64,000 nucleotides of DNA, from positions 1-64,000 of the forward strand of contig JABSRP010000033.1 of the NCBI GenBank assembly GCA_013215145.1, given 5' to 3'. Under the pieces are notes generated by a model. The model had not been told where the DNA came from, did no database searches, and saw only the letters and a list, made by a program, of their open reading frames with translations. This stretch comes from Pseudobacteriovorax sp. GTDB taxonomy: Bacteria > Bdellovibrionota_B > Oligoflexia > Oligoflexales > Oligoflexaceae. A program made the translations under genes and the position numbers. Positions 1 through 64,000 of the stretch are shown piece after piece. Position 1 is the first letter of the stretch. Every line of letters starts with the position of its first letter.

Positions 1-2
1 GA

Positions 3-122
3 ACTACACCACAAATTTGCTTTGGCTTTTCAGCTACTTGCCTTGAGTTGCGCTTGCTCCTCATCAGTGGCGTGAGGACAAGTTATACGGATGCCGACCC
101 AATCGGTCAATACAATTTTTGA
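3..122 (+). pseudogene. possible 3' fragment of an upstream ORF
   Basis: The third forward frame is open from the left edge to a TGA at 120-122 and ends in the residues SYTDADPIGQYNF. The first forward frame over bases 1-75 instead reads like a lipoprotein leader (a hydrophobic run, then LSCACSSS) before a TGA at 73-75. Together these could be the frameshifted remains of a small lipoprotein gene, or simply the tail of a gene lying outside the window. The product is not recognised and there is too little sequence to decide. Confidence 0.2.
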
Positions 123-211
123 ACTCTTGTGATTTTTTTTTGGCAGTAGGTTATTTCTTTTTCTTAAACATATTCCTGACATGTCCGATAGACCACCGGG
201 GAGGTGACATT

Positions 212-622
212 ATGACCCGATTAGGTCAATTGCAACTAATAACACCTATCAGCGCTTTTTCCGTTGGATGTGGGATCGTAAGCCCCCGCTACGTAAATTA
301 TAAAGCCGGTTTAGACGATATCGAAAACACTGGCGCAGCCATTACAGTATGTGACGAAGCAGAGATTAGTATTTCAAATGTCTTCACTACAGCTGGATGT
401 AGCTGTCATACCACGACTCAACCAAATGTCTCTTCAAGCTCAAGAGAGAACAGAGAAGCTTTCTACAGAATCGCAACGACTGAATACAACGGAGATTTCG
501 CAGCGCTAGCAACATACCTAAAAACCGATCATGCCGGTTCGGACACGGTGTCTGGTGATGTGGCACTAGAACTGGACAACTGGGTTACCCTAGAAGGAAC
601 GACTTGCGTAACCACCAATTAG
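212..622 (+). CDS. small cysteine-rich, probably exported protein (degenerate cytochrome-like motif)
   Basis: The 136-residue start at 212 is chosen because GGGGAGG lies 7 bases upstream; the frame is open back to 119 but has no ribosome-binding site there. The N-terminus has a short hydrophobic stretch ending in Ser-Val-Gly-Cys (Cys20), a weak lipobox. Residues 52-72 read like the haem-binding entry of small cytochrome c modules (ISNVFTTAGCSCH), but the motif is Cys63-Ser-Cys65-His66 rather than CxxCH, so covalent haem binding is doubtful. Cys47 and Cys132 are further cysteines. The stop overlaps the base of a hairpin that the neighbouring insertion sequence has split. The function is unknown; it could be a decayed member of a cytochrome-like lipoprotein family. 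Confidence 0.55.
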   Translation: MTRLGQLQLITPISAFSVGCGIVSPRYVNYKAGLDDIENTGAAITVCDEAEISISNVFTTAGCSCHTTTQPNVSSSSRENREAFYRIATTEYNGDFAALATYLKTDHAGSDTVSGDVALELDNWVTLEGTTCVTTN

Positions 623-629
623 ACTGGGT

Positions 630-637
630 GATGAGCT
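630..637. repeat. left copy of 8-bp target-site duplication
   Basis: The sequence gatgagct is repeated exactly at 1874-1881 on the far side of the transposase. Eight bases is within the range known for IS481 elements. Joining 637 to 1882 recreates CTGGGTGA, a 7-base loop and TCACCCAG, an intact stem. Confidence 0.6.
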
Positions 638-692
638 GAATTAGTTGAGATAAGTGTTTACAGGCAGAAAGTAACTAGGAAAAGTCTTAGAT

Positions 693-751
693 AGCTCCTT
701 CCGGGTAGAATTTTAAGTACCAATCAAGATTCAACCCAAATGGAAGGAGCT
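693..751 (+). promoter_or_regulatory. hairpin burying the transposase ribosome-binding site
   Basis: agctccttcc at 693-702 is the perfect reverse complement of ggaaggagct at 742-751. The right arm contains the transposase Shine-Dalgarno GGAAGGAG (742-749), six bases before the TTG start. A transcript reading in from outside would include both arms and fold over the ribosome-binding site. A promoter inside the loop would give a message free of the block. Several insertion sequences use this device to avoid activation by neighbouring promoters; its use here is inferred from sequence only. Confidence 0.6.
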
Positions 752-755
752 TTAA

Positions 756-1814
756 TTGAATCAAGAACAGTATATCATTAAACGCAAACTAAACATTGTC
801 GAGCTATCGGAAACACTTGGAAACATCTCAGAGGCTTGTAGACACCTCGGTGTAAGTCGCAGGCACTATTACGATATTAAAGATGCTATTAAGTCTGACG
901 GTATCGAAGGCTTACTTGAAAAGTCCCGCAAAAAGCCTAGAGTAGGCAACAGGGTAGCACCTGAAGTGGAGAACGCTCTTTTAAATTACTGTCTCGAATA
1001 CTCAACCCACGGACAGACTCGGGCATCTAACGAGCTTGCTAGGAGAGGCATCAACGTAAGTCCAGGCGGGGTGAGATCAATCTGGTTGCGTCATAGCCTT
1101 GAAAAGAAAGCACAAAGACTGAAGCGGTTGGAAAAGTGGGCTGCTGAGAATACTGGAATTCATGCCGATAGCCAGATTCATGCCTTGGAAGAAGCTAAAC
1201 TCGATAAGCAAGAACATGGAGAAATAGAGGCCCCTCACCCCGGTTTTGTTGTAGGACAAGATACATATTATGTAGGTTATATCAAAGGAATAGGTAAGAT
1301 TTATCAACAAACTGGAATCGATGTGTATTCAAACGTAGGTTTTGCAAAACTTTACACTGACAAAACAGCAATAACTGCTGCTGATTTCCTAAATGACAAG
1401 GTACTGCCTTTCTTTGATAAATATAAACTGGTACCGCTCAAAATTTTGACCGATCGCGGTAGGGAATACTGCGGAAGTCAAGAGAATCATCCTTTCCAAT
1501 TGTTTCTATATCTGAACGAAATTGAACATAGCAAAACCAGGCCACGCAGGCCGCAATCCAATGGGTCGACGGAGAGATTAAATCAGACGGTGCAAAATGA
1601 GTTCTACGCACTCGCTTTTAGAAAGACACTCTATACTAGCATCGAAGAAATTCAACGCGATCTAGACGCGTTTATGGCCTCTTATAACGAAAACAGAACT
1701 AACCAAGGCAAGAACTGCAAAGGTAGGACTCCGAAAGAAACTTTTGAAGCTAATATTGAGCTTTACAGCCAACATGTACATCAACCTCTTGCAAAACCGG
1801 AGTATTTAAATTAA
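756..1814 (+). CDS. IS481-family transposase (DDE integrase fold)
   Basis: This 352-residue transposase cuts and joins the ends of its own element. Residues 16-45 form a helix-turn-helix of the IS481/IS3 kind (NISEACRHLGVSRRHYYD). Next come a second DNA-binding segment and the rve/RNase H-like core with Asp169 (VGQDTYYVG), Asp233 (LTDRGREY) and Glu273 (SNGSTERLNQT), a spacing of 40 between the last two. The length is normal and the frame uninterrupted, so the enzyme may be active. The start is TTG at 756 behind GGAAGGAG. That ribosome-binding site lies in a perfect inverted repeat, which predicts low translation. Confidence 0.93.
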   Translation: MNQEQYIIKRKLNIVELSETLGNISEACRHLGVSRRHYYDIKDAIKSDGIEGLLEKSRKKPRVGNRVAPEVENALLNYCLEYSTHGQTRASNELARRGINVSPGGVRSIWLRHSLEKKAQRLKRLEKWAAENTGIHADSQIHALEEAKLDKQEHGEIEAPHPGFVVGQDTYYVGYIKGIGKIYQQTGIDVYSNVGFAKLYTDKTAITAADFLNDKVLPFFDKYKLVPLKILTDRGREYCGSQENHPFQLFLYLNEIEHSKTRPRRPQSNGSTERLNQTVQNEFYALAFRKTLYTSIEEIQRDLDAFMASYNENRTNQGKNCKGRTPKETFEANIELYSQHVHQPLAKPEYLN

Positions 1815-1873
1815 GTAGGTAGAAATTGCCTACCCGGAAGGGCAGACTGTAAACTCAAATCCTGACTAGAGCA

Positions 1874-1881
1874 GATGAGCT
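1874..1881. repeat. right copy of 8-bp target-site duplication
   Basis: This exact copy of gatgagct lies two bases before the stop codon of the CheZ-like gene at 1883. It marks the right boundary of the insertion. The element therefore interrupted only the 3' flank of that gene, not its coding region. Confidence 0.6.
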
Positions 1882-1882
1882 T

Positions 1883-2560
1883 TCACCCAGCTTTTATATT
1901 TGGAAAATACTTAGAGAACTCGACTTTTTCATCTTCGCAGGTGTACTGACGAAACGTGTAGTGACAAATATCGTTAGTAACTTTGGAAAGCTCCTCGGTA
2001 TTGCACCGATTTTCGTAATCGATCAACACATAGTTTAGCCCAGTTTGCAGCACTTTCAACGACATGATCACATGATCAAGTTTTTGCGCTATCACATCTT
2101 CAGAAGATAAGGCAGCTATCATCCCCATAATCACATCAGCTAATTCTTTATCGAGATGATCAATTTCTGACATCTCTGACTTGAATTTGCTCGTAAATCT
2201 TTTGATTCTGTTATTGAGTAGGACCTCTGGTTCGGCAACGTCGAGGTTTGTAAGTTCTATTCCTCGTTCCATTTTGTCTTTAGCTTCATCGAATACCGTA
2301 TCGATCATTTGCTGCAACTCGTCAACCAACACTTGAGTTTCGATATCAGGATTCAGATAGGTCTTTTCGAGCGTCTTCTCCGCTGACTGTCGGCCTAGCT
2401 CGGTAGCTCTGCTAATATTTTTTACACCTTCCATAATGTGATCTACCGTCCCTTCCATCGTAGACCGCACGTTTTTAAGTTGGTGTTCCATAAGGCCGGT
2501 GAATTGGTCCAAAAATTGGACCAAAAATTCACTTCCAGCCTTAAATTGATTATTCGACAT
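1883..2560 (-). CDS. CheZ-like chemotaxis phosphatase candidate
   Basis: This helical, acidic 225-residue protein is encoded directly after a CheY gene. The ATG at 2560 is preferred over a TTG four codons earlier because GAGGG precedes it. Near the C-terminal third is SSEDVIAQKLDHV, which keeps the Asp-x-x-x-Gln spacing of the CheZ active site (E. coli motif QDLTGQ; here about Asp155 and Gln159 from this start). A second protein of the same length with the same motif lies just upstream of cheY, so the two look like paralogues. The expected role is dephosphorylating CheY-P or binding it. Overall similarity to classical CheZ is weak, so the assignment rests on motif and context. The stop codon lies inside the right arm of the hairpin split by the insertion sequence. 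Confidence 0.55.
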   Translation of the reverse strand: MSNNQFKAGSEFLVQFLDQFTGLMEHQLKNVRSTMEGTVDHIMEGVKNISRATELGRQSAEKTLEKTYLNPDIETQVLVDELQQMIDTVFDEAKDKMERGIELTNLDVAEPEVLLNNRIKRFTSKFKSEMSEIDHLDKELADVIMGMIAALSSEDVIAQKLDHVIMSLKVLQTGLNYVLIDYENRCNTEELSKVTNDICHYTFRQYTCEDEKVEFSKYFPNIKAG

Positions 2561-2587
2561 AGGCGCCCTCAAAACTATTGATCTGAG

Positions 2588-2950
2588 TTAACCTGCAATT
2601 TTAGATACAGCTGCAACTAGTTGATCGGGTTGAAAGGGCTTAACTAACCAGCCTTTTGCTCCGGCATCTTTAGCTCTCTGAATAAGATCTGAAGCGCCTT
2701 CTGTTGTCAGCATGATAACCGGAACCGTTGATCCATCAGATTTCAGCTTCTCTACCATCTCCAAACCGTTCATATTCGGCATATTCACGTCGCTTATCAC
2801 CATCGCTACGTCCGAATTTGCTTTTAACTTGTCGATTCCATCTTGACCATCTTCAGCTTCGATCACTTCGTAACCACCTTTGGTTAGTGTGAAGCTAACC
2901 TGCTGTCGAATCGTTTTAGAATCGTCCACAATCATGATTTTTTTGCCCAT
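2588..2950 (-). CDS. cheY: CheY-type single-domain response regulator
   Basis: This 120-residue receiver domain has no output domain. It carries the acidic pair Asp9-Asp10, the phosphoacceptor Asp54 (VISDVNMPN), the Thr82/Thr83 switch position and Lys104 (WLVKPF). This is the pattern of chemotaxis CheY proteins, which bind the flagellar switch when phosphorylated by CheA. AAGGAG stands seven bases before the ATG. It sits between two CheZ-like genes with gaps of 21 and 27 bases, so the three are probably one transcript. No cheA or receptor gene lies nearby, so it must act with kinases encoded elsewhere. Confidence 0.92.
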   Translation of the reverse strand: MGKKIMIVDDSKTIRQQVSFTLTKGGYEVIEAEDGQDGIDKLKANSDVAMVISDVNMPNMNGLEMVEKLKSDGSTVPVIMLTTEGASDLIQRAKDAGAKGWLVKPFQPDQLVAAVSKIAG

Positions 2951-2971
2951 TGTCGTACTCCTTAAAATGGC

Positions 2972-3649
2972 TTAAGACGCTTTTTTATTACTCTTTGGTT
3001 GCCCAAAAATTTTATGAAAAATTTCCTTCTCTTCTTCAGCGGTGTAACTAGTATACACTTCGGTCAGGATCTCATTTCGTATCTGTTTGATATTCTTTTG
3101 AGTTTGATAAAACTCAAAGTTTTCGACGATCTGAGCAATCCCTCTTCTCAATAGTTTAACAGAAAATATTACGTGACTGAGCCTCTGCCCCATGACATCG
3201 TCCATGGAGACCGAACCCACGACCTTAGCTAGAATGTTTTGAATGTCCGTATCCATCGTGCTCAAGGCTTCCATATGCTTGGAAAAGACTCCACCAGCTC
3301 GTCTCAATTTGCCTTCTAGGTATTTTTTCCGCCTGTCCATTGCCTCTTCATTGCTGCCACCAATACTTGCCTCTTCCTCACTATTGGAAATTACCGTCTG
3401 GTTGAACTCACCGTCTTTGCCTTCTTTCGTCAAAACAACTTTCGTTGAGTTCGTCTTCGAGTCAGCAGTATTGGATATGGTGGCGACATTGGACATCACG
3501 TCCTGCACAGTAACTTCCATCATTTTTCGGATCGCCAGAAGCTGATTTTCCGAAAGCTGAGTAAAGTCCCGAATGAAATCTACCAAAATTTTAGCGGCTA
3601 AAAATGCCTCTTTACTGTCCAACAGTATTCCAATCGTAGTTGGCTGCAT
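2972..3649 (-). CDS. CheZ-like chemotaxis phosphatase candidate (second paralogue)
   Basis: This 225-residue, mostly helical protein is the first gene of the cheY operon. SMDDVMGQRLSHV at 148-160 matches the CheZ catalytic signature, with Asp151 and Gln155 in the DxxxQ spacing and the CheZ-like Gly before Gln. The centre (about 60-105) is polar and Ser/Glu rich and is probably disordered. The C-terminal tail is charged, as in CheZ proteins whose tail binds CheY. The other paralogue at 1883 has Ala instead of Gly in the motif. No strong ribosome-binding site is seen before the ATG. A TATAAT on this strand at 3732-3737 lacks a good -35 partner. Confidence 0.55.
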   Translation of the reverse strand: MQPTTIGILLDSKEAFLAAKILVDFIRDFTQLSENQLLAIRKMMEVTVQDVMSNVATISNTADSKTNSTKVVLTKEGKDGEFNQTVISNSEEEASIGGSNEEAMDRRKKYLEGKLRRAGGVFSKHMEALSTMDTDIQNILAKVVGSVSMDDVMGQRLSHVIFSVKLLRRGIAQIVENFEFYQTQKNIKQIRNEILTEVYTSYTAEEEKEIFHKIFGQPKSNKKAS

Positions 3650-3813
3650 TGGTTTCGTCGATCAGCAGGGGTATCGGTTGATGTCGGAGGCTCTTAAGTA
3701 AGAAGGTAAGACTATCTCAAAAGAATCTGTAATTATAAACAATTAGATGCTATACGAAAGAGTTTTGAACAGTTCTGTCAACATTCTGGCAGCATCTTTC
3801 GCCAAGGTACTCT

Positions 3814-6678
3814 GTGATATACTTTTTCAGTACCCCCTCAAAAAGACGAGTAGCAGATTTGAAAACCGATATACTTGATTTCTTTTACGAACACACGTCC
3901 GAACTAGATTGGCACGAGGGCCTTGACCTATATACTTCAGGAAAAGTCAAAGAAATCAATACGATTCACGGCTTACTCACTGGAAAAGTCTCGTCTAACA
4001 TCGGTCGTGACTTAGAAGTAAGACTCAAAGTTCACCCTAACGGAAAGTTTATCCAGTGGATCGAGTGCACCTGCCGAAAGAATCGGACTACTGGACAGTA
4101 CTGCGAACACATAGCAGCATTTATGGTGTGCCTCCAGCATGACCACAAACGACTACTAAAGAACATCGATAGCAAAATGCCGATGAAGGCCCCGTCGATT
4201 CCCCGAAAAGTTCGCAATGCTGCCTTAAAAAAACAAAACGAGCAAATCCTGCCCAAGCAAGACGGGGCGGCTCAGTCAATTCTAAATCACCTCAAAAACA
4301 TACATTCCATCCGTTTGGTTGCAAACGGTCCAACAATAAAAGTCAGAGCCGAAACTAAACCGAACGAATTTAAGAACTATACCCTGGAGTTAGACGAAGC
4401 TGCTAAGTTTCTCGCAAGCGCTCCTAAGGGAAAATCTATCAGTGACGAGATCAAGCAACTATCCGTGTATAAAAGTACCGTCGTATTAGGTACACGGATT
4501 TTCCAAACCGAGGATGAGAAAGTTGTTGCAGAGCGAGTCGTCGCTATCAAGCATAGTGTCGTTAGCCAAAAAAAACTCGATATCCAGAATGATTCCATAA
4601 CCATCGCAAAAGGCACTCATCGGTTTTACGCGAAAAACTCAGACAAGCCCAAAGATGGCTACTTCGAATTTATCTCAGCAAAAACGGGTGCTCGATTTAT
4701 TGGAAACGAGCATTTCTTTTATCCGAAACGAGGTTTTTGGAAACTTGACCAAGATCAAGTAAGCTCCGATTGGTACGAGCTCCCCCTTAAAAAAACGTTT
4801 AAAGACGATTCGGCCGCACACTTTATCAATTCAAAATTTGTCGATTACTCGTCAGTTGGCCCGATATGGCTAGACGAGGCCTTAAAAGACCATAACATCG
4901 AGCAAGCGCCTCAACTGCAGGAAATAAAAGTCCACAAATCTGCAGAGGGTTGGTTTTATCTCGATCCGAGATACGGTGAAGGAAAAGAGTCCGTCTCAAT
5001 GATCGATTTGATGAATCAATTCAAAAAAAACAAACGAAATTTCTTGAAGAAGGGCAATAAATGGTTGAAGGTTCCTGACTTTATCAAGGAGCATGAGTGG
5101 TCCATCGACGAGACTGGAAACTATCTTAAAGTCGACGCCCTCGGACTACTTAGATTAAGTGCTGCTGTCGGCGACTTTGACCAATTTGTCGGAAGTAAAG
5201 CTACCCTAAATAGAATCAGAAACAAGCTAGAATTTAAACCCGAGGTTAAGAAAACTCCATCCCTGAAACACACAAAACTCAACCTAAGGGAATACCAAGA
5301 GGTTGGATTGAGATGGATGTGGTGGCTTTACGAAAACAAACTACATGGCCTCCTGGCCGACGAGATGGGTTTAGGAAAGACTCACCAGGCTATGGGCCTC
5401 ATGTCGGCGATTCAAAACAAAAAATCAGACGCTCGTTTTCTAGTCATTTCTCCCACTACGGTTTTGGATCATTGGGAGGACAAAATTAACGATTTTTGCG
5501 GAAACCTTCAGCCCATAAAGCACCATGGTCAAAAGCGTTCCCATAACCTAAAGGTTTTTCAAAAAAACCACCACCTACTTATAACCAGCTATGGCGTACT
5601 ACTCAGAGATCTCAAGCAGCTATCACAGATACATTGGGATGCCATAATTCTTGATGAAGCACATTTTGTAAAAAATAATGGCACTGCAACCTATCGAGCC
5701 GTATGCAAACTAACAGGCGATATTAGGATTTGTCTGACAGGAACCCCAATGGAAAACCACCTCAGCGAACTCAAAAATATTTTTGACTTCCTGATTCCCG
5801 GCTATCTAGGGTCTGACGACTATTTTAAAAAGAATTTCCTCAATCCTATTGAAAAAGATGAGGATGCTGAAGATGTAGAAACGAAACTTCAAAAGCTCAT
5901 TCACCCATTCAAAATGCGAAGAAATAAAGCCAATGTCCTCAAGGATCTCCCTGAAAAAGTCGAAGATGTGCGGCACTGCGCCTTGGAGTCAGATCAAATT
6001 AAGCTGTATCAAGGCGTTTTAAATCTCAAAGCCAAGCCACTTGTCGAAAAACTTCAAGACGATCAAAGCAGTGTACCGTACCTTCATGTATTCGCTACTT
6101 TGACTCTACTGAAGCAAATCTGTAACCATCCAATACTTGTCGAGAAAAAAGGCCACTACTCAGACTATAAATCCGGCAAGTTCGAGTTGCTGAAGGAAAT
6201 TTTAGAAGAAGCACTTGGAAGTAATCATAAAGTCGTAATTTACAGCCAATATGTTGAAATGATTAACATTATATCACAGTATCTCAACGATATTGACGTT
6301 GAGCATGTAACCCTAACTGGCTCTACTCGCAACAGAGGGAAAGTCATATCTCGATTCCAAAATGAGGACTCTTGTAAAGTCTTTGTTGGATCGTTGCTCG
6401 CCGGCGGAGTCGGTATTGATCTAACTTCTGCTTCAGTTGTTGTCCATTACGATCGATGGTGGAATGCAAGTAAAGAAAACCAAGCGACGGACAGAGTCTA
6501 TAGGATAGGTCAGAATAAAAATGTTCAAGTCATGAAACTCGTTAATCGAGGGACTCTAGAGGAAAAAATCGATGCGCTCATCAGTACAAAAAAAGAGCTC
6601 TTCGAAAAATTCCTTGATAAGGACGAAGAGCTATTTAAATCATTAACCCGCAATCAACTCATAGAACTCCTACAGTAA
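3814..6678 (+). CDS. SWIM zinc-finger SNF2/Rad54-family helicase
   Basis: This 954-residue DNA-dependent ATPase of the HepA/SNF2 superfamily probably remodels protein-DNA complexes or RNA polymerase. An N-terminal SWIM zinc finger has Cys85-x-Cys87 and Cys97-x-His99. The centre (about 110-480) is a variable region. The SNF2 motor follows, with Walker A LADEMGLGKT at 514-523, DEAH at 614-617, LTGTPMEN, and motif VI QATDRVYRIGQ at 890-900. All motor motifs look intact. The start is GTG with AAGG six to seven bases upstream. The gene stands alone: cheY operon divergent on the left, gltX convergent on the right with an 8-base gap. The specific substrate cannot be read from sequence. Confidence 0.92.
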   Translation: MIYFFSTPSKRRVADLKTDILDFFYEHTSELDWHEGLDLYTSGKVKEINTIHGLLTGKVSSNIGRDLEVRLKVHPNGKFIQWIECTCRKNRTTGQYCEHIAAFMVCLQHDHKRLLKNIDSKMPMKAPSIPRKVRNAALKKQNEQILPKQDGAAQSILNHLKNIHSIRLVANGPTIKVRAETKPNEFKNYTLELDEAAKFLASAPKGKSISDEIKQLSVYKSTVVLGTRIFQTEDEKVVAERVVAIKHSVVSQKKLDIQNDSITIAKGTHRFYAKNSDKPKDGYFEFISAKTGARFIGNEHFFYPKRGFWKLDQDQVSSDWYELPLKKTFKDDSAAHFINSKFVDYSSVGPIWLDEALKDHNIEQAPQLQEIKVHKSAEGWFYLDPRYGEGKESVSMIDLMNQFKKNKRNFLKKGNKWLKVPDFIKEHEWSIDETGNYLKVDALGLLRLSAAVGDFDQFVGSKATLNRIRNKLEFKPEVKKTPSLKHTKLNLREYQEVGLRWMWWLYENKLHGLLADEMGLGKTHQAMGLMSAIQNKKSDARFLVISPTTVLDHWEDKINDFCGNLQPIKHHGQKRSHNLKVFQKNHHLLITSYGVLLRDLKQLSQIHWDAIILDEAHFVKNNGTATYRAVCKLTGDIRICLTGTPMENHLSELKNIFDFLIPGYLGSDDYFKKNFLNPIEKDEDAEDVETKLQKLIHPFKMRRNKANVLKDLPEKVEDVRHCALESDQIKLYQGVLNLKAKPLVEKLQDDQSSVPYLHVFATLTLLKQICNHPILVEKKGHYSDYKSGKFELLKEILEEALGSNHKVVIYSQYVEMINIISQYLNDIDVEHVTLTGSTRNRGKVISRFQNEDSCKVFVGSLLAGGVGIDLTSASVVVHYDRWWNASKENQATDRVYRIGQNKNVQVMKLVNRGTLEEKIDALISTKKELFEKFLDKDEELFKSLTRNQLIELLQ

Positions 6679-6686
6679 CGATATGG

Positions 6687-8123
6687 TTACTTCATTGTCG
6701 TCATAAAATCTCTAATTCTATAACGAACCATTTCACGCCCAATAAGCTCTAAACTCTCGTTAAGAGGCGGAGAGTCTTTCCTTCCCGTCGTGATCAACCT
6801 AATGGGCATAAAAAAGTCTTTTGGTTTCCACTCGATGGACTCTCGATAGGCCTTAAGGGCAGAACCAATAGATTCCGTATTCCAGTCATAAAGGTCATCC
6901 ACAACCACTAACAACCCCTTCAGCATGTCACGAAACTCCTTAGGTTCCCTGGATTTCGGCAGAATCGTGAGACCTTCGTAGTTCAAACCTCCATTGAAGA
7001 AAAAGGAATTGTTATCAAAGAACTGCTCAAACCGAGTCATCCTCTCTAGAGCTAAAGGCTTTAGCTTCCTTAAAAAATCCTCGGTAATGACTTCGTCTCG
7101 CATATGCGCCACAAACTCATCGTCGTTCATCTTATGCATATAATTTTGATTGACCCAGGTGAGCTTTGTTTGGTCGAATATTGGACCTCCCAAAGAAACG
7201 TTTTTGAAATCAAAAACTTCAATCATCTGCTCAAGACTAAAAAACTCTTGGTCATCACCAAAACTCCAGCCCATTAGGGCCAAAAAGTTGACCATAGACT
7301 GAGGTAAGATACCAGCTCGTTTATAGTAGCCCAGCGAAACAGGGTTCTTCCGTTTTGAAATCTTCGATTTGTCTTTATTGCGAAGTAAGGGCATGTGAAT
7401 CCAGGTCGGTTCATCCCAACCGAAAGCTTCATAAAGGCGAACATGCTTAGGGGTGGACGAAATCCACTCTTCTGCCCTTACCACATGAGTGATTTTCATG
7501 AGGTGATCGTCAACCACATTGGCAAAATGGTAAGTGGGGAACCCATCCGATTTGAGCAAGATCTGATCGTCCATTTGCTCGTTGTTTATGGTAACGTCAC
7601 CCCTGAGTAGATCGTTAAAACTCGTAGTCCCTTCTTGAGGCATAGCAAGCCGAATCACGTATGGAGTCCCTTTTTCCAGGTGCTCTGCGATTTCTGCTTC
7701 AGACAAATTGCGGCACTTTCCATCGTACTTGGTCTGAAGTCCTTTACTCTTCTGATCCGCGCGCAGTTCGTCCAATCGTTCAGCTGTGCAAAAACAACGA
7801 TAAGCTTTCTTTTTTTCCAACAAAATATCAATGTGTTCACGGTAAATAGAAAGCCGTTCAGATTGCCGATAAGGACCAAAGTCTCCACCACAATCTGGAC
7901 CCTCATCCCAATTAAGATTGAGCCACTTAAGTGAATCAAATATGTCTTGTTCGCTTGAAGCTTTAGCTCGGGTCTGGTCAGTATCTTCAATCCTCAGGAC
8001 AAACTTTCCCTGATGCTTTTTGGCAAAAACATAATTAAATAAGGCAATATAGGCAGTTCCAACGTGGGGATCTCCTGTGGGCGATGGGGCAATTCGGACG
8101 CGAACGTCGCTACTAGATGTCAT
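6687..8123 (-). CDS. gltX: glutamyl-tRNA synthetase
   Basis: This cytoplasmic class I aminoacyl-tRNA synthetase charges tRNA-Glu. Its 478 residues are the normal length. The ATP-binding HIGH-type motif is PSPTGDPHVG at 13-22 and the KMSKS-type loop is KISKR at 254-258. Cys110 and Cys112 (YRCFC) lie where many GltX enzymes bind zinc, with Cys137 nearby. GAGGT precedes the ATG. Whether it is discriminating or also charges tRNA-Gln depends on whether the genome has glnS or gatCAB, which the window does not show. Confidence 0.96.
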   Translation of the reverse strand: MTSSSDVRVRIAPSPTGDPHVGTAYIALFNYVFAKKHQGKFVLRIEDTDQTRAKASSEQDIFDSLKWLNLNWDEGPDCGGDFGPYRQSERLSIYREHIDILLEKKKAYRCFCTAERLDELRADQKSKGLQTKYDGKCRNLSEAEIAEHLEKGTPYVIRLAMPQEGTTSFNDLLRGDVTINNEQMDDQILLKSDGFPTYHFANVVDDHLMKITHVVRAEEWISSTPKHVRLYEAFGWDEPTWIHMPLLRNKDKSKISKRKNPVSLGYYKRAGILPQSMVNFLALMGWSFGDDQEFFSLEQMIEVFDFKNVSLGGPIFDQTKLTWVNQNYMHKMNDDEFVAHMRDEVITEDFLRKLKPLALERMTRFEQFFDNNSFFFNGGLNYEGLTILPKSREPKEFRDMLKGLLVVVDDLYDWNTESIGSALKAYRESIEWKPKDFFMPIRLITTGRKDSPPLNESLELIGREMVRYRIRDFMTTMK

Positions 8124-8275
8124 TTTGTCGTACCTCAGCTTTTTCTTGAAACCGCCAAAAAGATCATATATAGACTATGATCTCCTATGTGTTAAATTTG
8201 GTCGATTGCTTCTAGCCTTTAAGACTATTTTTAGCTCGTAAATCGACCTACACCCGTAACATAGTGTGGAAACGT

Positions 8276-9211
8276 ATGGAAAACAAACCTGAATTGCAGA
8301 ACGGCCCCACAAAATCTGGCACCCTTTTCATTAAAGACGTCGATCGCATTGATTGCGCCACTTTTGAACCAAATCAGGGAATAACCGGAAAGTCTTGGTA
8401 TGTTGATGTGTATGTGACGGGCCCCTTAGATGAGAATGGGTTCGTATACGATTTTAGCCTGCTTAAAAAGCTAGTTAAGGATGTCCTAAAAAAAACTATC
8501 GATCACGCTTTATTAATCCCGATAGAATCGAAGCAGGTGCAATACGAAGCTGTCAAAAGCTCTGAAAAGTGGTCTCTCATGGCAGCGACAAGACTATCAG
8601 AGACCAAAACTAGCTGGGAATACCAGTGCCCCAATGGTGCCGTCTACCCCGTACGTTGTGTCAAAATCACGAGGGAAATTGTAGAACAAGAGTGTCGTAA
8701 ACTCATCCGTCACCGACTTCCAAGCCATATCAACGATGTAAAAGTCGCCCTCAGAAAAGAGGCGGGGCCGAAGGACTCATCATTTTTTCGCTATACTCAC
8801 GGTATATCAGGGCATCAAGGTCTATGTCAGAGACTTTTTCACGGGCATCGTAGCCGTGTAGAAGTTTACGTGGCCAGTGAACAAAGGACCGACCTTGAAC
8901 AGTACGTCGCTAATGAACTTTTCGGTTCCAGTGTCCATGTTGCTTCTTTGGATCAAGTCTTGGATGGTTCCTTTGAACTAGGTATGAATCGTTCGTTAGT
9001 CGGCAATGTCAGGCTTGGATACGAGGGTACCCTCGGCTACAGTGAGGCAAGTCTACCTGCCAACCGAGTGTTCTTTGTTCCTGAATTTACTAGCATTGAA
9101 TGCATGACGAGGGAAGTCGCCACCCACTTGGTTGAGAGGTTTAATTTACAGGCGTCGGTCAGAGTTGTCTGTTATGAAGGCATCGATAAGGGTGCTGTCG
9201 TAGAACTTTGA
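8276..9211 (+). CDS. two-domain 6-pyruvoyl-tetrahydropterin synthase / QueD-like protein
   Basis: Two tandem modules of the 6-PTPS/QueD T-fold are visible in about 311 residues. The first has GKSWYVDVYVTGPLDENG and DFSLLKKLVK, the family's strand and helix, but GKSW replaces the usual His-Gly-His. The second holds zinc-type histidines (HGISGHQGLC, then LFHGHRSRVEVYV). QueD makes 6-carboxytetrahydropterin in queuosine synthesis. Double-domain homologues are usually annotated only by family, so the substrate is unsure. The first domain has probably lost metal binding and may be structural. The ATG at 8276 is used; a GTG at 8264 is also possible, and neither has a strong ribosome-binding site. 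The last 66 bases overlap the 3' end of the opposite-strand glutaminase gene. Confidence 0.75.
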   Translation: MENKPELQNGPTKSGTLFIKDVDRIDCATFEPNQGITGKSWYVDVYVTGPLDENGFVYDFSLLKKLVKDVLKKTIDHALLIPIESKQVQYEAVKSSEKWSLMAATRLSETKTSWEYQCPNGAVYPVRCVKITREIVEQECRKLIRHRLPSHINDVKVALRKEAGPKDSSFFRYTHGISGHQGLCQRLFHGHRSRVEVYVASEQRTDLEQYVANELFGSSVHVASLDQVLDGSFELGMNRSLVGNVRLGYEGTLGYSEASLPANRVFFVPEFTSIECMTREVATHLVERFNLQASVRVVCYEGIDKGAVVEL

Positions 9212-9805
9212 TTGCGACTTCCAATATCGGTCAACCTCGGACAAAAAGTATTCTCTTATGGGCCTCACAGCTTTACTCATAAACGATTCCGGATGAAATT
9301 GGCACCCAATCGCCGGAAATCCTCGGTCTAGCACCTCGATCATTTCAATTTCCCCGCAACTATTTTCTGCCGTAATGTAGTGCTCGGATGATTTTGGTAA
9401 TCGGCAAACCAGAGAATTATAGCTAGCAACTTCTAGTGTTTGACCGTCAGGGTAAACAACGCTCTTATCATTGAAGGTAACAAGCTTTTTCGAACCATGG
9501 AATGGCTTGCCAGCTCTCACATTCCATCCACCTAGAACATTGGCCAAAATCTGATGACCAAGACATACTCCAAAAATAGGCACCTTTCCGAGGTTAGCTC
9601 GACAAATATCGAGACTAACTAAAACGTCTTGTGACGATTTTGGTCCTGGTGACATTACCAGAGGAACGCCTTTAGGAATGGCCGTGGTCAAAAGTTGATC
9701 GTAATAAACATGCTCTACCGATAAACTCGGATTACCCTCAAGTAACCAGGCTTTTAGATTCAAACTAAAACTGTCATAATGATCTATAAAGAAAATTCTA
9801 TTCAT
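9146..9805 (-). CDS. pabA: anthranilate/aminodeoxychorismate synthase glutaminase subunit
   Basis: This 219-residue class I glutamine amidotransferase of the PabA/TrpG type supplies ammonia from glutamine to chorismate-using synthases (folate or tryptophan pathway). The oxyanion segment SPGPKSSQD is at 52-60, nucleophile Cys81 is in GVCLGHQ, and His171 and Glu173 are in FHPES. No PabB or TrpE gene is adjacent, so the symbol is a best guess; TrpG is equally possible. A PabC-type lyase lies at 28991. About 25 C-terminal residues beyond the usual end are encoded in the 66-base antisense overlap with the QueD-like gene. Confidence 0.85.
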   Translation of the reverse strand: MNRIFFIDHYDSFSLNLKAWLLEGNPSLSVEHVYYDQLLTTAIPKGVPLVMSPGPKSSQDVLVSLDICRANLGKVPIFGVCLGHQILANVLGGWNVRAGKPFHGSKKLVTFNDKSVVYPDGQTLEVASYNSLVCRLPKSSEHYITAENSCGEIEMIEVLDRGFPAIGCQFHPESFMSKAVRPIREYFLSEVDRYWKSQSKFYDSTLIDAFITDNSDRRL

Positions 9806-9839
9806 TTTCGTCGTATAACTTCGTTAGGAGAAAAAAGCA

Positions 9840-10559
9840 ATGGCGATTGGCCAAGTTGCAAAGATTCTAATTCTTTTATTGGTTTTTATCGGGAGCAGCT
9901 TAGGACAAGCGACCCCACTCACCGATCAGATTAAGGACCTAGCAAAAATAAACCAGTACCACTCCCTTGAACCAGGTTTTGCCAAAGGGTCACTTGGAAC
10001 AAGATTTGGTTTGGGTGCCGAGGAAGTATTGACCGATAGCTACCCTTCGGAATCAATAGGATCTGAACCTGGCTCTATTCAATTTGCCCATGCCTATTTT
10101 CACAAGGGGACTCCTTGGCCACTGGATGTTGGCGTTGTGTTCAGTCAAGCGATTGACTCAGACGTGACTAAAGTTGGCTCACACCTGCAATATAATGTTT
10201 ATCAGGGACTCATGATGCCCTCTCTAGGAATCAGAGGAAACTGGAGCCGAACCTTTGGGCTTGATGACGCCGAACTCGAAAGCATCGGAGCAACAGCCGT
10301 CCTGGATTACTCACTCTTTAGGTTTTTTACTGTCTTTGTCACCTCTACCATCCAAGACTCCGAGATTACATTGAGAAGAAGCAGTGGTTTTGCACTAACT
10401 CAAGGAGAAAATCAAAGACGACACTTTAAAAGTCTAGATCAATATCAGACTGTGGGTTTAAATATTCGAGTGATTCCTGGGACCGCTGATCTTACCGCAG
10501 CTCTGATTCGGAGCGATAAAGACGAGCACTACACTTTCAAAATCGCGGTAGGTTTATGA
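9840..10559 (+). CDS. exported protein, probable small outer-membrane beta-barrel
   Basis: Not recognised as a known family. It has 239 residues with a clear signal peptide (hydrophobic residues 7-20, likely cleavage after SLGQA) and then alternating polar/apolar segments. It ends in Phe-Lys-Ile-Ala-Val-Gly-Leu, and such strand-like tails with a hydrophobic last residue are typical of barrels inserted by the BAM complex. AGGAG lies about eight bases before the ATG. It is divergent from pabA (34-base gap) and overlaps the 3' end of murG by six bases. No function is proposed. Confidence 0.6.
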   Translation: MAIGQVAKILILLLVFIGSSLGQATPLTDQIKDLAKINQYHSLEPGFAKGSLGTRFGLGAEEVLTDSYPSESIGSEPGSIQFAHAYFHKGTPWPLDVGVVFSQAIDSDVTKVGSHLQYNVYQGLMMPSLGIRGNWSRTFGLDDAELESIGATAVLDYSLFRFFTVFVTSTIQDSEITLRRSSGFALTQGENQRRHFKSLDQYQTVGLNIRVIPGTADLTAALIRSDKDEHYTFKIAVGL

Positions 10560-11636
10560 AACGTTTAGTTTGAGATACTCTTTGATTTCCTTTAAAATTT
10601 GATCCACAGTTTGCCCTTCTTTTCCAAATTCGGTCTGAGACGCCACGATTTTTGCAGATGATGCCATCAGGTCGTTGATCGAATTTTTTAATTCTTCGCC
10701 TGACAACTTGTGTTCGCTCAAAGTCATGGCGTAGGATTGCTGAGAAAAATAAGCGGCGTTTTCCACTTGGTCACCTCGACTCCCGATTTCTAGTGGGATG
10801 AGGAGCATGGGCTTTTTTAAAGCTAGAAATTCGAAAATAGAGTTCGCACCTGCGCGGGTTACCACGTAATCTGCCAATGCAAATAGGTGCGGAAGTTCAC
10901 CACCAACAAACTCAAACGAAATATATTTTTCATGTCGAAATTCAGTATTTTTTCCTTTTCCAGTGATATGAATGATCTGGTAGGACTCGCATAATTCAGG
11001 AAGAATGGTTTCCAAACACTCATTAATTCTTTGAGCGCCAAGACTTCCTCCCATAAACAGAATCGTTTTGATACCCGCGTCGAAGCCACAATACTTTGCT
11101 CCAGTCTCTCGATCACCCAAAAGGAGCTCACGCCTAACTGGAAGACCGACTTGAGATACATTCGCGCGATTCAATATTTTTTTAGTTTTGGGAAAGGTGC
11201 AGAATATTTTGGACGAGAGAGGCGCTATTATCTTCGTTGCTAAACCAGGAGAAAGATCAGATTCGTGAGTAAAAATAGGAATTCTTAACAGCCATGCAGC
11301 AACAGAAACGGGGACACTAACGAACCCCCCTTTACTAAAGACAAAGGTAGGGCGAAGCATTAGTAAGATCGAAAAAGACTGAAGGGTACCAAATATTACC
11401 TTAAATACATCGAGAAAATTCTGCCAAGAAAAGTAACGACGCAATTTTCCGGTCATGATGGAATGGTACTTAATATATTTCGCTTGCTCCGATATGATTT
11501 TGTGTTCAATTCCGTCGGACCCAATATAGTTTAATGTCCATCCAAGTTCTTTATAAGCAGGAAGCATGGCAATATGTGGCATAACATGCCCCGCTGTACC
11601 TCCACCTGTAAGTACAACTTTCACCGGTTTTTTCAT
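10554..11636 (-). CDS. murG: MurG, UDP-GlcNAc:lipid I N-acetylglucosaminyltransferase (Firmicutes-type)
   Basis: MurG adds GlcNAc to lipid I on the inner face of the cytoplasmic membrane to make lipid II. The N-terminal glycine loop TGGGTAGHVMPH, GKLRRYFSW, VFSKGGFVSVP, HESDLSPGLA, GGSLGAQRINE and GSRGDQVENA are all present. HESD (instead of the HEQN usual in proteobacteria), FSKGGF and SRGDQ are hallmarks of the MurG version known from Bacillus cereus, clostridia and lactobacilli. The start at 11636 is chosen because its ATGA overlaps the previous stop; 14 extra codons are open upstream. It lies far from any dcw cluster and could be a second copy or a transferred replacement. Confidence 0.9.
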   Translation of the reverse strand: MKKPVKVVLTGGGTAGHVMPHIAMLPAYKELGWTLNYIGSDGIEHKIISEQAKYIKYHSIMTGKLRRYFSWQNFLDVFKVIFGTLQSFSILLMLRPTFVFSKGGFVSVPVSVAAWLLRIPIFTHESDLSPGLATKIIAPLSSKIFCTFPKTKKILNRANVSQVGLPVRRELLLGDRETGAKYCGFDAGIKTILFMGGSLGAQRINECLETILPELCESYQIIHITGKGKNTEFRHEKYISFEFVGGELPHLFALADYVVTRAGANSIFEFLALKKPMLLIPLEIGSRGDQVENAAYFSQQSYAMTLSEHKLSGEELKNSINDLMASSAKIVASQTEFGKEGQTVDQILKEIKEYLKLNVS

Positions 11637-12118
11637 TCTGGTCGATCCATTAAGTCTTTTAATTGTGGAACCTGACAAAAGAGCGAATAATGCTGATTTA
11701 TTAGGGACAGAAGTTTAGATTTCGTCGAGATATAGATCTGCGGATTTTTAATGTTCTCGTTGATATAATTCATTGTTTCTGGATTAGTTGGATCAAATAT
11801 GAGTATTTTTTTCTTTCCGTCGTCACTTTTACCCAAAGGAAATACACCAAATCGTTTTGCTAACTCACACGGAACAAGTAATTCAGGATTCTTTTCAAAC
11901 TGGTCGTCAGATTCTACATAGATTAGTGTTTCAAAATAGCTCGAAAAAAAGAATTCGAGGTCTTCTTCCCGCATTAGCTTAGTGTCAATTATAGAATCAT
12001 AACTAGTTTTATTCCATTTATCCCTGAACCCTTCAAGAAGCTCGACGTTTGTCGGAGTCAACTTCCCTGCAGATTGTAAAATTGACAATAGATCTAAATC
12101 GACTCCAGTTTTTTCCAT
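11633..12118 (-). CDS. stand-alone GspE/PilB N-terminal domain protein
   Basis: This 161-residue cytoplasmic protein has a C-terminal half (about 75-155: ELLVPCELAKRFGVFPLG, then ILIFDPTNPETMNYI) like the N-terminal domain of type II secretion and type IV pilus ATPases (T2SSE_N, related to MshEN). The ATPase domain is absent and the stop is clean, so this is a free regulatory domain rather than a truncated ATPase as far as the window shows. Some MshEN domains bind cyclic di-GMP, but the two conserved motifs needed are not evident here. It overlaps murG by ATGA and the LolB-like gene by 25 bases, so it is co-translated with envelope genes. Confidence 0.6.
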   Translation of the reverse strand: MEKTGVDLDLLSILQSAGKLTPTNVELLEGFRDKWNKTSYDSIIDTKLMREEDLEFFFSSYFETLIYVESDDQFEKNPELLVPCELAKRFGVFPLGKSDDGKKKILIFDPTNPETMNYINENIKNPQIYISTKSKLLSLINQHYSLFCQVPQLKDLMDRPE

Positions 12119-12843
12119 TTAAGTCGAACCCCTTTTTCAAACGAGATCATTGACCTTCCCTGACTGGCTAGATGACAAAACTCATATTCATTGCTAATCA
12201 AACCAAGAAAATGTCTCCAACTCACAATGGCACAAAATTGGTTGGTTTTTGCTTTTTCCAATAGGATTTTAATGTCACGGCCAGAATCTCTAATTTCCAA
12301 ATCAAACATAGTCGATGTATTCTCGTAACGAACAACTTTATCTAACCATTGTCTAGGAACTTTGCCCTTAAGGAAACATGGTATTTCGGTAAGATTGATT
12401 CCGGTATAATAGTCGGAGTACAAGACCCTACCGGACTTATCCGTTGAAAGAGAAGATGTTTCCTTTAGGGGAGCCATCACCTCTAAGGTACCTTTACTGT
12501 GGTCTGACGAAAACGATGCAATGGTTTGACCAAATGGACTGTAGGCTTCCATTTTTAAGCCAGTGCCTTTTGCAACCCAGTCGACTTCTGTCGAAAAATT
12601 GCTTTCGGGTCCCATCTCCACCTCAACAAATACCCCCCCATCACCAGGCGAGCAGTACTCGAAAACCTGCTCGTTTGTAAGCGGCAATTTGACACCAATA
12701 TAAGAGGTGGTCTGACAACTACTGATGATGAATGCCAACAGGATGGCAAAAGTATTATGCCTCTTCAGTGCCCATTTCCAGAAACTTTTTTTTCGCTCTT
12801 GCTCGATCAGATTCCGACCCCCTGCCTCCCGCGGCTTTCTCAT
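12094..12843 (-). CDS. lolB: LolB-like outer-membrane lipoprotein
   Basis: The N-terminal signal ends in FIISSC, a lipobox with Cys43 of the long reading. The remainder is beta-rich, with SPFGQTIASF and later strands resembling LolB, which receives lipoproteins from LolA at the outer membrane. Similarity is weak and rests on size, lipobox and strand pattern. The start is uncertain: the ATG at 12843 gives a charged 25-residue extension encoded inside the TPR gene, whereas a CTG at 12766-12768 would start an ordinary signal peptide (LKRHNTFAILL). It lies between a TPR lipoprotein and the GspE-N gene, overlapping both. Confidence 0.5.
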   Translation of the reverse strand: MRKPREAGGRNLIEQERKKSFWKWALKRHNTFAILLAFIISSCQTTSYIGVKLPLTNEQVFEYCSPGDGGVFVEVEMGPESNFSTEVDWVAKGTGLKMEAYSPFGQTIASFSSDHSKGTLEVMAPLKETSSLSTDKSGRVLYSDYYTGINLTEIPCFLKGKVPRQWLDKVVRYENTSTMFDLEIRDSGRDIKILLEKAKTNQFCAIVSWRHFLGLISNEYEFCHLASQGRSMISFEKGVRLKWKKLESI

Positions 12844-14503
12844 AGTATGTCCTAGCCTCAGCAGTTTTGCCTATCGCTTTCAGTGCATCGGCTAGGTGTT
12901 CAAGTATCACAGACTCATTTGGCACAGCAACAACTGCTTCCCTCAGTACTTTCACAGCTTTTTGAAGTTGCTCGCCCTTGTAATAAATCCAACCAAGGGT
13001 GTCGAGATAGTAACCATCACCAGGTTTAATCTCAAGAGCTCTTTTAACAAGCTTCTCGGCCTCCAGCAAATTTTCACCTGCCTCAGCATAGGTATAAGCG
13101 AGATAGTTAAGTGCTCCAGAATGGTTTGGATCTCGTTTTATGATATCTTTCATAGTCTCCATACTTTCGTCGTCATCACCAGCCTTTTCCTGGGTAATTC
13201 CGAGAAGAAACCTAACATCGTGACGGTCCTCAAACTTTGAAAGTGCTGACTCGAGGGTCTTGATTGCTTTCTGGTAAAGATTCTGATCGTTGTAGACCTG
13301 AGCCAAAAGCATGGAGAAGTCTCCTTCTTCTTCGATACCTCGTTTCAGCTCCTTCAATAATACCAACTCCGCGGCTTTATAGTCTTTTTGCTTGCGAAGG
13401 ACCAAAGCAATTCGAAACTGTCCGTGAATATAATATTTCGATTGGATTGGAATATTGCTGTAAAACTGTAGCGCTTGGGCAAAGTTTCCAATTTTCTCAT
13501 GTCCAAGACCCGCAAGGTAGGTAACTCTCGTGTTTTTCGGATATGTTCGATGCATGTCGAATAGAAGCTGTGCTGCTTTTCGAAAACGTTTTAGCTCCCA
13601 ATTGATGAAGACGATCTGAAGATCGATTCCGAAAAGGTTCTTTTTTAGGGAGTTCTCTTTTACCTCTTCTAAAAGGCTTAGGGCTTCTTCAAGACTCCCA
13701 ATTTGTTTGTAGAGAGCGACCATACGCCTAATTAAATCATCATTGTTGGGATGTAGCCGGAAAATGGTTTCATAGAGGGCAACAGCAGCCTTCGAATCCC
13801 CCGTTAACTCTAGGGTTAAGGCATACAAATGAATGAATTCAGGATGATTGCTAAACATATCATAGGATTTTTTTGCTGCCGAGCGCGCCAATTTCCAACG
13901 CTTTTTGCTTAAGTACAACTTCGCAAGCATAGCCCAACCCTCGGCGTAGCTACCGTCAATCTGCAGCATAGCTTTTGCTACAGTAATTGCAGTTTCCACA
14001 CGATCCAAAGCTCTATTTGCCTGTATAAGCCCGATATATCCCGGTATTTGAAGATTATCTAGTTCGAGTACCCTCTTGAACTGTTTCTCAGCCTTCTTGA
14101 ATTCTCCGCTCATCAAGAAAAGTCGACCATAAAGAGTGTTTAAATGAATATCCTGAGGATAGAGAAGCACCATTTTTCGGCAGAGTTGAAAAGCTTTTTG
14201 AGGTTCAAAATAGGCTTGAGTAGAAATCAGCTTAGCGGCCAAGAACGAATTAGGCTCAAGATTATACGCCTTCTCATAAAAATTTAGGGCTTGCTTTCTA
14301 GCTCCTTTTAAGGCGCTATCTTCAGCCTTCATGAAGTAATAACCTGCATTAGCCCTTCGTTGTTCTGGAGACCACAGCTCTGGACTAGCTTCTCCCTTAG
14401 ATTTTAAATTTAGTTTATCAGACGAACTGAATGGATTTTTAGGAGCGGTCTGACACGAAACAAGAACTATTGGTAGTACTAAACTGAAAATCTGTTTAAT
14501 CAT
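12755..14503 (-). CDS. TPR-repeat lipoprotein
   Basis: The start at 14503 is chosen because GGAG precedes it; a TTG four codons upstream is less likely. The signal peptide ends in VLVSC (Cys17 from this start), so the protein is lipidated. From about residue 50 to the end it consists of tetratricopeptide repeats, more than a dozen by eye (for example YYLDTLGWIYYKGEQLQKAVKVLREA). It is 582 residues long. Proteins of this layout act as scaffolds at the outer membrane, and some Myxococcota/Bdellovibrionota genomes place one before LolB. The specific partner is unknown. Confidence 0.8.
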   Translation of the reverse strand: MIKQIFSLVLPIVLVSCQTAPKNPFSSSDKLNLKSKGEASPELWSPEQRRANAGYYFMKAEDSALKGARKQALNFYEKAYNLEPNSFLAAKLISTQAYFEPQKAFQLCRKMVLLYPQDIHLNTLYGRLFLMSGEFKKAEKQFKRVLELDNLQIPGYIGLIQANRALDRVETAITVAKAMLQIDGSYAEGWAMLAKLYLSKKRWKLARSAAKKSYDMFSNHPEFIHLYALTLELTGDSKAAVALYETIFRLHPNNDDLIRRMVALYKQIGSLEEALSLLEEVKENSLKKNLFGIDLQIVFINWELKRFRKAAQLLFDMHRTYPKNTRVTYLAGLGHEKIGNFAQALQFYSNIPIQSKYYIHGQFRIALVLRKQKDYKAAELVLLKELKRGIEEEGDFSMLLAQVYNDQNLYQKAIKTLESALSKFEDRHDVRFLLGITQEKAGDDDESMETMKDIIKRDPNHSGALNYLAYTYAEAGENLLEAEKLVKRALEIKPGDGYYLDTLGWIYYKGEQLQKAVKVLREAVVAVPNESVILEHLADALKAIGKTAEARTYYEKAAGGRGSESDRARAKKKFLEMGTEEA

Positions 14504-14553
14504 TCGACTCTCCAATAGTTAAAAACTCATATTATAGAGTACCATTGGGAGGA

Positions 14554-15363
14554 TCAATCGAACAGCTGTTCACCCGTTTGAGCAAGTGGAAAATACTGTC
14601 GATCTTCAAGGTATTTATCGATACTAGTCGGTGGATTTTTGAAGAAAATTTGAACCAAACTCAGACCTTCTGCAGGTGCTGTTCGTCCAGCTTTGGTGCG
14701 ATCTTTAAGTTCGATTATTGAGTCAATATCCAAAGTAACACGACCGTTAATCCGATCTACAATGGTTCCAACAATATTCCGAATCATCTGCTTAAGAAAA
14801 CCTTCACCCAAAATATAGATATGCACGAATTCTTGATTCGCAATTGTTTTAGTTTCCAGAATATTTCTAACGAAAGTTTTTGCATTCCCGTCACTTGCAC
14901 AGAAACTCTTAAAATCGTGCTGACCTTCAAACTTCCTCAAGTCATCACTCAGGGTTTCCTTGTTTAAGTCAGGTAGATGCCAGCAATAATCGACGAAGAA
15001 AGGCGATACATATCTATTTACACCAATGGAATATCTGTAAAGCTTACATGTGGCATCTGTAATGGGATGAAAATTTTCCACTTTCTGTAAAGAATAAATG
15101 GTGATTTTGGCCGGCGTTAAAGCGTTTAAGCTCTTCAATAGCTTTCGCGGCTCTAGAACCTTCGACGTCGAAAACATTGCCACTTGATGCTCTGCGTGAA
15201 CACCCGAGTCGGTTCTTGAAGCTCCTACAACCTTAGTCGGCTCACCGAAGATCGTCGATAGAGCCTTTTCTAGGTAGTCTTGAATAGCTTTTTTCTGGGG
15301 TTGGGTTTGCCAACCTAGAAAACCAGTTCCTACATAGGATAGGTCGAGGCGGTAGAAATTCAT
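14554..15363 (-). CDS. truA: tRNA pseudouridine(38-40) synthase TruA
   Basis: TruA converts uridines 38-40 of the anticodon arm to pseudouridine. The catalytic Asp lies in GASRTDSGVHAEHQV (about residue 52 from this start), and the conserved LGWQTQP and GEGFLKQMIRNIVGT segments are present. The 269-residue length is typical. The ATG at 15363 overlaps the previous stop as ATGA; an ATG two codons earlier (15369) also fits. It is translationally coupled to the barrel-like gene upstream. Confidence 0.95.
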   Translation of the reverse strand: MNFYRLDLSYVGTGFLGWQTQPQKKAIQDYLEKALSTIFGEPTKVVGASRTDSGVHAEHQVAMFSTSKVLEPRKLLKSLNALTPAKITIYSLQKVENFHPITDATCKLYRYSIGVNRYVSPFFVDYCWHLPDLNKETLSDDLRKFEGQHDFKSFCASDGNAKTFVRNILETKTIANQEFVHIYILGEGFLKQMIRNIVGTIVDRINGRVTLDIDSIIELKDRTKAGRTAPAEGLSLVQIFFKNPPTSIDKYLEDRQYFPLAQTGEQLFD

Positions 15364-16127
15364 TGCCATGTTTCGAAAGTGAACATAATCCCGTACATTT
15401 CTCGATCGAAAGTCCCAACAGTGTCTTTCGCTGTTGTCACTATTTGGAGAAACGGAGTCAAAAACATCCTCTCGATACCGTAAACGCGCAGAGAGTAGGA
15501 ACTTGAGGTATCAATCGCCGAAATATCGAAGGAAAGAGATGCACCCGTTACAACTTCTTGATTCCAACCGGAGTTTACAAAAGGTTTGACGCTGCTCCCA
15601 TCAGAACCCTCAGACGAAGCAGGTTCTAAGGTGTTTTCGATATATGTTTGCGATAACCCAGCGAAAAAATTGATTATAACCCACCTACGGTCAAAAGGTG
15701 TATAGCTAATGGTGCTTATAAGCTGGATCGGAATAAGAGTTAGCCGGCTCTTTTGGCCCGATGTCACCTCACTATCGTCAAGATCTGCATTTAATTGGCC
15801 ATCAAAACCCACACCCTCCGCAGATTTGCCTTTGTCTTGGTACATCCCAATCCGAAAACCTAGACTAAGATCAAGACCGAAAGGTAAGGGTAAAATGCTT
15901 CGTTCGACCCAAAACTCTGGGTATATCGCAGGCTCACCGAAAAGTTTTTCATAATGATTATAATCATTTCCAATTGAAGAGAATTTCCCTATTCCAATAC
16001 CAAAGTGATAATCTCGATTAAAAGCACGCTCTTCTATGTCGTCTTGCTGTGCATCTTGGTTTTCTTGACCGAATCCAAGGAGGCTCAATGACCAAATCAT
16101 AGAGGCAAGGAGAATGTTCCGCTTCAT
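15360..16127 (-). CDS. exported protein, probable outer-membrane beta-barrel
   Basis: Family not recognised. It has 255 residues with a signal peptide (MKRNILLASMIWSLSLLGFG, cleavage after FGQ or nearby). Many amphipathic strands follow, such as HFGIGIGKFSSIG and GLDLSLGFRIGMY, ending in FTFETWQ. An acidic linker (QDAQQDDIEERA) follows the signal. A porin-like or OmpA-like barrel is the most likely shape. It lies between pssA (1-base gap) and truA (4-base overlap) and appears to be part of the same transcript. Confidence 0.6.
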   Translation of the reverse strand: MKRNILLASMIWSLSLLGFGQENQDAQQDDIEERAFNRDYHFGIGIGKFSSIGNDYNHYEKLFGEPAIYPEFWVERSILPLPFGLDLSLGFRIGMYQDKGKSAEGVGFDGQLNADLDDSEVTSGQKSRLTLIPIQLISTISYTPFDRRWVIINFFAGLSQTYIENTLEPASSEGSDGSSVKPFVNSGWNQEVVTGASLSFDISAIDTSSSYSLRVYGIERMFLTPFLQIVTTAKDTVGTFDREMYGIMFTFETWQ

Positions 16128-16128
16128 T

Positions 16129-16980
16129 CTAATCCCGATCGTTAGGGGTATGGTCTAGCATTGAAGAAGACCCTACCTCAAAAATATCATCATCATCGAT
16201 AGCTTTAGTTCGACCGAACATCCATTCGATTGGTCCACTAACAGCATATCCTGTAAACAGTAAAAATCCAAAAAGTTCTGGCTGATAGGCAACCATCGCC
16301 ATGAACAATACTCCCAAAGTAAGGAGCCTAAACGGTTTTACTCCAACAACTTTAAGGGTTTTATGAGACCGGTACGGAATATTAGTAACCATCGCCAAAG
16401 CTAGGCCCACACCAAAAACAGCAAAAAAACTAATTCTAAACCATTGAGACTCTAGCAACTGATCTAACCATTGAATCCATAGATAGTCACTGGGTACCGT
16501 TTCAAACCCCGACCAAGAAGCAACGAAACAAGCGACTACAGCAGCCGCCATAGGTATAGGTAAACCTGTGAAATCACCAGAAGCTTGACCAATGGACGAC
16601 TGCACGTTAAATCTCGCCAATCGCAAAGCACCACAAGCCAGAAACATGAAGCATATAATCCAACCGAGTCTTCCGAGCGAGTCGAGTCCCCCCTTGTACA
16701 TGATAAAGGCAGGAGCGACTCCAAAAGAGACCAAATCGCACAATGAATCGTATTGCACACCAAATTCGCTAGTCCCGCCCGTCAACCGCGCAACCCGTCC
16801 ATCTGCCATATCAAAAACAGCCGCCAATAGTATGGCGACTGCTGCGACGAAGAAGTCTCCTTGCAGACACTTTATAATGGCAAAAAAACCAAAAAATAAG
16901 TTTCCCGTTGTGACCAAGTTCGGAAGGATATAAACGGCTCCACCGAGCCTCTTTTTTTTCGTCAAGTCTTTTAAATTCAT
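16129..16980 (-). CDS. pssA: CDP-diacylglycerol--serine O-phosphatidyltransferase
   Basis: PssA is an integral membrane enzyme that makes phosphatidylserine from CDP-diacylglycerol and serine, the step toward phosphatidylethanolamine. The CDP-alcohol phosphotransferase signature is exact: Asp60-Gly61, Ala64-Arg65, Gly74, Asp78, Asp82. Several hydrophobic helices follow, and the tail is an acidic cytoplasmic segment (DDDDIFEVG). The 283-residue length suits the Bacillus-like membrane type. cdsA, which makes its substrate, is three genes upstream in the same block. Confidence 0.93.
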   Translation of the reverse strand: MNLKDLTKKKRLGGAVYILPNLVTTGNLFFGFFAIIKCLQGDFFVAAVAILLAAVFDMADGRVARLTGGTSEFGVQYDSLCDLVSFGVAPAFIMYKGGLDSLGRLGWIICFMFLACGALRLARFNVQSSIGQASGDFTGLPIPMAAAVVACFVASWSGFETVPSDYLWIQWLDQLLESQWFRISFFAVFGVGLALAMVTNIPYRSHKTLKVVGVKPFRLLTLGVLFMAMVAYQPELFGFLLFTGYAVSGPIEWMFGRTKAIDDDDIFEVGSSSMLDHTPNDRD

Positions 16981-16985
16981 TTAGA

Positions 16986-17705
16986 TTACCTTTTCCCTGC
17001 TGCTAGTTCTTCAGGCGCGGACATTCTAACATAAACTGGCGCTAATCCCTCAGAATGGGTTTTGGTTTGGATTTCTCGATAGGAGTCCATACTAGACTCA
17101 CTTAAACTTGCCGACGCTATGGGGTAGGAATAAGTTTTTAGTGAAATTCTCGGATCTGATAAACTTACCTTCAACTCGTTCCAGTCTCCGATAACGTTGT
17201 ATGACTCTATTTTGGAATCATACTCGAAAGGACTCCATTGGGATCGATCTACTCGACCAAACTTTAATATTTGATTAGAACAATCAATGGGTAATATATC
17301 CGACCCAAAGCCCTTTGCCACAGCGAATGCGTAACCTTGATTCTTGGTTGCTTTCATAAACCAAAGACTATTCTCTGTCGATTCAGCAAGTGCCTTAAGC
17401 CCGGAAACTCCTATCAAGCGCAAGGAGGGTATGGCAAGTTGAAGACCCTGAGCAAAGGAAATACCCACTTTAATGCCCGTGAAGGACCCGGGCCCGATGT
17501 TGACAACCAACGAATTGATGGCCCTCAGTGTCAAATCATGAGACGACAACAGCCGATCAATCAACGATGTTAGATGCCCTGCCGCGATGTTATTAGAAAA
17601 GTAACTGTGCTGAGCGATGCAAACCTGAGACGTAGAGTCCGAGGAATACAATGCCACACAAGCTCCCTTAAGACTTGTATCAAGATAGATGACGTATTCT
17701 TTCAT
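16986..17705 (-). CDS. tsaB: tRNA threonylcarbamoyladenosine biosynthesis protein TsaB
   Basis: TsaB partners TsaD in making t6A37 in ANN-decoding tRNAs. The ASKHA-fold start YVIYLDTSLKGACVALY and VNIGPGSFTGIKVGISFAQG are the family signatures. At 239 residues the length is normal. A five-base gap separates it from pssA and 18 bases from rseP. Confidence 0.92.
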   Translation of the reverse strand: MKEYVIYLDTSLKGACVALYSSDSTSQVCIAQHSYFSNNIAAGHLTSLIDRLLSSHDLTLRAINSLVVNIGPGSFTGIKVGISFAQGLQLAIPSLRLIGVSGLKALAESTENSLWFMKATKNQGYAFAVAKGFGSDILPIDCSNQILKFGRVDRSQWSPFEYDSKIESYNVIGDWNELKVSLSDPRISLKTYSYPIASASLSESSMDSYREIQTKTHSEGLAPVYVRMSAPEELAAGKR

Positions 17706-17723
17706 TGTCCTGCTTTGGCTTGA

Positions 17724-19406
17724 TTAAAAACTGGATCCAAGACCACTAACCATAGACGCCCAGAAGCGACCAACATCGTTATAGGTAGCCATAGCTATTA
17801 AGGCTAGTATCATGACAAAACCCACCTTTTGATAACCTTCAATTGCCGCCTCTGGTAAGGGCTTTCGCATCAAACCTTCCGCACCTATCATCAGCATTTG
17901 ACCACCATCCAAAACGGGAATCGGGATCAGATTGAAAAGTCCAAGATTGATACTGATTAAGGCAAGTAAGGTGAGAAAAGGAAGCCAACCGAGCTTAACG
18001 GAATCTGAAGCTACCTTTGCGATAGCAATTGGTCCACCCAATGCCTTTAAAGGCATACTACCGGTAAAAAGACCAACTACCGCACCACCTATCATCATCG
18101 TCTGCTTCCAAGTTTGCTCAGCGCCGTAGGCCATCGCTTTTAGGGGGTTGCTATACTTTTCCAAAACGGTTTCGCCTTGTTCGAGGGTCGCTAGAAAATC
18201 ACCTGGGACAGAGTAAATAGTGACCTTGCCCTCGAGTTTTTGCATGTCATGAGCCTCAAGTTTTGGTTCTATCAAAACAGTTTCAAAACCACGCACAACT
18301 TCAATTTTTGCTGTAGGATTTTCATTGTTTACGACAACCTCATTCAAGTCGAAAATGGAGTTCACTGGGGTCCCGTTCCAAGTAATAATTTTATCCCCGA
18401 TATCGAAGCCAGAATCGTCTTTTCTCAATGATTTAATAGTTGTTTGACTGTCGGTGAGTCCGAGCCAGGTAACGATTGCTTGTCCAGAATTGGCAGAATC
18501 TGGAGAAGCGACCAAAATTGACTTCGTTATCGTTGATTTATCATCTGGTCCAGAACTCTCTGCTAAACCTGGTTGATTCACTTTGAATACCAGCTCTCTT
18601 TTGCTACCAGGCTTTGCTTTATCCAGGGCCAAGGCAATATCGCGGTAATGATTAATGCCATGAACAATACCATCGACCTCAACAGAAACCACTCTCTGGC
18701 CCGTTACAAATCCGAGGTCAGCTCCTGTTTGCTTGATGACCGTGATGACGGGCGAAACAAAGTTAGGCGAGATTCCCACACGCCCTTGCTGCTTACCTAG
18801 ATCAGCATTGTAATTGGATTCCGGTTCCAGCGTGAGCTTAGCGATAGTCCCATCCAATCTTTGCACTTTGGCCATCATTGGGATGTTTGGATTCTCTGAA
18901 ATAACCTCGCGTAGGTCCTGCCAGTGTTTGATTTCTGAAGAGTTTAACTGCAGAAAAACATCGCCGTACTTTAATCCCGCCTTCTCTGCAGGACTATTTG
19001 GCATGATTTCGCCAACGACTGCTTTAGGTAGTTCAACCCCGTGAAAACCAATCATGGTGAAGGCTACCATTGCTAGAAGGAAGTTTGCGATAGGCCCCGC
19101 CGCCACCGTAGCTAACCGCGCGCTAATGGAGGCATTGTAAAACTCTCTACCTTTGACATGCTCAGGAACCGGCTCAGAACGAACCATTCCAAAAAACTTT
19201 ACAAACCCTCCGAGTGGAATGGCACTCAATCGATATACAGTTTCACCTTTCTTAAAACTTAAGAGAACGGGTCCGAAGCCTATGGAGAATATTTCTACGG
19301 CAACACCCGAGAACTTACCGACCAAAAAATGACCAGCCTCATGTACAAAAATCAAAATCCCGAGAAAAATTACCGTCGCAACGACCGGATGCGCCAAGAA
19401 CTCCAA
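17724..19406 (-). CDS. rseP: RseP-type site-2 intramembrane metalloprotease with extra PDZ-like domain
   Basis: This zinc protease in the inner membrane cuts transmembrane anchors such as anti-sigma factors and signal-peptide remnants. The active site His22-Glu-x-x-His26 (FVHEAGHF) is in the first membrane helix, and the second zinc motif LDG is at 499-501 (NLIPIPVLDGGQM). A PDZ domain is at about 115-205. About 205-395 holds one or two further PDZ-like modules (VVSVEVDGIVHGI, then FDIGDKIITWNG). The total of 560 residues exceeds the roughly 450 of E. coli RseP. dxr, often between cdsA and rseP, is absent here. Confidence 0.92.
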   Translation of the reverse strand: MEFLAHPVVATVIFLGILIFVHEAGHFLVGKFSGVAVEIFSIGFGPVLLSFKKGETVYRLSAIPLGGFVKFFGMVRSEPVPEHVKGREFYNASISARLATVAAGPIANFLLAMVAFTMIGFHGVELPKAVVGEIMPNSPAEKAGLKYGDVFLQLNSSEIKHWQDLREVISENPNIPMMAKVQRLDGTIAKLTLEPESNYNADLGKQQGRVGISPNFVSPVITVIKQTGADLGFVTGQRVVSVEVDGIVHGINHYRDIALALDKAKPGSKRELVFKVNQPGLAESSGPDDKSTITKSILVASPDSANSGQAIVTWLGLTDSQTTIKSLRKDDSGFDIGDKIITWNGTPVNSIFDLNEVVVNNENPTAKIEVVRGFETVLIEPKLEAHDMQKLEGKVTIYSVPGDFLATLEQGETVLEKYSNPLKAMAYGAEQTWKQTMMIGGAVVGLFTGSMPLKALGGPIAIAKVASDSVKLGWLPFLTLLALISINLGLFNLIPIPVLDGGQMLMIGAEGLMRKPLPEAAIEGYQKVGFVMILALIAMATYNDVGRFWASMVSGLGSSF

Positions 19407-19417
19407 TTATATGCCTC

Positions 19418-20281
19418 TCAGGTTAGAGGTTTAAACGAATACAGGACGAACCATACAACGGGTGCAGCAAACATTAAACCGTCAACACGATCCAAGAAGC
19501 CTCCATGACCGGGAAATATGATTCCAGAGTCTTTGATGCCTGAGAATCGCTTAAATGTTGATTCGACCAAGTCCCCCATCTGTCCAAACACCCCTCCTAG
19601 TATACCAGCGAGAAGAACGGCGGCCCAACTGCCAATACTAAAACCGTAAAAGATGTTGCAGACTACCGCACCAATAATACTAGCCACCATGCCAAAAAAA
19701 GACCCTTCCCAGGTTTTCTTTGGCGACATTCTAGGTGCCAATTTATGCCGACCGAATCGTTTACCGCCAAAATAGGCACCAGTGTCCCCAGCCCAGACTA
19801 TCGAGCACAAGAAAATAATCATCCTAGATCCATCGCCATAGGCCTCATCTCCAATGACGTATAAATCCCAAGTAGCAAGCCAAGGAAACGCACCGTAGAC
19901 TACAGCTAACAGTATAGCGACAATTCGACCGAATGCTCTATCATTGTCCGGCGCACAAAAAGCACCTATCAGAATTCCTCCCAACAACCCAAAAAGGACC
20001 AAACCTTTACCACCGGACGGGGAGTAAACCGAGGACCCTAAAAAGATTAAACAGGAAAGTGTCACCGCAACCGGTGTCAACCAAACCGGCGCCAGAGACT
20101 CTTTTTCCTTCGAAAACACAGTTTCCAGTTTTGGTCCCAACATGTGAGCCAATTCGAAAGCGCTAATTCCGACCAAAGAGGTAAAAAACGGTATAAGCAC
20201 CCAGTTTGGACTAAATACTAAAAACGCGAGAAGGGCAGGAAGGGCTAGCGCTGCCGTCATCACTCTTTGTTTAAGCATCAT
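19418..20281 (-). CDS. cdsA: phosphatidate cytidylyltransferase
   Basis: CdsA makes CDP-diacylglycerol from phosphatidic acid and CTP, the branch point for phospholipids including the PssA reaction. It is a multi-pass membrane protein of 287 residues. The C-terminal signature is clear: SPKKTWEGSFFG, then GDLVESTFKRFSGIKDSGIIFPGHGGFLDRVDGL. It lies between uppS and rseP, a gene order common in bacteria. Confidence 0.95.
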   Translation of the reverse strand: MMLKQRVMTAALALPALLAFLVFSPNWVLIPFFTSLVGISAFELAHMLGPKLETVFSKEKESLAPVWLTPVAVTLSCLIFLGSSVYSPSGGKGLVLFGLLGGILIGAFCAPDNDRAFGRIVAILLAVVYGAFPWLATWDLYVIGDEAYGDGSRMIIFLCSIVWAGDTGAYFGGKRFGRHKLAPRMSPKKTWEGSFFGMVASIIGAVVCNIFYGFSIGSWAAVLLAGILGGVFGQMGDLVESTFKRFSGIKDSGIIFPGHGGFLDRVDGLMFAAPVVWFVLYSFKPLT

Positions 20282-20290
20282 GCTTTCCTT

Positions 20291-21055
20291 TTAAGTGGAG
20301 CCTTGAACGAGTTCTGGGGAGGTACTTAACTCATTTTTTGCGACAGTTCCGAATCTGCGATCTCTTCTTGCATAGCTGGCCAAAGCCAAATCAAAATCTT
20401 TTCGACAGAAGTCTGGCCAATGCTTTTCAGTGAAGTACAACTCTGAATAGGATAGCTCCCATAGCAAGAAGTTTGAGAGTCGCTGCTCACCACTTGTCCG
20501 AATAAGCAAGTCCGGATTTGGTAGTTCTCTCGTGCTGAGCTCATTAGCAATCATTGACTCACAAATATCTCCCTCATCGATCTCCCCACTTCGAACTTTT
20601 TGAGCAATGTGTTTGAGGGCAGAAACCATATCCGAACGGGCGGAATAACTCAGTGCCAATGTCAGCTGAAGACCGTCATTGAGGACCGTCTTACTCTCTC
20701 CTTGTTCAAGAAGAGTCAAACAGCTTTTTGGGATTTTTGTGCGATCTCCAATACCTCTTAGGCGCACATTGTTTCGATGTAGATGATCGATCTCACTTTT
20801 GAGGTACTGAGAAAGTAGTTTAAATAAGGCATTCACCTCATCCTGTGGGCGATTCCAGTTTTCTTCTGAAAAAGCATATAAAGTTAGATACTTGACATGA
20901 CTCTCACCAGCAGCCTCGACTAGTTCTCTCACTCTTCTAGCACCGTTTCTATGCCCAAAAACCCGAGGACGATTCTTTTTTTGTGCCCATCGACCGTTGC
21001 CATCCATAATAACTGCAACATGGGCAGGTATAAGGCTAAACTGCTGAAACGCCAT
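20291..21055 (-). CDS. uppS: undecaprenyl diphosphate synthase
   Basis: This cis-prenyltransferase makes the C55 carrier lipid used by MurG and other envelope glycan pathways. HVAVIMDGNGRWAQ carries the catalytic Asp; FGHRNGARRVRE, LYAFSEENWNRP and PDLLIRTSGEQRLSNFLLWE are the remaining conserved blocks. The ATG at 21055 (254 residues) is used. A GTG 11 codons upstream is open, and neither has a convincing ribosome-binding site. It is the first gene of the long minus-strand envelope block. Confidence 0.95.
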   Translation of the reverse strand: MAFQQFSLIPAHVAVIMDGNGRWAQKKNRPRVFGHRNGARRVRELVEAAGESHVKYLTLYAFSEENWNRPQDEVNALFKLLSQYLKSEIDHLHRNNVRLRGIGDRTKIPKSCLTLLEQGESKTVLNDGLQLTLALSYSARSDMVSALKHIAQKVRSGEIDEGDICESMIANELSTRELPNPDLLIRTSGEQRLSNFLLWELSYSELYFTEKHWPDFCRKDFDLALASYARRDRRFGTVAKNELSTSPELVQGST

Positions 21056-21229
21056 ATATTCGACCACACTCTGAAGACAATGAGTCACTTCTTTGATTGA
21101 CTCTGGTTTTCTGATAACAACTATCCAAGTGGTTAGATCCCTACCATATTAGACAAACTAACCCAAGGCTATAACTTACCAAAGAAAATTGTGATTGACG
21201 AAAGAGAGTTTATAAAAAACGGAGATATT

Positions 21230-21952
21230 ATGTCAAAATCAACAGGAAAGCTAATTCTAGCAGCGAACTCAATTGGTTTGCTCCAAGATATTCCGACGCG
21301 CAGTTTAATCGCGCTGAAAACTTCCGATGAGTTAATATTTGAGGAAGATCGACCTGCTAGACAAGCTTTAAAGGCTGCTGGTATCCATCGAGAATATACC
21401 AAACTGACCGAACATCTAGAATCAGATACACTTGAGCAATTTGAGACTGCCATTCTAAACGGCAAAAGTGTTTGCTACATGAGTGACCAAGGCATGCCGA
21501 CGCTAGCTGATCCGGGAGGAGCCCTCTTAAAAATCGCTTATTCCTTAGGTGCTAAAGTCGAAATCATACCAGGCCCAAGCTCTATAAGCACAGCCCTGTC
21601 AGCATGCCCTTTCGACATAAGCAGATTCAACTACATCGGTTTTCTTGAAAGAGATCAACAGCAAAGACAAAACGAACTCGTAACTCTCGCTAAGTCCACT
21701 CACGAACCCTTAGTCTTTCTCGATACACCTTATCGGCGGAAAGCTCTATTGGGAGCGATAACCAATGCTTTCGGAAAGAAAAGAAAAGCTATGCTGGCCT
21801 TGGATATATCAGGTCAACACGAGGAGTACATATATGAAGATTTGGGCATTCTTGCTCAACTGGACTACCCTAAACTGAACTTTGTCCTAGTTGTTGAGGG
21901 CAAATCAAATCCTGATCGTAAACTAAGACCCTCTAAAAAAAGGCGAGTTTAA
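21230..21952 (+). CDS. RsmI-like tetrapyrrole-methylase-fold methyltransferase
   Basis: The SAM-dependent methylase fold is seen in CYMSDQGMPTLADPGG, EIIPGPSSISTALSAC and FNYIGFLERD, which align with RsmI (2'-O-methylation of C1402 in 16S rRNA). The GTP-like loop SDAGTPLISDPG of classical RsmI is changed to SDQGMPTLADPG. At 240 residues it is shorter than the usual 280 or so, so this may be a paralogue rather than RsmI itself. The ATG at 21230 follows GGAG; the frame is open upstream to 21191. Its last 30 bases overlap the 3' end of the transporter gene on the other strand. Confidence 0.75.
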   Translation: MSKSTGKLILAANSIGLLQDIPTRSLIALKTSDELIFEEDRPARQALKAAGIHREYTKLTEHLESDTLEQFETAILNGKSVCYMSDQGMPTLADPGGALLKIAYSLGAKVEIIPGPSSISTALSACPFDISRFNYIGFLERDQQQRQNELVTLAKSTHEPLVFLDTPYRRKALLGAITNAFGKKRKAMLALDISGQHEEYIYEDLGILAQLDYPKLNFVLVVEGKSNPDRKLRPSKKRRV

Positions 21953-23014
21953 ATAATAGGGGATAGCCATTTGAACTATACTGAGTAAGATTGCGACAGA
22001 CGGAACAGCAAAAAGAATTCCCAAAATTCCAAACCAGTCTCCAAAAGCTACAACTGAAGCAATGACAACAACGGGATGCAAGCCGGCTTTTTCGCCAATA
22101 ATTCTAGGAGTAATCAGCATCCCATCTAGTGCTTGCACTATCAGAATGACCACAAATACCCCAAAAATCATACTAAGTCCCTCTCCTTGACCCAGCACAA
22201 CAATGATGGAAAGACTAGCGCCAACGATGACATCAAGGTAGGGGACGACACGAAACATTCCGGCAAGCGCTCCAATGGCAAGACCCGCCTGCAGATTTAT
22301 TATGGAAAAGCCCAACATGTATAAAAAACTAAGGATGACAGCGACTAACAACTGTCCCTTAACCACCCCCCAAAGTATGAAATTCATTTTTTGCAAATTA
22401 TAGACTGCGATGGGGCGAATATCACGAGGAACGACATACTTGAAAAAATTACGAATTTTGTCCCAGTAGGAGAGCGTTAACCAGGTTAGTAACGGAATTA
22501 GGAGCAAATTGATGGCGCCACCGATCAGTTTAGGCGTTGAAACCCAAACTTGTTGCAAGGCATCAGTTCCACCATCAGCCAGCTTACGCGTTAGATCCAA
22601 ATTGATCAAAAGTTCATCAAATGCCTCGTAGCTAAGAATTCCTTTACTAACAAGGTAGTCTCTCAGAGGCACAGTGGTCTGGTTAAGGTAAGTAACGGCC
22701 TGTGGTATCTGTTTTACAATAGTCTCCATCTCACCATAAACAGTGGGAATCAGGGCAGCAGCCAACCCAAGACCCGCACCGAACACTAAGGCTACTAAAA
22801 TCAAAACAGCGATAGGTCGACTAATTTTTACAATTGAGAGTACGCGATTAACGGCAGGACTGAGCACGTAGGTAAATATTAAGCTAACAGCCAAAGCAAC
22901 TACAATCGTCCGGTACAAAACCGCCACTGCCAGTATCCCAAGAAACACAAAAGACGAAAAAAGTACAAATCTTTTAAAGCGCTTCCAGTCATATAACGCA
23001 TCTTGGTTTGCCAT
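21923..23014 (-). CDS. AI-2E/PerM-family transporter
   Basis: This 363-residue polytopic membrane protein has about eight hydrophobic segments. The family pattern of three N-terminal helices, a soluble segment (about 110-200, TYLNQTTVPLRDYLVSKGIL) and a conserved C-terminal membrane block (GLAIGALAGMFRVVPYLD, GEKAGLHPVVVI) is present. Members export varied small molecules, including AI-2 in one case or Na+ in another, so the substrate is unknown. It follows prmC with an 8-base gap and is probably cotranscribed with prfA and prmC. Confidence 0.85.
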   Translation of the reverse strand: MANQDALYDWKRFKRFVLFSSFVFLGILAVAVLYRTIVVALAVSLIFTYVLSPAVNRVLSIVKISRPIAVLILVALVFGAGLGLAAALIPTVYGEMETIVKQIPQAVTYLNQTTVPLRDYLVSKGILSYEAFDELLINLDLTRKLADGGTDALQQVWVSTPKLIGGAINLLLIPLLTWLTLSYWDKIRNFFKYVVPRDIRPIAVYNLQKMNFILWGVVKGQLLVAVILSFLYMLGFSIINLQAGLAIGALAGMFRVVPYLDVIVGASLSIIVVLGQGEGLSMIFGVFVVILIVQALDGMLITPRIIGEKAGLHPVVVIASVVAFGDWFGILGILFAVPSVAILLSIVQMAIPYYLNSPFFRGS

Positions 23015-23022
23015 CTAACGAC

Positions 23023-23889
23023 CTAATTCACAGGATTCTTAACAACGATCACTCTCTCATGCCCCGAATAATCAGCAACCATTCGAATATCGCTCCAGCC
23101 TTGAGACTCAAAAATACTTTTTACTTCGTCCGCCTGATCGAATCCGATTTCTGCTAGCAAAAAACCACCCGGCTTCAAAAGTCTTTTATAATTTCTCGCA
23201 AATTCTATATAAAACTTCAGACCATCGTCTTCGGCAAATAGTGCTAATTCTGGCTCAAAATCAGCTACAGCCTTTGATAATGAACCATCTGATACAGCTT
23301 TCCGAGACACGTAGGGTGGATTTGTACAAATCATGTCGTATTGCGCGCCTGCATTAATTGAGAACGCATTCGCCCGGTTAAATTTTACTTCAGCGTCAAG
23401 TTTTTTTGAGTTTTCGATAGCGATCGACAGAGCCTCTTCAGAGACATCTACGCCTTCCACGATACAATTTGGAAGAGTTTTCTTAATCGCAATAGCAATA
23501 CACCCAGATCCTGTCCCCACATCTAGAACCCTGTTTTCACCATCACCAATACGCTTTAGTACGGCTATCGATTCTTCAACGAGATGCTCTGTTTCCGGCC
23601 TAGGTATCAGAACTTTGGGGTTCACGGAAAACCGATACCCAAAGAATTCTTTTTCGCCAAGAATATAGGCCACTGGTATCCCTTGCGCTCGTTTTTGCAG
23701 TGAGCTTTTTAGTTTTTCCCTCTCTACCGAACTCACGGGCTTATCAAAGTTGCAATAAAGCTCTAGCCGCGAGCAATTAAGGGCATCGGCTAAAAGCAAA
23801 TCAGAATCCAAACGATGTGACTCCGACTTACCCTCAAGAAATCTCTTGGACCAATCGCCAACCTCTTTAATTGTCCAAACTTTTTGCAT
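23023..23889 (-). CDS. prmC: peptide chain release factor N5-glutamine methyltransferase
   Basis: PrmC methylates the Gln of the GGQ motif of release factors, using SAM. It has VLDVGTGSGCIA (SAM loop, 121-132) and the catalytic NPPY at 190-193. The N-terminal helical domain (1-85) recognises the release factor. Its start codon shares a base with the prfA stop (TGATG), so enzyme and substrate are translationally coupled. Confidence 0.96.
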   Translation of the reverse strand: MQKVWTIKEVGDWSKRFLEGKSESHRLDSDLLLADALNCSRLELYCNFDKPVSSVEREKLKSSLQKRAQGIPVAYILGEKEFFGYRFSVNPKVLIPRPETEHLVEESIAVLKRIGDGENRVLDVGTGSGCIAIAIKKTLPNCIVEGVDVSEEALSIAIENSKKLDAEVKFNRANAFSINAGAQYDMICTNPPYVSRKAVSDGSLSKAVADFEPELALFAEDDGLKFYIEFARNYKRLLKPGGFLLAEIGFDQADEVKSIFESQGWSDIRMVADYSGHERVIVVKNPVN

Positions 23890-24965
23890 CAGGCTTTCTC
23901 TAATTCTTGCTTTAGCAATTCTGTCTGATGATAAGAACCAAGCGCATCGAGTACTTCTTGTATATCACCTTCCATTGCGGCATCTAGTTTATACAGTGTT
24001 AAATTAATGCGATGATCAGTTAAACGGCCTTGGGGGAAATTGTAGGTACGAATTCTCTCACTCCTATCTCCACTACCCACCTGACTTTTCCGATCGGCAC
24101 TAATGGCATCTGCTTGCTCTCGTTGCATTTTTTCCAAAAGTCTTGATTTTAAAACTTTCATTGCCTTGTCACGGTTTTTGATCTGAGAACGCTCGTCCTG
24201 ACATTCTACAACGATCCCTGAGGGTTTATGAACTATTCTAACTGCAGAATCCGTAGTGTTGACATGCTGACCGCCAGCTCCGGAAGATCGAAATGTACCG
24301 ATGTCTAAGTCTTTAGCATCAATTTTAACATCATCCACTTCGTCAGCTTCAGGCAAAATTGCCACGGTGCAGGCTGAGGTATGAATACGCCCTTGGGTTT
24401 CTGTTTGCGGCACCCTCTGCACCCTATGAACTCCGCTCTCAAATTTTAATTTACTAAATACTTGATTCCCTTTTATCAGAATTATCGCTTCCTTATATCC
24501 ACTTGTAGAAGAGGACTCGGTGGAAGATAGCAACTCTACCTTCCAACCAGATTTTTCCGAATACCTAGTGTACATCCGCAGAAGGTCAGCAGCAAAAAGT
24601 GAGGCTTCTTCCCCTCCGGTACCGGCTCTCACTTCAAGTATCACGTTGCGATCATCATTAGGATCTCTTGGCAAAGTTAGAATTTGAAGCTCTTTTTCAG
24701 AAGCTATGATGGCCTTATCAAGTTGATCGATTTCCTCACGCGCCATTGAGCGCAAATCAGGATCTGTTTCACTATCCAACATCTCTTTGGCAGCGTCTCT
24801 GTCTTCTTTTTGTTTCTTATAGACCTTGTAGGCTTCAACGATATCTACGATATTTGCACGCTCTTTAGAAAGTTTTGTCAGTTCTTTTCCATCAAGATCA
24901 GACCTAGACAATTGACTTTCTATTTCAACGAACCTTAATGCGATAGCTTCGAGCTTATCAAACAT
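23889..24965 (-). CDS. prfA: peptide chain release factor 1
   Basis: RF1 terminates translation at UAA and UAG. The peptidyl-tRNA hydrolysis motif GGQ is at 231-233 (SSGAGGQHVN). The stop-codon-reading PxT tripeptide is PQT at 186-188 (RVPQTETQGRIHT), where E. coli has PAT; the Gln is a mild variation. SERIRTYNFPQGRLTDHRI is the usual C-terminal block. A terminator stem for rho lies in the 77-base gap upstream, its T-run directly in front of the ribosome-binding site, so transcription of prfA may depend on read-through or on its own promoter. Confidence 0.97.
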   Translation of the reverse strand: MFDKLEAIALRFVEIESQLSRSDLDGKELTKLSKERANIVDIVEAYKVYKKQKEDRDAAKEMLDSETDPDLRSMAREEIDQLDKAIIASEKELQILTLPRDPNDDRNVILEVRAGTGGEEASLFAADLLRMYTRYSEKSGWKVELLSSTESSSTSGYKEAIILIKGNQVFSKLKFESGVHRVQRVPQTETQGRIHTSACTVAILPEADEVDDVKIDAKDLDIGTFRSSGAGGQHVNTTDSAVRIVHKPSGIVVECQDERSQIKNRDKAMKVLKSRLLEKMQREQADAISADRKSQVGSGDRSERIRTYNFPQGRLTDHRINLTLYKLDAAMEGDIQEVLDALGSYHQTELLKQELEKA

Positions 24966-24977
24966 GTTTCATCCTTT

Positions 24978-25012
24978 AAAAAAACAGCTCATAACCCTCG
25001 AAGGCTATGAGC
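24978..25012 (-). terminator. Rho-independent terminator after rho
   Basis: On the minus strand CTCATAGCC, a six-base loop and GGTTATGAG form a nine-pair stem with one G-U pair (24988-25011). Seven Ts follow (24984 down to 24978). It lies between the rho stop at 25043 and the prfA start at 24965. Confidence 0.75.
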
Positions 25013-25042
25013 AGCTCAAACTAATGTTGATTGAAAAAGACC

Positions 25043-26392
25043 CTATCCATTCATCGAATTTAAGAATCCTGCATTACTGTCAGTCTTTTCCATTTTATTT
25101 AGTAAAAACTCCATAGCATCGACTGTGTTCAAAGGTTGAAGAAGTTTTCTCAAGATCCACATTCGATTAAGCACTTCTTTTGGTAAAAGTAACTCTTCTT
25201 TCCTGGTTCCCGATTTATTGATATCCATTGCCGGGAAGACACGCTTTTCTGACAACTTCCTATCAAGAACTAGTTCCATATTACCTGTACCCTTGAATTC
25301 TTCAAAGATAACCTCATCCATTCGGGAACCTGTATCGATAAGAGCTGTCGCGATAATAGTTAACGATCCGCCGTCTTCAATATTTCTCGCAGCCCCGAAA
25401 AAACGTTTCGGTTTATGTAGAGCATTCGAATCAACACCACCAGAGAGTATCTTTCCAGAAGGGGGTACTACTGAGTTGTAGGCCCTCGCTAAACGAGTGA
25501 TCGAGTCCAAAAGAATAACTACATCGTTTTTGTGTTCTACTAGTCGTTTCGCTTTTTCTATAACCATTTCAGCAACCTGAACGTGTCTCTGGGCAGGTTC
25601 ATCGAAGGTCGAACTTATAACTTCGCCCTTAACCGACCGCTCCATATCGGTGACCTCTTCAGGTCTCTCATCGATTAGAAGTACAATCAAAATGGCTTCA
25701 GGATGATTTTTTTCGATCGAGTGCGCAACGTTTTGTAGTAAAACAGTTTTACCGGTACGAGGTGGAGCTACCACCAACGCTCGCTGCCCCTTACCGATCG
25801 GACACATGATGTCTATGATCCGAGTCGAGTAATTATGAGCATTCACCTCCATCTTAAATTTTTCCATGGGGTAAAGAGGCGTTAGATTGTCAAACAAAAT
25901 TTTGTCAAACCCTGGATCAGGCAAAGCGCTGTTGACCTTTTCTACCTTTAGGAGTGCAAAGTAGCGTTCGGTATCTTTTGGCGGCCGTATTTGTCCAGAG
26001 ACGGTATCACCTGTTCTCAAATTAAATCGCCGAATTTGCGAAGGCGAAACGTAAATATCATCAGGCCCTGGCAGATAGTTATAATCTGGAGCTCTTAAAA
26101 ATCCGAAGCCATCAGGCAAGGTCTCTAAAACGCCTTCCCCGTATATAACGCCACCTTTTTCTGACTGAGCCTGCAGAAGCGCAAAAATCAAATCTTGCTT
26201 CCGCATACTGCTGAAACCCTCTACGCCAAGCTCTCTCGCAAGACGGTTAAGATCTGAAATCTTACGCTCTTTCAGTTCTTTAAGGTTGATCTCATCAGTT
26301 TGTTTGTCGCTGTTTTGGTCTTTGTTGGCAGCTCTTGAGGATGCCTTGCGCGTTGCCTTAGGCTTATCTGCCGACTTTTCCTTTTCAGTCAT
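25043..26392 (-). CDS. rho: transcription termination factor Rho
   Basis: This hexameric RNA-dependent ATPase ends transcription of untranslated RNA. The first 35 residues are lysine-rich and probably disordered. The Rho-N helices follow (about 36-75), then the RNA-binding cold-shock-like fold with GFGFLR at 95-100, then the ATPase with Walker A APPRTGKT at 209-216 and [11 protein letters not shown]. The 449 residues exceed the E. coli protein by the N-terminal tail. A long leader with its own promoter candidate precedes it. Confidence 0.97.
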
Positions 26393-26555
26393 GGGTGAAA
26401 ACTCTCTTTGTGAATTAAAGGAAGGTGAAAACTAAATATTTTGGAAAGACTTTCCATCCGGAAATATTCCGATTAACGTAATTAGTGAGTACATTTGACA
26501 GTTTGCGAAGATCCGTAATGGGGAACTAATACCTAGAGCTAAAGCTCTAATATCA
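26393..26555 (-). promoter_or_regulatory. rho 5' leader with hairpins
   Basis: No convincing gene lies in the 300 bases between rho and the plus-strand gene at 26693. On the minus strand the leader holds AGAGC-TTTA-GCTCT (near 26534-26547), CGGAATATTTCCG (26459-26471) and GGAAAGTCTTTCC (26443-26455). A 64-codon minus-strand ORF (26626-26432) spans the promoter candidate and has no good ribosome-binding site. The remaining part, 26585-26692, holds a weak plus-strand -10 (CATAAT) before the next gene. Confidence 0.35.
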
Positions 26556-26584
26556 GTGATAGGTTGTTTACCCGAATTTGTCAA
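26556..26584 (-). promoter_or_regulatory. candidate sigma-70 promoter of rho
   Basis: On the minus strand TTGACA (26584-26579, full consensus), a 17-base spacer and TATCAC (26561-26556, 4 of 6) predict a start near 26549. That is about 157 bases before the rho ATG. A long leader fits the known autoregulation of rho by premature termination. Confidence 0.45.
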
Positions 26585-26692
26585 TTGCAAATCCTTTGCG
26601 AATTCAATGTTTCCGCCAACTTTCATTGTATAGCAGCGTATTTTCAGTCATAATTTCTCAGTGGAAAATTAACCCAAAATCAGGATGCCTAA

Positions 26693-27094
26693 ATGCCAAA
26701 ACTCCATCGCTCGATAGCTCTATTTTTCTTTAGTCTCTTATGGCTTTTCACCCAGCAAAATACTGCAAACGCCCAGGTAGTTAATACCCAAGAGCGATTT
26801 CAGGACCTATTCATCTCTGCCGGTTATGGCACAGCATTTGGGGCTTCACTTGGGGCAGCAGTTCTCCCTTTCCAGAGCAATCCAGAGAAAAACCTTAGGC
26901 TTGTAGCTATAGGGGCATCTATTGGATTTATCGCTGGAAGTGTCATGGGCAGCTACCTCATTCTAACTCCAGACAGCCCGACTACGTATACAAAAAACAA
27001 GAATTCTAGCACTAGATTTTTACTTGAACCAATTTTCAGCCATAAATCCACTATCAGCGGAGTTCAAGGCAAGTTCCTAATTGCTAGATTCTAA
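26693..27094 (+). CDS. small exported glycine-zipper-like membrane protein
   Basis: Not recognised. It has 133 residues with a signal peptide (hydrophobic 10-22, likely cleavage after TANA). Two glycine/alanine-rich hydrophobic stretches follow (AGYGTAFGASLGAAVLPF and IGASIGFIAGSVMGSYL), separated by a polar loop, the pattern of glycine-zipper proteins that oligomerise in membranes. The tail is basic and ends ...GKFLIARF. It is convergent with the AhpD-like gene (18-base gap). Confidence 0.6.
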   Translation: MPKLHRSIALFFFSLLWLFTQQNTANAQVVNTQERFQDLFISAGYGTAFGASLGAAVLPFQSNPEKNLRLVAIGASIGFIAGSVMGSYLILTPDSPTTYTKNKNSSTRFLLEPIFSHKSTISGVQGKFLIARF

Positions 27095-27112
27095 CTATCT
27101 ATGTTTTTGCCT

Positions 27113-27508
27113 CTAGTATAGCTCACTGAGTAATTGATAAGCACGCCTTAAGTGGGGAATAACGATAGTTCCCCCAACTACCGTGGCCACATTCATAGCT
27201 TCCTCAACCTCAGATCTAGCAACATCCAGCCTATAAGCCTGAATAATATGATAGTTGATACAATCGTCGCAGCGAAGACTCAAAGAAGCTACTAACCCCA
27301 TTAGCTCCTTTGTAGAGGCGTTTAGACTACCTTCCATGTAGGCGTTATGGTCAATGTTATATATTCTCTTGAGTAGTTTATTATCGGCTTCCTCGACGGC
27401 TTCATTTTGAATACTACGCGCCTCTAGAAACTCTTTGGCGATAGCACTTTTTTGGATCACCTCCTCTAAGGAGTATTTGAATGATGGCTCTCTACTCGAC
27501 TGTTTCAT
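27113..27508 (-). CDS. carboxymuconolactone decarboxylase / AhpD-like protein
   Basis: This 131-residue helical protein carries the AhpD-type redox motif Cys80-x-x-Cys83 followed by His87 (LRCDDCINYHIIQA). AhpD passes electrons to alkyl hydroperoxide reductase, while other family members are decarboxylases without the cysteines. The cysteines here favour a thiol-dependent antioxidant or disulfide role. It follows rimO by 16 bases and is probably cotranscribed. Confidence 0.8.
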   Translation of the reverse strand: MKQSSREPSFKYSLEEVIQKSAIAKEFLEARSIQNEAVEEADNKLLKRIYNIDHNAYMEGSLNASTKELMGLVASLSLRCDDCINYHIIQAYRLDVARSEVEEAMNVATVVGGTIVIPHLRRAYQLLSELY

Positions 27509-27524
27509 GATAGGTGTTTCCTTT

Positions 27525-28880
27525 TTATTGATCTGGAGCTGGCAATACAGCTGCGACTAAATCATAGTCATGAGTTTCTGAAATCAAGCAATTTTGAATC
27601 TCGCCAACCTTGTAATCACCGTCGTTTATGTAAACAATTCCATCTACTTCTGGAGCTTGTGTCATGAGTCTGCCTTCAAGCAATAAATCTGTTTCCTCAG
27701 ATACTCCAGTAACAAGAACAGGAAGGTTTTTCCCGACGAAAGACTCTAGATTTTTTTTAGAGATTTCCTTTTGAATTTCCATAATTTCGGACTGCCTCTC
27801 GGCCTTCACATCCTCATCAATTTGATCTTGCATTCGACCGGCAACCGTTCCCTCTTCTTGCGAGTAGGAAAAACAACCTAGGTGCTCAAATTTCATTTCT
27901 TCTACAAAATCTCGTAATTCCATAAAGTCTTCTCTGGACTCCCCTGGAAAACCAACCATGACCGAAGTTCGAATAGCAATCTCTGGTATTCTACTCCGTA
28001 GCTTAGCGACGGTATTACGAATCTCAATCGAAGTTACGTCTCGATTCATTTTGGTGAGGATCCGATTACTGGCATGCTGAACAGGGATATCTAAGTACTT
28101 AACTATCTTTGGGTTACTAGCAAAAAACTCGATAAACTCCTCGCTGATATTCTCTGGATAAACATAAAGTAAGCGAATCCAACGAAGACCATCGATATCC
28201 ACGAGCGCTTTCAAGAGAGGAAGCAAATCGGAGCTTCCCCAATCCCGGCCGTATGCTGCAAGATCTTGGGCGATTAAGTTAATCTCCACAACTCCTTCAG
28301 CAACTAAAGACTTAACTTCAGATACCACCGAGGGAATGGGCCGAGATCTCAATTGGCCGCGAATTGCCGGAATAATGCAGAAAGCACAGTTATGCTGACA
28401 ACCTTCTGCAACTTTAACGTAAGCCGACCATTTTGAGAGAGTATTTTTCTTCGGAAGAGATCCATCGTAGAGGTAGTGAGTTCGTTTTGCTTTTACCGTC
28501 CCAGGCTCCAATGAATCCTCTAAAAATTCACCGACTTTTGGAAACTCGTCCGTGCCAACAAACAGATCGACTTCTGGTAAGCCTGGGACCAATTGCCCCT
28601 TATATCGCTGAGTCAAGCAACCGGCAACAACCAGCTTCATAGACGGATTGTCAGACTTGTATTGGGCCATTTCCAAAATGGTGTTGACACTTTCTTCTTT
28701 GGCGGGTCCAATAAACCCGCAAGTGTTGATAATTATGGCATCTGCACTTTCAGGCTCTGATGTAACAGCCCAGTTTTTAAGAGCTAGAGTACCCAACATC
28801 ACTTCCGAATCTGCACGATTGCGCGCGCAGCCGAGGGACACTAAGTGAACTTTTCGCTGAACAGAATCTGTTACAACCAT
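27525..28880 (-). CDS. rimO: ribosomal protein S12 methylthiotransferase RimO
   Basis: This radical-SAM enzyme adds a methylthio group to an Asp of ribosomal protein S12. The UPF0004 domain contributes Cys18, Cys54 and Cys88 to one iron-sulfur cluster. The radical-SAM motif is Cys161-x3-Cys165-x2-Cys168 (EGCQHNCAFCIIP). A TRAM domain closes the protein (about 380-445). Start VHLVSLGCARNRADSE favours RimO over MiaB. At 451 residues the length is typical. Confidence 0.93.
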   Translation of the reverse strand: MVVTDSVQRKVHLVSLGCARNRADSEVMLGTLALKNWAVTSEPESADAIIINTCGFIGPAKEESVNTILEMAQYKSDNPSMKLVVAGCLTQRYKGQLVPGLPEVDLFVGTDEFPKVGEFLEDSLEPGTVKAKRTHYLYDGSLPKKNTLSKWSAYVKVAEGCQHNCAFCIIPAIRGQLRSRPIPSVVSEVKSLVAEGVVEINLIAQDLAAYGRDWGSSDLLPLLKALVDIDGLRWIRLLYVYPENISEEFIEFFASNPKIVKYLDIPVQHASNRILTKMNRDVTSIEIRNTVAKLRSRIPEIAIRTSVMVGFPGESREDFMELRDFVEEMKFEHLGCFSYSQEEGTVAGRMQDQIDEDVKAERQSEIMEIQKEISKKNLESFVGKNLPVLVTGVSEETDLLLEGRLMTQAPEVDGIVYINDGDYKVGEIQNCLISETHDYDLVAAVLPAPDQ

Positions 28881-28990
28881 TTAGGAGCTCCAAATATATT
28901 CGTGTGTTGCGGTATTAAATGCAGCCAAGTAGGCCAAAAAGTAAGGTCGTTCTTCATAGCAAATTACATCTAACAAGACAAGGAGATTTC

Positions 28991-29899
28991 ATGGAAGGCA
29001 TCATTTCGGTCAACGGAGCCATCACCCCTGCTCTAGAGGCTAAAATTGGAGTGACTGATCGGGGCCTACTCTTCGGTGATAATATCTTTGAGGTATTTGC
29101 TGGGTTTGGCAATAAAATTCTCGATCTAACCGATCACTTAGAACGCCTAAGGACTTCCGCCGAGATTCATGGGATCCCTATCCCCTGGACCAACGAAGAA
29201 CTACAATTCGAAATGGAAAGCCTTTTAGAACAAACAAGCTTTTCCAAGTCATATATCCGGCTTGCTATCACACGTGGCTTTGGTTTTGGTCTAAGCACAG
29301 ACCCGTCAATGAAGCCTAATAAGATTATTTACTGCTTACCTGCGAAAATTGAAGACGAATCGATTTATACCAAGGGGCTTAGACTAAAGAAGAAGAAATC
29401 ATCAATCAATGAAACTGGCAAAGTAGCAAAAACAGGAAACTACATTAGATCCATAACAGCATTAGCTGAAGCGAAATCAACAGGGTATGATGATGTACTT
29501 TGGACCAATGCCAACCAAGAAATCACTGAAGCATCGACGTCAAATATCTTTTTGATCGGTAGAGAGGGAGACCTGGTAGAAATTGCTACTCCTACGGAAC
29601 GCAGCGGTCTATTGCTAGGGATTACCAGAAAGCGAATCATCACCCTTTTAACTAATGCTAGCATTAACGTTACAGAAAGACTGATTTCAGAAGATGAAAT
29701 CCCAAGGTTTGACGAGGGATTCTTATGCTCTACCGTAAGAGGTTTAGTACCACTGGCAGAAATCGACGGACATAGACTTCACAGCACACGTAGCGCTGCA
29801 GTTTTCCACCATATTGAAAGGCTTTATATGACTTGGGTAGAAACTGAGGTAGGGTACAGGGTCCATTGGAATACAGGAAAGAGGATCGAAGAAGTGTAA
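28991..29899 (+). CDS. class IV PLP aminotransferase (PabC/IlvE-like)
   Basis: The ATG at 28991 is chosen because AAGGAG lies eight bases upstream. The 302-residue fold-type IV enzyme has VTDRGLLFGDNIFEVF near the start, the PLP lysine in VAKTGNYIRS, and EITEASTSNIFLI. Family members are branched-chain aminotransferase, D-amino-acid aminotransferase and 4-amino-4-deoxychorismate lyase. The short size and lone setting slightly favour the lyase (folate pathway). It is convergent with fliW with a four-base gap, and its terminator runs into the fliW 3' end. Confidence 0.82.
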   Translation: MEGIISVNGAITPALEAKIGVTDRGLLFGDNIFEVFAGFGNKILDLTDHLERLRTSAEIHGIPIPWTNEELQFEMESLLEQTSFSKSYIRLAITRGFGFGLSTDPSMKPNKIIYCLPAKIEDESIYTKGLRLKKKKSSINETGKVAKTGNYIRSITALAEAKSTGYDDVLWTNANQEITEASTSNIFLIGREGDLVEIATPTERSGLLLGITRKRIITLLTNASINVTERLISEDEIPRFDEGFLCSTVRGLVPLAEIDGHRLHSTRSAAVFHHIERLYMTWVETEVGYRVHWNTGKRIEEV

Positions 29900-29924
29900 A
29901 ATTTCAACCTTCTTCAACTTTTTT
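29888..29924 (+). terminator. terminator of the class IV aminotransferase gene
   Basis: GAAGAAG (29888-29894) pairs with CTTCTTC (29909-29915) around a 14-base loop, followed by CTTTTTT (29918-29924). The left arm holds the last codons of the plus-strand gene. The right arm and T-run lie inside the 3' end of fliW. Confidence 0.5.
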
Positions 29925-30425
29925 ATGCTCTGAGGCCCCTTGCCCCTCAAGAGCAGCTTTTAACTCCTCATTTTCCAAAGAATCCGAGCGTTTTTTGACC
30001 TCTTCCATCACATTGTGGCGAGTCGTGTACTCCGAATTGTTGAGAATCACCTGTCGCCCCTTCCGATTTTTAAGGTTAAACACCAATGGAGCTTTTAGGT
30101 TTGCTGTCATTTTTTGTGGGTCGCTTGGCATCGTAATGATTACTGATATAACAGCATCCTCTTCTTCTTCTAAACCCAAGTCTGATACTTCCGCCTCATT
30201 AACTTCGACAGTGTAGCCAGGCCGGAAAAGCAATGGGTTGATCAAGACAAATGCGATGGCACCATCGTCTAGGGACTGAAGCCATTTGAAGGGCGAATTC
30301 TTATCGTGATCCAAGAGGACATACTTTTTGAGTTCTGGAAAACCAATTAGACCCGATGGTAATTCAACGACATCTTCCTCTTTTACTTCTATTTCGTTGA
30401 ACCTTGTTGTTTTAACTTTAATCAC
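29904..30425 (-). CDS. fliW: flagellar assembly factor FliW
   Basis: FliW binds flagellin and, when freed by flagellin export, binds CsrA and lifts its repression of flagellin translation. The 173-residue protein carries LPSGLIGFPELKKYVLLD, SPFKWLQSLDDGAIAFVLINP and LKAPLVFNLKNRKGRQVIL, the family's conserved blocks. About 25 extra residues at the C-terminus are charged. The start is GTG. It follows csrA by 73 bases at the end of the flagellar operon, a csrA-fliW pairing known from many flagellated bacteria. Confidence 0.95.
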   Translation of the reverse strand: MIKVKTTRFNEIEVKEEDVVELPSGLIGFPELKKYVLLDHDKNSPFKWLQSLDDGAIAFVLINPLLFRPGYTVEVNEAEVSDLGLEEEEDAVISVIITMPSDPQKMTANLKAPLVFNLKNRKGRQVILNNSEYTTRHNVMEEVKKRSDSLENEELKAALEGQGASEHKKVEEG

Positions 30426-30498
30426 TCTTGGTTCCCCATGCGCAACGTTGTTTTATATAAGTTTATCTTATTAGCCAGGTTGGTATCAACTGCTACCT

Positions 30499-30789
30499 CT
30501 AAGTCCCCTTTTTTCCCCCTCTAACCTGCCTTTTGAGTTTTGCCGAAGGCAGTTCGTCACTAGATTTTTCTAGAATCTCGGATGCAGAGTCCACTTGCCC
30601 AAGATCAATGTCTGATGCCTGTCGGTTTTCATCCTGGATTCGTTGGTAAACTTCTTCTCGATGGACCACCGTGCTCGGAGACGCCTTAATACCAAGCCGA
30701 ACTTGTTTTCCCTTTACTTGCATGACGATGATTTTTACATCATCACCGATTGCGATACCTTCACCTACTTTTCTAGTCAATACAAGCAA
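30499..30789 (-). CDS. csrA: carbon storage/translational regulator CsrA
   Basis: This dimeric RNA-binding protein recognises GGA in hairpin loops and blocks ribosome binding. The 1-50 core is standard ([20 protein letters not shown], then [19 protein letters not shown]). About 35 residues beyond the usual 60 form a polar, lysine-ended tail. The start is TTG behind GGGAGG. Placement between flgL and fliW implies flagellin control by the CsrA/FliW switch. Confidence 0.96.
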
Positions 30790-30822
30790 CCCAAAACCCT
30801 CCCTGGTTATAGGTATTTAAAT

Positions 30823-31722
30823 TCATTGCATAAAGTTGAGCAATGACGGCTGAAGTAGTTTATTGGAGGCCATCAATGTACTTTGTAAAATATCTTCTGT
30901 TTTTTTGAAGTTCGAAATGGCTTCGAAGGTATCCGAATCTTCAATAGTGGAAATTTCCTGATTGGTTAGCTCATCAGAAATTTCTAAACGGCGTAGCGTG
31001 TTATCGATACCACTATGAATACCACCTAATATTGCTTGTGCATTTGTAACTTTTTCCATTTGCAGATCAAGTTCATCCATAGCTTTACGAATCATTTGTA
31101 TATTATCATCCAAAAGGCCTTCTTCGAAAATCTTCAGAGTTTGTACCATCCCAAATCGCCCCGCACCTCTTTCGCTAGCGGAGGGTTCAAAGAGTTCTCG
31201 CGCTTGGATATTTATTTTGCGAAACACACCGCGATCCACCTGCAGAAAGATGACACCATCATCACCCAAAAAGTTTCCGTCGTGGCTTACAGGAGGTGTT
31301 TGAGTGCGAAATCCACCAAAAACGTATCGATTGTTATACTGTGTATTAGCTAGACCAACCACGCCATCGATAATTTCACCTATTTCTTCCCCAGCAGCTT
31401 TTCGGCTATCTTCCGCGTAGGTTCCATTTGCCAGAGAGATCGATAATTCTTTAGCCCTAATCAAGAAGTCACTAATTCCCTGAAGGGATGATTCCGTTCT
31501 CTCAATATAACCCTTGGTAAACTCAATATTTTTTTTGTACTGTCCAATATCGCTAAGGGCCGCACGATTCTTGATCACTCTTCCCAAGCCAACAGGATCA
31601 TCTGATACGCGATTGATCCGTTTTTGGGTAGTAAGTTCGACCATTTTACCAGTATTTGAAGCTTTGGCTTGATTGACCCGATTTTCAGAAAGCCTAAATC
31701 TTTGATTATCAGAAACCCTCAT
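30823..31722 (-). CDS. flgL: flagellar hook-filament junction protein FlgL
   Basis: This flagellin-like protein caps the hook before filament growth (HAP3). The N-terminal coiled-coil RVSDNQRFRLSENRVNQAK, the conserved RINRVSDDPVGLGRVIKNR and the C-terminal helix SNFKKTEDILQSTLMASNKLL match. At 299 residues it is typical. It follows flgK by 15 bases. Confidence 0.93.
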   Translation of the reverse strand: MRVSDNQRFRLSENRVNQAKASNTGKMVELTTQKRINRVSDDPVGLGRVIKNRAALSDIGQYKKNIEFTKGYIERTESSLQGISDFLIRAKELSISLANGTYAEDSRKAAGEEIGEIIDGVVGLANTQYNNRYVFGGFRTQTPPVSHDGNFLGDDGVIFLQVDRGVFRKINIQARELFEPSASERGAGRFGMVQTLKIFEEGLLDDNIQMIRKAMDELDLQMEKVTNAQAILGGIHSGIDNTLRRLEISDELTNQEISTIEDSDTFEAISNFKKTEDILQSTLMASNKLLQPSLLNFMQ

Positions 31723-31737
31723 TTACCTACCTGTACC

Positions 31738-33165
31738 CTAACGCTTCAATGAAAGTAGTGTGTCGAACATCTCGTCTACCGTAGTTATAACACGGGAAGA
31801 GGCGGTATAGTTTGCCTGCCATTTCATAAGGTTAATCGCCTCCTCATCCATAGAAACGCCCTTTAATGAATCATGCCTAGAGATCAGATCGTTGTTCAAA
31901 GCGGTATCAGCCTCAAGTACGTGTTCGGCTCGAACGAGCTCTAATCCAAACAAACCGACAGTATTCGCATAATGCTCATTAAATGTCTCGTCGCCTCCGC
32001 TCATCATCCTTCGTTCTTTCAAACGAAGCATCTCATTAACAATCACATTGTCACCAGGGGCACTAGGTGAAACCGCAGCAGAAATCGCAGCAACGTCTTC
32101 GCGAATAAAACTATCGATATCTAAAGATTCGGCAGCGATATCGAGCCGATCCGATACCTGAAAAAAATCTCTGCCAGTTGATTCTTTGAAGCTAGCGATA
32201 CCAAAGCCTTTCCTATGCAGGGCATTAAAAGAATGACCCAAGACAAAGGCAGTTTCGTTATTCTTTCTAATTAGCGCAGGTAAAACCTTATCTCTTACCT
32301 CTAGCAGCCCAGCAATCCGGCCCTTTTTTATCGCATCATTAATCACTACAGGCCGATCTGCAGAACCGTAGTTAATCATCACCTCAGACATTCCATCGGG
32401 GTCTGAAACATCCTTTCTAATTTGCATCGAGGCATGATGTCCGCGATCTACTAGAAGAGTTTCCTTAGGACCTCTAACGACCACCATCCCCTGATCGCCT
32501 CGATAGTAGTTTATATCCAACTTTTCTGTTAATTGCCGCAAAAGCAGGTCCTGTTTATCTAATAGATCACTTGCTTCTTTCTCATTTCCAGTTTCCATCG
32601 TTTTTATGGCAATATTTAACGACGCTATACTAGCCAGCGCTGCGGAAACCTCCTTAGCCTCACCTTCCAGCCGATCGTTTATATCGAGCCTGTGCCGTTT
32701 CAAAGACATATCTACCCTTTTAAGAGTATTCGTTAGACTTTCAGCACTTTCCTTGACGTTTGTTCTAACAATTAATTCCTCTGGAAAATTTGATAGATCT
32801 TGCAGAGCGCTAAAGAAGTCGTTGATTTCTTCGGAAACACTTGCATTTAACTGAGGGCTATAGACTTCTTCGACGGGACGCATGACTTCCGCCATAGCCG
32901 AACTACGCCCCATATCTTGATTAGAAAGATTTAGTTGCTTTTCAAGAAATTGGTCGTGGGCTCGTGTGATGTTCTTTACAAACACCCCGTTACCAATCAA
33001 TACGTTTCTAGTTTCCAGTGGTGTTCTTTGTTCTAGATTAATTCGTTGCCGGGAGAAGCCTTCAGTATTGGCATTAGCAATATTATGACCCGCCGTGTCA
33101 ACACCTTGCCTTGTTGCATAGAGAGATTCAGCACCTATATTGAGCGTATGCTTTAATCCACCCAT
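31738..33165 (-). CDS. flgK: flagellar hook-associated protein FlgK
   Basis: HAP1 joins hook and filament. The rod/hook N-terminal motif LYATRQGVDTAGHNIANANTEG... and the C-terminal SMDEEAINLMKWQANYTASSRVITTVDEMFDTLLSL are both clear. At 475 residues it is rather short for FlgK, so the surface-exposed middle is reduced. It lies seven bases after flgN, its chaperone gene. Confidence 0.95.
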   Translation of the reverse strand: MGGLKHTLNIGAESLYATRQGVDTAGHNIANANTEGFSRQRINLEQRTPLETRNVLIGNGVFVKNITRAHDQFLEKQLNLSNQDMGRSSAMAEVMRPVEEVYSPQLNASVSEEINDFFSALQDLSNFPEELIVRTNVKESAESLTNTLKRVDMSLKRHRLDINDRLEGEAKEVSAALASIASLNIAIKTMETGNEKEASDLLDKQDLLLRQLTEKLDINYYRGDQGMVVVRGPKETLLVDRGHHASMQIRKDVSDPDGMSEVMINYGSADRPVVINDAIKKGRIAGLLEVRDKVLPALIRKNNETAFVLGHSFNALHRKGFGIASFKESTGRDFFQVSDRLDIAAESLDIDSFIREDVAAISAAVSPSAPGDNVIVNEMLRLKERRMMSGGDETFNEHYANTVGLFGLELVRAEHVLEADTALNNDLISRHDSLKGVSMDEEAINLMKWQANYTASSRVITTVDEMFDTLLSLKR

Positions 33166-33172
33166 GTTCCCA

Positions 33173-33748
33173 CTATGTTTTAATGGTTAGCGTTGAGGTA
33201 GCCACCTGGTCTTTAGGAAGACCCTTTGCTCCGTAAGTCGCCTGAGACTCGCTGATAATTCCTTGCCAAAATCGGTAAGTCTCACGATGGTGATTTAAAA
33301 GCTTCTCAATTAGATATTTATTAGCTTCGATCTTAATCTGACAGTTCTCATATGCTACTTTAAATCTCTGAAATACCTCTTTTGTCTTCTTCCATTCGTG
33401 AAAAAACAGCTTTTCTTCAAATAGATTCTCAGATTTAGTATTTTGAAGCTCGAACTCTTCTTGCCAAAGTTCTGTAAGCCCAAGAGGTGATTCACCTATC
33501 ATCCCTTGAGATCTGAGGTATTCGACAAGTTTTTGAAAGGCAAGCGTAAGCTGCAGTGATCGGCTACGGGAGTCTGCCTCCACCTCTAGTTTCCGCTCAA
33601 GAGCTTGCTCTACCAGATTAATATCGCTTGCCTCGATAGCTTTTTTTTCTTCTTCGATAACCGTCAGTAGATCATCAAGAGAACTGTTGACATCGATTAC
33701 GGCGTCCTGAGACTCCAAAACAAGTTGTATCAATGACTCATTGACCAA
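33173..33748 (-). CDS. flgN: FlgN-like flagellar export chaperone
   Basis: This 191-residue, nearly all-helical protein is the expected chaperone for FlgK and FlgL. Identity rests on the long N-terminal helices (LIQLVLESQDAVIDVNSSLDDLLTVIEEEKKAI), the central coiled coil and its place between flgM and flgK. Sequence conservation in FlgN is low. The start is TTG, one base after the flgM stop, with AGAGGT inside the flgM end. Confidence 0.75.
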   Translation of the reverse strand: MVNESLIQLVLESQDAVIDVNSSLDDLLTVIEEEKKAIEASDINLVEQALERKLEVEADSRSRSLQLTLAFQKLVEYLRSQGMIGESPLGLTELWQEEFELQNTKSENLFEEKLFFHEWKKTKEVFQRFKVAYENCQIKIEANKYLIEKLLNHHRETYRFWQGIISESQATYGAKGLPKDQVATSTLTIKT

Positions 33749-33749
33749 A

Positions 33750-34091
33750 TTATACCTCTGACTTACTAGCCAAACTGTCTTTTATCGCCTCCATCATCAT
33801 CCCATCAGCAATTTTCCCTGGCTCAATTTGGTAAGTACCATTAGCGATTCTCGCCTTGATATCTGCTACCCGGTCTTCTCGAATTGGCGATGTGGATCGG
33901 GCGATATCTAGAGCTTTTTCCTGAGCCTTCATAAGTTGTTGCGCTTCTGGTGAAAGACTCACATCAAAGTTCTTACCTATTCGCTGAGAGGATTTTGTAT
34001 CATTATCCGATGGTATATTGATTTCTCGATTTTTAGTATCGAGTGTTCTCTGCAAATCTGTCTGACCAGGTCCAATCGGTTTAGTATCCAT
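33750..34091 (-). CDS. flgM: anti-sigma-28 factor FlgM
   Basis: This 113-residue protein has a disordered N-terminus and the C-terminal sigma-28-binding helices with RVADIKARIANGTYQIEPGKIADGMM, the family hallmark. FlgM holds FliA until the hook is complete and FlgM is exported. AAGGAGG precedes the ATG. No fliA gene lies in the window, but FlgM predicts one in the genome. Confidence 0.9.
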   Translation of the reverse strand: MDTKPIGPGQTDLQRTLDTKNREINIPSDNDTKSSQRIGKNFDVSLSPEAQQLMKAQEKALDIARSTSPIREDRVADIKARIANGTYQIEPGKIADGMMMEAIKDSLASKSEV

Positions 34092-34106
34092 GGAATCCTC
34101 CTTGGT

Positions 34107-34487
34107 TTAATATTTGGGAACCATATACTTTGACAGTCCCAGTGATCGCTGATCGACTTGAAGGGATCGTTGGACTGGTTGGTTCAACCCCCTCAGATGA
34201 TTTTCGATCGCATCCGCGAGACCTGTGGACCTCTGGTGAGCCATGCTTTTTGCGTATTCAGTGTCAAGCATACTTCGAAAAATTTCTTCACCATTGCCGC
34301 CACTGATAAACTCACTCCTTGGAACAGAGTCACGCATTGATTTTAACACAATTCCGAGGAAAATGGATTCAAACTCAGCAGATAATTCGCTAATTTCATC
34401 TAGCCTCTCTGCATTATTGATATTTTCCTTAGTTTGCTCATCGGTAGAAAGGTCATACTTCGCATTAGTTCTAGACAAAATTTCCAA
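34107..34487 (-). CDS. flgJ: FlgJ-type rod-binding protein (no muramidase domain)
   Basis: These 126 residues match only the N-terminal rod-capping domain of FlgJ (LSAEFESIFLGIVLKSMRDSVP, then FRSMLDTEYAKSMAHQRSTGLADAI). The peptidoglycan-cutting C-terminal domain of the enterobacterial protein is absent, as is common outside the gamma- and betaproteobacteria. A separate lytic enzyme must open the wall for the rod. Confidence 0.88.
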   Translation of the reverse strand: MEILSRTNAKYDLSTDEQTKENINNAERLDEISELSAEFESIFLGIVLKSMRDSVPRSEFISGGNGEEIFRSMLDTEYAKSMAHQRSTGLADAIENHLRGLNQPVQRSLQVDQRSLGLSKYMVPKY

Positions 34488-34496
34488 ATCTGCCTC

Positions 34497-35495
34497 CTAT
34501 AGGTACTTTAAATCCGCTTGCAGCGCTCCTGCGGCATGAATTGCCTGCAGGATACTAATGAGATCAGAGGAGTTTGCTCCCATAGAATTTAGGCTTTTGA
34601 TTAAACCGTTTACGGTATTCCCGTCCAAAGGCATGACGCTATCACGCCCAGGTTTTGGGTCCGTGACTTCTATGCTTAGCCCATTGTGAGACAAAACTAT
34701 GGGTGAAATTTTTACATCCCCACCCATAACTACCGTTCCGGTCCTCTCATTCAAAACAACCGTAGCTTTTCGATCCACGACAATCTTGATACCTTCCACT
34801 TTTGAAATAAAGTTCACTGTGTCGCTTAGATACTTATCTGGAATCCTAACCCTTACCAAGCTAGAGTCTACAGCCTGCGCCAAGAAACGCTTGAACGCCT
34901 GGTTTATTCCCACAGAAAGCCGATTAGCTGTTGTAAAATCCGATTTTTTTAATACGAAATCCAAGTAACCATTTTTTTGAATGCTAGGAACGAAATCTCT
35001 TTCCACCTGACCTCCGTTGGGAATAGTAGCAACAGTAAGCGACTGAGCCCCGATACCGTTGGCCTGAGCAACAACAACAGCCCCACGAGCTACCGCGTAT
35101 GCATTGCCGTCCCCAGCTTTTAATGGCGTGATCAGCAGGGTACCACCTGCTAAACTTGTTGCATCACCGACAATAGAAAGCTTAACGTCAATCTCGTCAC
35201 CGTTTCTGGCAAATGCGGGCAATTTGGCGGTAACAACAACAACAGCGGTAGATTGGGTTATAATTTGGTCGTCGTTTAAAGCCATTCCCAATCGACTCAT
35301 AAGCTTTTTTACGGCCCTATTTGTAGAGATGGAAGCTGGAGTATCGCCTGTCGCGTTCAAACCAATGACAAGACCTAATCCCATTAATTCATTCGTTCGA
35401 TTACCTTTTATGTTTGCAAGATCTTTGACTTTTGTACTTTGACTGTAAAGTGAAGTAGTGGAGAAAAGAAAAAACCAAATTATAATTCGAGTCAT
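34497..35495 (-). CDS. flgI: flagellar P-ring protein FlgI
   Basis: FlgI forms the periplasmic bushing around the rod in peptidoglycan. It has a signal peptide (MTRIIIWFFLFSTTSLYSQS), then the conserved VKDLANIKGNRTNELMGLGLVIGLNATGD and, near the C-terminus, ERTGTVVMGGDVKISPIVLSHNGLSIEV. At 332 residues it is slightly short. Its ATG shares one base with the flgH stop (TAATG). Confidence 0.95.
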   Translation of the reverse strand: MTRIIIWFFLFSTTSLYSQSTKVKDLANIKGNRTNELMGLGLVIGLNATGDTPASISTNRAVKKLMSRLGMALNDDQIITQSTAVVVVTAKLPAFARNGDEIDVKLSIVGDATSLAGGTLLITPLKAGDGNAYAVARGAVVVAQANGIGAQSLTVATIPNGGQVERDFVPSIQKNGYLDFVLKKSDFTTANRLSVGINQAFKRFLAQAVDSSLVRVRIPDKYLSDTVNFISKVEGIKIVVDRKATVVLNERTGTVVMGGDVKISPIVLSHNGLSIEVTDPKPGRDSVMPLDGNTVNGLIKSLNSMGANSSDLISILQAIHAAGALQADLKYL

Positions 35496-36499
35496 TATTC
35501 TGATGCCTCCGCCTGTTGAATTTCACTGTCTGTGCCCTGAAGTTCGTCGATAAACCCCTGTTGCTTTTTGATGATAGACTTTTGATCTTCGATGGTTTCT
35601 TTGTCTTTTTCCGCCTGACTCCTTAGATCACTTACAATTTTTTCAGCATTTTGTTTCTGCTTTTCCAAATCCTGACGAGTTTCAGCTATTTTTCTTCTTT
35701 CCTGCCCTAGCGCATTGATGCGCTCGCGCAGTTTGTTGCTAATTTCTTGAATATCACCTTCTTTTTCATCCAAAGACTTGGCAAAACGAGATTTGGCTTC
35801 ATCAAACCCGCTCAGTCTCAGCGTATACTCATCTTCCCAATTGATTGAGTTTCTCTCAAACACCTCCTGGTCTTTCCTTTCATACCAATCGATATCCAGC
35901 AGATCTTTGGTTGTAATACCTGGTTTATCCAATAAAGTTTTTCTAGCAATGCGAGCATAAACTCGCACAGCATTGGATTCAACATCGTTGGAACTGGTTC
36001 GGTAATAGGATACCAATGCATCGCCATTTGGCATCACTCTATCAACCCTAAACTTTATACTCGTCACCGGAACCAACTGCTGATCAGAGGGCTCAAGTTT
36101 TTCTAAGGCTTGGAGTAGTTCGTCCTTTAATTCTTCAGCTTCTCTTTCTCCACCATTGTCGTTTTCATCTTCTTTGGCAGCATTGCTTCTAACTGCAACC
36201 GTAATAATGTCACCAACATTACCGATAGGACGATCTACAAATAGATAGTTTTGGGGATTATCAAGGGACATCAATGATCCATTATTATTTTGCGAGGTAG
36301 AACGACGAATGATTGATCTTTTCTTTCTAATAAAAATATTTGGTTTTTTGACTTCCGCGATATCTCTTATATCTCTCATGTTTTTAGATACTTGCTTTGG
36401 CTGCAAGCCTCTTCTGTAATCCCGTTTAGACACGGGAACCAACCCAGTTTGACAAGCCGAAACGAATAAAGCTATGAGAATGATAGTTGATCTTTTCAC
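35495..36499 (-). CDS. flgH: flagellar L-ring protein FlgH with long coiled-coil extension
   Basis: This outer-membrane lipoprotein forms the L-ring; the lipobox is VSAC with Cys16. SLMSLDNPQNYLFVDRPIGNVGDIITVAV is the family core, and VMPNGDALVSYYR and EYTLRLSGFDEAKS match later strands, though divergently. Residues from about 245 to 330 form a lysine/glutamate-rich heptad coiled coil (NKLRERINALGQERRKIAET onward) that ordinary FlgH of about 230 residues lacks. The GTG start overlaps the flgA stop by four bases. Confidence 0.85.
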   Translation of the reverse strand: MKRSTIILIALFVSACQTGLVPVSKRDYRRGLQPKQVSKNMRDIRDIAEVKKPNIFIRKKRSIIRRSTSQNNNGSLMSLDNPQNYLFVDRPIGNVGDIITVAVRSNAAKEDENDNGGEREAEELKDELLQALEKLEPSDQQLVPVTSIKFRVDRVMPNGDALVSYYRTSSNDVESNAVRVYARIARKTLLDKPGITTKDLLDIDWYERKDQEVFERNSINWEDEYTLRLSGFDEAKSRFAKSLDEKEGDIQEISNKLRERINALGQERRKIAETRQDLEKQKQNAEKIVSDLRSQAEKDKETIEDQKSIIKKQQGFIDELQGTDSEIQQAEASE

Positions 36500-37491
36500 A
36501 GGCTAACCTCAACTACGCCCTTAGATCGGATAACGGCAGAAACCCTTTTATTAGAACCTTTGATTTTAACATCTATGACCTCACCTACTGCGCCTGGACG
36601 CATCGCTTTTCCTTTTGATTTGATATTTAAGCTACCATTATTAACGATGACAGTTACTGATTGACCTCGATGAATAGCGGCGGAATCTTTAAAGTCATAA
36701 ATTTTAATAACAGAGCCCTGCTCAATAGTGTTAGCCGCCTGCCTACCGATAACTCTTTCTATATCAACCACAGACCTGCGACCGCACTTTACCCAGAGTA
36801 ACTCGACATCTTCTTCTTTAATGAGAGACCGAGATGGTATGGTTGAAACAGCCACTGGATAAAAGCATTCTTGAACTAAATATGCGGTGGCTTCAATTTT
36901 TCGATGAAACCTTCCCTGCTGAATATCAATTTTAACAGGCAATCTAACACTATTTCGCCTAATATCAGAAATCGACCTCAAGGCTTCTTCAATATGAAAG
37001 TTCCACACCACTGGTCCTGGACGGACTTTTATCACACCTCTCGGTGCTATTTTCTTGATCTTAACTCTACGCCCGTTGAAATCTTCTAACATATAAACTT
37101 GAGACGGCAGGGCTTGTATCATTTCTCTTGCCCCCAATCTTCTTGATCGACTTATAACTTCGATCTCATCTGGAGATTCTATTTGAAAGTCTAACCTAGG
37201 AAATTCCTCATTTAGTGTTTTTTCTATGCTAGCTTTTTTTACCTGTAGTGTTTCACCAGGCAATGGTGCTTCATCTATCAGCACACTAAGCACCTCAGGA
37301 CAAACATCGACTTCAGACTGACAAGTTGAGACATCGCCAACATATACATAGTCCTTGGTCAAATCTACTTCGGCATCAATCTTTAACGACACCTCCACCG
37401 TAACTTTAGATGCAATTCGGTTCATTAACTCTGAAGCAACAGACCTCGTGCTAATAAGAGTTACCAAAATTAGTGGAATAAATTGCATCAT
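36496..37491 (-). CDS. flgA: flagellar P-ring assembly chaperone FlgA
   Basis: This periplasmic SAF-domain protein is needed for FlgI ring assembly. It has a signal peptide (hydrophobic 3-17, SVAS cleavage region), a long N-terminal part with a Cys pair (STCQSEVDVC), and the C-terminal SAF fold VAVSTIPSRSLIKEEDVELLWV, IGRQAANTIEQGSVI, GAVGEVIDVKIKGSNKRVSA. At 331 residues it is longer than enterobacterial FlgA (about 220). Confidence 0.9.
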   Translation of the reverse strand: MMQFIPLILVTLISTRSVASELMNRIASKVTVEVSLKIDAEVDLTKDYVYVGDVSTCQSEVDVCPEVLSVLIDEAPLPGETLQVKKASIEKTLNEEFPRLDFQIESPDEIEVISRSRRLGAREMIQALPSQVYMLEDFNGRRVKIKKIAPRGVIKVRPGPVVWNFHIEEALRSISDIRRNSVRLPVKIDIQQGRFHRKIEATAYLVQECFYPVAVSTIPSRSLIKEEDVELLWVKCGRRSVVDIERVIGRQAANTIEQGSVIKIYDFKDSAAIHRGQSVTVIVNNGSLNIKSKGKAMRPGAVGEVIDVKIKGSNKRVSAVIRSKGVVEVSL

Positions 37492-37503
37492 TGCCCAAAG
37501 ACC

Positions 37504-38289
37504 TTACCTAATATTATTTGTTTGCTGTAGCATTTGGTCGCCAGTCTGGATGACTTTAGAATTGATTTCATAAGCTCTCTGTCCAGAAATCATATTTACC
37601 ATTTCTTCGACAATGTTTACGTTAGATCCTTCTAACTCACCTTGACCAATTCTACCGTACCCTTGGGTATTTGGTTCTGAAACAACCGGCTCTCCACTAG
37701 CAGGAGTCGCGCCATATAAATTGCGACCAAGTGAGTCCAAACCAGTTGGATTGACAAAATTCGCAAGTAGAATTTGGCCTAGGTTCTCGGTTTCATCTCC
37801 GACTCGCGCACTAACATGACCATCCATACCGATATGTATCTTATCGTGAGTGATCCTCTCAGGAATGACGATTTCTGGTACGAGGGGAAATCCATCTGAA
37901 GTTACAACTCGACCTTGATTATCAATCCTAAAACTCCCGTCTCGGGTATAAGCAATGGTACCATCATCTCTTTGAATTCGAAAAAAACCCTCACCCTCAA
38001 CCATCAGATCAGTGGTTTTATTGGTGATCCGGATGGCTCCCTCATTGAACATCTTCTCAACAGATGAAACCTTCGAACCTGCTCCAATCTGTATCCCACT
38101 CGGAACTACTGTACCTGTAGTGGAACTCTGACCCGGCGCTCTTAGAGTCTGATAGAGAAGATCATGAAAATTAGCCCTCGATCTTTTGAAGGCTGTAGTA
38201 TTAACGTTCGCAAGGTTGTTTGAGATTGTATCAATAGTGATTTGCTGAGCTTCCATACCTGTAGCAGCAGTAAACAATGATCTCATCAT
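37504..38289 (-). CDS. flgG: flagellar distal rod protein FlgG
   Basis: FlgG has 261 residues. It begins MMRSLFTAATGMEAQQITID with the rod motif ISNNLANVNTTAFKRSR, carries GEGFFRIQRDDGTIAYTRDGSF, and closes with GSNVNIVEEMVNMISGQRAYEINSKVIQTGDQMLQ. The GxxARIG-type tail is typical of the distal rod subunit. It follows flgF by 11 bases. Confidence 0.96.
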   Translation of the reverse strand: MMRSLFTAATGMEAQQITIDTISNNLANVNTTAFKRSRANFHDLLYQTLRAPGQSSTTGTVVPSGIQIGAGSKVSSVEKMFNEGAIRITNKTTDLMVEGEGFFRIQRDDGTIAYTRDGSFRIDNQGRVVTSDGFPLVPEIVIPERITHDKIHIGMDGHVSARVGDETENLGQILLANFVNPTGLDSLGRNLYGATPASGEPVVSEPNTQGYGRIGQGELEGSNVNIVEEMVNMISGQRAYEINSKVIQTGDQMLQQTNNIR

Positions 38290-38300
38290 AATGATTCTCC

Positions 38301-39089
38301 TTAAGCTCTAACTTCGCCAATAGTATTTGAAGATTTATCCATAATTTTATCGTAATTAGAAACCGCCTTTTGATAAGCCTCATAGGACCTATGACTCACA
38401 ATCATCGCAGTTAGGTTTTTCATAGGATTGACATTTGAACCCTCCAAAAAACCCTGTTGAATACGGGCTTTTTTCGAGAATTCTACCTGATCGGGGGATC
38501 CTCCAAAAAACACCTTCCCACCGCCGATGTGTTCGATTCTTGTTGGATCCTTGAATTTCATGATTTGGATTTGATCAACTAGTTGACCGTCTTGATAGAT
38601 CTCACCCTTAGGATTAACTTGGAAATCCTGTGAACGAACCTGTATCAGTCCTTTTTCACCCAGAATAGGTTCTCCAAACTTATTAACTAAAGCTCCTTCG
38701 TTCGATACAGACAAGTCTCCACCTCGTTGGTATCTCACCCCTTCTGGAGTCAATACTTGAAAAAATCCCTCTCCTTCAATCATAAGATCAAATTTATTAT
38801 GGGTTGTTATCGCAGGGCCCTGGGAATAGTCTTTGGAGATATCAGCAATCCCGACATAACTTAACTCATTTCCTACGAGAGGACTTAATTCTTGCATGTT
38901 TACTTTATAATTTGCTGGAGGAAGAGGGTCGGGATAATTATCATATGGTTCTGCAGCTAGCATTTTGAACGATACTCTGTCTCCTTTAAATCCTACTGTA
39001 TTTACGTTAGCTAAATTGTTGGCAATGGTTTCGAGAGCACGTTCTTGGGACAAAGCCCCAGCTAATGGAGTATAAATATTCTTTAGCAT
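38301..39089 (-). CDS. flgF: flagellar proximal rod protein FlgF
   Basis: This 262-residue FlgG paralogue has LKNIYTPLAGALSQERALET, IANNLANVNTVGFKGDR and GSNVNPMKNLTAMIVSHRSYEAYQKAV. Gene order before flgG and the divergent centre argue for FlgF. AAGGTG precedes the ATG. It is the first gene of the flagellar operon, about 20 bases after the start site predicted from the sigma-54 promoter. Confidence 0.9.
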   Translation of the reverse strand: MLKNIYTPLAGALSQERALETIANNLANVNTVGFKGDRVSFKMLAAEPYDNYPDPLPPANYKVNMQELSPLVGNELSYVGIADISKDYSQGPAITTHNKFDLMIEGEGFFQVLTPEGVRYQRGGDLSVSNEGALVNKFGEPILGEKGLIQVRSQDFQVNPKGEIYQDGQLVDQIQIMKFKDPTRIEHIGGGKVFFGGSPDQVEFSKKARIQQGFLEGSNVNPMKNLTAMIVSHRSYEAYQKAVSNYDKIMDKSSNTIGEVRA

Positions 39090-39118
39090 AGATCACCTTC
39101 TTTAATTATCTACGCTAA

Positions 39119-39135
39119 AGCAAATAACGAACCAA
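39119..39135 (-). promoter_or_regulatory. sigma-54 promoter of the flagellar operon
   Basis: On the minus strand TTGGTTCGTTATTTGCT has the invariant GG and GC separated by ten bases, close to the consensus TTGGCACG-N4-TTGCW. The predicted start (about 12 bases beyond the GC) lies near 39108, leaving a 20-base leader before the flgF ATG at 39089. Sigma-54 control with an enhancer-binding protein is usual for middle-class flagellar genes. Confidence 0.75.
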
Positions 39136-39244
39136 ACTATTGAGTCTACGATAGGATACTGATTATTTTGGACGAAAGCAGTGATTTTGAAAAAAAACAA
39201 TAATCAGCAACATAATTTTTTGACGCGGAATCGTCAACCCGACG

Positions 39245-40411
39245 TCAATCACCGTCAATCGACTGCCCATACCGTTGAATTACCAACGCTGCTGCATTAC
39301 CACCAAAACCTAGCGAAAGTACCAAAGCCTTGCTCGTGCGATTGGTAGGTAAATAGTTGTCATTGACTTCGCTTTGATATGGTAGGCGAGTATCCACGGT
39401 TCCCTGCAACTGCAAGATAGCAGAGATGACGGAGGATACGGCAGAAGCGCCTAGCATATGCCCAAACAACCACTTGTTTGCTGTGATTGGAGGAATCTGC
39501 TTTTTGAATACTTCCTGAATTGCATTAAGCTCAGCCTGATCACCTTTACGAGTCGCTGATCCATGTGCAACAATTAAATCAATCTCTTCAGCTTCGATCT
39601 CTGCCTGAGATAGACAGTTATTTATAGCTTTCACCAATCCAATACCCGAGCCTGAAACCCCAGTTAGTGTGCTATGATCGGTTGCTGCACCATAACCTAG
39701 AATTCCAAAATCAGAGCTTTCCTTCTTGTTAGAGAGAACGAGAGCACCAGCACCAGAACTTAAAACCATACCACTTCTATAGCGGCTAAAAGGTTTTTGT
39801 GGAAATTTTTGCTTACCTTCTTTGCTAAGAACTTTCGTATTTGCCATGACTTGGAGAAAAAAGTCTGTATTTGCCCACTCTGAACCGCCTACTATGCAAT
39901 GGTTCAGCTGATTGGTTTCAATAAAGAGTTTTCCGATACCGAGAGCATGCATACTAGTGCTACAAGCTCCAGAGACAAATAGATGAGGTCCTTGCAGTTT
40001 TAGCTTCTGTGCTATTGTTGAAGGTATCGAATTTGCGGTTGTTACAGGACTCGTAACTGGACTGACTGGATGTTCATTGCGAAACGCTTCAAACGCATTT
40101 TCGAGTCTTTCTGTAGCTCCGCGCGAAGACCCAAAAATCACACCACAGGAGACATCCTCTAGATCCGCCTTCTTTGCTGCTTCGGAGGACGCTGCTAAAG
40201 CCAACAAGCTGGACCAGTCAAGTCGCAAGTCCTTGTCCGATAACTTCAGGCTCTCAACGATTCGACTCTTATCTGACTGATGAATGACTCCTTCAGGATA
40301 ATCTCTGACGGCAGTAAAATTGGTCCTATTATCCCGAAAAGACTTGATATTCTCTTCGAGACCAACCCCGACTGGAGATACCAAGCCATAACCCCTGATA
40401 TAGACTGCCAA
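39245..40411 (-). CDS. beta-ketoacyl-ACP synthase (FabF/KAS II-like)
   Basis: This thiolase-fold condensing enzyme has Cys150 (VSGACSTSMHALG), His283 (VAHGSATRKGD) and His318 (LFGHMLGASA), the full Cys-His-His set. It is 388 residues, somewhat shorter than FabF (about 412). It stands alone, with no acyl carrier protein or reductase genes beside it, so it may serve a special lipid or a polyketide rather than core fatty acid synthesis. The start is TTG behind GGGGTG. It lies between flgF and flagellin, probably with its own promoter. Confidence 0.85.
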   Translation of the reverse strand: MAVYIRGYGLVSPVGVGLEENIKSFRDNRTNFTAVRDYPEGVIHQSDKSRIVESLKLSDKDLRLDWSSLLALAASSEAAKKADLEDVSCGVIFGSSRGATERLENAFEAFRNEHPVSPVTSPVTTANSIPSTIAQKLKLQGPHLFVSGACSTSMHALGIGKLFIETNQLNHCIVGGSEWANTDFFLQVMANTKVLSKEGKQKFPQKPFSRYRSGMVLSSGAGALVLSNKKESSDFGILGYGAATDHSTLTGVSGSGIGLVKAINNCLSQAEIEAEEIDLIVAHGSATRKGDQAELNAIQEVFKKQIPPITANKWLFGHMLGASAVSSVISAILQLQGTVDTRLPYQSEVNDNYLPTNRTSKALVLSLGFGGNAAALVIQRYGQSIDGD

Positions 40412-40480
40412 TTTTCACCCCCTATGGTTAGGGCCAGACATTTGCAGTTATCGAAGAAAACAGCAAGAGAATTCTGATGA

Positions 40481-41413
40481 TTAGACGGCCTTAATAAGCT
40501 CTAGGGCTGCAGATGGAAACTGATTGGCCTGTGATAATACTGAGGTACCAGCCTGGACCAAGATGTTGAACTTTGTAAATTCTGCCGTTTCTTGAGCAAA
40601 ATCGGCATCAACTATACGAGATCTAGCTTCTGACAGGTTTTCTATTTGAATTCCTAGATTCCTGTCTGTAGAGGTCAATCTATTCTGATAGGCTCCCAAT
40701 CGAGATCTATAAGACGCGACCTTTTCAAGAGCGTTATCCAGCCGAACAATTGAATTTTGTGCTAGCTCTTTAAAGTCAACTCTCGTCCCATCTTCATCAG
40801 CGGAAGACCCAATATCCAACCCTCTTGAGCCATCAGTCCGAGCATCAAGAGTTGCCATATCGACTTTTATGATATTGACAGGATTGGGTGAATCAATCGC
40901 ATCCGGAGGCTCGATGTAGTCTTTACCCACTTGCATCTCCAGAGGAGGAGGGTTATGACCTTCCAGCAATTCTTCTGCAACCCCATCTCCCTCGCCGATA
41001 AGAAGCCGAGTTCCGTTAAATTCAGTAGATAGCACTATGCGATCAACCTCATCTTTAAGTGCCATAAACTCTCGATTTAGATACCCCCGTTCACTATTAC
41101 CAATGGTGTCTGATGCTGCTTGCACAGCAAGCTCTTTCAAACGAACCATGATTGCCGAAACCTCTTCGAGACCTCCCTCTGCTACTTGAATCATGGCAAC
41201 TGCATCGTTGGTATTTCGTTTTGCTTGAGCTAACGAGCGAATATCGGCTCGTAGATTTTCCGATATAGCCAGACCCGCAGCGTCATCAGCTGCGCGATTA
41301 ATTCTCAGCCCTGAAGCTAATTTCGACGCATGTGAGTCCAATCTCATTTTTGATTGGCCCAAATGCCTTTGTGCTATAAGCGACTGGACATTAGTCCTTA
41401 TTCTAATTCCCAA
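40481..41413 (-). CDS. fliC: flagellin
   Basis: This is the filament subunit. The D0/D1 N-terminus IRTNVQSLIAQRHL and GLRINRAADDAAGLAISENLR and the C-terminus ARSRIVDADFAQETAEFTKFNILVQAGTSVLSQANQ are typical. The middle (about 155-200) is a short proline-rich hinge, so the outer domains are small. The start is TTG with only a weak AGAGAG upstream. GGA motifs overlap the start (TTGGGA) and lie at codons 6-7 (AAGGAC), as expected for CsrA control. TAAA-N15-GCGGTATC upstream is only a poor sigma-28 match. Confidence 0.95.
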   Translation of the reverse strand: MGIRIRTNVQSLIAQRHLGQSKMRLDSHASKLASGLRINRAADDAAGLAISENLRADIRSLAQAKRNTNDAVAMIQVAEGGLEEVSAIMVRLKELAVQAASDTIGNSERGYLNREFMALKDEVDRIVLSTEFNGTRLLIGEGDGVAEELLEGHNPPPLEMQVGKDYIEPPDAIDSPNPVNIIKVDMATLDARTDGSRGLDIGSSADEDGTRVDFKELAQNSIVRLDNALEKVASYRSRLGAYQNRLTSTDRNLGIQIENLSEARSRIVDADFAQETAEFTKFNILVQAGTSVLSQANQFPSAALELIKAV

Positions 41414-41434
41414 GCAAACTCTCTGATTATTAAA

Positions 41435-42061
41435 CTACTGAGCCTTGGTAATATGATACCGCAAAAATAGAAAACTGTTTATAGCCGTGCTTTCGTACAA
41501 CACGAGCGATACGTGGGATTGCAGATTTGGCTCGACCAAGTAAGGCGCATCAGATTTGCCGGCAATTACTGGCGCAATGGTTAGTACCAGTTCGTCTACC
41601 AGTTGACGCTCGTAGAACATGCGATTGACAATCCCACCACCAAAAAGCAAGGCTAGTTCAGAGTTTTGCTTTTTTAAAAGTTCCACCACTTCTGAAACGA
41701 TATCAGTTGTATGAATAACTGGCACTGATGCTGAATAGCTGGGAATTTCGTTGGTAGACACAATGATTCTTGGAATATGTGTTTGACGCCAAAATTGATA
41801 AGCTTCAGGAATTTCGCGCTCGGCTAGAACGATCCATAATGGGGGTTTTCCATTGACTCCGTGATGATCGAGACAGCACTCGTTAGCGCGGATTGAGGAT
41901 GCCCCAACTATAATGACATCAGATTTTTGTATCTCGGAACATAAATGCTCTTGATCTGATTCGGAGGAAATCCCTGCTTGTTTTCTCTCGTCATCCCCTT
42001 CAACCTTTTTAAGCCCAATCCGCCCGTCAAGACTCATAGCCATTACATTCACAATTTTCAC
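41435..42061 (-). CDS. RibD C-terminal / dihydrofolate-reductase-fold protein
   Basis: A GTG start at 42061 is chosen because AGAAGGA lies six to nine bases upstream and VKIVNVMAMSLDGRIG is the family's first strand. The open frame upstream runs back through a terminator stem. The 208-residue NADPH-dependent reductase domain of RibD (pyrimidinone reduction in riboflavin synthesis) is present without a deaminase domain; GGGIVNRMFYERQLVDELVLTIAPVIAGKSDAPYL is conserved over this stretch (positions about 140-175). Stand-alone members have varied substrates, so riboflavin is only one option. Confidence 0.75.
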   Translation of the reverse strand: MKIVNVMAMSLDGRIGLKKVEGDDERKQAGISSESDQEHLCSEIQKSDVIIVGASSIRANECCLDHHGVNGKPPLWIVLAEREIPEAYQFWRQTHIPRIIVSTNEIPSYSASVPVIHTTDIVSEVVELLKKQNSELALLFGGGIVNRMFYERQLVDELVLTIAPVIAGKSDAPYLVEPNLQSHVSLVLYESTAINSFLFLRYHITKAQ

Positions 42062-42113
42062 AGCGGTTCCTTCTACTGATTGTGCTAAGTATCCTAAACC
42101 TACTGATAATACG

Positions 42114-42151
42114 AAAAAAAATCCGCACCAATAACTATTGGGTTGCGGATT
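42114..42151 (-). terminator. Rho-independent terminator after carD
   Basis: On the minus strand AATCCGCA and ACCCAATA pair with TATTGG-T and GCGGATT (about 42120-42151), with small mismatches, followed by eight Ts (42121-42114). It lies 27 bases beyond the carD stop and upstream of the RibD-C start. Confidence 0.8.
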
Positions 42152-42177
42152 ACACATAAACTAGCAATAAAAAGAAG

Positions 42178-42651
42178 TTAGCTTCCTATCATCTGCTCCA
42201 CTTCCTGCTCGGGCACACTGCGAGCTGCGGCGATTTCTGACACTAGTCTCAGTTTTGCCTTTTCTAGCATTTCTTTTTCGCCGAAAGATAACTCTTTTCC
42301 GTCGTCTTTGTTGTGGAGGTCACGATAGACCTCTGCTATGTCAAAAATAGAGCCCGAATTAATCTTTTCATTAAACTCTTTTTTACGTCGATTCCAAACC
42401 ATGGAGTAAGACTTTGCCGGACTTGCAATGATTTCAAGTATTTCAGCTATTTGAAGCTCATCGACCAGACTTCGTACTATAGCACTTGAGGCCTGCATAG
42501 GGAACCTGACCTTGAGGCCGGTCGCTAGTATTTTTAGGATGTAGTAATCTTGGCTTTGACCGCCAAGCTGAAGTACTTCAGTTCCCTGAATCTCACCGAC
42601 ACCATGGGTCTTGTGTACCACTTTGTTGCCACTCTCAAGTACTAAGCTCAT
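42178..42651 (-). CDS. carD: CarD/CdnL-family RNA polymerase-binding regulator
   Basis: This 157-residue protein has the N-terminal Tudor-like RNA-polymerase interaction domain (GNKVVHKTHGVGEIQGTEV, YYILKILATGLKVRFPM) and a C-terminal helical DNA-binding domain (WNRRKKEFNEKINSGSIFDIAEVYRDL). In mycobacteria and myxobacteria such proteins stabilise open promoter complexes at rRNA and ribosomal-protein genes. A clean ribosome-binding site (AAGGAG) precedes the ATG. Its promoter shares a -35 element with the divergent rpsO promoter. Confidence 0.93.
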   Translation of the reverse strand: MSLVLESGNKVVHKTHGVGEIQGTEVLQLGGQSQDYYILKILATGLKVRFPMQASSAIVRSLVDELQIAEILEIIASPAKSYSMVWNRRKKEFNEKINSGSIFDIAEVYRDLHNKDDGKELSFGEKEMLEKAKLRLVSEIAAARSVPEQEVEQMIGS

Positions 42652-42816
42652 AGAATCTCCTTAAAATCGTTACGCAACAAGAAAACCACACTGGGATATG
42701 GTCATTAGGCCGAGATACCATCAACAGATGGGTCAGCTAAACGTTTACCCTGCAGTAATGATTTGCCAGTCATTTGAGCATAAGCCCGCCAGGCTATACC
42801 ACGTAAACGTGACTTA

Positions 42817-42844
42817 ATAATACTTATCTAGGCTTTTTTGTCAA
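42817..42844 (-). promoter_or_regulatory. candidate sigma-70 promoter of carD
   Basis: On the minus strand TTGACA (42844-42839, consensus), a 16-base spacer and TATTAT (42822-42817, 5 of 6) predict a start near 42810 and a leader of about 158 bases. The palindrome CACGTAAACGTG (42800-42811) lies over the predicted start and could be an operator. Confidence 0.6.
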
Positions 42845-42866
42845 TTTTATAAAAAAAACTTATGCT
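42838..42866 (+). promoter_or_regulatory. candidate sigma-70 promoter of rpsO-pnp
   Basis: TTGTCA (42838-42843, 5 of 6), a 17-base spacer and TATGCT (42861-42866, 4 of 6) predict a start near 42873. The -35 overlaps five bases of the carD -35 on the other strand, so the two promoters cannot be occupied at the same time. Confidence 0.55.
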
Positions 42867-43060
42867 ATTCTCAAAGGCTAGCGCTGATTTTGAGAAGACT
42901 GACGGAAGTTATAAATGAGGAAAGCAGGACTTGCAATATTTTACAAATTTAGCTAATTTCCCCTTCTGCATTGAGGGTCAGTCAAGTTATGCACTCCTTC
43001 AAAAATGTAACAAACTGATATTTAAAGAGAATTAGGCCCTGACGATAGGAAAGGATTCAA
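42867..43060 (+). promoter_or_regulatory. long rpsO 5' leader, possible S15 autoregulatory region
   Basis: About 188 bases separate the predicted start from the rpsO ATG and hold no ORF with a ribosome-binding site other than that of rpsO (GATAGGAAAGG). TCTCAAA and TTTGAGA (42869-42875, 42889-42895) flank the start site. S15 represses its own message through leader structures in many bacteria, with unrelated folds, so a site here is plausible but not identified. The carD side of the gap (42652-42816) holds a second palindrome, TAAACGTTTA, at 42738-42747. Confidence 0.35.
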
Positions 43061-43330
43061 ATGGCTCTCGCAAAGGCTAAAAAAGCAGAAATAATCTCAA
43101 AATTTGCAACTAAAGCTGGAGACACCGCCTCCCCACAAGTACAAATTGCACTACTTACGACTCGACTACAGGAATTGAATGTTCACTTCAAATCCCACAA
43201 AAAAGATCACCACTCAAGGTTAGGTCTCTTAAAACTTGTTGGACAAAGACGTCGTCTGCTAAAATATCTGCGTAATAAAGATAGTAACGCTTACAGAACT
43301 TTGATCGAACAACTCGGAATTCGTAAATAA
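43061..43330 (+). CDS. rpsO: 30S ribosomal protein S15
   Basis: S15 binds the central domain of 16S rRNA early in 30S assembly. At 89 residues it is the standard length, with [15 protein letters not shown]-like [49 protein letters not shown] (about residues 40-70) and [12 protein letters not shown]. It precedes pnp, the classic rpsO-pnp order. Confidence 0.98.
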
Positions 43331-43350
43331 AAGTTTTTTCTTCAAACACA

Positions 43351-43409
43351 AAGCGCCTTTATCTCTTTGCAGTATCTTGATACTGTGAGCAGGTATAAAG
43401 GCGTTTTTT
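43351..43409 (+). terminator. rpsO-pnp intergenic terminator/processing hairpin
   Basis: CGCCTTTAT (43354-43362) pairs perfectly with ATAAAGGCG (43395-43403), followed by six Ts. Inside is a second stem, CAGTATC-TT-GATACTG (43370-43385). The T-run makes it a partial terminator. By analogy with E. coli rpsO-pnp, a stem here may also be cut by RNase III in PNPase autoregulation. Confidence 0.7.
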
Positions 43410-43445
43410 AATTTAAGCAGGATGTCCTGCTTTGACGGAGTAGCT

Positions 43446-45533
43446 ATGTCATTAGTGAAAGAAGTTGTCGTTGGTGGTAAGACCATCAGATTTGAATTTA
43501 ACAAGTTTGCAAAGCAAGCTAACGGATCTGTGTTCGTTTCATGCGGCGACACCCAAGTACTGGTAACTGTTTGCGCGGCAGATGAAGCCCGCGAAGGACA
43601 AGATTTTTTCCCTCTTAGCGTCGATTACATCGAAAAATTTTATGCTGTAGGACGAATCCCAGGAGGCTTTTTTAAGCGCGAAACCAAACCAACAGAAATG
43701 GAAACCTTGACGTCTCGCGTTATCGATCGTCCCCTAAGACCTAGTTTTCCTAAGATGTATATGAATGAGACTCAGGTAATTTGTACAGTGATGTCAGCTG
43801 AAGAAGCTCATCACCCAGCCCCACTTGCTATGATCGGGGCCAGCACCGCTCTCATGATTAGTGATATCCCGTTCAATGGTCCAGTAGCATCTTTGAGAAT
43901 TGGTCGACAGAATGGCGAATATGTTATCGATCCAGTTCCTGGCGCAGAGGGTGACCTTGACTTAAATATAGCAGCAAATCCAGATGCCGTTTTGATGGTA
44001 GAAGCTTCGGCAGATTTTTTGACCGAATCAGAAATGATTGATGCAATCAACTTTGCTCACGATGCCATGAAACCGATATTCGATATGCAAATCGAAGTAC
44101 AAAAAGAAATCGGTGTTCCTAAAATGGAAGTCCCCGAAGACACTTTCGATACTGCAGTTTTAACGGAAGCAGAGGCTTTCCTAAAAGGACCTCTTCTTGA
44201 TACTCTAGCCATTAGAGAAAAGCAAAAGCGTAGCAAAGCACTGAAAGCCCTGAAAAAAACTTTGGTTGCAGAACTCGGATCGGATGAGCAAGCGGACCGA
44301 AACGATCACTTGAAGGAAGCCTTCGATAGACTCGTATATTCGACAACCCGTTCAATGATTCTCGATGAGGGGAAACGAATCGATGGTCGCTCAACAACAG
44401 ACATTCGCCCTATTAGCTGCGAAACGAGACTCTTGAAACGTGCTCACGGGTCTGCATTATTTACTCGAGGCGAGACTCAAGCATTAGGTATCGTAACCTT
44501 AGGCTCGAACGAAGATGAGCAAAGGCTCGATACCATTCATCAAAAAGATATCCATAAAAAATTCTTGCTTCACTACAATTTCCCTCCCTATTCAGTCGGA
44601 GAAGCACGGTTTCTTAAAGCCCCAGGGCGTCGAGAAATTGGGCATGGTGCTCTCGCAGAAAAAGCACTAGTTAAGGTTTTGCCTCAGGATAAATCCTTCA
44701 ACTACACTATCCGCCTAGTATCCGAAGTATTAGAATCTAACGGCTCTTCGTCCATGGCAACTGTTTGCGCCGGAACCATGGCTATGCTCGATGCTGGGGT
44801 CCCATTGAAAGATCCTGTGGCAGGTATTGCCATGGGTCTAGTGAAAGAGGGCGAAAAGTGGGCTGTCCTTTCTGATATCTTAGGTGATGAAGATCACTTA
44901 GGAGATATGGACTTTAAGGTCACTGGAACAAAGGACGGCATCACGGCGCTTCAGATGGATATTAAAATTGATGGTCTTTCCAAAGAAATTTTAGAAAAAG
45001 CCCTCGATCAGGCCAAGGATGGTCGGCAACATATTCTAGACAAACTTACAGGCCAGATAACTGAGCCGGCAGAACTTAGCGATCATGCCCCTCGAATTTT
45101 CCAAATGAAAGTCAAAGAAGATAAAATCAGAGACATCATTGGCCCCGGCGGCAAGATGATAAAACGCATTGTTGCCGATACAGGCGTAAAAATAGATATC
45201 GAAGACGATGGTATGGTCAGTATCATTGCACCAACCAGCGAGGCTGCGGAGCATGCGAAAAAAGTCATTCGCTCCATCACAGCTGATCCAGAAGTTGGAG
45301 CTATCTACATGGGAACCGTAAAAAAGGTTGTCGATTTCGGTGCCTTTGTTGAGATTCGCCCAGGACTCGAAGGACTGCTTCACATCTCTCAACTAGACGA
45401 AAAACGGGTTAAGAATGTGGAAGACGTCGTAAAAGAAAAAGAGCAGGTCTTGGTCAAAATCATTGATGTCGATCGGCAAGGAAAAATCAAACTTAGCCGA
45501 AAAGAAGCTCTTGGACAAAAACCAACCCACTAA
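43446..45533 (+). CDS. pnp: polynucleotide phosphorylase
   Basis: This trimeric 3'-5' phosphorolytic exoribonuclease is 695 residues from the ATG at 43446, chosen because GGAG lies five bases upstream; an ATG at 43422 is in a hairpin. Two RNase PH cores are present (first with GRIPGGFFKRE and RPLRPSFP; second with RGETQALGIVTLGS and FLLHYNFPPYSVGE). The KH domain (IIGPGGKMIKRI) and the S1 domain (GTVKKVVDFGAFVEIRPGLEG) follow. The inverted repeat AGCAGGA-TG-TCCTGCT (43416-43431) just before the ribosome-binding site may serve autocontrol. Confidence 0.97.
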   Translation: MSLVKEVVVGGKTIRFEFNKFAKQANGSVFVSCGDTQVLVTVCAADEAREGQDFFPLSVDYIEKFYAVGRIPGGFFKRETKPTEMETLTSRVIDRPLRPSFPKMYMNETQVICTVMSAEEAHHPAPLAMIGASTALMISDIPFNGPVASLRIGRQNGEYVIDPVPGAEGDLDLNIAANPDAVLMVEASADFLTESEMIDAINFAHDAMKPIFDMQIEVQKEIGVPKMEVPEDTFDTAVLTEAEAFLKGPLLDTLAIREKQKRSKALKALKKTLVAELGSDEQADRNDHLKEAFDRLVYSTTRSMILDEGKRIDGRSTTDIRPISCETRLLKRAHGSALFTRGETQALGIVTLGSNEDEQRLDTIHQKDIHKKFLLHYNFPPYSVGEARFLKAPGRREIGHGALAEKALVKVLPQDKSFNYTIRLVSEVLESNGSSSMATVCAGTMAMLDAGVPLKDPVAGIAMGLVKEGEKWAVLSDILGDEDHLGDMDFKVTGTKDGITALQMDIKIDGLSKEILEKALDQAKDGRQHILDKLTGQITEPAELSDHAPRIFQMKVKEDKIRDIIGPGGKMIKRIVADTGVKIDIEDDGMVSIIAPTSEAAEHAKKVIRSITADPEVGAIYMGTVKKVVDFGAFVEIRPGLEGLLHISQLDEKRVKNVEDVVKEKEQVLVKIIDVDRQGKIKLSRKEALGQKPTH

Positions 45534-45547
45534 CTTACGGGTAGAGA

Positions 45548-45976
45548 ATGCTAGAAATTCGATGGCATCTTGAATGTGCCCCCAAATATATGACGAAACA
45601 CAGCGCGGCTTGCGACTTGAAATCGAGAGAATCCCTTTTTATCGATCCGGGTTGCACCGCGAAGGTACCTGTTGGTGTCTGGATTGAAGGAGTCAATTGG
45701 GACCTGGTTCCCATGGGGCAAATCCCGGAGCTCCAGGTTAGAGCCCGCTCTGGCTTAGCTTTCAAACACTCCATAATGTTAGCCAATGGCGTCGGGACCG
45801 TGGATGCTGATTACCAGGACGAAATTTGCGTTCTACTTTATAACGGTGGAAAAGAACGGTTTACCGTGGAAGCTGGAATGAGAGTGGCACAAATGGCTAT
45901 GAATCTAGTTCATAGGTTAGACTCGTTAGACATCGGTGAAGCAAGAAAGGGAGGGTTTGGCTCGACCAAATCCTGA
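45548..45976 (+). CDS. dut: deoxyuridine 5'-triphosphate nucleotidohydrolase
   Basis: This trimeric dUTPase hydrolyses dUTP to dUMP. All five motifs are visible in 142 residues: SAACDLKS, VRARSGLA, GVGTVDADYQDE, RVAQM and the C-terminal lid GGFGSTKS. Motif 3 has Ala-Asp where GVIDSDY is common, which is mild. It lies 14 bases after pnp and is probably cotranscribed. Confidence 0.95.
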   Translation: MLEIRWHLECAPKYMTKHSAACDLKSRESLFIDPGCTAKVPVGVWIEGVNWDLVPMGQIPELQVRARSGLAFKHSIMLANGVGTVDADYQDEICVLLYNGGKERFTVEAGMRVAQMAMNLVHRLDSLDIGEARKGGFGSTKS

Positions 45977-45982
45977 CCATTC

Positions 45983-47749
45983 CTATCCTATCCTTATATT
46001 CTTTGCATCCTCGCTCATTGAGAAGCCATTATCCATAGCTAGCTGGATCATGACTTTTCCTTCTTCGTGATGTCCCATTTTAACGAGGATTTGCCCAACT
46101 GCCATTAGGATTGATCTATCGTCTCCAACTTGAAGCCTGACTTGCTCAAGAGCCTTAAGGGCTAGCTTATGATTCTCACACTCCATGCATGCCTGAGTAA
46201 GTGATAAGAGAACCTTACGATTCGAAAAATCCACAGCAAGGCTCTTATTCAACCAATAGAGCGCTTCTTCTGGCATTTCTAATGCGCGATATACGGTGCC
46301 GATACCTGCCAAAGCCTCGGGATGGTACGGCCGAATCGCCAACACCTTTCTAAAAAAGACCGCTGCTTCTTCCTCGCTGTGACTTAAAACAGCAATTTTA
46401 GCGAGACCTAAGTATGCTTTCCAGAGTTTCTTATTTGATTCTACTGCCGTTTGAAGGTATTCAGTAGCCGTTTCCAAATTTCCTTTCCCTAATTCCAACA
46501 GGCCCAAGTTTTCGAAAATCTCTGATCGTTTTGCCTTCGTCATACTTTCTTCCTCTAGCAAGGCCATTGAAATATCGTAAACCTGATCTACCATATTTTT
46601 GGATTGCGCTATTTCTAGTTCAACCAACAGGTCTTGAAGCTCATGCTCAGACTCTCGACTCCGAACGTCAGTCTTGAGTATATTTACTAGCATCTCACCA
46701 ATTTGTGATTGTCCAGGCTCAGCAAATTTTGGCCACGAATTCACTTCCAACGATTTCTCAATCGACTGTCTAATACCTTTCGCCCAATCAACAAAGAAGT
46801 GTGAATCTATGACTGTAAGACATTCCTCAGTTTTCGAGATGTGTTCTAGGCTCGGAGACTCCGCCAGGCTTACGATTCGACACCTATTGGCGACCGCTCT
46901 TAAGCCCAATGGTAAAAAGCCTCGACAGATGGGGAGAGGTGGTTCTAAAACTATATCAGATGCTGCCAATATATCATGGTGAAACTCACCAATATCTTGG
47001 TTAATAAAAATAAGATATCTAGAGATATCGAGGTCCGAAGCTAGATACCTCAGATCATCTGCATCACCTTCGAAGGTCAAAATAAACTTAATTGATGCCG
47101 AAAAATCTTTCTCCTGACTCGAAACCAATTTGATTGCTTGAAGAAATTCTTTTGCAGTTGATACACAACCATAAGAAGGACAAAGAACTAACTGTGTTCT
47201 ATCATCGACTTTAATATAGCTACGGAATTTATTTCTCTTAGCGAAAGAGAATCCATACTCTTTGCGCATCAGGAACTCTAGTCCATGTATGAGATCACTT
47301 TTAATACCTTCCATGCTTAGGTAATCTCTACTTGTTTTATTAGAGTAAAGTGCAAAGTCGACTTCAGAAAAAACAGCTGATCGCATGCGATCTTTTTCTT
47401 TATCGATGATGCAAGCCACCGAAGGCACTTCACAAATTGCCACACCAAAAGGAATATTATATTTTTTTGCTGCATTCATCGCCTGAAACCCTGCCACACC
47501 ATATGGATTAACAGCGACGATTAAATGCGAACTTCTAAGCTCTTCAGATAATCCACGAATATAACCAGCCATTTCTTTCAGAGGCTCGAAGACTTTTATT
47601 GGTGAAGAACTAACACAGTGTTTCACGCCTTCCGGCTTCGCTGAAAGTAAAAATTCAACTCTTAAGCCTTGGATCGATTCGAGCAATGGTATGGCATCAA
47701 GGTCATGAACCGAGTTTAAGACAAAAGAGACTATGGGACAATTTTCCAT
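45983..47749 (-). CDS. GT-B-like glycosyltransferase with C-terminal TPR repeats
   Basis: Residues 1-370 resemble a GT-B glycosyltransferase: an N-terminal Rossmann half (HLIVAVNPYGVAGFQAMNAA), a linker, then QLVLCPSYGCVSTAKEFLQAIKLV and ISRYLIFINQDIGEFHHDILAASDIVLEPP, like the nucleotide-sugar half of family 4 enzymes. Residues from about 375 to 580 are tetratricopeptide repeats (LWKAYLGLAKIAVLSHSEEEAAVFFRKVL). Donor and acceptor are unknown. No signal peptide is seen. It is five bases from the S41 protease gene, so the two are coexpressed. The glycosyltransferase call is moderate; the TPR call is firm. Confidence 0.65.
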   Translation of the reverse strand: MENCPIVSFVLNSVHDLDAIPLLESIQGLRVEFLLSAKPEGVKHCVSSSPIKVFEPLKEMAGYIRGLSEELRSSHLIVAVNPYGVAGFQAMNAAKKYNIPFGVAICEVPSVACIIDKEKDRMRSAVFSEVDFALYSNKTSRDYLSMEGIKSDLIHGLEFLMRKEYGFSFAKRNKFRSYIKVDDRTQLVLCPSYGCVSTAKEFLQAIKLVSSQEKDFSASIKFILTFEGDADDLRYLASDLDISRYLIFINQDIGEFHHDILAASDIVLEPPLPICRGFLPLGLRAVANRCRIVSLAESPSLEHISKTEECLTVIDSHFFVDWAKGIRQSIEKSLEVNSWPKFAEPGQSQIGEMLVNILKTDVRSRESEHELQDLLVELEIAQSKNMVDQVYDISMALLEEESMTKAKRSEIFENLGLLELGKGNLETATEYLQTAVESNKKLWKAYLGLAKIAVLSHSEEEAAVFFRKVLAIRPYHPEALAGIGTVYRALEMPEEALYWLNKSLAVDFSNRKVLLSLTQACMECENHKLALKALEQVRLQVGDDRSILMAVGQILVKMGHHEEGKVMIQLAMDNGFSMSEDAKNIRIG

Positions 47750-47754
47750 TGCGG

Positions 47755-50193
47755 CTAGTTCCTTGAAACGGCATTGACAAAGTGATTTTTGGTAAGTGGC
47801 AATAGATGTTCTTTAGAATCGATCGTCAAACCAAGGTGGAGTTTTTTCGACACCAGTGTACTACTTCCTAAAACAGGAAATCTCACTTTGGTTTTCGAAC
47901 GACGTTTCAAAATACCTATTTCTATTTTTTCCTTACTTAATTGAATTTGCTTACCGCTAAAGTTACTGACCATTGCGTAGAGATGATGAGCATCAACATC
48001 TGACTGGTTCTCTATTTCCACTTCAATAAAAGCCTTTTCGCCTTCTTCTAGCACACCCTGCACAACACCGCCTACTCCATCTACTAATTTCAAACTATGA
48101 AATAGTTTAGGTTTAGTAGCCGATTCAACTTTTAGTAGAAAGCGCCTTTGCATTATGGGTACGGGATTACTCGCAGTCGAGACGCCTATATTTATTTTAT
48201 AAGGTTTATCCCGTGCCTCCAGTGAAACTTCAAAGGGAAAGCTTCCCGACAAGACACTTCGAGGTTTGAGGGTACCCAAGAGTTTTTCCTTAGCTGGCGC
48301 TTGAAGATCTTGAGATGTCAGATATACTGATAAGTTTTTAACAGGCTTGTTAGACAAATTCCTCAACCGCCATCTAACATTTATTAAATCTCCCTCTCGA
48401 ATTCCTTTACTACCGCTTATCGGATCTACCGTAAAACTTAAATCACTCTTATTAACCTTGAGTTTCTCTGGAATAGGCCACTGGATCTGATAGTTATCCG
48501 AAAGGTGCTGAAACGAAGCCTTACTATGAAGCTTCGCATTCATCATCAACATTTTTGATGTTTTAGCGAGTAAAAACGATCCTCTAGAGAGACTGAATCT
48601 TTCTCCAGAAACCTTCTCCGAAAGTGACCTCTCGAAAATAGACTTGGCAAGGTCTAGTTCATGATCACCATCGGATTCTATATAGTAGTATTTATAGGTG
48701 TAGGAATCTGATCTAGCTGATTCACTAAGCAGGGAGTTTGAAAGGTAACGTTCGTTTGTATATCGTTCATTTCCCAGTAGATTATCGTTAGACGAATTCT
48801 TGTAGATTTTTTGCGACCATATGTCAGGAATGATACCAAAACTCTGAATAGATCTCCCGTTGGGGGTATAATATCGAGCAATAGTTAGTTTCAACGCATG
48901 TTCTGCCGGAAGTTCAAAGACAGTCTGTACTGACCCTTTTCCAAACGTAGGTTGGCCAAGGATAATAGCTCGATTATTATCTTGAAGAGCACCCGCAAGA
49001 ATTTCGCTAGCCGATGCCGTATTACCATCAACGAGTACAATCATGGGGAGATTAACATCGGTTTTCTCTTTAAATGCAACTTCAATTTCTGGTCGACGCC
49101 CCGAAGTAGAAACTATTTTTCCGTTAGAAAGGAAGATATCAGATGTTTTTACCGCCTGGTCTAGTAGACCTCCTGGATTACCCCTCAGGTCGAGAATGAT
49201 GCCTGAGACGTTCGACTCTCTAACAGCGATATCGATTGCATCAGATACTTCAACTGCTGTTCGTGAGGAAAAGCTCTCAATAAATATCTTAAGAATGTTA
49301 TCAGAACCAATTTTTAAAATTTCCGACTCAACTGAAGATACGTTAATTATTTCTCTTCTGATGGAAAGTTCTCTCGGTGCTATTTCCCCCTGCCTAAGTA
49401 GGGATAGCTTAACCTCGGTTCCAGGCTCACCACGCATATGTTTGACCAAACTCTGCAAACTAGTACCGAAAGTGCTATGGTTATTGATGAAAACTATCCT
49501 ATCGTCTCCAGCGATTCCTGCTCGAGCAGCAGGGGATTTAGGCAAGGGTTTTATTACCGTTAAAACGTTGTCTTGCATACCTACAACAACGCCCAATCCG
49601 CCAAAGGCACCCTCAGTACCTTGTCTAAGTTCTTTGTATTCATCTTCATCTAGCAAGCTACTGTGAGGATCCAGGTGCTGCATCATCGCATTCAGCACTT
49701 TAAATGATCCAGATGAGATTCCCCGTGAGTTTTCTTGTGATTTTTCGAAACGGTTGATAAAACCAGCGACAGCTATGGTATTCGTGAGGAAAGATTCGTA
49801 GTTAAAAATCGATTGAAGATTCAAACGAATTGAAAAGCCATCTCTTTCGATCTGCACAGAATGGCGACCAGTCTTTTTCACTTCAAATTCGTCGTGATCG
49901 CTTAGATAAGCAAGTGCTCCAAAAAAAATCGTTTCAGAATCGAGCGCCCTATCCTCATCGACATAATAACTCTGAAGGATAGTTAGAATGGCATCGATCA
50001 CAATCGAGTCCGAGTAGTTGATTAAGTCATGGACCTGACTCGCATCGGCAGTAGACTCTATGCCAGTGGCAGCCCTAAAATCTACTGATTTCGATTTAAT
50101 CGACTGTTCAATAATTCGCGCACAAACAATCGAAACAAGTACACCCAGACTTATTCCGGACACAAGCATGGTAGTTTTGGTAAGTATTCTCAT
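47755..50193 (-). CDS. C-terminal-processing S41 protease with extra C-terminal domains
   Basis: This periplasmic, membrane-anchored protease (CtpA/Prc type) has an N-terminal signal anchor (TTMLVSGISLGVLVSIV), a PDZ domain at about 195-285 (GGLGVVVGM, AGIAGDDRI), and the catalytic core with Ser394 (NTASASEILAG) and Lys419 (FGKGSVQT), spaced 25 apart as in Prc. GNPGGLLDQAV is the other signature. Beyond about residue 570 come two beta-sandwich-like modules (INVRWRLRNLSNKPVKNLSV; AFIEVEIENQSDVDAHHLYA) absent from short CtpAs, giving 812 residues. Its ribosome-binding site lies in a hairpin. Confidence 0.9.
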   Translation of the reverse strand: MRILTKTTMLVSGISLGVLVSIVCARIIEQSIKSKSVDFRAATGIESTADASQVHDLINYSDSIVIDAILTILQSYYVDEDRALDSETIFFGALAYLSDHDEFEVKKTGRHSVQIERDGFSIRLNLQSIFNYESFLTNTIAVAGFINRFEKSQENSRGISSGSFKVLNAMMQHLDPHSSLLDEDEYKELRQGTEGAFGGLGVVVGMQDNVLTVIKPLPKSPAARAGIAGDDRIVFINNHSTFGTSLQSLVKHMRGEPGTEVKLSLLRQGEIAPRELSIRREIINVSSVESEILKIGSDNILKIFIESFSSRTAVEVSDAIDIAVRESNVSGIILDLRGNPGGLLDQAVKTSDIFLSNGKIVSTSGRRPEIEVAFKEKTDVNLPMIVLVDGNTASASEILAGALQDNNRAIILGQPTFGKGSVQTVFELPAEHALKLTIARYYTPNGRSIQSFGIIPDIWSQKIYKNSSNDNLLGNERYTNERYLSNSLLSESARSDSYTYKYYYIESDGDHELDLAKSIFERSLSEKVSGERFSLSRGSFLLAKTSKMLMMNAKLHSKASFQHLSDNYQIQWPIPEKLKVNKSDLSFTVDPISGSKGIREGDLINVRWRLRNLSNKPVKNLSVYLTSQDLQAPAKEKLLGTLKPRSVLSGSFPFEVSLEARDKPYKINIGVSTASNPVPIMQRRFLLKVESATKPKLFHSLKLVDGVGGVVQGVLEEGEKAFIEVEIENQSDVDAHHLYAMVSNFSGKQIQLSKEKIEIGILKRRSKTKVRFPVLGSSTLVSKKLHLGLTIDSKEHLLPLTKNHFVNAVSRN

Positions 50194-50198
50194 CTCTA

Positions 50199-50244
50199 TC
50201 TCCCTACGAACATATCGTCCGGAATCCTCGCTTCGTTAGGGAGA
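50199..50244 (-). promoter_or_regulatory. hairpin over the S41 protease ribosome-binding site
   Basis: TCTCCCTACGAA (50199-50210) and TTCGTTAGGGAGA (50232-50244) are reverse complements except for one extra base. On the minus-strand message the downstream arm contains AGGGAGA, the Shine-Dalgarno five bases from the ATG at 50193. The fold would hide the site and so limit translation. The rest of the 226-base gap to the next gene is AT-rich, with nothing else clear. Confidence 0.55.
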
Positions 50245-50419
50245 GGCAGATTTTAGGCAAATCTATAATGATAAATGAATCATTCAAGCAGCTGTAATAA
50301 TTTATAAAAATACCATTTTTACCTGATAATAAAGGAATATTTAGCATTTCACTAAATAGAATCCGAAAATTACCGAAAACACTTAAGAAGGATTACTAAT
50401 TTTTAAAAGCGGGAAGTTT

Positions 50420-51982
50420 ATGGCGATCGATAAGAATAAGAGATTAATTGAACGTTCTCGCTCAACAATAAGAATTTGGGCAGCCGCTGTAATTATTTTT
50501 GCACCGGTCACCTTAGTATCCAGCGAGGCTCAATCCGAGCCAGTTGTTCAGACAGATATTGAAAACCTTATTTCATTAGAAGAAAAAGTCTGGACTGCTC
50601 CAGATTCAGATATACCTGCTCTGATGTTAACGACAACTAAGGGAATCCAATCAAGCCCCAATTCAAGTTTTTACCACTATCTACACGGACAATTATTAAT
50701 CCGAAGCTTTATGCTGAACCCTTATGACATGCAGATTCTCAGACAAGCTGCAGAATTAGGGCAGCAAGCCATCGATCTTCGTCCTGATAAGGATTTTGGT
50801 TATGTAATAGCAGCTCAGGTTCTGGATATGATGGGTTACTCCGAAAATGCTCTTCGATTAGCTGATCCCGTCATTAATAGGAAAATCTCTTCTTCCTGGA
50901 GAACTAGTTTTCTAAAATCGAAGATATTGGCCGCTTCTATAGGTGTACCAGATTCCCTAGCCCTACTACAAAAATCGCTCGAAGCTAAATTCAGTCAACC
51001 CAAAATCATACTACCTCATGCCATCGCTTTGATTGAGAGCAAATATTTTGGACTACAGAAGATAGATAAATTCTCTGAATGGGTATCTCGCTTCCCTGAT
51101 TCGCCTACTTTGAAGCTTAGTCTTGCCACTGCCCTGACTGATAATAAAAAATACCGTGAAGCACATGAAATCTACACAGCTATGAGTTCGGAATACCCCA
51201 ATTTTATTGAGGCCAAAATTAACGACAGTATCCTGCTTTACCGCTTTCTTAACGAGCCTAATAAAGCGGTAAACTCCCTAAGAGCCATCATTAAAAGTGA
51301 CAGCTTTTCTAAGTTTTCTAGGGCGAGGCAGACTCTCGTTCGTAATCACCTCGCCAGCTCCAAACTGACGGCTGGGCGCGTCGTAGAAGCAACAAAAGAG
51401 TTTGAATCAGCCATAACTTCGGCAAAGGATCCGCAACAATGGATAGACTTCGCGCACCAAGCGTTTAGAAGGTCCAATAAAATTTCTGAGTTTACGGAAC
51501 TTCTCACAGATTTAACCAAAAAACTACCAGGTACGGGATCCATGCACGCTTTGCATGGAACACTGCTATCGGAAGACCTAGCCGATCACACCTCGGCAAT
51601 TGAGGCGTTTGACAATGCAATCATCTTAGAACCAGGTAGAAGTGAATTTTATAATGGATTAGGACTGACTTACTACAGGCTCAATAACATGGACGCAGCA
51701 TTACTTTTGTTTTCTCAAGCTAGCGCTGTCAATCCGAGTGATGCTACGGCGCGCTACAACGAAGCCTGCGTCCTGTCACTTTTAGGACGAACAAACGAGG
51801 CTTTAGGTTCCTTGAAAGAGGCTATCAACCTAGATCCTCAACTCATTAGACTCGCTCGCGAAGATGGGGACTTAGAAAACTTACGGGACACCGAAGATTT
51901 TAATCAAATGATAGTAAAAAACAACACATTGCGCGTTACATCGAAATCTCCAGCAAAAACAGACTCTGTGTCATTTCCTTAA
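50420..51982 (+). CDS. exported or membrane-anchored TPR protein
   Basis: This 520-residue protein has an N-terminal hydrophobic helix (IRIWAAAVIIFAPVTLVSS, likely cleaved or anchoring). A largely helical remainder includes clear TPR units near the C-terminus (FYNGLGLTYYRLNNMDAALLLFSQASAV and ATARYNEACVLSLLGRTNEALGSLKEAI). The middle is probably degenerate TPR. Function unknown. It is divergent from the S41 protease and convergent with the NamZ-type gene (12-base gap). Confidence 0.7.
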   Translation: MAIDKNKRLIERSRSTIRIWAAAVIIFAPVTLVSSEAQSEPVVQTDIENLISLEEKVWTAPDSDIPALMLTTTKGIQSSPNSSFYHYLHGQLLIRSFMLNPYDMQILRQAAELGQQAIDLRPDKDFGYVIAAQVLDMMGYSENALRLADPVINRKISSSWRTSFLKSKILAASIGVPDSLALLQKSLEAKFSQPKIILPHAIALIESKYFGLQKIDKFSEWVSRFPDSPTLKLSLATALTDNKKYREAHEIYTAMSSEYPNFIEAKINDSILLYRFLNEPNKAVNSLRAIIKSDSFSKFSRARQTLVRNHLASSKLTAGRVVEATKEFESAITSAKDPQQWIDFAHQAFRRSNKISEFTELLTDLTKKLPGTGSMHALHGTLLSEDLADHTSAIEAFDNAIILEPGRSEFYNGLGLTYYRLNNMDAALLLFSQASAVNPSDATARYNEACVLSLLGRTNEALGSLKEAINLDPQLIRLAREDGDLENLRDTEDFNQMIVKNNTLRVTSKSPAKTDSVSFP

Positions 51983-51994
51983 ATTTTTTACACT

Positions 51995-53182
51995 CTAAAT
52001 CATCACCGCCTGCTGATGTCTCGGGTAAATCAAATACTTCTGCGCAATCTCTAGGAATTCATTAATGCCGTGATTCCAGTATTCTGACTGCTCGTGAAAG
52101 TCTGCCTGCTCAATCAGTCGTCTCCCTGCACTGATATCACCAAGAATCAGGTCGATGGGTAAATTGCTAAAATCATACTCATACCCAGCTGGCTTCCATT
52201 CAAAGCTTTGACCGCCAATTTCAATGGCTGCTTTGATCAATGCCAACCCAAGCCGGAAGGTCTCGATTCGTTTATGATCTAAAATATGAATCTGTAACCC
52301 TTGGCACGTTTTACCCGCCCATTTTTGTGAAGTAGGCTGAAACTCCACTGGTCTGAAATAGACCCCTCTACGATCCGAATAAAGCTCTTCAACCCTTTTG
52401 CAAAATGCATGGGCATCCAAAAAAGGAGCGCCAATAAACTGGAAAGGCAAACCGGTCCCGCGACCTTCAGACACGTTAGTACCTTCAAACATTACCGTTG
52501 CAGGGAAAACGTAGGTAGCAGAGGTCGTTGGCAAATTGGGCGACGTCAAAACCCACCTGTAGGGCAACTCCGTCCAGAAGGAATCAGGATTCCAAGACTC
52601 CATTTCAACAACTTCTAGTTCCGCTCCGATACCGCGATTAAAGTAATGGGCAAGCTCTCCAGGAGTCAGACCATGCCTAAGAGGTATTTCAAACTCACCC
52701 ACGAAGGATTTTGCTCTAAGATCAAGACGCCTACCCTCAACAAAGACCCCACCAAGCGGATTTACCCTATCTAGAACTACGACTTTTTTTCCGAATTTTG
52801 AGGCAGCCCTTAAGCAGCCGGCCATGGTGTACTTGTAAGTGTAAACGCGACAACCCACGATCTGTAAATCGATTACAATCGTATCTATCTCCGAGAGCAT
52901 CTCTGAGGTAGGCTCTCTTGTCTCTGAGTATAAGGAAAATAAAGGTAGTCCGAATGGTCCCTTTGAATGCCCAGTTTCAATCATGTTATCTTGGACGGTA
53001 GCGTGAAATCCATGTTGAGGACCGAAGAAGCAAACCAATTGATCTTTGGCGATGGATCGGAAAATATCCCAAGCAGGCACAAAATCTCGGGTCACGGAGG
53101 CTTGATTACATAGGAGACCAATGTTTCCCCATTTTCCGCAAAGTTGCGGATTGTCGCGAACGACTTCAAGACCTATCTTCAC
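51995..53182 (-). CDS. NamZ-family exo-beta-N-acetylmuramidase (formerly DUF1343)
   Basis: The 395-residue protein shows the family's conserved blocks: IGLLCNQASVTRD, VCFFGPQHGFHA, GLPLFSLYSETREP, IVIDLQIVGCRVYTYKYTM, LDRVNPLGG, and PATVMFEGTNVSEGRGTGLPF. NamZ releases N-acetylmuramic acid from peptidoglycan fragments. Characterised relatives are exported, but no signal peptide is visible here, so this one may act on imported fragments in the cytoplasm. A 77-codon gene lies 18 bases upstream in the same direction. Confidence 0.88.
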   Translation of the reverse strand: MKIGLEVVRDNPQLCGKWGNIGLLCNQASVTRDFVPAWDIFRSIAKDQLVCFFGPQHGFHATVQDNMIETGHSKGPFGLPLFSLYSETREPTSEMLSEIDTIVIDLQIVGCRVYTYKYTMAGCLRAASKFGKKVVVLDRVNPLGGVFVEGRRLDLRAKSFVGEFEIPLRHGLTPGELAHYFNRGIGAELEVVEMESWNPDSFWTELPYRWVLTSPNLPTTSATYVFPATVMFEGTNVSEGRGTGLPFQFIGAPFLDAHAFCKRVEELYSDRRGVYFRPVEFQPTSQKWAGKTCQGLQIHILDHKRIETFRLGLALIKAAIEIGGQSFEWKPAGYEYDFSNLPIDLILGDISAGRRLIEQADFHEQSEYWNHGINEFLEIAQKYLIYPRHQQAVMI

Positions 53183-53200
53183 TTAGCCTCCAATTTCCAC

Positions 53201-53434
53201 TCAGGTTCTCGTGTTGATTTTATTGATGAGCTGATTGAGGCAGTCTTCCAGAGACTTTCCATTAACGCTAGGAATAAGGCTGTTTTGATCGGTGGCATGC
53301 TCACCGTGTCCAATCCAAGTGTCTTGCATTTCATTGATCTCAAGCAGATAATTCACACCCTGGTGCATATAAGTGAATTTATGTATCTGAAAGAGCTTGG
53401 TTCCTTCAGGAATTTTTATATTTTGCCAATTCAT
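53201..53434 (-). CDS. small hypothetical protein upstream of the NamZ-type gene
   Basis: Not recognised. It is 77 residues with no signal peptide: MNWQNIKIPEGTKLFQIHKF, then LLEINEMQDTWIGHGEHATD and a helical end. GAGGT lies seven bases before the ATG, and the coupling to the muramidase gene supports a real gene. The His-rich centre (IGHGEH) could bind metal, but nothing more can be said. Confidence 0.55.
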   Translation of the reverse strand: MNWQNIKIPEGTKLFQIHKFTYMHQGVNYLLEINEMQDTWIGHGEHATDQNSLIPSVNGKSLEDCLNQLINKINTRT

Positions 53435-53618
53435 CGACTACCTCGCTGATGATATTTTAGTGCTATCTATCTAAATTAAATCAAATTGTACGCTTAGTCT
53501 AGCACTGGTCGAACATGCGAGGCGAGGAATGTATTTGGGCTTGATTTGGTCGAGAAAGATTGTAGGAAGACTGGTATGGCCTCGCCGGACCGAAGCCACC
53601 TTTTATATATAGTAACGA

Positions 53619-53864
53619 CTATTTCTTTTCTTGGACTATACTGGCGGAAATACCTGGCGTTGAGGAATTTTTGATATCCCATTTTTTCTTTTCTGCCATG
53701 TATTGAATTTGCCGAACTCTTAGGTCACTCTTGGCTCTTTCGACTAGGGTTGTATTCATGAACTCAGGCTGATCGAGAGGATTGGCTTTTTTGGCTTGAA
53801 CTCCCTCGACTCCAAAAAGAGGAGATGAAAGAGCTAAAATACTGATAATGCTAAAAATACGCAT
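53619..53864 (-). CDS. small exported hypothetical protein
   Basis: The ATG at 53864 is chosen because GGAG lies seven bases upstream. The 81-residue product has a signal peptide (MRIFSIISILALSSPLFGV, likely cleavage after VQA) and a short basic mature part (about 60 residues, KSDLRVRQIQYMAEKKKWD). Function unknown. The 184 bases between it and the 53201 gene hold nothing clear. Confidence 0.5.
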   Translation of the reverse strand: MRIFSIISILALSSPLFGVEGVQAKKANPLDQPEFMNTTLVERAKSDLRVRQIQYMAEKKKWDIKNSSTPGISASIVQEKK

Positions 53865-53939
53865 AGAGGCTCCAAACTCGTTGATTCCTCTAAACATAAG
53901 GCCCTTATCGTCAGGGCACCAAATTTTCTTTAGGTATTT

Positions 53940-54320
53940 TTATGCAACGATGTTGCTGCCATCAGCGGCTGTCATCGACTTAACGAAGTCAATCAATGAC
54001 CGTTCGCTTTCCTTGTCAATCTGGACAATTCTGACAGCAATGCCAGATTGGCCTTGAGAGCCCGGAAGGACAACTCTAGCCATCTTTCCATTGAAAAAAA
54101 TAGTCTGCTCTCCCCCAAGATCTAGCCATACCTCCATGATCGAAGACTGGTTGAATGGGAATCGCCCTGGACTGTCAAACTCAAGAAAAAACCCGGTAAA
54201 TGAGATATCCCTTGTCATCAATTCATATTTGACATTAGCCCCTATGGAACAAAGGACAACCTTGAGCGCTTTAGGCAGGAGAATTCGCTGAACTTTACGA
54301 TTTTCTCTAGAACCCGCCAT
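53940..54320 (-). CDS. PilZ-domain protein (cyclic di-GMP receptor)
   Basis: This 126-residue single-domain PilZ protein has both ligand motifs: RxxxR as Arg8-Lys-Val-Gln-Arg12, and DxSxxG as Asp38-Ile-Ser40-Phe-Thr-Gly43. The remaining beta-barrel strands follow and the protein ends in a helix. Single PilZ domains adjust flagellar motors, exopolysaccharide enzymes or pili in response to cyclic di-GMP; the target here is unknown. Confidence 0.88.
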   Translation of the reverse strand: MAGSRENRKVQRILLPKALKVVLCSIGANVKYELMTRDISFTGFFLEFDSPGRFPFNQSSIMEVWLDLGGEQTIFFNGKMARVVLPGSQGQSGIAVRIVQIDKESERSLIDFVKSMTAADGSNIVA

Positions 54321-54389
54321 TCGTGAACCTCCCGTGGTTTAATCGTTAGGAGGATCGGCCCTAGAGTAAAAACAATTTAGAAGAAAAAC

Positions 54390-54415
54390 AAAAAAGGCCG
54401 CTAAAATGCGACCTT
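54390..54415 (-). terminator. terminator after the DsbA-like gene
   Basis: On the minus strand AAGGTCGC, ATTTTA and GCGGCCTT form an eight-pair stem with one G-U pair, followed by six Ts (54395-54390). It lies 24 bases past the stop at 54439. Confidence 0.7.
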
Positions 54416-54438
54416 ATCCAACATAACTAGCTATTGAA

Positions 54439-55497
54439 CTAGCCCTTGTTTGAGGCTTTTAACTCTTCGTCAAAGATTTTCTTGAATTCACCGTAAGGTA
54501 GCGCTCCCGACAATCTTCTACCGTTAATAAAGAATGCCGGAGTTCCAGTTACTCCAAGAGCCTCACCGGATCGAAAATTCGACTCTACCTTAGCCAATGT
54601 CTTTGGATCCTTTAAACACTTGTTGAATTTCTTCATGTCGAGCTTCACAGTTTTTGCATGATTCTGAAGATCAGCATCTTCGAGTTTTCTCTGGTTACGG
54701 AACAACTCTTCATACATTTCCCAGAATTTGCCTTGGTCTTTAGCACAGTGAGCTGCAGCGGCCGCTGGTCTTGCTCTTTTGTGAAAACCTAGTGGAAAGT
54801 CACGAACGATCCATCTTACTTTACCTTTATATTCTGTCATGAGACGATCAACTGTCGGCAAAACCTTCGTACAGAAAGGGCATTGAAATTCACTATACTC
54901 AACAACGGTGATTGCACAAGCGTCGCCTTCACAACCCATCGGCTTAACATCGCTTGGCTTAGGACCGTACTTCACCGGATCGTTTTTAGTCACAGTGACA
55001 TTGTAAATGGGCTCTTTCGGCCTTGGATAGGTCACGACTAGTTTTCCGTCTTTAATTCCATTTTGCAAAATCTCATCAATGATTTCCCTAGTCTTTACGG
55101 ACTTCAGATACTCTCCAATTTGTTTTTTCTTTTCAGCTTCACTAAGTTCTTTTAACTGAGGATGGTCTTTAAACTTACCAATGGCTTCGTTTAGATCTTT
55201 GTCGCTTACCTTCGCTTTGGATGCGATATATTTATCACGTGCTTTTTCCGATGACGTTCCTTGGCTCTTACCTAGGTTGTCCCAATAGCTGTCCAAAAAC
55301 TGCTGCTGTGCCATTCGTTCGATAAGTTCGTATTTTTGCTTTTCAAGTTCGTAGAATTTATCTTGGTTTTCTTGATAAAGCTTTTCTACACTGACCGACT
55401 TACCGTTTATTTTAAAAGCTTCGGCAGCCAGCCCAGGGATAGCCAAGGCAAAAGAGCCCATTACAAAGATTGAAAGAATTTTTAGTTGATTGATCAT
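54439..55497 (-). CDS. periplasmic DsbA/DsbG-like thiol-disulfide protein with helical N-terminal domain
   Basis: The signal peptide (MINQLKILSIFVMGSFALAI, cleavage after GLAA) is followed by a helical, lysine-rich domain (about 27-160) resembling a SurA/trigger-factor-like chaperone segment. The thioredoxin fold follows, with Cys206-Pro-Phe-Cys209 (EFQCPFCTKV) and the cis-proline GVTGTPAFF. Cys189 and Cys194 form another possible pair (MGCEGDAC). Such fusions oxidise or isomerise disulfides in exported proteins. It has its own terminator. Confidence 0.85.
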   Translation of the reverse strand: MINQLKILSIFVMGSFALAIPGLAAEAFKINGKSVSVEKLYQENQDKFYELEKQKYELIERMAQQQFLDSYWDNLGKSQGTSSEKARDKYIASKAKVSDKDLNEAIGKFKDHPQLKELSEAEKKKQIGEYLKSVKTREIIDEILQNGIKDGKLVVTYPRPKEPIYNVTVTKNDPVKYGPKPSDVKPMGCEGDACAITVVEYSEFQCPFCTKVLPTVDRLMTEYKGKVRWIVRDFPLGFHKRARPAAAAAHCAKDQGKFWEMYEELFRNQRKLEDADLQNHAKTVKLDMKKFNKCLKDPKTLAKVESNFRSGEALGVTGTPAFFINGRRLSGALPYGEFKKIFDEELKASNKG

Positions 55498-55647
55498 ACT
55501 GTCTTGCTACCCTTCACTTAGATTTAAGTTGTTAGATTATGACACTAACAGGGGGTGGATGAAAAATTCATTAACTTCCCGCTGGGAGGTCAAGTCTTCT
55601 ATGTATATTATACCGAGATTCGCTTTTCTGAAAGCCCGAGAAACAAC

Positions 55648-56220
55648 ATGAGCAAAGATGGTCAAATGGCAAAAATAGACAGCAATAACCTTGTGTGGAT
55701 TGATTTAGAGATGACTGGTCTGGATGCGAGCTGTAATCAAATCCTTGAAATTGCCAGCATTGTTACCGACAGTAACCTGAATATCATAGCAGAGGGCCCG
55801 GAACTAGTCATTCATTGCCCCGAGTCTAAACTGGAGAAAATGGACGATTGGAACCAAACCCATCACAAGGCTTCTGGACTGTGGCAACGGGCGGTCTCTT
55901 CAAAAATCACAGTGAAACAAGCCGAGGAACAGACCCTAGAATTCATAAAACAGTACTGCAGTCCACAAAAAAACCCTCTATGCGGTAATTCAATTGGGCA
56001 GGACAAACTATTCCTCCTATCGGAAATGCCTAAAATTACAGACTTTTTACACTACCGAGTGATCGACGTCAGCTCAATCAAAGAGCTGGTAACGCGCTGG
56101 TATCCTTCAGGTTCTACCGCATTTATCAAAAAGGGGGAACATCGAGCGTTGGCGGACATCAAAGAGAGCATAGAGGAGTTAAAGCACTATAGAGACAAGT
56201 ACTTTTTGCCTGATTCATAA
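55648..56220 (+). CDS. orn: oligoribonuclease
   Basis: This DEDDh exonuclease degrades di- to pentanucleotides, including pGpG from cyclic di-GMP. VWIDLEMTGLD, ILEIASIVTDSNLNIIAEGP, MDDWNQTHHKASGL, LCGNSIGQDKLFL and HRALADIKESIEEL align along the whole E. coli protein. The 190-residue start at 55648 is used; the frame is open to 55555 and an ATG at 55666 is also possible. A PilZ protein nearby also belongs to cyclic di-GMP signalling. Confidence 0.95.
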   Translation: MSKDGQMAKIDSNNLVWIDLEMTGLDASCNQILEIASIVTDSNLNIIAEGPELVIHCPESKLEKMDDWNQTHHKASGLWQRAVSSKITVKQAEEQTLEFIKQYCSPQKNPLCGNSIGQDKLFLLSEMPKITDFLHYRVIDVSSIKELVTRWYPSGSTAFIKKGEHRALADIKESIEELKHYRDKYFLPDS

Positions 56221-56252
56221 TAAGGGGTTTTTTTCCAAAGGGTACAATGCTA

Positions 56253-56441
56253 GGATTTTCGTAGGACCCTCTCGTCAGGAGAAATCACTCCGATGTAAGG
56301 CCCTATAGGCTAGAAGCCTAGGAAAGGAGGTGGTGCTTTGGTGTTAGATTCTTACACTAGTAGCATGGAGGTGGTCGTAGTATAACGACTTCCTCCCTGT
56401 TACGCACCGGCTTCCGGAAAATCTGGAGCCGGTCCCCAAAG
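56253..56441 (+). ncRNA. candidate structured RNA between orn and the RHH/Asn-rich gene
   Basis: This 190-base stretch folds on paper into successive hairpins: TCTC/GAGA (56270-56282), TAGGCT-AGA-AGCCTA (56306-56320), GTGTTAG/CTTACAC (56341-56357), GGAGG..GTCGT/ACGAC..CCTCC (56367-56396) and ACCGGCTTCC/GGAGCCGGT (56406-56433). CTTTGG (56336-56341) and CCAAAG (56436-56441) can close a helix around the last three. Eight GGA motifs occur. An extended Shine-Dalgarno AAAGGAGG (56323-56330) precedes a mini-ORF. TACAAT (56243-56248) is a possible -10 with no good -35. The strand is inferred from the mini-ORF; the reverse strand would be the 3' end of the gene at 56452. Confidence 0.5.
56338..56385 (+). 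CDS. putative mini-ORF in the structured RNA
   Basis: AAAGGAGG (56323-56330) stands 7 bases before TTG (56338) and 10 before GTG (56341). Both open the same frame, ending in TAA at 56383-56385. The GTG start gives 14 residues, MLDSYTSSMEVVVV. The ORF runs through the third hairpin and into the GGAGG/CCTCC stem, so ribosomes on it would unfold these. It could be a leader peptide, but no plus-strand gene follows. It may equally be a chance ORF. Confidence 0.3.
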   Translation: MVLDSYTSSMEVVVV

Positions 56442-56451
56442 ACAGCAACGT

Positions 56452-57048
56452 CTATTTGCGCGATCTCTCTTGATTTCGTACATACTCTAGAAAGGTAGCT
56501 TTGTCGTCCATGATCGATTGATACCGGCCATGGCTCATGCCGCTTCGACCTTTTCCACCACGATTACCGTTTCGTCCGGAGTTATTGTTCCCGTTGCCGT
56601 TATAGTTATTGCGATTTCCCGACTGAGAATTGCCTGAGCCACGCATCTGATTCTTTCGTTCCACAATTTCCCATGCTCGTAAAACGACACTTTCAGCAAG
56701 CAGCTCGCTGATAAAATCTTGAAGTTCGATACCCTCTTCAGCAGCCTGTCTTTCAAGCTTTTTTCTGAGTGAATTGGATACGGCAACTTCAAGCGATGAT
56801 TTTTCACAGGAAGCAGCAGAGGCAGGAACAGGTTGATCGAAATCTGCCTCTAAAGCGAATGCTTTTTCAAGCGGAGGAGACTCGGTAGACCCGCTGTGGT
56901 CGCTAATCTGAGGTCCTTGCCGATCGACTTTAGACTCCGAATCTTCTGATGATGGCATAACATCAATTGGCGCCTTCTTTTTCCTTGGTGTCCGAGTTTT
57001 TCGAACTGATTTCGCCTTTTTCGTGGGGGTTTTGGCAGTTTCGGCCAT
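56452..57048 (-). CDS. basic Asn/Gly-rich protein with a ribbon-helix-helix-like centre
   Basis: Three parts are visible in 198 residues. The N-terminus (1-30) is Lys/Arg/Pro-rich like histone-H1 tails (KKAKSVRKTRTPRKKK). The middle (about 85-130: LEVAVSNSLRKKLERQAAEEGIELQDFISELLAES) resembles a ribbon-helix-helix or plasmid-partition helix pair. The C-terminus is low-complexity Asn/Gly/Arg (NNYNGNGNNNSGRNGNRGGK) with an RGG motif and a conserved-looking end, SIMDDKATFLEYVRNQERSRK. Nucleic-acid binding is likely, identity unknown. GGAG precedes the ATG. The stop is 10 bases from the structured RNA. Confidence 0.6.
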   Translation of the reverse strand: MAETAKTPTKKAKSVRKTRTPRKKKAPIDVMPSSEDSESKVDRQGPQISDHSGSTESPPLEKAFALEADFDQPVPASAASCEKSSLEVAVSNSLRKKLERQAAEEGIELQDFISELLAESVVLRAWEIVERKNQMRGSGNSQSGNRNNYNGNGNNNSGRNGNRGGKGRSGMSHGRYQSIMDDKATFLEYVRNQERSRK

Positions 57049-57369
57049 AATATCTCCAATAGTTCTCAGCTAACTTCTTGCAACTATTCAGTTCTTGTTG
57101 GTCGTAATTGACAGAGGGGGACGCTGAAAGCTTTCAACTCACTTTTTGAGAAAAGTAGGAATCTCTGTAATTATTGTTTTTGCCCTATCAACTGTTAGCA
57201 AGTCAAGGGATTTATCATTCCACGTTAATCAGGATTGTTTTTTGATAGCAAGCAAGTTCCGCTTTTTCAACGCAGAGCTGGCGCAGCTCTATGACTAATC
57301 TTTGCTACATTTGCTTAAAAGCACTAAACTAGGAAAGACTGAATTATTGCAAAAGTTTAGGGCAAGCAC
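57049..57369. other. intergenic region with one hairpin
   Basis: These 321 bases separate two divergent genes. No ORF with a ribosome-binding site is seen. AGAGCT-GGCGC-AGCTCT (57274-57290) is a perfect 6-bp inverted repeat. A TTGACA on the plus strand (57109-57114) has no matching -10. AGGG before the ATG at 57370 is the likely ribosome-binding site of the next gene. Confidence 0.4.
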
Positions 57370-58872
57370 ATGAGTTTTTTAGCCATTCTATTTTCGTTAT
57401 TACTAATAACCAACAACTATGCCTTTTCTAAGACTGAAAGCATCTCGGTTGGATGGGAATCTGCTGTCCGTTCGTTTGACCCTCGCTCCAACTCCGACGC
57501 CAATAGTCAGTATCTCGAGAGTTTGCTGCACTGTTCACTATTCAAGTTCGATGAAAAGGGAAACATCATACCTGGAATCGCATTATCAATGCCAAAATGG
57601 GATGCCTTAGAGACAAAATTGTCGGTTAAGTTCGGCAACAACATAAAGTATTCAGATGGATCAAGGCTTTCAGCTGCTGACATCGTCGCAACTTATAAAA
57701 CAGTCGCTACTTCCACAAAATTTGCTCGTCACGGAGCTTTCAAAAATATCAAAGATGTCATCAAAGTCGCCGACGACACGGTACAGTTTATCATTAGAGA
57801 AAAAGACGCCACCTTCTTGTCGAATCTCTCGATTGGGATATTAAGAGAACAAGACATAGTAAAACAAATTGAGGCGAAGAAGTTTCAAACCTGCGGACCT
57901 TACATACTTAAAGATATTGGTGTTTCGCAACTTCACCTGATTCCAAATAAGTTTTACTCACAAAAAAACTCAACCAATAGTCATGCCATCATGTTTAAAT
58001 TTGTAAAAAACGAGAAAACACGTCTTGCAAAGCTACGAGCTGGGGAATTAGATATAGTACAAAACCTCATAAACAGAGACATGATTCGGTCGATCCAGAC
58101 GCGTTACCCGAACTTAAAAATTCAGAAGAAAGAGGCTTTGAAAACCACCTATATTGGATTCAACTTCAGAAACCAAATTCTCAGAAATAAAGATGTCAGA
58201 AAAGCTATTGATCTCGCTATCGATAGAGACTCAATCATCAAGTTTTTGCTAGCAGGGCTAGCTACTCCTACTAACTCGATGCTTCTCAATAGCTCGCCAT
58301 TCCATTTACCACTCCCCCCTACCCAACAGAATCTAACGGCGGCTGGATTACTGCTGGATAAAGCGGGTTACCCCATGAAATCAGGAAAACGATTTACTAT
58401 AAGTTACAAAACGACGACAAATTCAACTAGAATTCAGATTGCTAAGGCCATTGCTAGCCAGCTTAAAAAAATCGGAATTGATTTAAAAATAGAAGCCCTA
58501 GAATGGGGTCGTTTCTCTCAAGATGTCAAGGCCGGACGAGTCGAAATGTGGGGTTTGACCTGGGTCGGATTTAAAGATCCTGATATCCTGAGATTTGCTT
58601 TCGCCACTGAGAGTTTTCCTCCAAATGGAGCTAATCGAGGATTTTTCTCGCACGAAGAATTAGATAGACTCCTTGCTCTCGGAAGAAAAACTACAGATCA
58701 AGCCAAACGGGTCGAAATATACCACAAGGCACAGGAGATTATTGCCGAAGAGAAACCCTATATTTTTCTTTGGCACGAACTCAATTTTGCCGTTCTCAAC
58801 AAAAAAATTGAGAACTTTGTTTTGTATGCTGACGGGCGTTTTGATTCATTAGTTACTACGAAGAAAAAATAA
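57370..58872 (+). CDS. peptide/nickel-type ABC transporter solute-binding protein (SBP family 5)
   Basis: This 500-residue exported binding protein of the DppA/OppA family has a signal peptide of about 19 residues. SVGWESAVRSFDPRSNSDAN, IKYSDGSRLSAADIVATYK, LKTTYIGFNFRNQILRNKDVRKAIDLAIDRDSII and MWGLTWVGFKDPDI follow the family pattern. Likely ligands are short peptides, but family 5 also binds nickel, haem or sugars. Two permease genes follow directly. Confidence 0.93.
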   Translation: MSFLAILFSLLLITNNYAFSKTESISVGWESAVRSFDPRSNSDANSQYLESLLHCSLFKFDEKGNIIPGIALSMPKWDALETKLSVKFGNNIKYSDGSRLSAADIVATYKTVATSTKFARHGAFKNIKDVIKVADDTVQFIIREKDATFLSNLSIGILREQDIVKQIEAKKFQTCGPYILKDIGVSQLHLIPNKFYSQKNSTNSHAIMFKFVKNEKTRLAKLRAGELDIVQNLINRDMIRSIQTRYPNLKIQKKEALKTTYIGFNFRNQILRNKDVRKAIDLAIDRDSIIKFLLAGLATPTNSMLLNSSPFHLPLPPTQQNLTAAGLLLDKAGYPMKSGKRFTISYKTTTNSTRIQIAKAIASQLKKIGIDLKIEALEWGRFSQDVKAGRVEMWGLTWVGFKDPDILRFAFATESFPPNGANRGFFSHEELDRLLALGRKTTDQAKRVEIYHKAQEIIAEEKPYIFLWHELNFAVLNKKIENFVLYADGRFDSLVTTKKK

Positions 58873-58883
58873 CAGGGTAGCAT

Positions 58884-59813
58884 ATGCTTGCATTTATTTT
58901 GAAAAGACTAGCTAGTCTCCTGCCTGTGTGCTTAGGAGTGCTCATCGTGATTGCTTCATTAACCCGCCTCGTTCCAGGAGATCCTGTAGAGGCTATCCTC
59001 GGTGATTATGCCACGGAAGAAGATAAACAGGCGATGCGAAAGTCCCTGAATTTAGATGAACCTATCTCTAATCAAGTCTTTGCCTACTTTAAAGGAGTTT
59101 TCCAAGGGGATTTAGGAGACAGTATCGTATACTCAGAGCCTGTGTGGGCTATGATCGTCTCAAGACTTCCTGCCACGATAGAGCTCGCCATTGCATCGCT
59201 ATTAGTCGCTCTCTTGATTTCAATTCCTGCCGGAATCATTAGCGCCTACAAACCCAGGGGATTGATAGACTTTAGCGCTATGTCAGTAGCTATTGCTGGT
59301 GTCGCTATACCAAATTTTTGGTTAGGCCCAGTTCTAGTTCTATTTTTTAGTGTATACCTAGGTTGGCTACCGGTTTCAGAACGATCAGATCTATCTAGTT
59401 ATATACTACCAGCCATCACCATGGGAACAGCCCTTTCTGCTGCCTTGAGTCGCATCACCCGTAATTCATTCCTAGATGTCATGTCGGAAGATTTCGTAAG
59501 AACAGCTTATGCAAAAGGAGGTTCAGACATTAGGGTTCTCATAAAACACTGTCTAAGGAATGCATCATTACCTGTGGTGACAGTAGTTGGTCTGCAATTT
59601 GGTGTCCTCGTCACTGGAGCCGTAATAACGGAAAAGATTTTCGATTGGCCAGGAGTTGGATCGTTGTTACTAGAGGGTATCCACACGAGGGACTACACTG
59701 TTATTCAAGGCTGCGTGCTAGTCTTTTCTGCCTCTTACCTCTTGGTTAACCTTGCGACTGACATTATCTACGCTGTCGTCGACCCAAGGATTCGGTTTGC
59801 AAGTCATGATTAA
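58884..59813 (+). CDS. ABC transporter permease, DppB/OppB family
   Basis: This inner-membrane permease of 309 residues has six hydrophobic helices and the DppB N-terminus FILKRLASLLPVCLGVLIVIASL, RLVPGDPVEAILG. The cytoplasmic EAA-type loop is RTAYAKGGSDIRVLIKHCLRN. It lies 11 bases after the binding protein gene. Confidence 0.95.
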   Translation: MLAFILKRLASLLPVCLGVLIVIASLTRLVPGDPVEAILGDYATEEDKQAMRKSLNLDEPISNQVFAYFKGVFQGDLGDSIVYSEPVWAMIVSRLPATIELAIASLLVALLISIPAGIISAYKPRGLIDFSAMSVAIAGVAIPNFWLGPVLVLFFSVYLGWLPVSERSDLSSYILPAITMGTALSAALSRITRNSFLDVMSEDFVRTAYAKGGSDIRVLIKHCLRNASLPVVTVVGLQFGVLVTGAVITEKIFDWPGVGSLLLEGIHTRDYTVIQGCVLVFSASYLLVNLATDIIYAVVDPRIRFASHD

Positions 59814-60666
59814 ACACCAAAGGTTAAATATCGTCATGGAAAACAGACTGCTTAAGGACCCTCGATTTGTAGTGGGTATGACATTGGTTGCACTCATGAT
59901 TTTAATCGCAATACTGGCTCCCTTGATCGCACCGTATGAATTATCGGATGGCGACTTCACCTCAAGACTTTGCCCGATTTCAGCCGATCACTGGCTTGGT
60001 TGTGACGTCAATGGCCAAGATGTTTTGACTATTCTAATTTGGGGTGCAAGGGTTTCGCTTTATGTAGGATCTCTAACAGTTCTTTTATCTATGACTCTCG
60101 GAATCGGGGCTGGACTGGTTTCTGGCTTCTTTGGGGGAATCACAGATAACATTATCATGAGAATCGTCGATATATTCATGGCTTTTCCCGGAATCCTTCT
60201 AGCCATGGCATTGTCGGCAATCATGGGCCCTAGCATCAACACCGTCGTCTTCGCTATCGCTGCCACAGGATGGACAAGCTCAGCGAGACTGGTGAGGGGT
60301 CAGGTATTATCATTAGCCGATCGAGATTTCGTTGTTGCAAGCAAAGGATTTGGTGCCAGCAAGCTTAGGCTCATGCTTATTCATATTTTACCCCATGTCT
60401 GGTCACCTCTAATAGTTCACGGTACTTTTTCGCTATCAGGCGTTATTATTGTTGAGGCAGGATTGAGCTTTCTTGGCCTTGGTGCGCAGGGCCCCATACA
60501 GACATGGGGAGGACTTTTGAGTCAGGCTACTGAGATTGATTTACTTGAGTCATTGAACGTGAGCTTAGCTCCGGGAGGGGCGATATTTTTACTTGTAGTA
60601 GCATTAAACTTCATTGGAGACTCACTTCGCGACTTTTTCGATCCAAAAAAAGAAAAAATCAGATAA
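59806..60666 (+). CDS. ABC transporter permease, DppC/OppC family
   Basis: This is the second permease, 286 residues from the ATG at 59806, which overlaps the dppB-like stop by eight bases; an ATG at 59836 is possible. DPRFVVGMTLVALMILIAILAPLIAPY, HWLGCDVNGQDVL and the EAA loop VASKGFGASKLRLMLIHILPHV are typical. No ATPase genes (DppD, DppF) follow, so the transporter depends on ATPases encoded elsewhere. Confidence 0.94.
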   Translation: MIKHQRLNIVMENRLLKDPRFVVGMTLVALMILIAILAPLIAPYELSDGDFTSRLCPISADHWLGCDVNGQDVLTILIWGARVSLYVGSLTVLLSMTLGIGAGLVSGFFGGITDNIIMRIVDIFMAFPGILLAMALSAIMGPSINTVVFAIAATGWTSSARLVRGQVLSLADRDFVVASKGFGASKLRLMLIHILPHVWSPLIVHGTFSLSGVIIVEAGLSFLGLGAQGPIQTWGGLLSQATEIDLLESLNVSLAPGGAIFLLVVALNFIGDSLRDFFDPKKEKIR

Positions 60667-60694
60667 CATGGGACTATCAATAAGGGAGCAAAAT

Positions 60695-61066
60695 ATGTCA
60701 AAAACTATTCTCATCGTTGATGACTCGTTAACAGCAAGAAAAGTCATCTCTCAAATTGTAACAGAAGCAGGATATCGCTCAGTTGAAGCTGAGGATGGCA
60801 GAAAAGGTTTAGAGCAGTTAGAAAATGAAGTGCAAGTAGACTTGATTATTTCGGATATTAATATGCCGTGGATGACCGGACTAGAGATGATTACAGAGAT
60901 TAAGGCCGACCCAAAATACCAAGACCTACCGATATGTCTAGTAACCACCGAGAGTAGCGTGGACTATTTGAACGACGCTAAAAAATTAGGAGTGAATGCG
61001 TTTCTTGTCAAACCCATTCAAAAAGAAGCCCTCCAAGAGGTTCTAAACGGTTATCTTACGAGTTAG
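60695..61066 (+). CDS. CheY-like single-domain response regulator
   Basis: This 123-residue receiver has Asp9-Asp10, phosphoacceptor Asp54 (IISDINMPWMTG), Thr84/Thr85 and Lys106 (FLVKPI). The ATG at 60695 follows AGGGAG; the frame is open back into dppC. It lies 28 bases after the permease and may be cotranscribed. The sequence is close in style to the cheY at 2588 (both have the SDxNMPxMxGLEM core). It overlaps the convergent 580-residue gene by 11 bases. Confidence 0.9.
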   Translation: MSKTILIVDDSLTARKVISQIVTEAGYRSVEAEDGRKGLEQLENEVQVDLIISDINMPWMTGLEMITEIKADPKYQDLPICLVTTESSVDYLNDAKKLGVNAFLVKPIQKEALQEVLNGYLTS

Positions 61067-62798
61067 AATTCCTCTGATCCCACGCATCCGGATTATCGAT
61101 TAGATACCTAACTAGACTACTCTGGAGGTGATTATCAAAAACTTCTGGCTTCAGTCTTTGCTTTACTTCTAGAATTATTTTCCTTTTTTCCGAATCAAGA
61201 GTATCAATATATGACTCCTTGAGTTTCGAATAGGCTTTTTGTTCATTCAATCGAAGACGTTCAATCTCCACCAAAGCGAGCTTTCTCAGTTCATTAATAT
61301 TTTTGCTTTTTTGTGGAATCACTCGCGACTTTACAACTGGTTTTTGAGAGGTCAATTCCGAGTTGTGCGTAGGTATTTTAGGCTTGGATTCACTTGCAGG
61401 GATTGCATCTATCTTGTTCAACGAGGAAAGAACTGGGAAAAGTTTTCCAGATAAACGAGATTTAACACTGGTCATGGTATAGCTTGCTTTTTCAGAGACT
61501 TCCTGCGACAAGGACTCAGATTGCCAGAATAGTTCCACGAACTTATTAATGGCCAATTCAAGATCGACGTCTTCCAAAAAGCCCGTTATATCAGCAATCT
61601 CACTGTAGCTCACATCCAAAGACAATGGATATTGGTGCTCGGGAAGCTGCCTAATATGCCATTCGATAAAGAGAAGCTTTAAATCAAGAATCCCAGAACC
61701 GTCTAGCTCACAGAACCTATCACTCAACTTAACTGCATCAATTTTTTCCCAAATATTCAGAGCTTTCTGAAGATAGGATTGATGTGTCTGACCTAACAAT
61801 AGTTTAAGAATAGAAATGATATTAGGTCTCGTCACTAGATGGTGAAGTCTTTCACCTATAGTCTCAATATAAGCCTTAGTACTTTCTTCCGTAAAATATT
61901 GCTCAGACATTTGCCATAACAATGTAAATGCACCCGGATCTTTAAGAGGAACGTAATCGTCTCGACACTTCCTAGAAATGAATCCGTGATCCTTGAGTTT
62001 ACGGCCTAGTTTTTCAAAGATTCTTTTCTTAAGCAAAAGTGGGGGCGTGCTATTATTTTTTCGACGTGCGCCTGGGAGGTCAAGTTCAGAAAACAGGCTA
62101 TCTAAATCAACTCCGAAAACTCCATCAAGAGATAGGAACAGGCGTTCCCATTGCACTGCTTTTTCGAGTCGAACAAGCAAAATTTTTTCTATGGCTCTAA
62201 GATCAAGCCACAAAGAGTACCAAAGGCTTAAGTGCCTTTGCGATCCAACGAGTTTACGACTACATGTTTTTTTATTTTTGAATCTCAGCAAATCCATATA
62301 AGGATCCACCACCCCGAACATGAGCTCAAATCCTAGTTCGCTTGGCATCAAAGTTAGGCCAAGGCCTTCTCGTGAGGGAAGTCGGGTCCATTGACACTGC
62401 TTAAACAAGGGATAGACTTCATGAGTCTTACCGTCTTTCTCCGATAAAAGACCTATACTTGCAGACATCTGAATCAAGCGGTCAAACGCAAACCTCTGAT
62501 TTAGATTAGTATATGGCCCAAGCCGGCTGTGGCTTTCAGGATCTATTTCAATAGGGCTCACCTCTTTCAGCATCCACTTTTGGCAGGTGCTTATAAGCCC
62601 CGCTAAGGCCTCCAATTCAATTAGACTAAGTGCGGGATTTAGCTTTGAAGTTTCGACTAAATCAGCAGAACTCGAGAATCGATTCAGCACAGATGCCGTC
62701 AATTCGTAGGAATTAACCCACCAATATGGCATGTGCAGCTTTGTATTTAAGTCTAAATCAAGCATAGTGACTATTGAAATTGCCTTTTGGATATTCAT
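61056..62798 (-). CDS. unrecognised 580-residue cytoplasmic protein
   Basis: No family recognised. There is no signal peptide or membrane segment. The N-terminal half is rich in leucine and aromatic residues and probably helical (ALSLIELEALAGLISTCQKW; RLPSREGLGLTLMPSELGFE), with a basic stretch (PGARRKNNSTPP) near 245. Residues from about 430 to 490 are a Ser/Pro/Lys linker, and 490-545 a charged helix (NINELRKLALVEIERLRLNEQKAYSKLKE without break). The C-terminus is helical. It is flanked by a CheY gene and a lipoprotein operon; context gives no role. Confidence 0.6.
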   Translation of the reverse strand: MNIQKAISIVTMLDLDLNTKLHMPYWWVNSYELTASVLNRFSSSADLVETSKLNPALSLIELEALAGLISTCQKWMLKEVSPIEIDPESHSRLGPYTNLNQRFAFDRLIQMSASIGLLSEKDGKTHEVYPLFKQCQWTRLPSREGLGLTLMPSELGFELMFGVVDPYMDLLRFKNKKTCSRKLVGSQRHLSLWYSLWLDLRAIEKILLVRLEKAVQWERLFLSLDGVFGVDLDSLFSELDLPGARRKNNSTPPLLLKKRIFEKLGRKLKDHGFISRKCRDDYVPLKDPGAFTLLWQMSEQYFTEESTKAYIETIGERLHHLVTRPNIISILKLLLGQTHQSYLQKALNIWEKIDAVKLSDRFCELDGSGILDLKLLFIEWHIRQLPEHQYPLSLDVSYSEIADITGFLEDVDLELAINKFVELFWQSESLSQEVSEKASYTMTSVKSRLSGKLFPVLSSLNKIDAIPASESKPKIPTHNSELTSQKPVVKSRVIPQKSKNINELRKLALVEIERLRLNEQKAYSKLKESYIDTLDSEKRKIILEVKQRLKPEVFDNHLQSSLVRYLIDNPDAWDQRNSNS

Positions 62799-62894
62799 CG
62801 AGCCTTAGCAAGACTGGCACTCTATCGCAGATTCGTCTTTTTTGGAAGAATTGTATCGCGCTAAGATCGGGTCTCATGGCATCAGGACAAATGC

Positions 62895-63335
62895 TCAACC
62901 TATCTTTTTGTATAATATATAAATATAGTATTCGGTCTTTGAAGAAGAGGATAATGCTCTACGACGCCCCTCAAAATACATATCCTTGCGGTTTGATCTA
63001 ATTTTGCGACGTATAAGACATTCGTTTTCGGTATCAACACCAGGCTCAAAGAGCCCCATACTCTCGAAGCGTTCGTCCGGAAATAATCGGTTAGCAATCG
63101 TATACTCTGCTGATCTTTCGGCCCTCCATAAACAATCCGTAAGTCCGTCACATTCCAGGAAAACATAGACCATTTGGTCATCGAACTGATGAATTCCGGG
63201 ATTCTCACCCATTCTCTCATTAACCCACGCAGGTTTATTTAGCTTGTTTTTTTCTACAAGCTCTGTTTTTGAGCTAACACATGAATTGAAGGCTGTGGCA
63301 AAGCCTATGAGCACGAAAAAAATACGAATGGTCAC
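62895..63335 (-). CDS. hypothetical lipoprotein
   Basis: This 146-residue protein has a lipoprotein signal, hydrophobic 4-16 and lipobox FNSC (Cys19). Four later cysteines (LECDGLTDCLW, NECL) may form disulfides. The start is GTG, overlapping the stop of the 63332 gene as GTGA. The product is unrecognised. The 96 bases to the next gene hold nothing clear. Confidence 0.6.
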   Translation of the reverse strand: MTIRIFFVLIGFATAFNSCVSSKTELVEKNKLNKPAWVNERMGENPGIHQFDDQMVYVFLECDGLTDCLWRAERSAEYTIANRLFPDERFESMGLFEPGVDTENECLIRRKIRSNRKDMYFEGRRRALSSSSKTEYYIYILYKKIG

Positions 63336-63541
63336 TTGAAATCCTGTTTTTGCTGCCTTTTCCTTAGCTGAATGATATCGTTCTCTTCAGATCTTTTGTC
63401 TTTCATGTAATCGTTCAGAGACTGGCCACTAGTCTGTCTCAAAGCGCGAATCCTATCAACAACTCTATCCAACAAATGCTGATCTGCCTGAATGATTTCT
63501 TTCAAAACTGCTAGTTCATCATATGATTTATTATCGGACAT
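63332..63541 (-). CDS. small helical hypothetical protein
   Basis: This 69-residue, highly charged and helical protein has no signal peptide (ELAVLKEIIQADQHLLDRVV, then KRSEENDIIQLRKRQQKQDF). AGGAGGT five bases before the ATG is one of the strongest ribosome-binding sites in the window. It is translationally coupled to the lipoprotein gene. Function unknown. Confidence 0.55.
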   Translation of the reverse strand: MSDNKSYDELAVLKEIIQADQHLLDRVVDRIRALRQTSGQSLNDYMKDKRSEENDIIQLRKRQQKQDFK

Positions 63542-63601
63542 GATTACCTCCTATGTCTCACAATCGGCTTAATGGAGATATCCTGTAGGGGAGTTTTTTT
63601 C

Positions 63602-64000
63602 TTACTTGTTGTAAAGAGAGCCAATATTCGCGACGTCATCATCGCTAAGGTTTCTCGCATACATATATGCACCTATAAATGTTTTAGCATGCATAATGGA
63701 TTCAGCATCATCGTCTTCAGAAACGTGATCCAAGCCAAGCAAATGTCCAAACTCATGGAGGAGCACTGTTTCCGTATCAACCATGTAGGATGATTTTTCT
63801 TTGTCGATGGCTGGTTCCGTTGAATCCTGGTACATGTAGACTTCGGCGTTGAGAACGATATCCCCTTTTATAATTTGATCGGATCCCGGTGCATTCTCCC
63901 AAACCGTGGTTGCCAAGGTAGATTTCGACTTACCAGTAGTATCGAACCAGTCGGCTTCGTAGTAAACGATAGTAAGGTCGTCGTTGAGGCTTTCGTAAAG
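63602..64000 (-). CDS. matrixin-type zinc metalloprotease (5' end outside the window)
   Basis: The frame is open to the right edge, so the N-terminus is missing; 132 residues are visible. VLLHEFGHLLGLDH gives the metzincin zinc site HExxHxxGxxH, and ESIMH is the Met-turn 17 residues on. Upstream residues DDLTIVYYEADWFDTTGK are the usual strand region of M10-like enzymes. Matrixins are secreted or outer-membrane proteases that cut host or prey matrix and envelope proteins. It precedes the small-protein and lipoprotein genes by 60 bases. Confidence 0.85.
   Translation of the reverse strand, partial: LYESLNDDLTIVYYEADWFDTTGKSKSTLATTVWENAPGSDQIIKGDIVLNAEVYMYQDSTEPAIDKEKSSYMVDTETVLLHEFGHLLGLDHVSEDDDAESIMHAKTFIGAYMYARNLSDDDVANIGSLYNK

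Follow-up and report, generated by a model that had tools for sequence, protein, structure and literature searches.

Is the run of inverted repeats that surrounds a strong Shine-Dalgarno sequence and a very short open reading frame at 56253-56441 of the window (the whole 64,000-nucleotide stretch of DNA that was analysed) a gene in its own right, a control element of a neighbour, or an accident, and, if it is a gene, what is its product? Judged from comparison of related sequences, it is, with a probability of about 0.9, a free-standing conserved RNA gene (56263-56440) that carries a translated mini-ORF and is absent from Rfam. The predicted product is a structured RNA of ~175 nt on the + strand, with an extended -10 promoter of its own and with four hairpins, three of which are well supported by covariation. 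Its parts, in order, are as follows:

56248-56256, + strand: extended -10 promoter, TGCTAGGAT (TGnTAnnAT)
56263-56304, + strand: P1, the 5' hairpin close to the inferred start of transcription, AGGACC...GGCCCU with inner GUC AGGAG / CUCC GAU
56306-56320, + strand: P2 hairpin, UAGGC-UAGAA-GCCUA
56321-56332, + strand: SD1, GGAAAGGAGGUG, complementary to the 16S 3' tail to a near-maximal extent
56333-56366, + strand: P3, with a GUGCU/AGCAU base and a UGGUGU/ACACUA upper helix; the mini-ORF begins inside P3
56338-56385, + strand: mini-ORF, UUG start, UAA stop at 56383-56385, 15 codons, MVLDSYTSSMEVVVV
56367-56372, + strand: SD2, a second GGAGGU (GGAGG at 56367-56371), 11 nt before the stop codon
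56367-56396, + strand: P4 hairpin, GGAGGU...CCUCC; the UAA stop is in its loop or next to it
56360-56403, + strand: outer extension of P4, GUAGC/GUUAC
56406-56433, + strand: 3' hairpin, terminator-like by position, ACCGGCU...AGCCGGU, a 7-nt perfect inverted repeat

The + strand folds to -86.4 kcal/mol against -64.1 kcal/mol for dinucleotide shuffles (z -4.6), and the segment 56266-56440 to -72.9 against -51.8 kcal/mol (z -5.1), whereas the opposite strand folds less well relative to its shuffles (z -2.5). Of 25 distinct orthologs, 23 have a TG-extended -10 element (TGnTAnnnT) just 5' of P1, and this element tracks the start of P1 as the distance from P1 to the core changes. With the conserved promoter, Shine-Dalgarno sequence, ORF and better fold all on the + strand, the earlier suggestion that the region might be the 3' UTR of the opposite gene is not supported. 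A search of Rfam 15 with the RNA returned no family match at the gathering score, nor at permissive thresholds; the copies from relatives and the lookalikes from other phyla discussed below likewise matched no family, and our paper searches found no description of the RNA. Together with the order-wide conservation, the covariation and the dedicated promoter, this supports the possibility, raised in the preliminary description, that the locus encodes a regulatory RNA of no known family. That a cluster of inverted repeats and an ORF came together by chance might be argued from the commonness of short repeats and the silence of Rfam, but this is refuted by the conservation, the covariation and the promoter and ORF tests, and we regard it as next to impossible.

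A DNA search matched the core in 30 of 56 relatives, and a covariance model of 83 positions found matches at E<=4e-10 in 28 of the 43 genomes of the order Oligoflexales, a group of soil and water bacteria, with both Oligoflexus and Pseudobacteriovorax among the carriers. Each carrier genome holds a single copy, except G001, which holds two. The second copy in G001 (L151, G001:C18:72453-72512, minus strand) is diverged and has the mini-ORF MTSFDNSSMEVRTS. The families f6 and f11 consistently lack the RNA, as does f12, which lies outside the order, and in f11 and f12 the absence includes genomes that are >90% complete; no convincing covariance-model match was obtained in f4 and f5. Beyond the order, the covariance-model search of the same phylum gave only weak, chance-level scores. 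The weak matches L054-L056 were set aside as chance or something else; L054, from an f11 genome (about 1500-1600, minus strand), is a tandem-like repeat of AAGGAGGTGGTTTGGAGG, SD-rich and unlike the RNA.

The hairpins were examined by swapping their strands between genomes in 5000 permutations and comparing pairing strength. None of the 5000 did as well as the true partners for P2, P3 or P4. In P2, all five pairs are paired in 100% of cells and three of the five show double-sided changes; in P3, 96% of cells are paired in the base and 82% in the upper helix, and one pair is doubly changed in 9 of 18 sequences; in P4, 10 of 25 strand pairs outperform all partners taken from other families. P1, which is present in the predicted fold and displays compensatory changes between families, has weaker support than these three, with 8 of 5000 permutations as low. 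The preliminary description had proposed related genomes and covariation as its check, and both gave a positive result: the RNA recurs across the order, and P2, P3 and P4 covary.

Every motif that it named was found where it had placed it, including AAAGGAGG at 56323-56330, with the first GGAGG at 56326-56330, CCTCC at 56392-56396, and CTTTGG/CCAAAG at 56336-56341/56436-56441. However, the long-range CTTTGG/CCAAAG helix that it drew from the last pair was dropped, as the pairing is neither seen in relatives nor part of the best fold; CCAAAG also occurs a second time upstream. Its two mutually exclusive folds fared unequally: the pairing of the GGAGG at 56367 with CCTCC is conserved and covarying, whereas the alternative pairing with SD1 only has a counterpart in some relatives. 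In the window copy, pairing of SD1 with a downstream CCUCC is not above chance (z +0.4). It is strong in f7, f8 and one f3 genome, via a different CCUCC, that of the terminator hairpin, where the 3' hairpin contains a stretch of the CACCUCCUUUC type, complementary to SD1. In many relatives the 3' hairpin is accompanied by a T-run; the window copy lacks a U-run, and no canonical terminator was found at its 3' end.

The surroundings speak to whether the RNA serves an adjacent gene. The identified neighbours in the window are orn, DsbA-like and SBP genes, and orn lies upstream of the RNA in many relatives. Downstream, the RNA is followed by a convergent gene on the minus strand (56452-57048). The product of this gene is Asn/Arg/Gly-rich and without a Pfam match; several relatives have sequences related to it 1.0-1.3 kb downstream from the RNA, and a protein search with it against the genome contigs found no relatives. 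Convergent downstream neighbours vary, comprising this N-rich protein and speE-like, purF-like and fumarase-like genes (by eye). At L013 and L025 (f3), the RNA lies within 1-1.5 kb of bS21 and uS10 (by eye) rather than orn. This variation between lineages fits a free-standing gene. A cis-acting attenuator or leader peptide controlling a downstream gene would share the layout of Shine-Dalgarno sequence, short ORF, alternative hairpins and terminator, and in some genomes a same-strand gene does follow, often M14 carboxypeptidase-like, elsewhere fabF-like or others (by eye). However, leader-peptide attenuation presupposes a same-strand downstream gene, and the next gene is convergent here and in several relatives while the neighbours differ; at the window locus, a cis leader is excluded by this convergence. 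The leader reading raised in the preliminary description is very improbable.

The most conserved unpaired stretch of the RNA is SD1, which is nearly invariant among the copies of the order. The consensus 3' tail of 16S rRNA in the order is GGAUCACCUCCUUUCU, and SD1 is exactly complementary to it over 11-13 nt in most members, and over only 7-8 nt in seven. For the window copy the figure is 11 nt, with the tail sequence taken from relatives because a search of its own genome's assembly did not find the 16S 3' end. A complementarity of 11-13 nt exceeds the need of ordinary initiation. It also bears on the reading of the RNA as a dual-function base-pairing sRNA that regulates mRNAs, with the mini-ORF secondary. 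A free-standing unit with its own promoter and a stable structure would suit such an sRNA, but SD1 complements the 16S tail and is not a seed of mRNA type, and the ORF is kept in every member; we find it improbable. A Csr/Rsm-type sponge was considered only; the conserved core has just two GGA-rich sites, one of them inside P4.

The mini-ORF was compared across the order. Among 29 Oligoflexales loci that were collected by the model without any frame requirement, all 29 have a start 6-12 nt after the AAAGGAGG site of SD1 and a UAA or UAG stop exactly 11 nt past the second GGAGG. The interval between SD1 and SD2 ranges from 33 to 47 nt and falls in all three classes modulo 3, so that indels would break the frame unless it were selected. 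Shuffling the interval retains such an ORF in only 4-24% of cases, giving a chance product of 1e-11 over 11 family representatives treated as independent, and the mini-ORF that had been proposed to follow a strong Shine-Dalgarno sequence and end in the GGAGG/CCTCC stem is thereby upheld. The stops are TAG in 16 loci, TAA in 13 and TGA in none, against TGA ends in 20 of 52 long ORFs of the same loci. The start is UUG in the window, with an in-frame GUG adjoining, and AUG, GUG or UUG in relatives. Close relatives differ by 66 nonsynonymous and 12 synonymous changes, a rough count from overlapping pairs, where the neutral expectation is 21-23% synonymous; this near-neutral ratio implies a peptide sequence that drifts within a maintained frame. 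Thus, on these comparisons, translation itself seems to be of more consequence than the peptide it yields.

The main rival to the ribosome-capture mechanism that we set out below is a functional micropeptide, with a peptide of 14-18 aa, often Cys/Ser-rich, as the product and the RNA fold merely controlling its translation. The frame kept in every locus would accord with it, as would the composition: in mini-ORF codons before SD2, Cys codons make up 14.4% in frame versus 1.7% and 0% in the other frames, even though no codons are rarer in the window than TGY, and the Chloroflexota mini-ORFs show a similar bias (7.2% versus 1.2% and 0.6%). CC and CxxC motifs recur in the 14-22 aa peptides of the Oligoflexales and Chloroflexota mini-ORFs. 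Ser codons are also enriched in frame, an enrichment that for Ser-AGY is largely set by the AGUAGC of P3. However, substitutions look neutral at the peptide level, the window peptide has no Cys, the Cys positions are not fixed among members, and the -EV- ending follows from SD2 and the -SS- from P3. We therefore hold the micropeptide to be unlikely.

Our preferred mechanism, held tentatively and at somewhat less than even odds, is that of a free-standing, self-folding mini-gene that captures ribosomes and acts in a manner akin to the CreT RNAs. The transcript would be translated over its 15-codon mini-ORF, and the RNA would act through that translation. SD1 would recruit 30S subunits very efficiently unless covered by P3 or, in some relatives, by a 3' CACCUCCUUUC. 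The ribosome would open P3 and arrive at the UAR stop inside P4. SD2 sits 8 nt 5' of the last sense codon, so with the stop in the A site it would precede the P-site codon by 8 nt, as in an initiation complex, and re-pairing of the anti-SD with SD2 at termination would be expected from this geometry. The terminating ribosome or the post-termination 30S subunit may then be held rather than released, and the RNA, acting in trans, would titrate or sense ribosomes and possibly minor tRNAs. Against capture, SD1 or SD2 could be kept for the fold or for protein binding and not to hold ribosomes, the complementarity of SD1 drops to 7-8 nt in seven members, the 3' SD-masking element is lineage-specific, and the presence of one copy per genome suggests a specific regulatory output. 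A pure ribosome trap would also have no need of the in-frame Cys/Ser enrichment, which may reflect the peptide or tRNA usage.

Among known systems, the autoregulatory site of prfB (RF2) combines an SD-like sequence at very short spacing with a UGA stop at which a +1 frameshift leads into a long ORF. There, as proposed here, the SD-like sequence lies within an ORF and influences the ribosome at a stop close by; the present RNA differs in its 8-nt spacing, its UAR stops and the absence of a downstream frame. tmRNA (RF00023) too is a structured RNA with a short reading frame, but the present RNA has no tRNA-like domain; a tmRNA or tmRNA substitute was rejected, there being no Rfam match and a genuine tmRNA elsewhere, at G000:C122. 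By its layout, the nearest working analogue is the CreT RNA of the CRISPR-regulated CreTA modules, which depends on a strong Shine-Dalgarno sequence, a start codon that works efficiently, rare codons in succession and a stable stem-loop, and whose action involves no peptide (PMC8501985, PMC10097628). Both have the strong Shine-Dalgarno sequence (here the 11-nt complement of the 16S tail), the mini-ORF and the stable downstream stem-loop (here P4), and CreT acts by translation or by loading the translation machinery, as proposed here. The conserved P1 and P2 and the second SD at the stop belong to the present RNA, and while CreT rides with cas genes, this RNA is conserved across an order. A stricter version, in which the RNA ties up a minor tRNA through strong initiation followed by rare codons and stalling before the stem-loop, could draw on the published requirements and peptide-free action, and on the enrichment of rare TGY codons in the mini-ORFs. 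However, the window copy has no consecutive rare codons after its start (GTG, TTA, GAT and TCT, at 10.7-39 per 1000), and order-wide persistence in changing neighbourhoods is unlike an addiction module. Nor is a CRISPR-linked CreTA module supported. In such a module the RNA adjoins CRISPR-cas and is repressed by a CreA guide, but in the 50-64 kb part of the window no close direct repeats of >=20 nt, and hence no CRISPR-like array, were found, and the identified neighbours are the orn, DsbA-like and SBP genes. We consider the minor-tRNA version improbable as well. Sensory uORFs such as the copper-responsive CruR (PMC9426467) likewise involve a short Cys-containing ORF whose translation regulates, but they act on downstream genes, whereas the present unit is free-standing and not every copy of it encodes Cys.

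An exact-pattern search of GTDB genomes also matched Tepidiforma, other Dehalococcoidia, Caldilineaceae and Fermentithermobacillaceae; seven such genomes gave exactly one match each and none to the reversed control. In Chloroflexota, 14 of 301 genomes matched, about 12 of them convincingly, against control matches in five. Since the pattern itself demanded SD1, SD2 and UAR, their presence is no independent evidence; an in-frame start 4-9 nt after SD1, which it did not demand, is present in 18 of 18 collected loci. The strands of the P3-like helix belong together (1/5000 permutations over 13 loci), and in the Chloroflexota and Fermentithermobacillaceae loci SD2 is retained in each of the three reading frames, and hence constrained as nucleotides. 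A loose pattern across Firmicutes yielded mostly background (34 genomes, with the control matching in a similar number), so that only Fermentithermobacillaceae is credited there. Single-copy units of the same blueprint occur in Chloroflexota (L059, L060, L063, L070, L079, L084, L090-L099 and L101) and Fermentithermobacillaceae (L071, L072), often with a -10-like element close 5' of SD1 and a GC-rich hairpin downstream; that of Tepidiforma sits between a divergent rpsB and a birA-like gene (by eye). The same plan recurs in some members of both groups, whose copies may be homologous or convergent. A bolder proposal, which we think rather doubtful, is a new RNA class in at least three phyla that meters or captures ribosomes by means of a near-maximal SD, a 14-22-codon ORF, an SD2 set at initiation spacing from a UAR stop and a hairpin around that stop, with anti-SD re-pairing at termination as the working step.

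If the ribosome-capture mechanism is true, the output of this RNA gene would be neither a peptide nor an antisense match but an event, the loading of a ribosome and its subsequent retention at a stop codon; the gene would also offer a natural system for anti-SD re-pairing at termination and for the sensing of free ribosomes. Even without the mechanism, the locus defines a well-delimited, order-wide RNA family with a mini-ORF, no Rfam entry and lookalikes in other phyla.
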